Shown here: piece by piece, positions 1-35,021 of the stretch | Layout: each line of letters opens with the position of its first letter | Position numbering within the stretch: position 1 is the stretch's first letter | Assembly (NCBI GenBank): GCA_016286445.1 | Contig: JAEESS010000023.1 | Location: 1 to 35,021, forward strand | Length of the DNA: 35,021 bases | Direction of reading: 5' to 3' | Origin: Bacillota bacterium | Lineage (GTDB): Bacteria > Bacillota > Clostridia > Christensenellales > CAG-138 | Notes under the pieces: generated by a model | The model's database searches: none | The model's input: only the letters and a program-made list of their open reading frames with translations | What the model was told of the DNA's origin: nothing | Position numbers and translations under genes: made by a program

Positions 1-1485
1 TTCCTCCATCGCCTTGAGGTCCTGCGGATCGACGATGATGATGTTCCTGTAGCCGTAGGAGGCGAGGATGTCCTCGATCTTGAGCTTTTCGGCGATCTCG
101 CCCTCGAGCGTGAAGCCGCTGCCGGGGTTGTCCTGGTGACCGGTCATGCCGGTGATCGAGTTGTCGAGCACGACGGGGATGACCTTGCCCTTGTTGTAGA
201 TGATCTCGGCGGCGCCGGTCATGCCGGAGTGGAAGAACGTGGAGTCGCCGACCACGCCGAAGACCTTCTTGTCGGTCTGACCGGACGCTTCGAACGCCTT
301 TGCCATGCCCATCGCGACCGTGAATCCGCCGCCCATGCAGACGCACGAATCCAGCGCGTTCAAAGGCGGCGCGAAGCCGAGCGTGTAGCAGCCGATGTCG
401 CCTGCCACGACGTAATTCTTGTGACGGCCGATCGTATAGAAGAAGCCGCGGTGCGGGCAGCCCGGGCAGAGTGCCGGCGGACGGGACACGGGCTTGACGC
501 CGACGTCGACCGTGACCGGCTTTTCGCCGAACAGGCGTTCGCGGAGCAGCTGCGGATTGAGCTCGTAGAGGTTGCCGATCAGCTCCTTGCCGACGCACGC
601 GATGCCCGCCGCCTTGATCTGCTCCTCCATGAACGGATCGAGCTCCTCGACGACGTAGAGCTTTTTGACCTTCTTTGCAAACGCCTTGATGAGGTCCATC
701 GGCAGCGGATTGGTGAGACCGAGCTTCAAAAACGACGTGCCCTCCGGGAACGCGTCCTTCGCGTATTCGTACGCGATCGAAGCGGTGACGACGCCGATCT
801 CATCCCCGTTGATCTCTTCCTTATTGAGCTTCGAAGTATTTGCGTATTCCTCGAGCGCCTTGAGGTTCTTTTCGACCTTCGCGTGGTTCTTGTACGCGTT
901 TGCCGGGCTCGAGACGTATTTCATATTGCGCTTGTAGGCGGGAACCTCGCGCTCCGTGCGCTCGCCGAACGTGACGAGGCTCTTGGAATGCGCGACGCGG
1001 GTCGTGATGCGGTACAGCACCGGCATGTCGAACTTCTCGGAGATCTCGTACGCCTCCTTGAGGAAATCGAGACATTCCTGCGAATCGGAGGGCTCCACCA
1101 TCGCCATCTTTGCCGCGCGGGCATAGTGCCGGTTGTCCTGCTCGTTCTGCGAGGAGTGCATGGACGGGTCGTCCGCCGAAACGATGACGAAGCCGCCGCA
1201 GACGCCGTTGTACGCCGCCGTAAAGATCGGGTCCGCCGCGACGTTCACGCCGACGTGCTTCATTGCCGAGAGAGAACGAACGCCCGCGATCGACGCGCCG
1301 TACGCGACCTCGACCGCGACCTTCTCGTTGGGCGCCCACTCGCAGTACAAAGCGTCTTTATACTGCGGGAGGTTTTCAAAGATTTCCGTGCTGGGCGTGC
1401 CCGGATACGCCGAGCAGACCCGAACGCCTGCTTCGTACGCGCCGCGCGCGATCGCTTCGTTGCCGGAAAGCAATACAGGATCCAT
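1..1485 (-). CDS. iorA: Indolepyruvate:ferredoxin oxidoreductase, alpha subunit (partial, 3' end off the window)
   Basis: This is a thiamine-diphosphate enzyme that oxidatively decarboxylates aryl pyruvates from aromatic amino acids to aryl-acetyl-CoA, passing electrons to ferredoxin. Reading the minus strand from ATG at 1485 gives MDPVLLSGNEAIARGAYEAG, the usual IorA start, then the pyrimidine-binding half (SAYPGTPSTEIFE). A CPGCPHRG motif follows near residue 330 and a TPP-binding half with GDIGCYTLG and VVGDSTFFHSGM. About 495 residues are visible of a family length near 580-600, so the C-terminal 4Fe-4S ferredoxin domain lies beyond position 1. An AGAAAGGCGGA ribosome site precedes the start. 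An iorB partner would be expected further left but is not in the window. The gene is separated from the upstream transporter by a terminator; no convincing -35/-10 pair was found, only AT-rich sequence around 1520-1545. Confidence 0.95.
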   Translation of the reverse strand, partial: MDPVLLSGNEAIARGAYEAGVRVCSAYPGTPSTEIFENLPQYKDALYCEWAPNEKVAVEVAYGASIAGVRSLSAMKHVGVNVAADPIFTAAYNGVCGGFVIVSADDPSMHSSQNEQDNRHYARAAKMAMVEPSDSQECLDFLKEAYEISEKFDMPVLYRITTRVAHSKSLVTFGERTEREVPAYKRNMKYVSSPANAYKNHAKVEKNLKALEEYANTSKLNKEEINGDEIGVVTASIAYEYAKDAFPEGTSFLKLGLTNPLPMDLIKAFAKKVKKLYVVEELDPFMEEQIKAAGIACVGKELIGNLYELNPQLLRERLFGEKPVTVDVGVKPVSRPPALCPGCPHRGFFYTIGRHKNYVVAGDIGCYTLGFAPPLNALDSCVCMGGGFTVAMGMAKAFEASGQTDKKVFGVVGDSTFFHSGMTGAAEIIYNKGKVIPVVLDNSITGMTGHQDNPGSGFTLEGEIAEKLKIEDILASYGYRNIIIVDPQDLKAMEE

Positions 1486-1542
1486 GTTTCATTCCGCCTT
1501 TCTGAATTTTTCCGTTGATACGGTTTGGTTATATGATATATG

Positions 1543-1567
1543 AAAAGGACAGCCGAAGCTGTCCTTT
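1543..1567 (-). terminator. Intrinsic terminator of the MFS gene with a UUCG tetraloop
   Basis: On the minus strand, a perfect 10-bp stem AAAGGACAGC/GCTGTCCTTT closes a C(UUCG)G tetraloop and is followed by a short T-rich run. It begins four bases after the stop of the transporter gene and separates it from iorA. Confidence 0.85.
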
Positions 1568-1571
1568 CTCA

Positions 1572-3443
1572 TCAATCATCGACGTCCAACGCCTCAAGCC
1601 CCTTCTTTCGGATCGGCTTGGCGTCGCCGTGCTTCACGAACAGCATCGTGAAGAACGCAAGTCCCGCCGCGATCGTCGCATAGGGGAACAGTGAGGTGAA
1701 GCCGAGCCGGTCCATAAACATGCCGGACAGGAACGGCGTGATCGCCTGCGCCGCCATGCTCGCGGCGTAATAGTAGCCGGTATACTTGCCGACGTTGCCG
1801 CCGCGGGAGAGTTCCACGACCATCGGGAAGGAGTTGACGTTGATCGTCGCCCAACCGATGCCCGCGAGCGCGAACATGACGTTCATCAGCATGGTCGGCG
1901 TGGTCGCGCGCATGAAGGATGCGCCGAGGAACGTGCCGGTGAGGATCACGACGCCGATCAGGATCGCTTTCTTTCTGCCGATCTTCGAGGAGAGCAGGCC
2001 GATCGGCAGATACGAGATGATCGCCGCCGCCTGCGCGATGATCAGCGTGAGGTTGTAGTCCTTGTCGAGCACACGACCCGCGTAAATCGAATACTTCGAG
2101 GTGACGGCATTATAGCCCATGTACCACAGCACGACCGACGCAAGAATCAGCAGCAGGGAGATCTTTTCGCCCTTTGAAAGCTTCTTGTCGCCGGACGCCG
2201 CGGTCTCGTCGTCGACGTCCTCGATGCCGAGCTCGCGGCTCGTTTTTTCCATGTCGCCTGCCCACTCCGGCTCCTTGACCGTCACCATGAAGACGACGAG
2301 CGCGATGAGCATGATGATGATGATCGCGCCGAAGAAGCCGATGTAGCTCATGAACGTGTTCTTGATCGCGCCGGTGTTGAAGAAGATCCCGAGACCCAGG
2401 ACCAGCGCGCACACGCCGCCCGCGCTGCCCATCAGGTTGATGATCGCGTTCGCCTTAGAGCGAAGCGGCTTGATCGTAACGTCCGGCATCAGCGCGACTG
2501 CGGGCGAGCGGAAGATCGACATGCCGATCAGCACAACGAGCAGCACCGCGATGAACGCGATCAGCACGCCCGGGTTTGCGATCGTGATGCTCCACACATA
2601 CGCCTGCCGCGCGGGAACGACGTAGTCGATGTAGTCGGGGTTGGTCTTGAACTTCACATTGCCGAACTCATCCTGCACATTGATCTGCGCAAGCTCGGCA
2701 AGGAACGCGTCTTCGGTCGGATATTTCTCGCTGAGCTTGAAGCTCACGCCGTCCGGCGTCTGCGGATCTCTGCCGCCCTTCAGAATGCTGTTGACGAACC
2801 AGCTGTCGGATTTCCCTTCGCCCTGATGCGCGTAGATCTCGCGGTACGCCTCTGTTGCCTTCGGGTTCGCCGCAAGACGCGCCGGCACGACGTAGGTCTG
2901 ATACGCTTCGTTGTCGAGGTAGATGCGCTCGCCGTTCTCATAATGCTTGACGCGGCCCTCGGCGTCCGTTTCCACGATCTTGGCGGGGATCTTCACGAAC
3001 GCGTCCTTGTCCGGATACTTTTCCTTCAGCGTGTAGATCTCGCCGTCCGCGGTGACCAGCTTTGTATCGCCGACCGTCTCATAGACATCTTCGAGCGACA
3101 TCGTGTTGATCTCGGTGACGTTTTTGATGTTCTTGTCGAGCTGCATGTAGTCGACCGCGGCGAGCGCGAAGAACGCGACGACCGCGATCAGCGTGCCGAC
3201 GAGCACATACGGCTTGCGGCGTCCCATTTTGCTTCTGCACTTGTCGGACAGTCCGCCGAACAGCGGCAGCAGGAACAGCGCAAGGATGTTGTCCAGCGCC
3301 ATGATGATGCCGGACAGCGTCTGCGTCATGCCGAATTTATCGGTCAGAATCTTCGGAATGATCGTGTCGTATGCCTGCCAGAAGGTGCAGATGAGGAAGA
3401 ATGCGAACCCGACGAGAATCGTGCGCTTGTAGTTCAGTTTCAT
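1572..3443 (-). CDS. MFS transporter (GPH/SLC45-like) with a large duplicated extracytoplasmic insert
   Basis: This is a predicted 623-residue major-facilitator secondary transporter, probably for a sugar or related solute with cation coupling. TM1 and TM2 span about residues 8-62. The cytoplasmic loop GGLSDKCRSKMGRRKP (63-78) is the MFS motif A region, and TM3 follows. About 185 hydrophilic residues (roughly 99-285) are then inserted before TM4, which topology places outside the cell. The insert contains two related segments, 137-190 and 234-280, each with an EKYPxxDAF motif and ending YVVPAR. The remaining helices and a second motif-A-like loop (SSKIGRKK) follow. I chose ATG 3443 over ATG 3470 because the consensus promoter at 3485-3513 would put the RNA start only a few bases before 3470; GGGGGC precedes 3443. 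The MFS call is firm, the substrate unknown. Confidence 0.88.
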   Translation of the reverse strand: MKLNYKRTILVGFAFFLICTFWQAYDTIIPKILTDKFGMTQTLSGIIMALDNILALFLLPLFGGLSDKCRSKMGRRKPYVLVGTLIAVVAFFALAAVDYMQLDKNIKNVTEINTMSLEDVYETVGDTKLVTADGEIYTLKEKYPDKDAFVKIPAKIVETDAEGRVKHYENGERIYLDNEAYQTYVVPARLAANPKATEAYREIYAHQGEGKSDSWFVNSILKGGRDPQTPDGVSFKLSEKYPTEDAFLAELAQINVQDEFGNVKFKTNPDYIDYVVPARQAYVWSITIANPGVLIAFIAVLLVVLIGMSIFRSPAVALMPDVTIKPLRSKANAIINLMGSAGGVCALVLGLGIFFNTGAIKNTFMSYIGFFGAIIIIMLIALVVFMVTVKEPEWAGDMEKTSRELGIEDVDDETAASGDKKLSKGEKISLLLILASVVLWYMGYNAVTSKYSIYAGRVLDKDYNLTLIIAQAAAIISYLPIGLLSSKIGRKKAILIGVVILTGTFLGASFMRATTPTMLMNVMFALAGIGWATINVNSFPMVVELSRGGNVGKYTGYYYAASMAAQAITPFLSGMFMDRLGFTSLFPYATIAAGLAFFTMLFVKHGDAKPIRKKGLEALDVDD

Positions 3444-3480
3444 ATTTGCCCCCGATCGACCGAAAGTCATATTTTTACCT

Positions 3481-3508
3481 TTTCATTATAGCGGAAATGC
3501 GTTATAAT
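3481..3508 (+). promoter_or_regulatory. Probable promoter of the glycerophosphodiesterase gene
   Basis: TATAAT at 3503-3508 is a consensus -10; a weaker TTTCAT lies 16 bases upstream at 3481-3486. It would give a leader of about 45 bases to ATG 3561. It lies almost wholly within the opposing promoter for the transporter. Confidence 0.5.
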
Positions 3509-3513
3509 CTCAA
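3485..3513 (-). promoter_or_regulatory. Sigma-A promoter of the MFS gene
   Basis: On the minus strand, TTGAGA (3508-3513) and TATAAT (3485-3490) are separated by exactly 17 bases. The predicted start near 3478 leaves ATG 3443 as the first usable codon. The site overlaps the opposing promoter of the phosphodiesterase gene. Confidence 0.75.
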
Positions 3514-3560
3514 TAGGCTATGATCTTATATTATCATCTTTTTCGCAAAGGAGAATGAAA

Positions 3561-4397
3561 ATGGGCTTTTTGATCGCGGGGATCGTACTGTCGGTGCTGT
3601 TTGTCGTCTATCTGTTTCTGGTGATGCCGCAAAGAGCGGACAAAGCGAAGTTCGCGCCGTTTCAGGGCTTGATGGCGGCGCACCGGGGACTGTATGAAAA
3701 GGACCAGAGCGTGCCGGAAAATTCGCTCGAAGCTTTCCGCCGTGCGGCGGAAAACGGGTACGGCGTGGAGCTCGACGTGCAGCTTTCTAAGGACGGCGCG
3801 GTCGTCGTCTTCCATGACGATACCGTCGACCGCATGACGACCGAAAAAGGACGTGTGGACAGCTTTACGCTTGAAGAACTGCAGGCGATGCCCCTTAAGG
3901 GCACAGCGCACCGCATGCCGCTGTTTACCGACGTGATGGCGGTGCTCGACGGCAAGTCCCCCACGATCGTGGAATTGAAGTCCACGCCGAATTATCATGA
4001 GCTCTGCGAAAAGACGCTTGCGATCCTCAGAACGCTGAAAGGTCCGTACTGCGTCGAAAGCTTCGACCCGCGCATCGTGCGCTGGTTCTATAAAAACGCG
4101 CCGGACCTCGTGCGCGGGCAGCTCACCGAGGCGTATTCCTACTGGCGCAAAGAGGGACATCTGCCCGTTTGGCGCTGTCTTCTGATGCACACGCTGTTCA
4201 TCAACTTTTTGACGCATCCGCAGTTTATCGCGTTCGGCAGAGGTCACCGTCCGCTGTGCATGCTCCTCGGCAGGCGGCTCGGCGCAAAGACGGTCTTTTG
4301 GACCGAGCGCCCGGATTCCGATCACGAAACGCTCGCCAAGCGTTACGACTGCCGCATCTTTGAGCACTGCCGCCCGGAAACGCACTATCGGGCGTGA
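3561..4397 (+). CDS. Membrane-anchored glycerophosphodiester phosphodiesterase
   Basis: This predicted enzyme hydrolyses glycerophosphodiesters to glycerol-3-phosphate and an alcohol. The 278-residue product starts with one hydrophobic helix (about 2-22), then a GDPD TIM barrel. Catalytic signatures are visible: HRG at 41-43, the PENSLEAF segment, E70 and D72 (VELDV), the second catalytic histidine in FHDD (H85-D86), and E138/K140 in VELKS. I chose ATG 3561 because AAAGGAG at 3547-3553 is seven bases upstream, whereas the in-frame ATG at 3555 is one base from it. The N-terminal helix suggests an active site on the outer face or membrane-tethered, in lipid or teichoic-acid turnover. It has its own promoter and terminator. 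Confidence 0.92.
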   Translation: MGFLIAGIVLSVLFVVYLFLVMPQRADKAKFAPFQGLMAAHRGLYEKDQSVPENSLEAFRRAAENGYGVELDVQLSKDGAVVVFHDDTVDRMTTEKGRVDSFTLEELQAMPLKGTAHRMPLFTDVMAVLDGKSPTIVELKSTPNYHELCEKTLAILRTLKGPYCVESFDPRIVRWFYKNAPDLVRGQLTEAYSYWRKEGHLPVWRCLLMHTLFINFLTHPQFIAFGRGHRPLCMLLGRRLGAKTVFWTERPDSDHETLAKRYDCRIFEHCRPETHYRA

Positions 4398-4415
4398 CCT
4401 TTTCATGGTCTTCGG

Positions 4416-4444
4416 CGCTTTTTCCGCGAGGGAAAGGCGTTTTT
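4416..4444 (+). terminator. Intrinsic terminator after the GDPD gene
   Basis: The stem CGCTTTTTCC/GGGAAAGGCG has 10 pairs including two G-T wobbles, a GCGA loop, and a run of five T at 4440-4444. It starts 18 bases after the stop codon. Confidence 0.7.
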
Positions 4445-4503
4445 CGTTCGGCGCCGCGCAGGCGAAAAGCCCGCATTTTCACAGGATTCTTTCTCATGCC
4501 GTC

Positions 4504-4532
4504 TTGACCGACCGGTGCATCCTTGATACAAT
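4504..4532 (+). promoter_or_regulatory. Promoter of the PP2C phosphatase gene
   Basis: TTGACC (4504-4509) and TACAAT (4527-4532) are 17 bases apart. The predicted RNA start near 4539 lies downstream of the in-frame TTG at 4523, so translation must begin at ATG 4565. Confidence 0.75.
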
Positions 4533-4564
4533 TATTTATTATAACAGAACCCGCGGAGGTTATT

Positions 4565-5992
4565 ATGCACCTTGCCCCTGCCGCCGCTTCGTCGGCAACC
4601 TTATCACAGTTTTTCACCAACATGATCGGTACGCTTGCCGTCATTCTCGTGATCGCCGCGTTCATCGGCGGCAGCGAGATCCTGACCAAGTTTTTCGGTT
4701 CAAAGACGAACTGGAAGTATTCGTTGTTTGCCGGTCTTTTGGGCGGCATCTTCGGCATCTACGGAACGATGTCCGGGTTGGAGCTGAAGGGCGCGATCAT
4801 TTCGGTGCGCGACATCGGTCCGATGCTTGCGGGCTTCACCGGCGGACCGCTCGGCGGTCTGATCGCAGGCGTGATCGCCGGCGTGCACCGGTTCCTGGTC
4901 GGTTCAAAGGCGTCCGAGACCGCCGTGCTCGTCACCTATGCCTGCATCATCGCAACGGTATGTATCGGCGTCATGTGCGGCATTCTGTCCCGGAAATTCC
5001 GTGAAAAGCTGAAAAAGCCCTGGTGGGCGCTGCTGACCGGCGTCTTAATGGAGATCTTTCATCTTTCGCTCGTTTTTCTCATCGTCCGGACGCCCGAGAA
5101 TCCCCATGCGGGGCTCGACATCGTCAAGGCGATCGCCCTGCCCTTCATCCTTGTCAACGCCGTCGGCTTTACGCTGATGATCACCATGATCAATTATATC
5201 GAACGTCAGCGGGAGATCACGCTCGAACGCTCGCGTCTCAAGACGGAGCTGGAGGTCGCGACCGTCATCCAGCGTTCCCTGCTGCCGCCCGTCACGGAAA
5301 CCTATCCCGGCAGGAAAGAATTGGCGATCGCCGCTTCCATGGACCCGGCAAAGGAGGTCGGCGGCGATTTCTACGACGTGTTCTTCGTGGACAAGGACCG
5401 CCTCGCCTTCGTTGTCGCGGACGTTTCCGGCAAGGGCATCCCCGCCGCGCTCTTTATGGCGACCTCCAAAACCACCATTCAGAACTGCGTGCGCGACTAT
5501 CCCACGCTTTCCGAAGCGATCACCGTCGCAAACGACAGCCTTTGCAGCAACAACACGGCACAGATGTTCGTGACCGCGTGGATCGGCGTGCTTGATCTTT
5601 CGACCGGCGCGCTGACGTTTGTCTGCGCGGGGCACAACCCGCCCGTGCTGATCTCGGACGGAACGCCGGAATACATCAAGCGCCGCAGCGGTCTTGTGCT
5701 TGCCGGTATGGAAGGTGTGCCGTATCGGGAACAGACCTTAACGCTCAAGAAGGGCGACCGGCTGTTCCTCTATACCGACGGCGTAACCGAAGCCGAAAAC
5801 AAAGCGCATGAACTGTTCGGCGAAGAACGGCTGCTGACCTGTCTGCAGGCTGTCTGCGATAAGAAGCCGGACGAGATCCTTGCCGACGTCAAGGCAGCCA
5901 TCGACGCGCACGCAAACGGCGCGGATCAGTTTGACGATATCACCATGCTCTGCCTGCGCTATCTCGGCAGGGAACAGGTGCAGCAGAGCTGA
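4565..5992 (+). CDS. 5TM (LytS/YhcK-type) sensor fused to a SpoIIE-family PP2C serine phosphatase
   Basis: This 475-residue membrane protein combines a multi-helix 5TM-5TMR_LYT-like sensor (about 20-210, with conserved GLELKGAIISVRDIGPMLAG and GGPLGGLIAGVIAG) with a cytoplasmic PP2C domain. A short linker helix (YIERQREITLERSRLKTELEV) joins them. Phosphatase motifs are clear: the QRSLLP entry, EVGGDFYD (264-271), VADVSGKG (284-291), LYTDGVTEA (402-410) and FDDIT (456-460), supplying the metal-binding aspartates. Family members dephosphorylate STAS anti-anti-sigma proteins, so it likely feeds a partner-switching sigma-factor or morphogenesis pathway, but no anti-sigma or STAS gene is in the window. 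The start is ATG 4565 after GCGGAGG, with the promoter placement excluding the upstream TTG. It appears monocistronic. Confidence 0.92.
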   Translation: MHLAPAAASSATLSQFFTNMIGTLAVILVIAAFIGGSEILTKFFGSKTNWKYSLFAGLLGGIFGIYGTMSGLELKGAIISVRDIGPMLAGFTGGPLGGLIAGVIAGVHRFLVGSKASETAVLVTYACIIATVCIGVMCGILSRKFREKLKKPWWALLTGVLMEIFHLSLVFLIVRTPENPHAGLDIVKAIALPFILVNAVGFTLMITMINYIERQREITLERSRLKTELEVATVIQRSLLPPVTETYPGRKELAIAASMDPAKEVGGDFYDVFFVDKDRLAFVVADVSGKGIPAALFMATSKTTIQNCVRDYPTLSEAITVANDSLCSNNTAQMFVTAWIGVLDLSTGALTFVCAGHNPPVLISDGTPEYIKRRSGLVLAGMEGVPYREQTLTLKKGDRLFLYTDGVTEAENKAHELFGEERLLTCLQAVCDKKPDEILADVKAAIDAHANGADQFDDITMLCLRYLGREQVQQS

Positions 5993-6078
5993 TCGCCGTT
6001 TTCGGCAGTGCAGGATGCTGCTTGATGTGCGGCACGCAGTCGGTCTGATGCCGATCGTCAGGAAACACGGAAAAACAG

Positions 6079-6103
6079 GAGCGACCGGGTCTGCCGGTCG
6101 CTC
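6079..6103 (-). terminator. Convergent terminator between the phosphatase and the anchored secreted protein
   Basis: The perfect 10-bp stem GAGCGACCGG/CCGGTCGCTC has a five-base loop. On the minus strand it is followed by CTGTTTTT, fitting termination of the 6122-7690 gene; on the plus strand the tail is only GTTTGC. It may stop transcription from both sides. Confidence 0.75.
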
Positions 6104-6121
6104 GTTTGCGCATAAGAGGAT

Positions 6122-7690
6122 TCAGTTTTCGGGACGCGGCTTCACATGCAGATCGCCGTCCCAGTCGCGGTAGTAGGGAATGAACGGCTTGCCCGTGACG
6201 CTGTTGATATAGACCGCGTCCGCGACCCAGCCGGTCATGGGACCTTCCATAAACAGCTTTTCGTTCGCAAAATGCCGGATCTCCTTCAGCACGCCGTTGC
6301 GGAACTCGCACTCGTACCAGGTGCCATCCATAAGCTCAATGTCCATCGTGCAGACGACGTCGTCCGCGACCGCGTTGACGCTGACCCGCTTCAAGCCCTT
6401 ACCGTGCGTGTTCGTTTCATCCGGACCGTAGACGCCGAGCGCGCAGATGAAATCCTGCGCAATGATCGTCGTCGCGTCCTCGTACTCCTTCTCGCCCCAT
6501 CTTTCATACGGAATATCCTGAAGGCTCTTGCAGGGAATGGTGCCGGTAAACGAGATCACGTCGCGCGAATACGCCGAAACGATTATCGCGAACCCGTCGC
6601 CCTTAAGCTCCCAGCAGTCCTCGCGTACGCCGCTCTCGTCGCGGTAGAATGTCCATTGGATGTTTCCAACATGGAGCTGCTCGCCGGAAAGATCCTGATA
6701 GAGCGTGCAAAGCATGTCTTCGATCTTCATGACATCCGCCATTTTGCTTTCGTCCAATTCCGGCGGTTTCGCCTCGACGAAATGCTGCGGATATGCCTTT
6801 TCCGAAAAGCTGATCTGCAGGTCCGCAAGGAAGTACTCGCTTTCGAGCATCGCATCCTGGCTTGGGAAGACCGCAACCTGCCACAGCTTATCGCCGATGT
6901 ACGCAAAGGTCAGACAGACGTCCGTGTCGGTCTTATACCCATAGATGATCTCGCTTGCGTATTCAAACTGCATTCCGGACAGCGTCTGGACCGGCTTCGC
7001 GTGGTATCCGAGCTGTTCCGCAAGCGCAATATTCTCCTTCTCACGGTCGACCCACTTGCCCTCCGGATAGGTCAGAAGATCCGCGCAGATCAGCGAATAA
7101 TCCGATGCGCGCAACGCCAGGATGTACACGCCGGCGGGATCGCGCACATACAGGAATGCGTCGCGATCACCCGAAGCGTCGGTATAGAGCTCCGTATACG
7201 CATGGTCCGTTTCATACCCGGTCAATTCCTCATAGGATTGTCCGAACAGGATCTGCGTCAGCCGTTCCGCCTCTTCACAAACTGCCGCTCTCTGCTCTTC
7301 GGTCGGATCGCTCGCGGTCCACAGGAACCGGTTATCCGCGATCCAGACGTCGGAACGGATCGGGATCACGCGCTCTCTGCGCCTCTGCACGTCTTCGGTG
7401 ATCCATTTGATCTGGTCCGCTGAGAGCTTTGCTCCCTGCGCTGCAGGCGAAGGCGTCGGTTCCGGCCTGTTTGCATCCGCAACGGATCCGTTTTCCGGGT
7501 CATGTTCCGCTTCGTTTTCGTTTGTCTGCATCTTTGCTTCCGTCTTTGCGTCGGCGACGGTCGCGAATGTGCTGCCGTTTTCGGACAGCTTGATCACGCC
7601 GCCGAGCATGAGCCCGGAAAGAATGCCAAGGCACAGAATGCCGGAAAGCGCGATCATCAGAATTGTGTGTTTTTTGAAGAATGTTTTCAT
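6122..7690 (-). CDS. Membrane-anchored secreted protein of unknown function, linked to the two-component system
   Basis: I do not recognise the family. The 522-residue product begins with a basic N terminus and one hydrophobic helix (about 8-33, no lipobox cysteine). A low-complexity Asn/Glu/Pro-rich linker (about 45-85) follows, then a long acidic, aromatic-rich extracytoplasmic region without obvious catalytic motifs. Start ATG 7690 follows AGAAAGGAGG; longer frames reaching back to 7888 read through promoter and repeat sequence and are not used. Upstream are four tandem 11-bp boxes and a -10 spaced exactly as at the response-regulator gene, so I infer control by that regulator. It lies downstream of the kinase gene but behind its own promoter. 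A role in sensing or envelope maintenance is only inference. Confidence 0.8.
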   Translation of the reverse strand: MKTFFKKHTILMIALSGILCLGILSGLMLGGVIKLSENGSTFATVADAKTEAKMQTNENEAEHDPENGSVADANRPEPTPSPAAQGAKLSADQIKWITEDVQRRRERVIPIRSDVWIADNRFLWTASDPTEEQRAAVCEEAERLTQILFGQSYEELTGYETDHAYTELYTDASGDRDAFLYVRDPAGVYILALRASDYSLICADLLTYPEGKWVDREKENIALAEQLGYHAKPVQTLSGMQFEYASEIIYGYKTDTDVCLTFAYIGDKLWQVAVFPSQDAMLESEYFLADLQISFSEKAYPQHFVEAKPPELDESKMADVMKIEDMLCTLYQDLSGEQLHVGNIQWTFYRDESGVREDCWELKGDGFAIIVSAYSRDVISFTGTIPCKSLQDIPYERWGEKEYEDATTIIAQDFICALGVYGPDETNTHGKGLKRVSVNAVADDVVCTMDIELMDGTWYECEFRNGVLKEIRHFANEKLFMEGPMTGWVADAVYINSVTGKPFIPYYRDWDGDLHVKPRPEN

Positions 7691-7716
7691 GGCGTTTGCC
7701 TCCTTTCTACGACGCC

Positions 7717-7772
7717 ATCGTAGCACGGAACTTGTAACAGAGTCTTCACAGAGTTGTATCGGAGTTGTAAAA
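7717..7772 (-). promoter_or_regulatory. Operator A: four tandem 11-bp boxes plus -10
   Basis: Read on the plus strand, four contiguous 11-mers are GAGTTGTAAAA (7762-7772), GAGTTGTATCG (7751-7761), GAGTCTTCACA (7740-7750) and AACTTGTAACA (7729-7739). Six bases further is a minus-strand -10 TACGAT (7717-7722). No TTGACA-like -35 is present, so an activator at the -35 position is likely. OmpR/PhoB-family regulators characteristically bind 11-bp direct repeats. Confidence 0.7.
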
Positions 7773-7793
7773 TCGTCGAAGCCTGCTCGGCTT

Positions 7794-7966
7794 TTCTTGC
7801 CTCCCCTGTGTAAGGGGAGGTGGGTGAACGCAGTGAACCCGGAAGGGTTGTTCACGCGGCTTTGCCGCAATTCACGTCCGTTGGACAATCCTTCACGAAA
7901 TCCGATTCATTGACAACCCTCCCGGCTCGTTCCTCGCCACCCTCCCTTACACAGGGAGGGCAAGAA
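7794..7966. repeat. MITE-like palindromic repeat, copy A (short form)
   Basis: The element is bounded by near-perfect inverted termini: left TTCTTGCCTCCCCTGTGTAA, right TTACACAGGGAGGGCAAGAA. Its interior carries GGTTGTTCACGCGGCTTTGC and CAATTCA-separated mini-palindromes. It has the same length (about 172 bp) and layout as copy C at 10747-10918. It has no coding capacity. Confidence 0.85.
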
Positions 7967-8176
7967 TGCGCGCGAATCCCATAGGGGGAAGGCTTTTGGA
8001 TGTGCGCGTTCAGAGGCTTCCCCCCAGGGGGAAGCTGTCACCGTCAGGTGACTGATGAGGGGGTATTCTCCGCAAGGAGAATCTTCCTGAACGTGCCCGC
8101 AGGGCACATTTCACATCCCGCAGGGATATATCGCCCGTGCGAAGCACGGATATCACTTGTCGCAAAGCGGCAAATA
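7967..8176. repeat. Palindromic repeat cluster: GGCTTCCCC/GGGGAAGC unit and ATATCAC modules
   Basis: After MITE copy A comes a hairpin unit at about 8010-8066 (GAGGCTTCCCCC...GGGGGAAGCTG, a stem GTCACC/GGTGAC, then TGATGAGGGGGT). This is the same family as 11352-11402 and 24173-24229. From about 8091 short palindromes (for example GTGCCCGCAGGGCAC, CCGTGCGAAGCACGG) alternate with ATATCAC-like 7-mers. No gene is supported in 7691-8176; short open frames here run through repeats. Confidence 0.75.
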
Positions 8177-8268
8177 TCACTGCGCCTCCGGCGCTCCGAA
8201 CCGGACCGTCGCCGTCGTGCCCTTGCCGGGTTCGGAGGTAAACCGCAGCGTCGCGCCGTGCAGCGCGG
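8177..8268 (-). pseudogene. Duplicated remnant of the histidine-kinase C terminus
   Basis: On the minus strand this 92-base piece encodes ALHGATLRFTSEPGKG, then TTATVRFGAPEAQ and a stop. It matches the G2-box end of the intact kinase next door (ALHGAALRFTSEPGEG, then TTATVRF). Bases 8205-8268 match 8306-8369 at 61 of 64 positions. The fragment has no start and is flanked on both sides by ATATCAC repeats (8174-8180 and 8269-8275), which supply the TGA stop both here and in the intact kinase. Confidence 0.8.
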
Positions 8269-8271
8269 ATA

Positions 8272-9405
8272 TCACTGCGCCATAGGCGCCGCATCCGCAA
8301 ATCTTACCGTCGCCGTCGTGCCCTCGCCGGGTTCGGAGGTGAACCGCAGCGCCGCGCCGTGCAGCGCGGCGATCTCATGGCAGAGCGGCACGCCGAGCCC
8401 GCTGCGAATCGACGGGTTCTTCGCATGCGCGGGATCGTTGACGTAGCGAAGCTGTTCCGGGCTCATGCCGGAGCCTGTGTCGATGATCTCGATCACGCCG
8501 GGAATCGCCCGCATTCTGACCGGCGCGCCCGGTTCGGACGCCTTCACGGCGTTGCCGATCAGGTTTCCGAGCATGCTGAGGATCAGCGCGCGGTCGGCGG
8601 TGAGCGCGTCCCATGCGATCTCGGTATCGAGCGTCGGATACGTTGCCTTGAGATGTTCCGCAAGCTCCGAAAGCTTTACGCGCTCGGGACGGAACACGTT
8701 CTTGCGTGCGTCGGCAAGCGTCAGAAGCTTTTGCGAGATCTCGCCGAGCCGTTCGCTCTCCGAGACGATATAGCTTGCCGCCGTGTGCTGCTGCTCGGGC
8801 GTGAGCTTGGCGCGCTCCAGAAGCTCGCCGTAGCCGCGGATGACGGTCAGCGGCGTCCGGAGCTCATGCGCAAGGCGTTCGACCGGCTGATTGACGCGTT
8901 CGAGTATGATGTACAGCGCCGCCGCCACGCCGCCGATCAGCAGCGTGCAGAGGAGCATCGCGCCGGCGGTTTGCCGAACCGTGCGATGCACGACGTCAGT
9001 CACGTCCAGACCGTAGCGCAGCCAGACGCCGTCCGAAAGCGTATCTGCGATTGCAAGCACGGTGCGTCCGTCCTGCGTGATCCAGCGCATCTTGCCTGGC
9101 TCGACCTTCGGCGGGACCGGCTCGATCGCGACCAGTGTCTGCTCATCGCTGCCGAGCTCGAACGTTGCGTCTCCGCCGTCATACAATGCAAACCCGCGCA
9201 GATACGCGGCGCGGTTCTGCTCCGGTGTACGTTCCAGCATGCCGTCGATCGCAAGCGCAAGCGCTTTTTCCTCGCCGAGCGCGCGCGATTCCGCCGCACG
9301 GAACGCCGCACGGATGCTCGACAACAGCAGCCCCGTTGTGCAGACGTACAGCACCGCCGCCACGAGCAGGACCGTTATGAGATAGCTTTTCTGTCGAAGC
9401 TTCAC
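8272..9405 (-). CDS. Sensor histidine kinase without HAMP domain
   Basis: This 377-residue membrane kinase pairs with the adjacent OmpR-type regulator. TM1 is about 8-30, followed by an extracytoplasmic sensor of about 115 residues and TM2 at about 147-167. The H-box LAHELRTPL (H180) follows almost directly, leaving no room for a HAMP domain. The ATPase domain shows N-box NLIGNAVKAS (N285), G1 DTGSGM, a GLGVPL box and a GEGTTA G2-like end. The start is GTG at 9405, overlapping the regulator's TGA by four bases (GTGA), which indicates translational coupling; longer frames to 9534 run into the regulator gene. The stop TGA lies within an ATATCAC repeat and the last 22 codons are duplicated downstream. 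The ligand is unknown; the neighbouring lipoproteins suggest envelope sensing. Confidence 0.93.
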   Translation of the reverse strand: MKLRQKSYLITVLLVAAVLYVCTTGLLLSSIRAAFRAAESRALGEEKALALAIDGMLERTPEQNRAAYLRGFALYDGGDATFELGSDEQTLVAIEPVPPKVEPGKMRWITQDGRTVLAIADTLSDGVWLRYGLDVTDVVHRTVRQTAGAMLLCTLLIGGVAAALYIILERVNQPVERLAHELRTPLTVIRGYGELLERAKLTPEQQHTAASYIVSESERLGEISQKLLTLADARKNVFRPERVKLSELAEHLKATYPTLDTEIAWDALTADRALILSMLGNLIGNAVKASEPGAPVRMRAIPGVIEIIDTGSGMSPEQLRYVNDPAHAKNPSIRSGLGVPLCHEIAALHGAALRFTSEPGEGTTATVRFADAAPMAQ

Positions 9406-10055
9406 GGCGTTTCCTCGAACCGGTATCCGAGCCGGTAAACCGTTTTGATCCGGTCGTCCAGACCGAGCTTTTTGCGCAGCCGCTGAATATGCACGTCGAC
9501 CGTGCGCGTTTCGCCCATGAACGAGATATCCCACGCCTCGCGCATCAGCCGCTGCCGCGACAGTGCGATATTGCGGTTTTTCACCAGTACCTCCAAAAGC
9601 GTGTACTCCTGCATGGTGAGATCGACCGGAACGCCGCCCTTTGTGACCGATTTCGCCTCGAAATCGATCTCCAGATCGTCGATTTTATAGCGGCTGTCGC
9701 TCTTGTGCGTACGGCGCAGCACTGCCTCAACGCGCAGCAGAAGCTCCGTCATCTCGAACGGCTTGACGATATAATCGTCCGCGCCGCGTTCAAAGCCCTT
9801 GACCTTGTCCGCAGTCTCACCGAGCGCCGTCACGAAGATCGCCGGCGTACCCTTGAGCTTTTCGTATACCGTAAACCCGTCCGTGTCCGGAAGCATCACG
9901 TCGACGATCAGAAGATCGAACTGCGTCTTTTCCGCCGCTGCCAGCGCTTCCCGTCCGGTAAACGCCTGCACCGCCGTGTGCCCGACCATGCTGAGGTTCA
10001 GCGCAACGAGGTCGTTGATCGCTTTTTCATCCTCAATCACCAAAATTCTTGCCAT
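9402..10055 (-). CDS. OmpR/PhoB-family response regulator
   Basis: This 217-residue transcription factor has an N-terminal receiver with acidic pair E8-D9, phosphoacceptor D52 (IVDVMLPDTDG), T76 and K98 (DYIVKPF). A C-terminal winged helix ends in the typical TRTVDVHIQRLRKKLG and VYRLGYRF. The GGAGGGGCG ribosome site sits just before ATG 10055. It is the first gene of a two-gene operon with the kinase. Two tandem 11-bp boxes lie directly upstream, spaced from the -10 as at the 7690 gene, so autoregulation plus control of the flanking secreted-protein genes is likely. Confidence 0.95.
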   Translation of the reverse strand: MARILVIEDEKAINDLVALNLSMVGHTAVQAFTGREALAAAEKTQFDLLIVDVMLPDTDGFTVYEKLKGTPAIFVTALGETADKVKGFERGADDYIVKPFEMTELLLRVEAVLRRTHKSDSRYKIDDLEIDFEAKSVTKGGVPVDLTMQEYTLLEVLVKNRNIALSRQRLMREAWDISFMGETRTVDVHIQRLRKKLGLDDRIKTVYRLGYRFEETP

Positions 10056-10073
10056 ACGCCCCTCCTCAAGTGT

Positions 10074-10107
10074 ATTGTAACATATAAGTTGTAACAGAGT
10101 TGTAAAA
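10074..10107 (-). promoter_or_regulatory. Operator B: two tandem 11-bp boxes plus -10 of the two-component operon
   Basis: GAGTTGTAAAA (10097-10107) and AAGTTGTAACA (10086-10096), read on the plus strand, abut each other. Six bases further is a minus-strand -10 TACAAT (10074-10079). The -35 position shows only CAACTC, fitting activator dependence. The similarity with operator A continues beyond the boxes as TCGTCGRAGCCTGCTCGGCT. Confidence 0.75.
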
Positions 10108-10347
10108 TCGTCGGAGCCTGCTCGGCTTTGTTCGCAACGGTGTTCCTGTTTTTCCGAATATCTGCTGTTTTTTCATAAAACGCCGTTGCTCACCCTCCTC
10201 GCGGCTCCTCCTCTCCGAAAACGATCTCGCCTGCGGCGCGATATTCATCCGCGAAAAGCGTACCGCTTTTCTGCGTGTACACCTCATCCGGCTCGCTGAC
10301 GCTTCGCCACCTTCCCCTCAGAGGGGAAGGCTTTTGGGTGCACGTCA
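10108..10347. repeat. Gene-free stretch with palindromic fragments
   Basis: No convincing gene. The stretch holds a small hairpin (AGCCTGCTCGGCT near 10113), a GAAAAGCG/CGCTTTTC hairpin near 10252-10276, and an ACCTTCCCCTCAGAGGGGAAGG unit (about 10310-10332) leading into MITE copy B. Similar units recur at 10688-10738, 11033-11083 and 24268-24320. Confidence 0.65.
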
Positions 10348-10572
10348 TTCTTGCCTCCCCTGTGTAAGGGGGCGCCGATCCGAGCGCTCGCTGTGCGAGA
10401 AGGAGCGAGGTGAGGTGCGACCATGTTTCGGGATCGTTGGGTGACCCGGAAGGGTTGTTCACGCGACTTTGCCGCAATTCACGTCCGCAGGTCAATTCAC
10501 GGCGAAGCCAATTCATTGACAACCCTCCCGGCTCGTTCCTCGCCACCCTCCCTTGCACAGGGAGGGCAAGAA
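10348..10572. repeat. MITE-like palindromic repeat, copy B (long form)
   Basis: This element has the same terminal inverted repeats as copy A but is about 225 bp. The extra sequence (GGGCGCCGATCC through GGGATCGTTGGG) replaces the short form's AGGTGGGTGAACGC segment. Its right half is close to copies A, C and D. Copy D shares the long form. Confidence 0.85.
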
Positions 10573-11092
10573 TGCGCGCGAATCCCGTAGATGCGCGGAG
10601 CTGAGCGCTCGCTGTGCAAGGAGGAACGAAGCGGAAAGATGATATCTTCCTTACGGATTCACCCCCGTAGGGGGCGTGTACTCCCCATCCGGTCCCTACG
10701 GGACCACCTTCCCTATAACGAGGGGAAGGCTTTTGGGTGCACGTCGTTCTTGCCTCCCCTGTGTAAGGGGAGGTGGGTGAACGCGGTGAACCCGGAAGGG
10801 TTGTTCACGCGGCTTTGCCGCAATTCATGTCCGCAGGTCAATTCACGGCGCAGCCAATTCATTGACAACCCTCCCGGCTCGTTCCTCGCCACCCTCCCTT
10901 ACACAGGGAGGGCAAGAATGTGCGCGAATCCCGTAGATGCGCGGAGCTGAGCGCTCGCTGTGCAAGGAGGAACGAAGCGGAAAGATGATATCTTCCTTAC
11001 GGATTCACCCCCGTAGGGGGCGTGTACTCCCCATCCGGTCCCTGCGGGACTACCTTCCCCATAATGAGGGGAAGGCTTTTGGGTGCACGTCA
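10573..11092. repeat. Tandem duplication: 174-bp spacer, MITE copy C, 174-bp spacer
   Basis: Spacers 10573-10746 and 10919-11092 are both exactly 174 bp and nearly identical; they flank MITE copy C (10747-10918, short form, 172 bp). Each spacer contains CCCCCGTAGGGGGCGTG, GGTCCCTACGGGACC (or its CTGCGGGAC variant) and CCTTCCCCATAA...GAGGGGAAGG hairpins. The unit repeats with a period of 346 bp. Apparent short frames here are repeat-derived. Confidence 0.88.
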
Positions 11093-11318
11093 TTCTTGCC
11101 TCCCCTGTGCAAGGGGGCGCCGATCCGAGCGCTCGCTGTGCGAGAAGGAGCGAGGTGAGGTGCGACCATGTTTCGGGATCGTTGGGTGACCCGGAAGGGT
11201 TGTTCACGCGGCTTTGCCGCAATTCACGTCCGCAGGACAATCCTTCACGAAAGCCAATTCATTGACAACCCTCCCGGCTCGTTCCTCGCCACCCTCCCTT
11301 ACACAGGGAGGGCAAGAA
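11093..11318. repeat. MITE-like palindromic repeat, copy D (long form)
   Basis: It has the same termini and the same approximately 226-bp long form as copy B, with a few substitutions (for example TGTGCAAGG in the left end). Its flank GCGCGAATCCCATAGGGGGA matches the flank of copy A. Confidence 0.85.
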
Positions 11319-11494
11319 TGCGCGCGAATCCCATAGGGGGAAGGCTTATATGGAGGCTTCCCCTTGAGGGGAAGCTCCGCCGCAGGCGGTGATGAGGTGG
11401 TATCAATTCCGATTTTCCGCAGGAGAATCCTCCTGAACGTGCCCGCAGGGCACATATCACCCGCGAAGCGGATATCACTGCGCAGCCCCGGCGC
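11319..11494. repeat. Palindromic unit and ATATCAC module downstream of the lipoprotein operon
   Basis: A GAGGCTTCCCC/GGGGAAGCTC hairpin followed by CCGCCGCAGGCGG and TGATGAGG spans about 11352-11402. GTGCCCGCAGGGCAC, ATATCAC, CCGCGAAGCGG, ATATCAC follow at about 11440-11480. The order copies that at 7967-8180, beside the other minus-strand gene end. No classic T-tailed terminator was seen here, so these hairpins may serve as the 3' boundary. Confidence 0.75.
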
Positions 11495-12994
11495 TCAATA
11501 TCCTTTCCGCACGTCGATCACCGTGCCGTCGATCGCGTTGATCGAGAGCATGGGCTCGTACGGATAGGTGCTTTCGGTCGTTTCGATATAGTCCTCGACC
11601 TCGGTGCGCGTGTTGACGCCGTAGAAGTTCCACACCGGCACGAGCAGCGCGCTGTCCCATTCGTTCGGCTCCTGAATGCGCTGCAATGTAAGCTCGATGC
11701 GGTCGATGTCGTATTGATTCTGCGTCGTTGCGCCATACTTCAGGTCCGGCTCGGTGATGTTCATTGCGGCGGCGTATTTTGTATTGACCATTTTGAGATA
11801 AATCTCCATGATCCTGTCGAACGGCAGCAGATTTGCGTTCTCCACGACCGTGTCGCACACTTGTATCGGCGCATGCCAGTCCATGCCGACAATGCCGTCG
11901 CGGTCCATCCAGAACGACAAGGTTTCATACTCCCATGTCGGGCCCCAGATATCCGTCGAGTCCCACGTTTGCCCCCACATGAACGACGTATTCACGCCGT
12001 TGACCGTGCGAACGCATTTCACCCAATACATCGGATCGTCCGGCTGTTCCTGGACCTTATCCGGCGCGTACAGGACCGACCAGACCGCAAAGTCGTCCAT
12101 TCCGTTCTGTTTGAGGAACGCTTCGACGTCCGCTTTCGCCTGCTGCGGCGTGTAGCTGTCGTTTTGATATGTGTCGGGAACCGGGAAACACTCGATCTCA
12201 TCCGGGCGGCTCTTGCTTTTTCCGTATATCAGATACGCACCCTTCCTGCTTCCCAACGGAGAATCCGGGTCCGTGTTCAGCAAAACGAACCAGCGGTCCA
12301 TCGCCTTCGTATACGCCTCGATGCCCAGGGAGGTGGATTCGTGAGAAACCGGTCCGTTTGCGCCGTTTGTCACATAGTTGTGCGCCACCGTCTGCTGTTC
12401 GCCGTAACAGCGGACCGGCTCGATGGAATCCGGCGCGTCGGCATAGCTTGCTTTCAGCCGTTCGATCTCCGCCTTGACGTCGGCAAGGCTTTCCGCGCCG
12501 TGCTCACGGCTGTACGCCTGCTCGTCCGAAATGTTTTCCGAAAGGTATTTGATGCGCTCGGCGATCTGCGTCTTGGTATAGGTGCGGTCGAGATAATAGA
12601 ACTCCGCATCGCCGCACAGGTTCTGAAACAGGGTGCGGATGAACGCCGGATCGAAACCGCTCCGTTCGACGCGCACGATCGGGATCTCCGAAACGTCCGG
12701 TACCAGCACCTTTGCGTCGACGTTCAGGACAAAATGCCCCTCCGCAAGATCGGCGTGATACCGATACGCCTCCGGGATCTGATACCGTTCGCGAAGCGAC
12801 GGCAGGGGCAGCGCGGTATACCCGTCGCCGTCGGTCTGCATCCAACCGACCGTGTCCTCTTCGGGCGCAGGCGTGGTCTTCGCCATTTCAAGCATGGCGA
12901 CCGTATCCTTTTGCGGCACAAAGTCCTCCGTCGGCGTGGGCACGCAGGCACAAAGCAGCGCAAGCACCGATAAGATCAAAATCATGCGTTTCAT
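11495..12994 (-). CDS. Lipoprotein, DUF6034-like, paralogue of the upstream gene
   Basis: This 499-residue predicted lipoprotein has signal peptide MKRMILILSVLALLCAC with the lipidated cysteine at 17, then CVPTPTEDFVPQKD. Its body has no catalytic motif I recognise. It ends in LLVPVWNFYG and, near the end, LSINAIDGTVIDVRKGY. The same N- and C-terminal signatures occur in the gene immediately upstream, so the pair arose by tandem duplication and diverged. I recall these signatures from a Firmicute family annotated DUF6034, but could not search. It lies nine bases after the upstream gene with no promoter between, so it is the second gene of an operon under operator C. Confidence 0.85.
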   Translation of the reverse strand: MKRMILILSVLALLCACVPTPTEDFVPQKDTVAMLEMAKTTPAPEEDTVGWMQTDGDGYTALPLPSLRERYQIPEAYRYHADLAEGHFVLNVDAKVLVPDVSEIPIVRVERSGFDPAFIRTLFQNLCGDAEFYYLDRTYTKTQIAERIKYLSENISDEQAYSREHGAESLADVKAEIERLKASYADAPDSIEPVRCYGEQQTVAHNYVTNGANGPVSHESTSLGIEAYTKAMDRWFVLLNTDPDSPLGSRKGAYLIYGKSKSRPDEIECFPVPDTYQNDSYTPQQAKADVEAFLKQNGMDDFAVWSVLYAPDKVQEQPDDPMYWVKCVRTVNGVNTSFMWGQTWDSTDIWGPTWEYETLSFWMDRDGIVGMDWHAPIQVCDTVVENANLLPFDRIMEIYLKMVNTKYAAAMNITEPDLKYGATTQNQYDIDRIELTLQRIQEPNEWDSALLVPVWNFYGVNTRTEVEDYIETTESTYPYEPMLSINAIDGTVIDVRKGY

Positions 12995-13003
12995 TTTCTC
13001 ACC

Positions 13004-14545
13004 TCAATATCCTTTGTTCAGGTCGATAATGCTGCCGTCGATCGCGTTGATCGACAGAAGCGGCGAATCGCTCGCATAGTTGTGATGCGATTCCTCATAC
13101 GTTTCCCGCGTTTTGACGTTCGTGCGTGTGGTAACCGCCGTGCCGTAGAAATTCCAGACCGGAACCAGAAGCCCCGAATCAAACTTGTTCTTTTCCATGA
13201 CGCGCTGCAATCCAAGCTTAACGCGCGTGATCTTCACGCGCATATCGGACGGATAATCCGATTCGACCACCAGCGATTCGTCCAGGATCAGCCACGGCTT
13301 TTCCTCGATCCAGATCTGCTTTTTGAACCGTTCCAGAATCTCGTCGAACGGCAGCAGGTTCGTTTGCTCCAGCACGGTTTCCTTTACGGCAAGCGGCGCA
13401 TACCACGACAGTTCATATACGCCCTGCTCGTCGATGCAGACGGAGATCACCTCGTACATCCATCGCGGCGCAAAGCCGGAAACGTCAACGCTGATCCCGC
13501 CGGACCGCATGTGCCCGAGATACGAACCGAAAACGCCTGCGACTGCGTGCACGCAGTTGACGCGATATCCGCATTGCCCGCTCTTGGCGTCCGGATAGCA
13601 GATGACCGAATCCGCGCGGATCTCCGGAAACCCGGCGGCGGCAAAAAATGTGTCCGTGTCCGCCATCGCCTGCGCGGGCGTATAGGTGATAAAGGAATAC
13701 TCTGCAAGCTCCGCGGGATTCTGCGGATCAGCGATCGCAATCTTCGGGGTATGCAGATCGCCGTCGCCCTCGCCGCCGGTCAAAAGTGAGCGCGAGTTCA
13801 TGTAAGTCAACAGCGTGTCCTCCAGCCGGTGGCTCATGATCTCCTCCTGTCCCGGAATCGTCAGATGAAAAATGATCCTCGGCTGCTCGTCGCGCGAGAC
13901 TGCCTGGAAGCCGTAGCGCGTGTAGGTTTTCCCGTCGTCCTCGAGCGGCATCACGCCGATCGTGCCGTCGCAGACGTCTTCGTTCAGCTCATCCGGCGCG
14001 GTCTGCCACCGTTCCTTCAGATCCGCGATCCACTCCGGGATCATTGAAAGATCCTCTGCATTGAGCTCGGCGCGCAGTGCCGGATCGTTCAGTTCGCTTT
14101 CGAGCTGCGCGATCGCCTCCGCGATCTGCGATTTTGTCATCTGCCGGCTGTCGTGGTATAGCGTTCTTCCTTCGGTCAGCGCACGGAACAGGCGCGTGAC
14201 CTCTTCCTGCGTAAACGTGCCGCGCTCGACCCGGATGATCGGGATCGCGGCAGTGTCCGGGACCTCAACGATCGCGTCGATGTTCACGGTAAAATGCCCG
14301 TCGGCTTCGGTGACGGTCTCGTTGAGCCTCTCCGGGATCTCGTAGCGCTCCCGGATATGCGGCGCTTCGGAAAGCGCTCCGGTCGGTCCCGTGCCGCCCG
14401 CAAAGCCCACCGCATCCTCGACGGGCTCCGCTGCCTTCGCAAGCATTTCGTCCGTGTCCTTGTGCGTTACAAATTCCTTCTCCGGCGTCGGCACGCAGGC
14501 AAGGAGCAACAAGACCGCAAGCAGTAAAACAAAGATTCGTTTCAT
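13004..14545 (-). CDS. Lipoprotein, DUF6034-like, first gene of the operon
   Basis: This 513-residue predicted lipoprotein has signal peptide MKRIFVLLLAVLLLLAC with lipidation at C17, followed by CVPTPEKEFVTHKDTDEML. It shares with its downstream paralogue an early RERYEIPE segment, IPIIRVERGTF, a KSQIAEAI/KTQIAERI segment, NLLPFDEI near residue 400, and a C terminus with LLVPVWNFYG and LSINAIDGSIIDLNKGY. GGGGGA precedes ATG 14545. Four 11-bp boxes lie upstream, linking it to the two-component system. The function is unknown; a surface partner or sensor accessory for the kinase is inference from location and shared operator. Confidence 0.87.
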   Translation of the reverse strand: MKRIFVLLLAVLLLLACVPTPEKEFVTHKDTDEMLAKAAEPVEDAVGFAGGTGPTGALSEAPHIRERYEIPERLNETVTEADGHFTVNIDAIVEVPDTAAIPIIRVERGTFTQEEVTRLFRALTEGRTLYHDSRQMTKSQIAEAIAQLESELNDPALRAELNAEDLSMIPEWIADLKERWQTAPDELNEDVCDGTIGVMPLEDDGKTYTRYGFQAVSRDEQPRIIFHLTIPGQEEIMSHRLEDTLLTYMNSRSLLTGGEGDGDLHTPKIAIADPQNPAELAEYSFITYTPAQAMADTDTFFAAAGFPEIRADSVICYPDAKSGQCGYRVNCVHAVAGVFGSYLGHMRSGGISVDVSGFAPRWMYEVISVCIDEQGVYELSWYAPLAVKETVLEQTNLLPFDEILERFKKQIWIEEKPWLILDESLVVESDYPSDMRVKITRVKLGLQRVMEKNKFDSGLLVPVWNFYGTAVTTRTNVKTRETYEESHHNYASDSPLLSINAIDGSIIDLNKGY

Positions 14546-14577
14546 GGCAGCGTTCCCCCATTCTGTTTATCAAGATG

Positions 14578-14643
14578 AGAATAGCATCGAAATGCGTCCA
14601 AAACGTCACAGAAGTGTCACCGAGTTGTAACAGAGTTGTAAAA
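14578..14643 (-). promoter_or_regulatory. Operator C: four tandem 11-bp boxes plus -10 of the lipoprotein operon
   Basis: Read on the plus strand, contiguous 11-mers are GAGTTGTAAAA (14633-14643), GAGTTGTAACA (14622-14632), GAAGTGTCACC (14611-14621) and AAAACGTCACA (14600-14610). A possible minus-strand -10 TATTCT is at 14578-14583, sixteen bases from the last box, that is one more turn than in operators A and B. Confidence 0.7.
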
Positions 14644-14735
14644 TCGGCAAAAGCGATCTTGTCTGCGGCGCGATAGATGCGGTCCCTCCGTTTCTGAGAC
14701 GATCCGGACGGTTCGATTCTGTCAAAAGAAGCCTG

Positions 14736-14762
14736 TTGTTTTTGGTCGGTTTATGGTATACT
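14736..14762 (+). promoter_or_regulatory. Extended -10 promoter of the LRR lipoprotein gene
   Basis: TATACT at 14757-14762 is preceded by TGG, an extended -10. TTGTTT at 14736-14741 gives a 15-base spacer; TGTTGT at 14734-14739 gives 17. The predicted leader to ATG 14793 is about 24 bases. Confidence 0.65.
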
Positions 14763-14792
14763 GTGAAAAAACCTGAACGGGGGTCTTTTTTG

Positions 14793-16343
14793 ATGCGAAT
14801 CCGTTTTTATGCCATGCTGTTCATGCTCTGCCTGCTGCTTGCCGCCGCGGGCTGCGCCGGTACGGAACAAACGTCCGGCGTCCCCGTCCCTCAAACCGAA
14901 GCGCCGACGCCGGTCCCTACGCCGGAGCCCACGCCGATCGCAGTCAAGGGCGTTCTGCCGGAAAACGGCACGCTGCGCGCTGTAGTGGACGCGGAGGATT
15001 TTGCGCTGATCGAACAGCTGGAGGGGCTTCAGACCCTCGACGTGACCGGCAGCGTCTGTTATGACGCGATCCTTGCCTACCGGGACGCGCATCCGGACGT
15101 GCAGGTCGTTTACGCGGTTCTGATCGGCGACGAAGCCGTTTCGCCGGACGCCGAGCGTCTGACTTTGCCGCGCGTGCCGGATCCCTCCGTGCTCGCGTAC
15201 CTGCCGAACCTGAAAGAACTCACCGTGGAAGAGCCGATGACGGCTGCGGAGGCAAGCGGAATGTGCGCAGCGCTGCCGGACGCGGCGCTTACATATACCG
15301 TATCGGTCGCGGGCATGAACCTTTCCCCGGACGTGGCGGCACTGGATCTTTCGGAGGTCTCTCCCACCCTTTCCGGCGAGCTTAAAGATGCGATCTCCGC
15401 GCTGCCGAACGTTGCGGACGTCGAGCTGGACCGCGCCGACGGCTCCTCCGACTGGACGATCGACGACGCCGGCGTGCTGCAGGCGGTCCGCGAGGATCTG
15501 CGCGTGCATCTGACGGTCACCGTGTTCGACCGCACGTTTTCTTTGACCGACGATGTTGTGAGCTTCAGCAATATCCCGCTTGAGGACCGCAAGGACGAGC
15601 TTCTTTCGGTGCTGCCGAAGCTTCGGAACGTCAGACTTCTGGAGATGGAGGATTGCGGACTGTCCGACGAGGAGATGGCGGAGCTGCGCGCCGCGTTCCC
15701 CTCGCCGAAGATCGCGTGGATGATCCATCTCGGCGCGTATGACTTCCGAAGCGATTCCAAGATGCTGCGGCTGAATCTGTACAACAATAAAACGATGCTG
15801 ACGGACGACAACGTGCATCAGCTGATCTACTGCAACGAGGTCAAGTATCTCGATCTCGGACACAATCAGATCCAAAATCCGTACTTTATCGCCTACATGC
15901 CGGAGCTGGAGGTCGTAATCCTTGCGATCTATCAGCCGACGGACCTGTCCGCGTTCGCGAACTGCCCGAACCTTGAATATGCCGAGCTGTTCCACGGATC
16001 CGTAACGGATATTTCGCCGCTTGCGAACTGCAAGCATCTCAAGCATCTGAATCTGTGCATGAATCAGATCACCGATATCACGCCGCTCTACGGGCTCACG
16101 GAGCTCGAACGGCTTTGGATCTCCCGCAATCCCGGCATTCCGAAGGAGCAGATCGAAACATTCAAGGAGCTCGTGCCGAACTGTCTGGTCAATACGACCG
16201 TCGTCGATCCGACCGATCCCCCATGGCGCAAGGATCCCCGGCGCTATTCCGGTTTTTCGGAGCGATACGAGCTGCTGCGCAGGCAGTTCTGCTACAACAA
16301 GCGGCTCGTGTATTCGCTGGTCGAGCCGGATAAGATTCGCTGA
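14793..16343 (+). CDS. Leucine-rich-repeat lipoprotein
   Basis: This 516-residue secreted lipoprotein has signal peptide MRIRFYAMLFMLCLLLAAAGC (C21 lipidated). A Pro/Thr linker (VPVPQTEAPTPVPTPEPTP) is followed by a poorly characterised middle region and leucine-rich repeats from about residue 325 to 460. Visible units include VKYLDLGHNQIQN, LKHLNLCMNQITDITPL and LERLWISRNP. LRRs usually mediate protein binding, so a surface-binding role is plausible but the target is unknown. ATG 14793 follows GGGGG; the frame is open back to 14736 but that part overlaps the promoter. It is divergent from the lipoprotein operon, and a GGGCGG/CCGCCC hairpin lies just after its stop. Confidence 0.87.
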   Translation: MRIRFYAMLFMLCLLLAAAGCAGTEQTSGVPVPQTEAPTPVPTPEPTPIAVKGVLPENGTLRAVVDAEDFALIEQLEGLQTLDVTGSVCYDAILAYRDAHPDVQVVYAVLIGDEAVSPDAERLTLPRVPDPSVLAYLPNLKELTVEEPMTAAEASGMCAALPDAALTYTVSVAGMNLSPDVAALDLSEVSPTLSGELKDAISALPNVADVELDRADGSSDWTIDDAGVLQAVREDLRVHLTVTVFDRTFSLTDDVVSFSNIPLEDRKDELLSVLPKLRNVRLLEMEDCGLSDEEMAELRAAFPSPKIAWMIHLGAYDFRSDSKMLRLNLYNNKTMLTDDNVHQLIYCNEVKYLDLGHNQIQNPYFIAYMPELEVVILAIYQPTDLSAFANCPNLEYAELFHGSVTDISPLANCKHLKHLNLCMNQITDITPLYGLTELERLWISRNPGIPKEQIETFKELVPNCLVNTTVVDPTDPPWRKDPRRYSGFSERYELLRRQFCYNKRLVYSLVEPDKIR

Positions 16344-16453
16344 AACCGGGCGGAACGCCGCCCGATCCGCTCCCTCGTGCCGCAGTTTTTTCCCGAATCC
16401 GTACGGCATTTTGAAAGAATTGTGACACGAAAGCAAACTCATTCTGAGATGTA

Positions 16454-16481
16454 TTGCATTTTGCGTCAACTGTGCTATGAT
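16454..16481 (+). promoter_or_regulatory. clpB promoter
   Basis: TTGCAT (16454-16459) and TATGAT (16476-16481) are 16 bases apart. The expected RNA start, about 16488, falls inside the CIRCE box immediately downstream. Confidence 0.7.
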
Positions 16482-16485
16482 ATGT

Positions 16486-16512
16486 TTAGCACTCGGAGGT
16501 TGAGAGTGCTAA
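16486..16512 (+). promoter_or_regulatory. CIRCE operator (HrcA binding site)
   Basis: TTAGCACTC and GAGTGCTAA are perfect inverted repeats separated by nine bases, exactly the CIRCE consensus. It sits just downstream of the -10, so HrcA binding would block clpB transcription until heat shock or unfolded-protein load titrates the repressor. Confidence 0.96.
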
Positions 16513-16557
16513 ACCGACAGAAACGGCGAATGCCGTTATGAATAGGAGGCGACGCAT

Positions 16558-19140
16558 ATGAATGCAAACCGATTCACACAAAAATCCCTGGAAGCGATCC
16601 AAAGCGCGCAGCAGTTCGCGGAGGCGAACCGCAACACGCAGGTGGAGCAGGCACATCTTCTGAAAGCGCTGATCGACGAAAGCGACGACCTCAACGCGCA
16701 GCTTCTGAGCTCGATGCAGGTGGACGTCGCCGGGCTTCGCGCCGCGGTCGACCGCGCGATCGGCGCGCTTCTCACCTACTCGGGCGATACGCAGCAGAGC
16801 TACGCTGCGCCGACGATCTCCCGCGCGATCACGGAAGCGGACGCTGCCGCGAAGCGCATGGGCGACGCGTATGTGTCCGTTGAGCACCTAATGCTCGGGC
16901 TTCTCGAAAAGCCGGACGAAACGATCAAAAAGCTCTTCCGGGAGTTTCATATCACCAAGGACGCGTACCTTGCGGCGCTGAAGGCGGTGCGTGGAAACCG
17001 GCAGGTCAATACCGACAACCCGGAAGGCACCTACGACGTGCTGAAAAAGTACGGGCAGGACCTTGTGGAGCTTGCGAAAGCGCATAAGCTGGACCCGGTT
17101 ATCGGGCGTGACAACGAGATCCGCAGCGTGATCCGCATCCTCTCCCGCAAAACAAAAAACAATCCGTGTCTGATCGGCGAACCCGGCGTCGGCAAGACGG
17201 CGATCGTCGAAGGGCTTGCGCTGCGCATCGTGCGCGGCGACGTGCCGGATAACCTCAAGGACCGGAGCCTGTTCTCCCTCGACATGGGCGCTTTGGTCGC
17301 AGGCGCAAAGTACCGCGGCGAATTTGAGGAGCGCTTGAAGGCGGTCCTCGAAGAGATCAAGAAGAGCGACGGCAAGATCATCCTTTTCATCGACGAGCTG
17401 CACACCATCGTCGGCGCGGGCAAGACCGAAGGCGCAATGGACGCGGGCAATCTCTTAAAGCCGATGCTCGCGCGCGGCGAGCTGCACTGCATCGGCGCAA
17501 CGACGCTCGACGAATACCGCAAGTACATCGAAAAGGACGCGGCTCTGGAGCGCCGGTTCCAGCCGGTCATGGTTGAAGAGCCTTCCGTTGAGGATACGAT
17601 CTCGATCCTCCGCGGGCTTGAGGAGCGCTACGAGGTCTTCCACGGCGTGAAGATCCACGACGCGGCGCTGATCGCGGCGGCAACGCTTTCCGATCGCTAC
17701 ATCTCCGACCGGTTCCTGCCCGACAAGGCGATCGACCTTGTGGACGAGGCGTGCGCGCTCATTAAGACCGAGATGAACTCGATGCCGAGTGAGATGGACG
17801 AAAAGATGCGCCGCATCATGCAGCTGGAGATCGAGGAAACGTCCTTAAAGCAGGACGACGATCCGAAGTCCAAGGCACATCTTGAAGAGATCGAAAAGCA
17901 GCTTTCTGAACAGCGCGACGCGTTCAACGCCATGAAGGCGAAATGGGAAGCGGAAAAGGTTGAGATCAGCAAGGTGCAAAGCCTGCGTGAACAGATCGAG
18001 ACCGTCAGCAATGAGATCACCGCGGCGGAAAACGCCTACGATCTCAACAAGGCGGCGGAATTGAAATACGGAAAGCTTCCGCAGCTGCAGAAGGAGCTTG
18101 CGGACGCCGAAGCGAAGAACGCGACCCGCGAGAACACGCTCCTGCGCGATCACGTCACCGAGGAGGAGATCGCAGAAATCGTCGCGCGCTGGACCGGCAT
18201 CCCGGTCTCGAAGCTCCTCGAAAGCGAACGCAAGAAGCTCCTGCATCTCGACGAGGTTTTGCATCAGCGCATTGTCGGGCAGGATGACGCGGTGCAGCGC
18301 GTGTGCGACGCGATCCTTCGTTCCCGCGCGGGCATTCAGAACCCGAACCGCCCGATCGGCTCGTTCCTGTTCCTCGGACCCACCGGCGTCGGCAAGACGG
18401 AACTCTGCAAAGCGCTTGCCGAAGCGCTGTTCGACAGCGAGCGCAATATGGTGCGCATCGACATGAGCGAATACATGGAGCAATACTCCGTGTCGCGGCT
18501 TGTCGGAGCGCCTCCGGGCTACGTCGGCTACGACGAAGGCGGTCAGCTCACCGAAGCGGTGCGCAGAAAGCCGTATGCGGTGGTTCTGTTCGACGAGGTC
18601 GAAAAGGCGCATCCGGATGTACTGAACGTGCTGCTGCAGGTGCTCGACGACGGCAGGATCACCGACGGACAGGGTCGCACGGTCGATTTCAAGAACACGA
18701 TCATCATTCTGACCTCGAACATCGGTTCCGATACGCTCTTGGAGGGCATGGACGCCGAAGGACGTTTGAAGCCCGGCGTTGAGGATTGGGTACGCAACGA
18801 GCTGAAGACGCACTTCCGTCCCGAGTTCATCAACCGTCTTGACGAGATCGCGTTCTTTAAGCCGCTCACCGGCGAGAACCTCAAAAACATCGTCGAGCTG
18901 CTGTTCAAGGACCTCGAAAAGCGGCTTGCGTCGAGAAGCTACGACCTCGAAGTCACGGATGCGGCGAAGGCGTACATCGTCGAAAACGGCTCCGACCCGC
19001 AATTCGGCGCAAGGCCTTTGAAGCGGTTTATCCAGTCGCACGCGGAATCGCTGCTTGCGCGGTACATCATCCGCGAATCCCCCGCCGAGGGCACGACGCT
19101 GACGCTTGACGCGGACGAAAACGGGCTTACCGTGCGATAA
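16558..19140 (+). CDS. clpB: ATP-dependent disaggregase ClpB
   Basis: This is a hexameric AAA+ chaperone that extracts polypeptides from aggregates together with DnaK. The 860-residue length fits the family. The N domain is at 1-145. NBD1 has Walker A GEPGVGKT at 207-214 and Walker [15 protein letters not shown]. The coiled-coil middle domain (about 400-525) distinguishes ClpB from ClpA/ClpC. NBD2 has GPTGVGKT at 607-614, [14 protein letters not shown], and a C-terminal [11 protein letters not shown] plus FGARPLKR sensor-2 region. AGGAGGCG precedes ATG 16558. Regulation by HrcA is indicated by the perfect CIRCE box in its leader. It is monocistronic. Confidence 0.98.
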
Positions 19141-19371
19141 TCCCAAAGGTACAAAACAGGGATGTTAAGAAAGTGTTTTGCATTTCTTACCATCCCCTAT
19201 GAATTGCAGCATGGCTGTATGAATTGGCTGCGCCATGAATTGCCTTCGGCATGAATTGACAACTTTGTTGTCATTTAGGAAGGTTTTCCATCCGGAAAAC
19301 CAACCTTCATGACGGCTGTGCCGTCAATTCATGTCCTTTGGACAATTCACGGAACGAAGCGAAAATTCATT
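19141..19371. repeat. Hairpin cluster with ATGAATTG/CAATTCAT separators
   Basis: The gene-free stretch after clpB starts with a GGGATGTTAAGAAA/TTTCTTACCATCCC hairpin (19159-19196). From about 19198, four ATGAATTG octamers separate mini-palindromes (GGCTGCGCC, GCCTTCGGC, TGACAACTTTGTTGTCA). A central GGTTTTCC/GGAAAACC hairpin follows, then CAATTCAT-type octamers separate GACGGCTGTGCCGTC and GTCCTTTGGAC. The whole is an imperfect giant palindrome. The same separator occurs inside the MITE-like elements. Confidence 0.75.
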
Positions 19372-19410
19372 GGGGCTGTTCAGAAACGAGTTTCTGAACA
19401 GCCCCTTTTT
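19372..19410 (+). terminator. Strong intrinsic terminator
   Basis: A stem of about 15-16 bp, GGGGCTGTTCAGAAAC/GTTTCTGAACAGCCCC, is followed by five T. It lies 230 bases beyond clpB, closing the repeat cluster, and would end read-through from clpB. Confidence 0.85.
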
Positions 19411-19446
19411 GCACTTTGGGATTCTGCCTTGATTATGAGGGTTTCA

Positions 19447-19845
19447 TTACCGTGTAACGAACATCTCTTCACGGTATTCCCATTTATTCAGAAAATTCCC
19501 GTCATTATACACAATCGACACCTTTTTGCTTTCTCCGGAATTGAGTTCAACCGTGAACTCGGCGTCTCCGAACAAAGAACCGTATTTTTGACACGATAGT
19601 TTCGCGATATGCTTTTTCCCATCTGCGGGAACAACAAAGTCCTTATAGTACCCCCTGGTCAAACGCGCTGTTTGACCTTCAAATGAAACCGTTACGCTAC
19701 AATTGCCAATCAGTTTGAGGAACGTATTAAATACCACTCGCAGGGTTCCATTTGCACCGGGACCGATCGGACAACCGCAGAACGGACAGCTTTTCGCTCG
19801 ATCAGATACCTCTCTGCCGCAATCCGGACATTTCATCAAAGCCAT
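19447..19845 (-). CDS. Zinc-ribbon protein of unknown function
   Basis: This 132-residue protein starts MALMKCPDCGREVSDRAKSC and continues PFCGCPIG, a four-cysteine zinc ribbon (CPDC and CPFC knuckles). A predicted beta-rich domain of about 95 residues (VTVSFEGQTARL, HIAKLSCQKYG) follows. It has no transmembrane segment or signal. GGGGGA precedes ATG 19845. It lies 80 bases behind the EF-hand gene, probably on the same transcript from the regulated promoter near 20240. The lower GC of this region differs from neighbouring genes. The zinc ribbon is clear, the function unknown. Confidence 0.8.
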   Translation of the reverse strand: MALMKCPDCGREVSDRAKSCPFCGCPIGPGANGTLRVVFNTFLKLIGNCSVTVSFEGQTARLTRGYYKDFVVPADGKKHIAKLSCQKYGSLFGDAEFTVELNSGESKKVSIVYNDGNFLNKWEYREEMFVTR

Positions 19846-19925
19846 ACTGTTTCCCCCATCTTATTCCATTTGGACGAGTCCTGCATTCTTTGTTTCCACG
19901 CCTTTGGTCTCTGCTTTTCTGCGAA

Positions 19926-20150
19926 TCAATATCCGTGATCGTCTAAATAATCCCCGACCAGGTCCTGAAACTCTTTTCCCGAAATGTTTCCGTCATGGTT
20001 TTTATCCGCATCATTCGCGTTATATGTCTTTCCGTAGCTGCCTGAACTGCTGAAGCAACCGAAGTTCATAATACCGATAGCCGCGACAAGAAGAATTACA
20101 ATCAAGAAGAATGCAATTCCCGCTTTTCTGATTTTACAAGAGTTTTTCAT
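19926..20150 (-). CDS. Small single-pass membrane protein with an EF-hand
   Basis: This 74-residue product starts MKNSCKIRKAGIAFFLIVIL, with one hydrophobic helix (about 10-32). A Ser/Gly/Tyr linker follows, then a canonical calcium-binding loop DADKNHDGNISGKEF (Asp/Asp/Asn/Asp ligands, conserved Gly and Ile, terminal Glu). A single EF-hand on a membrane peptide suggests calcium sensing or dimerisation outside the cell, but the role is unknown. I chose ATG 20150 because AAAGGGAGC lies directly upstream and the longer frame has no ribosome site. It is first in the transcript from the perfect consensus promoter at 20236-20264. Confidence 0.8.
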   Translation of the reverse strand: MKNSCKIRKAGIAFFLIVILLVAAIGIMNFGCFSSSGSYGKTYNANDADKNHDGNISGKEFQDLVGDYLDDHGY

Positions 20151-20235
20151 GTTTTGCTCCCTTTCGCTTATTATTGTAACAGTTCTCTGCTCATCAAAAT
20201 CACGATTTAGCAATCACAGAATACTGTTCTATTTA

Positions 20236-20264
20236 ATTATAGTAAATATATTTACTAATGTCAA
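20236..20264 (-). promoter_or_regulatory. Perfect consensus sigma-A promoter for the EF-hand/zinc-ribbon genes
   Basis: On the minus strand, TTGACA (20259-20264) and TATAAT (20236-20241) are separated by exactly 17 bases, a six-of-six match in both hexamers. The spacer is occupied by a palindromic operator, so the promoter is probably strong and kept silent by a repressor. Confidence 0.88.
20240..20257. promoter_or_regulatory. Operator 1, perfect 18-bp palindrome
   Basis: TAGTAAATATATTTACTA is a perfect palindrome placed between the -35 and -10 of the minus-strand promoter. It is probably bound by the adjacent XRE-family repressor. Confidence 0.75.
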
Positions 20265-20265
20265 T

Positions 20266-20281
20266 AGTAAACATATTTACT
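20266..20281. promoter_or_regulatory. Operator 2, near-perfect palindrome
   Basis: AGTAAACATATTTACT differs from operator 1 at one base of its 16-bp core. The centres of the two sites are 25 bp apart. It overlaps a moderate plus-strand promoter (TTTACT 20251-20256, N17, TATTTA 20274-20279) for the XRE gene, suggesting autoregulation. Confidence 0.7.
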
Positions 20282-20312
20282 GGTGTATGCTGAAAAAAAC
20301 ATCGGAGGCCTT

Positions 20313-20528
20313 ATGGACATGAACTATCGTAAGCGCATACGGGATCTCAGAGAGGATCACGACAAGACGCAAACGGAAATCGCCGAAATGCTCGGCACGT
20401 CGCAGACGATGTATGCACGTTATGAGCGCGGTGCAAGCGAACTGCCGATTCGGCATCTTGTACGGCTTGCCGATTATTATGACGTTTCGACCGATTACAT
20501 TCTCTGCCGTACCGATCAACTCAAATAG
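20313..20528 (+). CDS. XRE-family helix-turn-helix regulator
   Basis: This is a 71-residue single-domain Cro/CI-type DNA-binding protein. The helix-turn-helix reads KTQTEIAEMLGTSQTMYARYERGASELP, followed by LVRLADYYDVSTDYIL, the standard small XRE fold with no effector domain. GGAGG at 20304-20308 is four bases from ATG 20313 and ten from the in-frame ATG 20319; either could be used, and the frame back to 20283 lacks a ribosome site. It is divergent from the EF-hand gene, with two matching palindromes between them, so it is the probable repressor of both directions. A bidirectional terminator follows its stop. Confidence 0.9.
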   Translation: MDMNYRKRIRDLREDHDKTQTEIAEMLGTSQTMYARYERGASELPIRHLVRLADYYDVSTDYILCRTDQLK

Positions 20529-20530
20529 AA

Positions 20531-20556
20531 AAAAGCGCCGCGTCTGCGGCGCTTTT
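20531..20556. terminator. Bidirectional terminator between the XRE and methyltransferase genes
   Basis: GCGCCGC/GCGGCGC with a GTCT loop is flanked by AAAA on the left and TTTT on the right. It is therefore T-tailed in both directions between two convergent genes. Confidence 0.85.
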
Positions 20557-20568
20557 CTTATATGCCTG

Positions 20569-21699
20569 TCAGCGGATCGGCCTGCCGATGCGCATGCTTT
20601 TACGCCAGTCAGGAGCGGGTCCGTCGTCCGCCCAGTATTCGTCGAGCCGTTTGATCCGATCGTTCTGCAGCGTGAAGAAGCTTGTAACGCGGCACACGGT
20701 CTCACCGGTTCTTGAAAACACCCGCACCGCGGTCACAAAGCCGTTTGCGGTCGGCTCGATCCGTTCGATCTCGCCGTCCCACGCGCCGGGATACGCGCAG
20801 TTTACGCGGATAAATTCGTCCGCGGTGAAGCGCTCGTTCGTACAGTGCCAGAACACCTCGGCGTCCGGCGTGAACCATTTCGGCAGCGCTTCCCGGTCCT
20901 GATCGAGCACATCCCGCCAAAACGCCGCGATGCACGCTTCGTCGATCCCGGGCTTTCTTGCGCGGGTCGCAAAAAACGACGGGATGTGCAGCTCGTGCAG
21001 CCGTCCCTCGCCGTTCGTATCCTCATAGAGATGCGTGAGGATGAAGCCCGCTTCGAGCTGTCCGCCGATCTGCTCCTCCGCGGTGTGCGAAAACTCCACG
21101 GCAAGGTCGCCGCGCATAAGCTGTTCCATCTGTTCCGGATTTTTCAGCGGATCGAACGGAAGGCTGTTCACGACCGTCGTCTCGTCCTCGCCGTCGAACA
21201 GGAAATTGATCCCGTTGTCGAGCCCCGAAAGCAGCGCGCCGCCGGGCTTCAGCACGCGAAAGCACTCTTTGAAAATCGGCTTGACCTCGTGAACGTAGCA
21301 GTTCGATACCGGATGAAAGATCAGATCGAAGGACGCGTCCGAAAACGGCAGCGGCTTTGTCATGTCCGCCTTGACGATCGCGATCGGATACCCCTCGCGC
21401 TCCGAAACGAGCCGTTCGGATTCGAGCTGCGCATCCGAATAATCGAGCACGGTGCAGTCCGCGCCGATCGCTGCAAAGATCGGCATCTGCTGTCCGCCGC
21501 CGCTCGCAAGCCCGAGGACCTTTTTGCCCCGAAGCGGACCGAACCAGTCGTGCGGCACGGGCACGGTCGGCGTCAGAAGCACGTTCCAGTCGCCGTTTTT
21601 CGCCTTTTCATAGGTTTCATGATCGATGGGAACGCCCCATTCCCAGCCTTCTTCGACCCAGCGGTCGATCGCTTTTGCGTTGATCTCCTGATAGTTCAT
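20569..21699 (-). CDS. SAM-dependent methyltransferase fused to a SnoaL/NTF2-like domain
   Basis: In this 376-residue protein, residues 1-245 form a class I methyltransferase: motif I VLGLASGGGQQ (61-71), an acidic motif II residue at D86 (VLDYSD), an ADM segment at 111-113, and FRVLKPGGALL (147-157). From about residue 251 a second domain begins (DEACIAAFWRDVLDQDREAL, then TPDAEVFWHCTNERF), typical of SnoaL-like NTF2 folds that make small-molecule pockets. The substrate is not predictable. CGGAGGGATC precedes ATG 21699. It follows the HAD gene but is separated from it by a T-tailed terminator and no own promoter was seen, so it may depend on read-through. Confidence 0.85.
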   Translation of the reverse strand: MNYQEINAKAIDRWVEEGWEWGVPIDHETYEKAKNGDWNVLLTPTVPVPHDWFGPLRGKKVLGLASGGGQQMPIFAAIGADCTVLDYSDAQLESERLVSEREGYPIAIVKADMTKPLPFSDASFDLIFHPVSNCYVHEVKPIFKECFRVLKPGGALLSGLDNGINFLFDGEDETTVVNSLPFDPLKNPEQMEQLMRGDLAVEFSHTAEEQIGGQLEAGFILTHLYEDTNGEGRLHELHIPSFFATRARKPGIDEACIAAFWRDVLDQDREALPKWFTPDAEVFWHCTNERFTADEFIRVNCAYPGAWDGEIERIEPTANGFVTAVRVFSRTGETVCRVTSFFTLQNDRIKRLDEYWADDGPAPDWRKSMRIGRPIR

Positions 21700-21712
21700 G
21701 ATCCCTCCGTAT

Positions 21713-21738
21713 AAAAAAGGAGCACCGCAGGATGCTCC
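21713..21738 (-). terminator. Terminator between the HAD and methyltransferase genes
   Basis: On the minus strand, GGAGCA/TGCTCC with an eight-base loop is followed by six T. It lies between the stop at 21749 and the methyltransferase ribosome site. Confidence 0.75.
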
Positions 21739-21748
21739 CCGAATCGTT

Positions 21749-22990
21749 TCAGTTTATGTTTCCGCCGAGCTCCTCGGTCCAGCGGAACGTGCCGGTCTTT
21801 CGGACGTTTTCGCCGTAGATGGTTTTGAAATCGTCGCGCATGGAGATCACGTTGAAGCCGAGCGCCTCCCATTTTTCGCGAAGCTCGTCCCCCTTCTCCG
21901 GATGTCCGTAATCGCGCACGTCGTCGTCCGCGATCAGCATGAACGCAAGGCTCTTATAGGGATTGTTGCTGATCGTGTAAAGATGCATGGCGGAATCGCC
22001 GCTGCTGTTTCCGAATGAAAGCACCGGCTGTTTGCCGATCTCGCGCACGATCGCCGTGACCTTGTTTGTTTTGAGGTTTTTCACCTGCAGCCGGTCGGTG
22101 CGGACCAGCTCGTCCCCGGGCTGAAACGTATAGTCAAGGCTGTCCTTGTCCTCCTGCCCGCTTGCTTCGAGCGCAACGTCCATGCCGATGAAATGGTCCG
22201 ACGGCACGTCGACCATGCCGTCGAACAGCTCGCGGCAGATATAGCGGTCGCTGCCGCTGACGACGTAAACGGTAAAGTTGTTCTCCGTGAGGTAATCGAT
22301 CACCTCGACGATCGGGCGATAGAACGCCTGTCCGTAGGTCATGCCCTCGAAGCCGTCCGCGTCGCGCACCAAAAACTGCGTCACATAGTTCTGGAACTCG
22401 GTCACGGTCATGCCCGCATACGCCTTCGCCGCAGCGTTTGCGTGACGAAGCGCCATGTCGCCCGCATAAGTGTGGGTCGGACCGCCCGCGCGGATCTCCT
22501 CCGCGACCGCTTTGAGCTCCTCGTCCGGCGTAAAGGTCGGATCGGCGAGAATGCGCCAAGCCAGCATATAGTATTCGAGATAGGTCGGGAACAGTTCCCC
22601 ATAGATCGTGCCGTCCATGTCAAAAACCGCAACGCGGTTTCCGACCGGAATGAAGTCGGGCGAGCTTTCGTCCGTGACCGTTTCGACGTATTCGATCAGC
22701 AGATCCAGCGCAGGCGCGACGTCGTTCCACGACGCAAAGACCTCCTCCTCGACTTCGCCGTCCGTCAAAGAATCTACGATGGTTATCTCCGGGGTTTCCG
22801 TGTCCGGGTGTTCTTCCGTCGGTTCTTCGATCGCGGGCGCTTCGGTCGGCGCTTCGGTTGCGGGCACTTCGGTCGGCGCATCGGTCGGCGCAGACGTCGC
22901 TTCGGTATCGGGCGCAGTTCCCCGTCTGCATCCGGCAGCGCAGAGAACGAGCATTAGGATCGCAAGGATCAGAGCAATTTTCGTTTTCAT
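21749..22990 (-). CDS. HAD-superfamily phosphatase-like lipoprotein
   Basis: In this 413-residue predicted surface lipoprotein, the signal peptide ends LVLCAAGC (C21). A Thr/Glu/Ala/Pro repeat linker (about 29-67) precedes the HAD domain. HAD motif I is VAVFDMDGTIYGE (nucleophile D124, acid D126), motif II is VYVVSGSD, and a GNSSGDSAM segment gives the motif IV acid. The large cap lies between motifs I and II. Members act as phosphatases on small phosphorylated compounds, here probably outside the membrane; the substrate is unknown. AAGGA precedes ATG 22990. It follows the tandem GNAT gene by 38 bases, so the two may be cotranscribed. Confidence 0.87.
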   Translation of the reverse strand: MKTKIALILAILMLVLCAAGCRRGTAPDTEATSAPTDAPTEVPATEAPTEAPAIEEPTEEHPDTETPEITIVDSLTDGEVEEEVFASWNDVAPALDLLIEYVETVTDESSPDFIPVGNRVAVFDMDGTIYGELFPTYLEYYMLAWRILADPTFTPDEELKAVAEEIRAGGPTHTYAGDMALRHANAAAKAYAGMTVTEFQNYVTQFLVRDADGFEGMTYGQAFYRPIVEVIDYLTENNFTVYVVSGSDRYICRELFDGMVDVPSDHFIGMDVALEASGQEDKDSLDYTFQPGDELVRTDRLQVKNLKTNKVTAIVREIGKQPVLSFGNSSGDSAMHLYTISNNPYKSLAFMLIADDDVRDYGHPEKGDELREKWEALGFNVISMRDDFKTIYGENVRKTGTFRWTEELGGNIN

Positions 22991-23028
22991 AGAAATTCCT
23001 TTCATGTATCGTAAAAAATCGTAAGCTA

Positions 23029-24006
23029 TTATAAAGCGTTTTTGTCCGGCGCGCAAGCGTTTGACGCCGGATTTTTGCCGATTGCGTAATAGGTGAGGTT
23101 GCGCAGCTCGCCTAAGTATTCAAATTCCCGCTCGGAAAAGCGCAGATACTCCATGCCGCACTTTTCCATCACGCGGCGCGACGCGTCGTTGCCGGTAAAA
23201 TACGACGCCGTGACGGTTTTCATGCCCTTTTCGTCGAAGAGATAGGCAAGGAACCGCTTGACCGCTTCGGTCACATAGCCTCTGTTCCAGTGATCCGAGC
23301 CGATCCCGTAGCCGATCTCGCATTCGCCGTCGGCTTCGTCAAAATACAGAATGATCCCGATGAGCTTTCCGGTCGCTTTCAAACGGATCGCAAAGAGGTC
23401 GTCCCGCCCGAGATACGTTGAAAAATCGAAGGCGTCGAGGGATTCCGCATAGCGGCAGACAAAGGTTTCGAGCACCTTTTTGTCGTGCGAGATGTTGTTG
23501 AAATAATCCTCTTTGTCGGTCTCTCTGATCCGGTCGAGGATCAGCCGTTCGGTCTCCATGCGCTCGGGCTTTAACGCAAACTCGATCTCGTCAAGCCCGC
23601 CCGGGGTGATCTTGCGGTTTCCCGTCTCGAAAAAGCCGAGCCGTTCATAGAGCCGCCTTGCGCCCGCGTTGTTTTCGAGGATCCAAAGCGAGGGCGTGCC
23701 GGTCGAGACCGCCGCGGCAAACCGCAGAAGCTTCGTGCCGTATCCCTTCCCCTGTTCCTCCGACAGCACATACAGGTCCTCAATGAGGCTCCCCGTCACG
23801 GAAACGACGCCCTTCGGCTCCTCGTCAACGAGCAGAAAGACCCGGCTTTTTGCGTCCATCTTACGCTGAAGGTACGCCGCCTGCCGCTCCGTCGTATGGC
23901 TTTCTGTAAATTCCGGCGTGCAGAACGCGCGATGCGACTCCCGCCACGCCGCAGCGTGCACCGCCGCCGCTTCTAAAAGATTCGATGGATCGACCGGGAT
24001 GATCAT
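23029..24006 (-). CDS. Tandem GNAT-family N-acetyltransferase
   Basis: This 325-residue protein has two acetyl-CoA-binding GNAT domains. Domain one (about 1-145) contains LYVLSEEQGKGYGTKLL, the Q/R-x-x-G-x-G motif, and ARRLYERLGF. Domain two (about 148-310), of the RimJ/RimL type, starts METERLILD and contains IGYGIGSDHWNRGYVTEAV and SRRVMEKCGM. The substrates of either half are unknown. CGGAGGAAC precedes ATG 24006. It is the first gene of a probable two-gene unit with the HAD lipoprotein. No clear promoter is visible upstream because the intergenic DNA is repeat sequence. Confidence 0.88.
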   Translation of the reverse strand: MIIPVDPSNLLEAAAVHAAAWRESHRAFCTPEFTESHTTERQAAYLQRKMDAKSRVFLLVDEEPKGVVSVTGSLIEDLYVLSEEQGKGYGTKLLRFAAAVSTGTPSLWILENNAGARRLYERLGFFETGNRKITPGGLDEIEFALKPERMETERLILDRIRETDKEDYFNNISHDKKVLETFVCRYAESLDAFDFSTYLGRDDLFAIRLKATGKLIGIILYFDEADGECEIGYGIGSDHWNRGYVTEAVKRFLAYLFDEKGMKTVTASYFTGNDASRRVMEKCGMEYLRFSEREFEYLGELRNLTYYAIGKNPASNACAPDKNAL

Positions 24007-24363
24007 GGTTGTTCCTCCGTTTCATACTGTACGTTTGCGGGATCGGACGAACGCGCTGCGTTCGCTGTCCTTTCCACCTCATCCGGCTGACGCCACCTTC
24101 TCCTCGGAGGAGAAGGCTTTTGGTTGAGCCCTAACCAAATCGGATTATATACACAGGACTTTGGTATGCCGAGGCTTCTCCCCCTTTCAGGGTGGAGAAG
24201 CTCCGCGAAGCGGTGATGAGGGGGTTCATCGGATCCGCGAAAAGCTGTCGCTTTTCTGCGTGTACTCTTCATCCGATCCCTTCGGGATCACCTTCCCCAT
24301 AACAAGGGGAAGGCTTTCCGGCGTGTTGTCCATCTTCTCGAAAGGCAGACAGGGCTTATTTCT
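24007..24363. repeat. Palindromic repeat cluster
   Basis: This gene-free stretch contains hairpins GAACGCGCTGCGTTC (about 24048), CTTCTCCTCGGAGGAGAAGG (24100-24119), GAGGCTTCTCC...GGAGAAGCTC with TGATGAGG (24173-24229), GCGAAAAGC/GCTTTTCTGC (24238-24260) and GATCCCTTCGGGATC plus CCTTCCCC/GGGGAAGG (24276-24315). These are members of the same families as at 8010, 10252, 10688, 11033 and 11352. No open frame here resembles a protein. Confidence 0.75.
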
Positions 24364-24825
24364 TTATTCGGGCATCCGCGCAATGAGCGCCGCAACGACC
24401 TTCCGGATCGGGGGCGAGATCATCGAAAGATCGATCTCCTCCTTTGCGAAAAACCGCAGCGCTTCCATCTCCCCGTCGCGCGCCGACGGTTTTCCGTGCC
24501 ATTTCCGGCAAAGATACACGATCTCGAAATTGGAGACCTCGTCGCCGTTCGGATAGACATAGTGCGCCTCCGGTCCGGAGTTCACGCAGAAGAACGTGAG
24601 CTCGTCCGCATGCAATCCCATCTCCTCGAACAGCTCCCGCTTTGCGCAGTCCTCAGCGCGTTCGTCGATCTCCGCCGCCCCGCCGGAATACCCCCACAGG
24701 TGATTGTCCGCGCGCTTTCCGAGCAAAATCCGCCCTTGTTCGTCGATGCACGCGACACTTGCCGCGCATTGCATCAGCGTCCGGTGTCCGACGAGCTTCC
24801 GCATTTCCGCAATGTAACCTGTCAT
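24364..24825 (-). CDS. Nudix hydrolase
   Basis: This 153-residue Mg-dependent hydrolase acts on a nucleoside-diphosphate-linked substrate. The Nudix box spans 49-71 and fits G-x5-E-x7-REU-x-EE-x-G-U exactly, ending AKRELFEEMGL. The N-terminal HRTLMQCAASVACID and LLGKRADN strands precede it. The specific substrate is not evident. The start ATG overlaps the stop of the upstream GNAT gene by four bases (ATGA), so translation is probably coupled. It is the last gene of a five-gene operon. Confidence 0.93.
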   Translation of the reverse strand: MTGYIAEMRKLVGHRTLMQCAASVACIDEQGRILLGKRADNHLWGYSGGAAEIDERAEDCAKRELFEEMGLHADELTFFCVNSGPEAHYVYPNGDEVSNFEIVYLCRKWHGKPSARDGEMEALRFFAKEEIDLSMISPPIRKVVAALIARMPE

Positions 24826-25367
24826 GTTTGTTCCTCCGTATCAAGGTCCAGTTTCAGCGTCAGCGCGTCGTACTTCTGCCCGCGGACCGTGCGAAGATCC
24901 TTCATGCAGGCGTACGGAACGAAGCCGAGCTTTTGCGCGACGCGCAGCATGCGGGCGTTGCCCGACCACGTCTGCGTGTATACGCAGCGATACCCGCAGC
25001 GTGCGAGATATTCGATAAACTGCCGAAGCGCTTCCGTGCCGACGCCTGCTCCGCGCGCGTCGCGCTCCGGGACGTCGATGCCGACGGCGGGGATCTTTTC
25101 CGGATTCTCGACGTAATCGAGATCAAAGTAGCGGCTGACCCAGCCGACGTGTCTGCCGTCCAGTTCGATCTCGAATTTCCAACGCGGCGCGTCCTTCGGC
25201 AGTGCTTTCACCTGTTCAAAGTATTCCGTCCAGCTTTCGCGCTCCGCTTCCGGCGTCGTTTCCTCCTGTTCCCACGGCGCGTCCCAGTCCATCCATTCGG
25301 TCTCCGCGGTGAACCACCGCACATAGTCCTCGATATCCGATTCGATCATGTCACGCAGAATGACCAT
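24822..25367 (-). CDS. GNAT-family N-acetyltransferase
   Basis: This 181-residue acetyltransferase resembles the AAC(6')/RimJ-like group in layout: N-terminal VILRDMIESDIEDYVRWFT, a long W-rich insertion, then acetyl-CoA motif A GIDVPERDARGAGVGTEAL, and NARMLRVAQKLGFVPY. The substrate is unknown. A similar layout occurs in aminoglycoside-type acetyltransferases, but nothing here proves resistance. It sits six bases from the reductase gene and overlaps the Nudix gene by four, so it belongs to the operon starting at 27197. Confidence 0.9.
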   Translation of the reverse strand: MVILRDMIESDIEDYVRWFTAETEWMDWDAPWEQEETTPEAERESWTEYFEQVKALPKDAPRWKFEIELDGRHVGWVSRYFDLDYVENPEKIPAVGIDVPERDARGAGVGTEALRQFIEYLARCGYRCVYTQTWSGNARMLRVAQKLGFVPYACMKDLRTVRGQKYDALTLKLDLDTEEQT

Positions 25368-25373
25368 GCTCCC

Positions 25374-26063
25374 TCACTTTCCGTTCGTGCCGTTCACAAT
25401 TGCGGCGTAGGTTTCCTCCGGGATCATCGGCGAACCGATTTTATGAAGCAAGGCTTCGGGGATCGCGCCGGTTTCGGCATACGCTTTGCCCGCCTGCCGT
25501 AAAAGCGCAAGGCGCGGTTCCGTCACGACGGCCGCGGAAGGCTCGTTGAACAGCGGACTTTCCGGCACGGTAAGAATGGTGTGATTGCACGGAAACAGAA
25601 GCTTAAACTGCGCGACCGCAGGCTCAAAATTGTGTTTGCTGTTCGGGAAGCCGCAGCCGCAGATCATGGCGTAGCGGAGATGCGAAAAGTCCGCCTGCCC
25701 GACGTGCTCGTACCGGTCGCCGACCTTTTCCATCGCCATGGAACTGAGCGGCAGGATGCGGTCGATCAGCGCCTTCAGCGGCGCCGGCATGCCGTAGCAG
25801 TAGAGCGGGAAGCTCAGAAGCAACAGATCGCTTTCGAGGATCGCTTCAAGGATCCCGCGCATATCGTCGTCGTGAATGCACGTCCCGCCGTTGCGCATGC
25901 AGGCAAAACAGCCGGTGCAGTATTCGATGTGTTTGTCGATGACGTGGATCGTTGTGACCTGCTGTTCACCCGCGTCGCGCATGCCGTCCAAAAACGCGCG
26001 GGTCATGTGCATAACGTCGCTTTTGTCGCGCTTCGGGCTGCCGTTCAGAACCAGGATCTTCAT
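25374..26063 (-). CDS. Flavodoxin-fold NAD(P)H-dependent FMN reductase with a compact cysteine motif
   Basis: This 229-residue flavoprotein begins MKILVLNGSPKRDKSD, the phosphate-binding loop of NADPH-dependent FMN reductases. Cysteines C49, C52, C55 and C62 (YCTGCFACMRNGGTC) match the CX2CX2CX4-7C compact motif of iron-sulfur flavoproteins, so a 4Fe-4S cluster is likely. SFPLYCYGMPAPLKALIDR is the usual FMN-site segment. The redox partner is unknown. It lies 23 bases after the small Cys-rich gene and six before the GNAT gene. Confidence 0.9.
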   Translation of the reverse strand: MKILVLNGSPKRDKSDVMHMTRAFLDGMRDAGEQQVTTIHVIDKHIEYCTGCFACMRNGGTCIHDDDMRGILEAILESDLLLLSFPLYCYGMPAPLKALIDRILPLSSMAMEKVGDRYEHVGQADFSHLRYAMICGCGFPNSKHNFEPAVAQFKLLFPCNHTILTVPESPLFNEPSAAVVTEPRLALLRQAGKAYAETGAIPEALLHKIGSPMIPEETYAAIVNGTNGK

Positions 26064-26086
26064 GATTGCACTTCCTTTTCCGTTTT

Positions 26087-26302
26087 TCAGCGCACAAACG
26101 GCGCGCGGTACGCCGCGTTGATCTCCGCGATCTCCTGTTCCCCGTCGATATAGGGCTGATAGATCGCTTCGATCCGTCCGCCGCCCAGGTTGTCACAGCC
26201 ATTGCAGAATTCGCAGTCCGCGCCGCACGCGCCGTACAGCGCTTCCCGCACGATCCGCTCGCGCTGCTCGCGCGTGGTGTCCTTGATCAGAATCGACTTC
26301 AT
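26087..26302 (-). CDS. Small Cys-rich conserved protein
   Basis: This 71-residue protein carries the central motif CGADCEFCNGCDNLGGG (C26, C30, C33, C36), followed by YQPYIDGEQEIAEINAAYRA. I recall near-identical small proteins in Firmicutes, sometimes mislabelled purine biosynthesis protein PurH, but they lack any PurH domain. The four cysteines suggest a metal or iron-sulfur site. A ribosome site GGAGCACCT precedes the ATG at 26302. It lies between two other cysteine-rich products in the same operon, which supports a redox or metal role only by association. Confidence 0.85.
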   Translation of the reverse strand: MKSILIKDTTREQRERIVREALYGACGADCEFCNGCDNLGGGRIEAIYQPYIDGEQEIAEINAAYRAPFVR

Positions 26303-26315
26303 AGGTGCTCCTCCG

Positions 26316-27197
26316 TTACAGGTCCAGATTTTGCCGCGCTTCCGCGCTGCTGTCCGTGATCATGGCAAGCGTTTTGCACGCCGCTTTTTCAGCGCAGGCG
26401 CCGCAGGTTCCGATCTGCTTTCCGCGCGCGCATTGCCGGATCGGACAGAGCGAATCGCAAAAGACCGTCTTTGCGCCAGCGATACGGCAGCCCGTACAGT
26501 GGATCATCTCCGGCGTGATCGTGACGCCGTTCAGCTTTGACCACTCTTCGGCAACCTTTTTCCGCAGCGCGTCGTCGTTTCGTACCGTCGCAAGCCGCGC
26601 CTCGCACGTTTCGCAGTCCAGTCCGCAGTATGCAAGATAATTGTTCTTCGGATCGATCTCATGCGGATCGGAGCCGGTCCGGATCCAGTACCGCTGCTCG
26701 ACCTTACGGTCCTCGTCCACAAACTCGTTTTCAAGCACGCCGCCGTTTCTTTGGATCGCCTTTGCGGAGCCGACGTTGTCCCGGTCGCAGACGACCAGCG
26801 CGCGCTCGATCCCGAGCGCTTTGCATTCGATAAGCGCAAGGCGCAGAAGCTCCGTGGCATAGCCCTTCCTGCACTCGCTCGGACGGATGCCGTCGCCGAT
26901 GTGCCCGCCCTCTCCGAGAAGATACGCGTTCAGATAATGCCGGATATTCACCGCGCCTAAGAGCCGGTCGCGGTCCTCGTCCAGCAGGAAGAACGTCGAA
27001 TCCGGGACCTTGCCGTCTTCTGGCGCTTTGATCTCCAGTTCCCGAAGATAGCGGTCAAAATCGTGATAATCGTTTTTGAAGATCGCCCACGGGGAGCCGT
27101 TCGTGCGGTTTTTCACCTGGTCCGCCTTCCACTCGTCGATCATTTCGCCGAGCTGCTTTTCGTATGCCCTTGTGAGTCTGATGAGTTTCAGCGCCAT
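26316..27197 (-). CDS. GNAT acetyltransferase fused to a DUF3795-like Cys-rich domain
   Basis: In this 293-residue product, residues 1-175 are a GNAT domain (IGDGIRPSECRKGYATELLRL as motif A, AKAIQRNGGVLENEF). From about 185 follows a Cys-rich domain starting YLAYCGLDCETCEARLA, with cysteines at 191, 195, 198, 234, 237, 247, 251, 256, 265, 268 and 274, typical of DUF3795. The start is ATG 27197 after GGAGGG. The reading frame stays open antisense to the peptidase gene up to 29537, but that extension is a shadow. It leads the operon, behind a clear promoter. The fusion suggests substrate recognition or metal control by the Cys domain, as inference. Confidence 0.87.
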   Translation of the reverse strand: MALKLIRLTRAYEKQLGEMIDEWKADQVKNRTNGSPWAIFKNDYHDFDRYLRELEIKAPEDGKVPDSTFFLLDEDRDRLLGAVNIRHYLNAYLLGEGGHIGDGIRPSECRKGYATELLRLALIECKALGIERALVVCDRDNVGSAKAIQRNGGVLENEFVDEDRKVEQRYWIRTGSDPHEIDPKNNYLAYCGLDCETCEARLATVRNDDALRKKVAEEWSKLNGVTITPEMIHCTGCRIAGAKTVFCDSLCPIRQCARGKQIGTCGACAEKAACKTLAMITDSSAEARQNLDL

Positions 27198-27222
27198 GTT
27201 GCCCTCCGCTTTCGTTTTGACC

Positions 27223-27251
27223 ATCATATCACAACCGTGCCGCCGTGTCAC
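27223..27251 (-). promoter_or_regulatory. Promoter of the GNAT-DUF3795 operon
   Basis: On the minus strand, GTGACA (27246-27251) and TATGAT (27223-27228) are 17 bases apart. The leader to ATG 27197 is about 20 bases and contains the GGAGGG ribosome site. Confidence 0.7.
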
Positions 27252-27273
27252 GGGTTTCTTCGCCGATTCCGTA

Positions 27274-27302
27274 TTGAAAGGCGTCCGAAAATATGGTATA
27301 CT
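27274..27302 (+). promoter_or_regulatory. Promoter of the M3 oligopeptidase gene
   Basis: TTGAAA (27274-27279) and TATACT (27297-27302) are 17 bases apart, with an extended -10 TGG before the hexamer. It is divergent from the adjacent operon promoter without overlap. Confidence 0.8.
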
Positions 27303-27353
27303 TATGATTTGAGCGAGCGCCGGAGAAACGGCGCGAACGAAAGGAGAAATCAT

Positions 27354-29057
27354 ATGAAATTTTCGGAAATGCCCTACAAGCGCCCCGATCCCGAAGCGCT
27401 CATCAAGCGTGTGCAGGAACTGACCGAACAGCTCAAAAACGCAAAGAGCTATGAAGAAGCGAAGGCCGTCTTTCTCAAGTATGAGGAGGAGGAAAAGGCC
27501 AGTGACACGATGGCGTCGCTGGCGTACATCCGTCACTCGATCGACACGCGCGACGAGTTCTACGACGGCGAGATCGAATTCTGGGACGAATTCGGACCGG
27601 AGATCGAGGAATACGCGCAGGAATGGCTCGAAGCGATGCTCTCCTCGCCCTTCCGCAAGGACTTCGAGGCGGAGTACGGCGATCTGCTCTTCGTGAACGC
27701 CGAGATGGACAAAAAGACCTTCTCCCCCGAGATCATCGAGGACATGCAGAAGGAGAACGAGCTCGTCACCGAATACGACAAGCTGATCGCGTCCGCGCAG
27801 ATCCCGTTCGAGGGCGGCGTGTACACGCTGTCGCAGCTGACGCCGTTCAAGACCGACGCGAACGACGAACGCCGTCTTGCGGCGTGGAAGGCCGAGGGCA
27901 AGTGGTACAAGGAGAATCAGGAGCGTTTCGACGCGCTCTATGACGAGCTCGTGCACCTCCGCGATACGATGGGTAAAAAGCTCGGCTACGGCGGCTATAC
28001 GCAGCTCGGCTACTACCGCATGGAGCGCAACTGCTACACGAAGGAGGACGTCGAACAGTTCCGCGCGGCGGTGCAGAAGTATCTCGTGCCGCTTGCGGAC
28101 AAGATCATGCGCGCGAAGGCGAAGCGGCTCGGGAAAACCTATCCGCTGTCGTTTGCGGACGCCGCGCTGGATTTCAGAAGCGGCAACCCGCGTCCCCAGG
28201 GCACGCCGGACGACATCCTGAACGAGGGCAGAAAGTTCTATGACGCGCTTTCGCCGGAGACTTCGGAATTCTTCCGCACGATGCTCGACGAAGAGCTGAT
28301 GGACGTTCTGTCCACCGAGGGCAAGGAAGGCGGCGGCTACCAGACCGATCTCGCCGCGTATGAGCGTCCGTTCATCTTCGCGAACTTCAACGGCACGCAG
28401 GGCGACGTCGAGGTCATCACGCACGAGGCGGGTCACGCCTTTGCATACTGGATGAACCGCAAGCGCGTTCCGAGCGAGTACATCGGACCGAGCGCGGAGG
28501 CGTGCGAGGTGCATTCGATGAGCATGGAGTTCTTCGGCTGGCGGAACGCGGACGGTTTCTTCGGTCCAGACGCGAGAAAGTTCAAGTACAGCCACCTCTC
28601 CGGCGCGCTGACCTTCATCCCGTACGGCACGATGGTCGACCATTTCCAGCACATCGTCTATGAAAAGCCGGAGATGACGCCCGCGGAACGTCACGCGGAG
28701 TGGAAGCGGCTGCTCGGCGTCTACATGCCTTGGATGAAGCTTGACGGCGAGATCCCGTTCTACAGCGAGGGCGAGGGCTGGCAGCGGCAGAGCCACATCT
28801 ATGAGGTGCCGTTCTACTACATCGACTACTGTCTCGCGCAGACGGTCGCTCTGGAGTTCTGGGCGATGATCCAGAAGGATCGCGAAAATGCCTGGAAGCA
28901 CTATATGGCGTACACGAAGCAGGGCGGCAGCCGCACGTTCGTCGATCTTCTGAAGAACGCCGATCTCGTCACCCCGTTCGACGAAGCGTGCCTGAAGGAA
29001 GTCTGCGAGACCGCGACCAAGTGGCTGGAAAGCTTTGATCTGACCGGCATTGAATAA
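27354..29057 (+). CDS. M3-family oligoendopeptidase
   Basis: This 567-residue cytoplasmic zinc metallopeptidase cleaves short peptides. The zinc site HEAGH is at 357-361, followed 25 residues later by the SAEACEVHSMSMEF segment carrying the third ligand glutamate. The helical N-terminal half (MKFSEMPYKRPDPEALIKRV) and the C-terminal FIPYGTMVDHFQHIVYE and QRQSHIYEVPFYYIDY segments are typical of M3 oligoendopeptidases. AAAGGAG precedes ATG 27354. It is monocistronic, with its own promoter and terminator. A housekeeping role in peptide recycling is likely. Confidence 0.95.
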   Translation: MKFSEMPYKRPDPEALIKRVQELTEQLKNAKSYEEAKAVFLKYEEEEKASDTMASLAYIRHSIDTRDEFYDGEIEFWDEFGPEIEEYAQEWLEAMLSSPFRKDFEAEYGDLLFVNAEMDKKTFSPEIIEDMQKENELVTEYDKLIASAQIPFEGGVYTLSQLTPFKTDANDERRLAAWKAEGKWYKENQERFDALYDELVHLRDTMGKKLGYGGYTQLGYYRMERNCYTKEDVEQFRAAVQKYLVPLADKIMRAKAKRLGKTYPLSFADAALDFRSGNPRPQGTPDDILNEGRKFYDALSPETSEFFRTMLDEELMDVLSTEGKEGGGYQTDLAAYERPFIFANFNGTQGDVEVITHEAGHAFAYWMNRKRVPSEYIGPSAEACEVHSMSMEFFGWRNADGFFGPDARKFKYSHLSGALTFIPYGTMVDHFQHIVYEKPEMTPAERHAEWKRLLGVYMPWMKLDGEIPFYSEGEGWQRQSHIYEVPFYYIDYCLAQTVALEFWAMIQKDRENAWKHYMAYTKQGGSRTFVDLLKNADLVTPFDEACLKEVCETATKWLESFDLTGIE

Positions 29058-29074
29058 CACATTCCGAGACGAAC

Positions 29075-29116
29075 AAAGGATGTTCGGAAATCCGACACGG
29101 TTTCCGAACATCCTTT
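29075..29116 (+). terminator. Terminator after the M3 gene, possibly bidirectional
   Basis: A 16-base arm AAAGGATGTTCGGAAA pairs with TTTCCGAACATCCTTT around a 10-base loop and runs into six T on the plus strand. It lies between convergent genes and may also end proS transcription. Confidence 0.85.
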
Positions 29117-29146
29117 TTTGATGCTGCTTTGTTTGTCCGATGGTGA

Positions 29147-30886
29147 TTACAGACGCTCGGGGACCTTGGCGTTGACCGCCGCGATCAGCTCCTTGACCTT
29201 CGCTTCGACGGTCGCCGCAGCGCCTTCGATGGCGATGTCTTCGCGGAAGGACTTGTCGCGCGCGGCAAGCTCGAACGCGTTTCTTGATAGCGTCTTCGGC
29301 GAAATGACCACGCGCACCGGCGCGCCCAAAAGATCCGCGTCGGAGAACATGACGCCCGCGGAAACGGGACGATCGTCGAACAGCACCTCGACGCCCGCTT
29401 CTTCGAGCTCGCGATACAGCGTTTCGGCAGCGTTTCTCACGTCCTCGTTGTCGATGCGCAGCGCGCAGATCTCGACCTGCCACGGCGCGATCGTGATCGG
29501 CCAGACAGGACCGTAATCGTCGTGATGCGCTTCGCACACGGACGCGATGAGCCGTCCGACGCCGATGCCGTAGCAGCCCATGATCGGGTTCTTGCGTTCG
29601 CCGTTTTCCGCGTCGTAGGTCATGCCCATCGCTTCGGTGTAGCGCTTGCCGAGCTGGAAGATGTTGCCGACCTCGATGCCGCGGCGCACCTTCAGACTGT
29701 GCTTACCGCAGTTCGGGCAGATGCCGCCCTCGACCGCTTTGGAAAGGTCGAGGTATTCGGTCGTTTCCTTTAGATCGCGCGTCGGCGTGAAGCCGGTCAG
29801 GTGATACTCAGGCTTGTTCGCGCCGCAGACAAGGTTCGTCGCGCCGAAGATCGAGCGGTCGAACAGGACCGTCGCCTTGGTTTCGAGGTTCACGGGACCG
29901 ATGTTGCCCGCGGAAAGATTTGCGTTTTCGACGTCGAGCGCCGGATGGATCTCGGCTTTCAGATAGTTCGTGAGCTTTGTCTCGTTGACTTCCCTGTCGC
30001 CGCGCACGAAGATCAGCACATACGAGTCGTCCGCGTTGCGCTGATAGACGACCGCCTTGCAGGTCTTTGCGTTGTCGACCGAAAGGAGCTTTCCGACCTC
30101 CTCGATCGTCTTGGCGTCGCCGGTGAAGACCTCGGTGAGCGGTTCGAGCGTTTCGTCCGCGACGTTTTCGGTGATCGCGTCGCATGCCTCCATGTTCGCG
30201 CGGAAGCCGCACTCGGGGCAGAGCACGATGGAATCCTCGCCGATGTCGGTAAGCAGCATGAACTCATGGCTGACCTTGCCGCCCATCATGCCGGAATCCG
30301 ACTTGACCGCGAGCACCTCGGGCACGCCCGCGCGGGCGTAGATGCGCTCATACGCACGGTAGGCGCGCTCGTAGTACGCCTCGAGGTCCTCCTGCGAGGT
30401 ATGGAACGAATACGCGTCCTTCATCGTGAACTCACGCACGCGGATGAGACCGCCCCTTGCGCGCGGCTCGTCACGGAACTTGGTCTGGATCTGATAGATC
30501 ATGAACGGGTACTTCTGATAGGTCCCTGCCACGTTCATCGCCATCTGCACCGCCGCCTCCTCGTGCGTCATGCCGAGGACCATGTCGGTGCCGCCGCGAT
30601 CCTTGAACCGTAAAAGCTCCTTGCCGATGGAGTCGAATCTGCCCGAGCTCTGCCAAAGCGTTGCGGGCATGACGACCGGGAACAGGACCTCCTGTCCGTC
30701 GATCGCGTCCATCTCTTCGCGAAGGATCCTTTCGATCTTGTTCTGAATGCGCTTTGCCGGCGTGAACAGCGAGTAGATACCGTTGCCGACCTGCTTCATA
30801 TAGCCGCCGCGCGTCATCAGATTCTGGCTCTCGATGTCGAACGCGCGCTCCTTGAACCGTTCGCCCAAAATGTTCTTTACCTTCAT
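29147..30886 (-). CDS. proS: Prolyl-tRNA synthetase (bacterial type, with editing insertion)
   Basis: This essential class II synthetase charges tRNA-Pro. The 579-residue length fits the bacterial ProS. The N terminus MKVKNILGERFKERAFDIES is followed by motif 2 (TKFRDEPRARGGLIRVREF), an inserted YbaK-like editing domain of about 180 residues, motif 3 (GCYGIGVGRLIASVCEAHHD), and a C-terminal anticodon-binding domain. ATG 30886 follows GGAGGAAAAC; the frame open to 30898 starts inside that ribosome site. It is the third gene of the M15-GNAT-proS operon, 24 bases after the GNAT gene. No T-box leader is present in this window's upstream sequence. Confidence 0.97.
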   Translation of the reverse strand: MKVKNILGERFKERAFDIESQNLMTRGGYMKQVGNGIYSLFTPAKRIQNKIERILREEMDAIDGQEVLFPVVMPATLWQSSGRFDSIGKELLRFKDRGGTDMVLGMTHEEAAVQMAMNVAGTYQKYPFMIYQIQTKFRDEPRARGGLIRVREFTMKDAYSFHTSQEDLEAYYERAYRAYERIYARAGVPEVLAVKSDSGMMGGKVSHEFMLLTDIGEDSIVLCPECGFRANMEACDAITENVADETLEPLTEVFTGDAKTIEEVGKLLSVDNAKTCKAVVYQRNADDSYVLIFVRGDREVNETKLTNYLKAEIHPALDVENANLSAGNIGPVNLETKATVLFDRSIFGATNLVCGANKPEYHLTGFTPTRDLKETTEYLDLSKAVEGGICPNCGKHSLKVRRGIEVGNIFQLGKRYTEAMGMTYDAENGERKNPIMGCYGIGVGRLIASVCEAHHDDYGPVWPITIAPWQVEICALRIDNEDVRNAAETLYRELEEAGVEVLFDDRPVSAGVMFSDADLLGAPVRVVISPKTLSRNAFELAARDKSFREDIAIEGAAATVEAKVKELIAAVNAKVPERL

Positions 30887-30910
30887 GTTTTCCTCCAAAT
30901 GTATGTCAAT

Positions 30911-31624
30911 TTAATCTCTTTCTTCGTACATCCAAAAGAGCTCGTTGTCCGAAACGACCATGCCCAGGCTTTCCTGGAGCTTCCGGGACGCGTCGTTGGT
31001 CGTGTAGATCTGTCCGTACGGCGTCCATCCGCGGCTTAAAGCGAGGTTATGCAGCGCGATCTCCAGCGCGGAGCCGATGCCGAGCCTTCGGAACTCGGGT
31101 AAAACCTCCAGCATGCCGCCGGAGCCGTCGCCGTGGAAGCCGATGAACCCCGCAAGCGCGCCGTCCCGATACGCCGCAAGCACGTCGCCATTTTTCACGC
31201 GATCCAGATAGCGTTCTGGGTCGCCCTCCGGATCGTAAACCGAGAGCAGAAACGGCAGCTCCTCCGCCGGGAACGGCCGGATCTCGCATACCGGCGGCAC
31301 GGGGATCGGGTCTTTGCCGGGATAGTACGCCTGCCAGCACGCCGCGGCATGGTTGATGTTCGGATACGTTTGAAACACCGCGTCGCGCGAAGGCTCGTTA
31401 TGCGCCACGAACAGGCGAACGCCCTCCGGAACCGTTTTCAAAGCGCGCTTGCCCGCTTCGACCGTGTCGGACACGAGCAGACAATAGCGGTCCTGCTTCA
31501 TGAGAAGCACCGCATCGGCTTCGGCGTACAGGATCTTTGCGCCGCCGCGCCGGATCGCTTCGATCATGTCGATGCGGATCGTGCGATCCCGATCGAGATA
31601 TGCAAGGATCTCCCGTTCGTTCAT
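30911..31624 (-). CDS. GNAT-family N-acetyltransferase
   Basis: In this 237-residue protein the N-terminal 110 residues form a less conserved region. The C-terminal GNAT domain (about 115-235) carries DGSGGMLEVLPEFRRLGIGSALE (motif A) and TNDASRKLQESLGM. The substrate is unknown. The start ATG overlaps the upstream carboxypeptidase stop (ATGA), and proS follows after 24 bases, so it lies mid-operon. Frames extending to 31693 run into the carboxypeptidase gene. Confidence 0.9.
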   Translation of the reverse strand: MNEREILAYLDRDRTIRIDMIEAIRRGGAKILYAEADAVLLMKQDRYCLLVSDTVEAGKRALKTVPEGVRLFVAHNEPSRDAVFQTYPNINHAAACWQAYYPGKDPIPVPPVCEIRPFPAEELPFLLSVYDPEGDPERYLDRVKNGDVLAAYRDGALAGFIGFHGDGSGGMLEVLPEFRRLGIGSALEIALHNLALSRGWTPYGQIYTTNDASRKLQESLGMVVSDNELFWMYEERD

Positions 31625-32502
31625 GGCGTGACTCCCTTCACATCCTTGGAAAAGTGCTGATAATCCTTCTGCCCCTTGAAGTGCCCGCCCCACTTCCAGC
31701 CGTGCTCTTTGAACAGCTTATAGCAGAGATCGTCCTCGGTGATCATGCCGGGGCGAAGATCCTTGCGGTCCAGATACGGCTCGCTCTCCTTCGGCGAGAA
31801 GCTGCCGTCCGGCTTGATGTACGGATTCTCGACCGGATTGACGTCGATCGCCGTGCCGTAGCTGTGCCGCGAAAAGGTCTTTTTGCCGGTGACCTTGCGG
31901 CAGCAGTATGCCGAGGTGTTGTCCGCCGACATCGAAAGCCCGTCGTCGAACGGCTGTCCGAAATCGTCCAGAAGCCGCACCGAGCGCAGCGGATACTGTG
32001 CATTGAAGAGCGCTTCAAAGATCTCGATCACATCGTTTGCGACCTTTTTGTGCACCAGCAGCGCGCCCTCGTGCTCTGCGCCGTCGAAGTCGACGTACCG
32101 GATATGCACATAGCGCAGATCGTCGAGCTTGACCGGCGCGTCCTTCGGATCCTCCGGATAGCTCATGCCGATGACATAGCTTTTGAGCGCTTCGGTCGGC
32201 GCACAGTACCAGAAATCCGGATTCGTTTTCGATTCCGTGATCTGTTCCCCGCGATACGGATCCGGCGTCGGCGTAGGCTCCGGGGTCGGGACCGGCGTCG
32301 GCGTCGGCGTGGGCGCGGGCGTCGGGACCGGCGGAAGCGTTTCCGGCGCCTGCGTTTCCGTGACGATCACATCATCCTCGATCGCAGGCTCCTCCGTCGG
32401 AATCGCCGTTGCGGGCGGTTCCGTCGTCTCGCTCATTTGATTCGGTTGTACCGTGCAGGCGAGCATCAGCATCGCGCAAAACAGCGGTAAAAGGCGTTTC
32501 AT
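31621..32502 (-). CDS. M15-family D,D-carboxypeptidase-like lipoprotein
   Basis: This 293-residue surface lipoprotein is predicted to cut peptidoglycan stem peptides. The signal peptide MKRLLPLFCAMLMLAC puts the lipidated cysteine at 16. A Pro/Thr linker (about 50-82, PTPTPTP type) follows. The catalytic domain has SRHSYGTAIDVNP (H213 and D220 as zinc ligands) and KDYQHFSK (third ligand H283), the LAS/VanY-like signature. It heads an operon with a GNAT gene and proS. The start codon has no Shine-Dalgarno sequence and lies seven bases after a -10 element, which suggests a leaderless transcript. Confidence 0.92.
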   Translation of the reverse strand: MKRLLPLFCAMLMLACTVQPNQMSETTEPPATAIPTEEPAIEDDVIVTETQAPETLPPVPTPAPTPTPTPVPTPEPTPTPDPYRGEQITESKTNPDFWYCAPTEALKSYVIGMSYPEDPKDAPVKLDDLRYVHIRYVDFDGAEHEGALLVHKKVANDVIEIFEALFNAQYPLRSVRLLDDFGQPFDDGLSMSADNTSAYCCRKVTGKKTFSRHSYGTAIDVNPVENPYIKPDGSFSPKESEPYLDRKDLRPGMITEDDLCYKLFKEHGWKWGGHFKGQKDYQHFSKDVKGVTP

Positions 32503-32509
32503 AAATGTG

Positions 32510-32538
32510 AGTATAACGCAAATGATCGCGCTTGTACA
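32510..32538 (-). promoter_or_regulatory. Promoter of the M15-GNAT-proS operon
   Basis: On the minus strand, TGTACA (32533-32538) and TATACT (32510-32515) are 17 bases apart. The seven bases CACATTT then lead directly into the ATG at 32502, so the predicted RNA start is at or next to the start codon. Confidence 0.65.
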
Positions 32539-32553
32539 GAGCTTTTTTCATAT

Positions 32554-32585
32554 AAAAAGCAGCCGCGCTGCTCTTGCACGGCTGC
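32554..32585 (-). terminator. Terminator of the ABC importer operon
   Basis: On the minus strand, GCAGCCG/CGGCTGC with an inner TGC/GCA pairing is followed by five T. It lies 20 bases after the last permease stop. Confidence 0.8.
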
Positions 32586-32604
32586 CCGATCGACAGTTTT
32601 GTCT

Positions 32605-33552
32605 CTACTCCAGCTTTTTCAGCTGCTGCTTGGCGAGGCGTTCCCTTTTGCGCTGTCCGCTGACGACGACGTAGACCATCATGATGATCGTGATGACGTA
32701 CGGGATCGCGGAGGTCAGGTCGGCGTCGACGAGCTTCGAGCTCTGCATCTGGAGCCCGATCGCGTCGAAGAAGCCGAACATCAGCGCGGCAAGAAACACC
32801 TTGACCGGGTTTGCGCCACCGAAGATGACGCAGGCGAACGCGATATAGCCTCTGCCCGCGACCATGCGCTGACCGAACTGCCCGTTGAGATTTCCGAGCG
32901 ACAGATGCGCGCCGGCAAGCCCGCAGAACACGCCGCACAGGATCGAAGCGATCCACTTCATCTTCTCGGGGTCCTTGCCCGCCGTACGCAGCGTTTCGGG
33001 CGATTCGCCGGAAGCGCGGATCCAGAAGCCGACCGGCGTGCGGTAGACGAACAGCCACATGAGCGCCACGAGCACCCAGGTGAGATACACGAACAGGCTG
33101 TGTCCGCTGATGACGCTGCCGAGGAACGGAATATCCTTGATGAGCGGGATCGCGATGTTATGAAGATGCGGAGCGTTTGAAATGCCCGCGGAGTCGAACA
33201 GCGAACGGGAAAGGTACACCGTGATGCCCATCGCGAACGTGTTCAGCGCGCAGCCGATGATGAACTCGTCGGAACGAAGCTTGACCGCAAACAGCGCAAA
33301 GAACAGCCCGACGAGAACGCCGAAAACGATCGAGGCGAGAATGCCGAGCGCGGCGCTCGCAAGCGCGGTACTGACCGCCGCCGCGGTGAACGCGCCCATC
33401 AGGATCATGCCGTCCATGCCGATGTTCATGATGCCCGCATGCTCGGTCATCAGTCCGCCCAGAGCGGCGAGCGCGACCGGCGTGGCGCTTCTCAGCATCT
33501 GGTTCAGCGTGCTGGATGCGACCGTCCAGAAGTTCCAGGTATTCTCATTCAT
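32605..33552 (-). CDS. Nucleoside/simple-sugar ABC importer permease (second subunit, NupQ-like)
   Basis: This 315-residue multi-helix inner-membrane subunit of the BPD_transp_2 type is the YufQ/NupQ-like partner of a BmpA-dependent importer. Typical segments are GGLMTEHAGIMNIGMDGMILMGAF, LRSDEFIIGCALN and GRGYIAFACVIFGGANPVK. The start ATG 33552 lies eight bases inside the end of the preceding permease gene, and frames reaching 33747 are antisense shadows of that region. It ends in a basic tail (RKRERLAKQQLKKLE) followed by the operon terminator. The substrate is probably a nucleoside. Confidence 0.93.
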   Translation of the reverse strand: MNENTWNFWTVASSTLNQMLRSATPVALAALGGLMTEHAGIMNIGMDGMILMGAFTAAAVSTALASAALGILASIVFGVLVGLFFALFAVKLRSDEFIIGCALNTFAMGITVYLSRSLFDSAGISNAPHLHNIAIPLIKDIPFLGSVISGHSLFVYLTWVLVALMWLFVYRTPVGFWIRASGESPETLRTAGKDPEKMKWIASILCGVFCGLAGAHLSLGNLNGQFGQRMVAGRGYIAFACVIFGGANPVKVFLAALMFGFFDAIGLQMQSSKLVDADLTSAIPYVITIIMMVYVVVSGQRKRERLAKQQLKKLE

Positions 33553-34660
33553 GCGCGGCACCTCCTTCCCTGCGTGCAAGGATATCGCGCTGCGCCCTTC
33601 GCCGCTCCCGCGCTTTGCGGATCGCGGCGCGAACGCCCTTTTCGCCCGCCATGCAGAAGATGACCGCGGTCTGAATGATCCAGTAGATCTGAATCGGCAC
33701 GCCGACGGTATCCTCCATGAAGATCGCGCCCCAGCGGAGGATCGCAAAGATCAGCGAGATGATGATCGTCGGGATCGGCTGATACTGCGCGATCATCGCG
33801 ACCATCAGCCCCTCGAAGTAATACTCGTTCGAGATCGAGGACTGGTACTTGCCTGCGGCGCCGTATACGCGGAACATGCCGACAAGACCGCACATCATGC
33901 CGGAAACGACCATGGCGATGATGACGATCCGGTCCGCCTTGAGCCCCGCAAACCGGGCAAAACGCGGGTTGTCGCCCGTCAGACGCATCTCATACCCCTT
34001 GGTGGTCTTCTGTAAAATGTACCACACGAGGAACGTCAGCACCGCGGAGATCAGGATCGCGGTGGACAGGTTCGAGCTCGGGATGAGCTTTTCGAACATA
34101 AACGACTGGTTCAGCGGACTCGTGTCGCTGATTACGCGCGGATTCGGGTTCTTCCACGGACCCTTTGAAAAATAGCCGCAGAGATACACCGCCACCGAGT
34201 TCAGCATGATCGTGGTGATGACCTCGTTGACCTTCAGCTTGACCTTCAGCACGCCCGGAATGAACGCATAGAATCCGCCGACGAGAATCGCGCCGAGCGC
34301 GGCGCACGGGATCGCGATCCACGGGGATGCGTCCTTGAGCCAGACGCCGATCTGCGCGGCAAACAGCGCGCCTAAGATGAGCTGCCCTTCGCCGCCGACG
34401 TTGAAGATGCCGGCGCGGCTTCCGACGTCGCACGCAAGTCCGCACAGGCACAGCACCATGGCGTATTCGAGCATGTTGCCGAAATACAGCTTGGACGAGA
34501 AGGAGCCGCCGAGCAGCGCGCCGAGCGCTTTGCCGGTGTCGAAGCCGGTGATGGCAAGGATGACCGTGCCGATGAGAAGCGCGACCGTAAGACTGATCAC
34601 AAGCGCGACAAGGTAGCCGAGATCGACCTTGCGCTTCAGCCATGCAAACGCGTTTTTCAT
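33545..34660 (-). CDS. Nucleoside/simple-sugar ABC importer permease (first subunit, NupP-like)
   Basis: This 371-residue permease has about eight to ten hydrophobic helices. Segments ACDVGSRAGIFNVGGEGQLILGALFA, KVNEVITTIMLN and FEGLMVAMIAQYQPIPTII are characteristic of the YufP/NupP family. The start overlaps the ATPase stop by four bases (ATGA), and its 3' end overlaps the next permease by eight, indicating strong translational coupling. The C-terminal tail is arginine-rich and cytoplasmic. Confidence 0.93.
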   Translation of the reverse strand: MKNAFAWLKRKVDLGYLVALVISLTVALLIGTVILAITGFDTGKALGALLGGSFSSKLYFGNMLEYAMVLCLCGLACDVGSRAGIFNVGGEGQLILGALFAAQIGVWLKDASPWIAIPCAALGAILVGGFYAFIPGVLKVKLKVNEVITTIMLNSVAVYLCGYFSKGPWKNPNPRVISDTSPLNQSFMFEKLIPSSNLSTAILISAVLTFLVWYILQKTTKGYEMRLTGDNPRFARFAGLKADRIVIIAMVVSGMMCGLVGMFRVYGAAGKYQSSISNEYYFEGLMVAMIAQYQPIPTIIISLIFAILRWGAIFMEDTVGVPIQIYWIIQTAVIFCMAGEKGVRAAIRKARERRRAQRDILARREGGAAHE

Positions 34661-35021
34661 GCCTTCGCCCCCTCTCCCGTGCCGGTCATGTAGAGACCGA
34701 TCTCCTCTTTTGTGATCTCGGACGCTGTGAACTCGCCGGTGATCTTTCCTTCATACAGCGTGATGATGCGGTCCGAAAGGCGGAAAACCTCGTCGAGGTC
34801 CGCGGAGCTTAAAAGGATCGCCGCGCCTGCGTTGCGCTGCTCAATGATGCGCGTGTGGAAAAACTCCATCGCGCCGATGTCCACGCCGCGCGTAGGCTGC
34901 GAAATCACCAGCACCGGCGTATCGAAGCTGAATTCACGCGCGACGACGACCTTCTGCATGTTGCCGCCGGACATCGAACCGACCTCGGTATGGATGCCCG
35001 CGCCGCGGATGTCGAATTTTT
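34657..35021 (-). CDS. ABC importer ATPase, C-terminal part (5' end off the window)
   Basis: This is the C-terminal end of a double-ABC ATPase of the simple-sugar/nucleoside importer type (NupO/RbsA-like). The signature SGGNMQKVVVARE, the second-half Walker B region VLVISQPTRGVDIGA and the switch segment ILLSSADLDEVFRLSDRI are visible. As in many second ABC cassettes, the residue after the Walker B aspartate position is degenerate (SQPTRG). Its 5' end and any bmpA-like binding-protein gene lie to the right of the window. It overlaps the first permease gene by four bases. Confidence 0.93.
   Translation of the reverse strand, partial: KFDIRGAGIHTEVGSMSGGNMQKVVVAREFSFDTPVLVISQPTRGVDIGAMEFFHTRIIEQRNAGAAILLSSADLDEVFRLSDRIITLYEGKITGEFTASEITKEEIGLYMTGTGEGAKA

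Follow-up and report, generated by a model that had tools for sequence, protein, structure and literature searches.

Head-to-tail 11-bp half-sites that replace the -35 element are a feature of OmpR/PhoB-family response regulators such as PhoB of Escherichia coli and PhoP of Bacillus subtilis, both of which are autoregulated. In the window studied here, a stretch of 35,021 nucleotides analysed as a whole (contig JAEESS010000023.1 of a Bacillota genome assigned to Clostridia), contiguous 11-mers stand ahead of three minus-strand units, which raises the question of which regulator reads them and how far its regulon extends. A sequence-only reading had proposed a local, self-contained regulon in which the adjacent regulator autoregulates and drives its flanking genes. 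We put at about 0.82 the probability that the 11-mers are operator half-sites of this adjacent regulator, hereafter RR-W, and that it drives a genome-wide envelope set. At the level of sequence comparison, an OmpR/PhoB-type envelope regulon is well supported, broader than first proposed and with an expanded lipoprotein family as its predicted main target, and it would give a lipoprotein family of unknown function in uncultured bacteria a regulator, an operator and a set of targets that can be put to the test.

Tandem operator arrays in the window

The architecture first described for the three units was borne out when the sequence was re-read: tandem boxes occur in four, two and four copies, the last box lies six bases from the putative -10 in units 1 and 2, and a TTGACA-like -35 at 17 bp is, by eye, absent from all three units (Table 1). 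The tandem pattern TTACAACT-NN-GTTACAACT, derived from the window's own boxes, matches four times at three places in the window with up to three mismatches, compared with 0.01 matches expected and a maximum of one in 100 shuffles; this test uses the same boxes that built the pattern, and the independent tests are those on the other contigs and genomes. Lone 11-mers are moderately unusual, with nine matches at up to two mismatches where 3.3 are expected and the maximum of 100 shuffles is seven, and their tandem arrangement is far beyond chance.

Table 1. Positions in the window of the operator arrays, putative -10 elements and genes of the three minus-strand units
Feature	Position	Strand	Remarks
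Anchored extracytoplasmic protein, 522 aa	6122..7690	(-)	Weak model likeness to YpeB C-terminal domain
Putative -10 TACGAT, unit 1	7717..7722	(-)	6 bp from last box; -10 register statistics
Operator unit 1	7729..7772	(-)	4 adjoining 11-mers ahead of the gene for the anchored protein; coding strand 7772-7729: TTTTACAACTC CGATACAACTC TGTGAAGACTC TGTTACAAGTT, then 6 bp, then TACGAT
Sensor histidine kinase	8272..9405	(-)	HisKA and HATPase_c; GTG start at 9405 overlaps the regulator stop, by eye
RR-W, OmpR/PhoB-family response regulator, 217 aa	9402..10055	(-)	Pfam
Putative -10 TACAAT, unit 2	10074..10079	(-)	6 bp from last box
Operator unit 2	10086..10107	(-)	2 adjoining 11-mers in the promoter of RR-W; coding strand 10107-10086: TTTTACAACTC TGTTACAACTT, then 6 bp, then TACAAT
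DUF6034 (PF19499) lipoprotein, second of pair	11495..12994	(-)	E 2e-68
DUF6034 (PF19499) lipoprotein, first of pair	13004..14545	(-)	E 7.1e-76
Putative -10 TATTCT, unit 3	14578..14583	(-)	16 bp past the fourth box
Class-B 11-mer GGACGCATTTC, unit 3	14589..14599	(-)	5 bp ahead of the -10; same register as the boxes
Operator unit 3	14600..14643	(-)	4 adjoining 11-mers ahead of the two DUF6034 genes; coding strand 14643-14600: TTTTACAACTC TGTTACAACTC GGTGACACTTC TGTGACGTTTT

The regulator, its kinase and the anchored protein

RR-W carries a Response_reg domain (PF00072, 75.9 bits against a Pfam cut-off of 30.2) and a Trans_reg_C domain (PF00486, 81.2 bits against 26.2), the combination that places it in the OmpR/PhoB family, in agreement with the earlier assignment. 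Just behind the kinase gene, part of its end occurs a second time (8205-8273 and 8306-8374, 69 nt, 93% identical), and a dispersed repeat, whose copies of 159-300 nt are 65-98% identical to the reference copies, fills the intergenic spaces round the operon (7837-7995 and 10321-11347). Neither Pfam nor NCBIfam contains a family that the anchored protein matches at E 0.001. When its AlphaFold2 model (mean pLDDT 75.4) was compared with the PDB by Foldseek, the C-terminal domain of YpeB was the only structure to score below E 0.001 (E 5.1e-4), with low TM-scores of 0.19 by query and 0.38 by target. At the tblastn threshold used, 18 of 19 orthologous loci have this protein after the regulator and the kinase; at the nineteenth (L121) the sequence ends soon after the kinase. 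Of the remaining window proteins included in the search, the DUF6034 and LRR lipoproteins are the only ones that reappear next to the regulator, at some of the loci.

The locus resembles the phosphate regulons of PhoB and PhoP in its regulator family, its 11-bp half-sites and the boxes in the regulator's own promoter. However, RR-W scores 185.4 bits against the PhoB model TIGR02154, whose cut-off is 296.2, and the predicted targets here belong to the envelope, a phosphate-uptake family being absent among the 14 Pfam families matched. The motif given for WalR (YycF), TGTWAH-N5-TGTWAH (PMC9210968), is the reverse complement of DTWACA-N5-DTWACA, to which TTTACA-N5-GTTACA in the arrays conforms, and envelope genes are among the WalR targets as they are among the predicted ones here. 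Against this likeness, RR-W reaches 150.9 bits with the WalR/YycF model NF040534 (cut-off 340), and the kinase reaches 46.4 bits with the WalK model NF033092 (cut-off 725); in Pfam it matches only HisKA and HATPase_c, with no HAMP or PAS match. The family cut-offs thus rule out a WalR or PhoB identity for RR-W. In the DbfQRS system of Vibrio cholerae, the PepSY-domain protein DbfQ exerts direct control over its kinase (PMC12714742); in such modules, as described there, regulator, kinase and extracytoplasmic protein are encoded together as they are here, although the present anchored protein is 522 aa long, has no Pfam PepSY match and bears a weak fold likeness to YpeB.

Conservation of the boxes at orthologous loci

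By eye, two boxes, 6 bp and a -10 precede the regulator in 16 of the 19 close loci (L106-L124), and in L110, L113 and L116 this arrangement is degenerate or absent. A scan with a box-pair matrix trained on the window's own genome alone (threshold at least 14 bits) found pairs before the regulator at 13 of 13 genus loci, 6 of 6 loci of clade B, where the regulator is 60-63% identical, and 16 of 59 distant loci, and, ahead of the gene that follows the kinase, at 13 of 13, 6 of 6 and 30 of 58 loci, respectively; the distant loci numbered 61 at the start, and 59 and 58 were left once those that were too short had been removed. The reverse strand of these windows yielded 1 of 13 loci once and otherwise 0, and six control sets (two windows in each of three groups) placed inside the coding sequences of regulator and kinase yielded 0 on both strands. 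When spacings of 6-19 bp were compared in the distant group, 11 bp was the commonest (30 loci), the next being 8 bp (13). A lack of conserved boxes upstream of orthologues was one of the outcomes that the sequence-only reading named as refuting it; at all 19 close loci the boxes are conserved.

The open reading frames behind 20 distant arrays mostly start, by eye, like signal- or membrane-anchored proteins. Homology between the distant gene after the kinase and the anchored protein of the window is unsupported by hhalign, and in Pfam the distant third genes have weak matches below cut-off only. As the operator can be traced from one genus to distant Firmicutes, a cultured relative could be used to study the regulator's signal and its partner gene. 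By their labels, several of the close orthologous loci belong to genome bins from ruminant forestomachs (omasum, reticulum and rumen).

Sites and predicted targets across the genome and genus

The own genome assembly (2.65 Mb, 109 contigs, 82% complete) contains 17 matches to the tandem pattern at up to three mismatches against five for the reversed pattern. Eight sites are found at up to one mismatch, three of them being the window units; four of the five outside the window stand directly before DUF6034 genes (C34 twice, C62 and C85), and no gene can be recognised shortly after the fifth (C100). Throughout the genus, 20 of 23 genomes have sites at up to two mismatches and none of the 23 has a match to the reversed control; outside the genus, matches occur in 2 of 18 genomes and control matches in 3 of 18. 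Since the sites are genome-wide, and most of those outside the window precede other DUF6034 genes, the regulon is not local; its spread over genome and genus, together with 38 DUF6034 hits in the genome, contradicts the "local" and "self-contained" part of the initial proposal. What stands of its claim on autoregulation and the flanking genes is that boxes lie in the regulator's own promoter and in its neighbour's; that RR-W binds them and activates transcription, we infer.

The predicted targets were surveyed in eight genomes of the genus (the own genome and others chosen among the match-rich ones), which supplied 77 promoter regions; 75 of these have an open reading frame behind them, with L231, L235, L292, L319, L320 and L326 looking like wrong picks. 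By Pfam at E 1e-4, the 75 first genes include 38 DUF6034 proteins, 8 response regulators, 6 SH3-repeat proteins, 2 VanZ, 2 NAGPA, 1 polysaccharide deacetylase and 1 LRR protein; seven of the regulators are RR-W and one is a paralogue (L224) with variant boxes, and a further seven first genes are, by eye, the anchored protein. The boxed first genes form an envelope set.

Both window DUF6034 proteins are full-profile matches (231.9 and 256.5 bits against a Pfam gathering cut-off of 27), so that the "DUF6034-like" label first attached to these lipoproteins is confirmed as PF19499. The model of the first of the pair (pLDDT 68.1) has as its sole Foldseek match below E 0.001 an uncharacterised protein of E. 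rectale (5coz), a profile search of solved structures returned chance-level matches only, a search of one full-text library found no papers naming DUF6034, and hhalign gives no support for homology between the family and the anchored protein. Most of the 38 hits in the own genome are without a detected array directly upstream, and many sit within runs of DUF6034 genes. Among the 23 genus genomes the family ranges from 0 hits (four genomes) up to 57, the latter in a genome of 2.3 Mb, and genomes with more box matches tend to have more of these hits (Spearman 0.72).

The position of the boxes relative to the -10 was scored as TANNNT downstream of the last box in 81 arrays from the same eight genomes, with tails that were not hand-selected. 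TANNNT falls at offsets of 5, 6, 16 and 27 bp in 11, 21, 26 and 10 cases, each above the maximum of 500 shuffles. These offsets belong to one register with an 11-bp step, and the boxes and the -10 therefore keep a fixed helical relation.

Proposed mechanism

We propose that RR-W, once phosphorylated by its kinase, would bind two to five boxes side by side as head-to-tail half-sites. The promoter-proximal box would take the place of the -35 element, so that RR-W could recruit RNA polymerase to a -10 at a distance of 5-6 bp, increased by one or two 11-bp turns where extra 11-mers intervene. RR-W would in this manner drive the operon that encodes it, the gene that follows the kinase, and DUF6034 lipoproteins and other envelope proteins throughout the genome, and the anchored protein, possibly a modulator of the PepSY/YpeB type, may feed back on the kinase. 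Because boxes precede the regulator-kinase pair, the anchored partner and many lipoprotein genes, much of the cell surface is probably governed by a single signalling system.

A second regulator and a second element in register

Unit 3 belongs to a second promoter class, whose extra element may be that of another regulator: its in-register GGACGMAT 11-mer adjoins the -10 and resembles the own promoter of a second regulator, RR-B, which is 45-49% identical to RR-W and was read in 21 of the 23 genus genomes. In 24 of the 81 arrays, GGACGMAT follows the last box at a distance of exactly 0 or 11 bp. Class-B units could accordingly be under composite control, RR-W reading the TTACAACT boxes and RR-B the proximal GGACGMAT 11-mer, which is compatible with the RR-W explanation and would place two signals in one 11-bp register; we regard this as a tenable, if tentative, addition. 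A class-B pattern drawn from unit 3 and similar promoters, TYGGACGMAT-N8-TANNNT, has nine exact matches in the whole own genome, and 21 against 4 for the reversed control at up to one mismatch. Seven of the nine stand before DUF6034 genes (that on C106 about 800 bp away), one before an SH3-repeat gene and one before no recognised gene, although only C22, before a DUF6034 gene, counts as an independent success, because the other eight were known before the pattern was written; C22 and C103 were both missed by the box pattern. Six other genomes gave 17 matches against none for the control; at least two of the 17 (L388 and L390) look coding by eye. The element is also present in RR-B promoters (exact in G020, by eye in G002 and G005) and, before membrane or secreted proteins, in the RR-W-less genomes G015 and G009. 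However, the other RR-B promoters (19 of 22) have related but different 11-mers at the corresponding place, and GGACGMAT may itself be a low-affinity half-site of RR-W. More speculatively still, one envelope-sensing two-component system may be wired to the expanded DUF6034 family, with many promoters also read by a second regulator through a different in-register 11-mer, a two-input surface-remodelling switch of rumen Clostridia that would have been built from an ancient, Firmicutes-wide arrangement of regulator, kinase, operator and anchored protein.

Control by RR-W also has to be weighed against the distribution of its gene. At least three box matches occur in 16 of 18 genomes with RR-W against 1 of 5 without it (Fisher p 0.008, kinship ignored), in a test that counts overlapping matches rather than promoters and takes the partial gene of G018 and the gene of G017 as present. 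G007, which is 95% complete, is a serious exception to this agreement, having 13 matches and neither RR-W nor its anchored partner detected, for which a lost contig is one conceivable reason; G009 and G020 have two matches each and no RR-W, and G017, whose gene resembles that of RR-W (58%) and contains one internal stop, has no match. The boxes of G007 would be accounted for if another OmpR-family regulator such as RR-B read them and RR-W were merely one of its targets, the more so as RR-B is widespread and the recognition helices are close (GETRTLDSHVQRLRRKL in RR-B and GETRTVDVHIQRLRKKL in RR-W). We nevertheless consider it unlikely. The 22 RR-B promoters read by eye, G017 being left out, have a different core (GTCCGCATTT in 13, TGACGCATTT in three, GGACGAAT in three and other variants in three) and show no TTTTACAACTC array; G015 and G019 (59% complete) possess RR-B and DUF6034 and have no TTACAACT match at up to two mismatches; and the boxes follow RR-W into clade B and the distant loci. 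That the boxes were simply copied along with duplicated DUF6034 genes and do not function as operators is highly improbable, and is rejected on the strength of unrelated boxed genes (regulator, SH3, VanZ and NAGPA genes) and of a -10 register kept across 81 arrays while box number and flanks vary, even though the family is expanded and its paralogue promoters share long stretches.

A strong class-B array with its -10 at L235 (about 3049; G000:C100:5550) has no recognisable gene close behind it, and L292 and L326 are similar arrays without a clear gene; a small RNA or a lost gene is possible at these places. The RR-B promoter core is strongly conserved, most often TGTTACATTTT GTCCGCATTTG, 5 bp and then the -10, in a set of 21 genus genomes including the own genome (L400-L415 except L413, L038-L041, L043, L214 and L215). 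Two near-identical RR-B loci (G000:C105 and G000:C94) lie in one assembly with a contamination of 5.56%, reflecting either a recent duplication or mixed strains. Two more regulator paralogues are found beside runs of DUF6034 genes, at L224 2094 (G000:C31) and L216 (G000:C34), with variant boxes of their own, GGTTACGATTC TGAGACGATTC and AATTACATTTT GATTACATCCC, respectively, which suggests several parallel systems.
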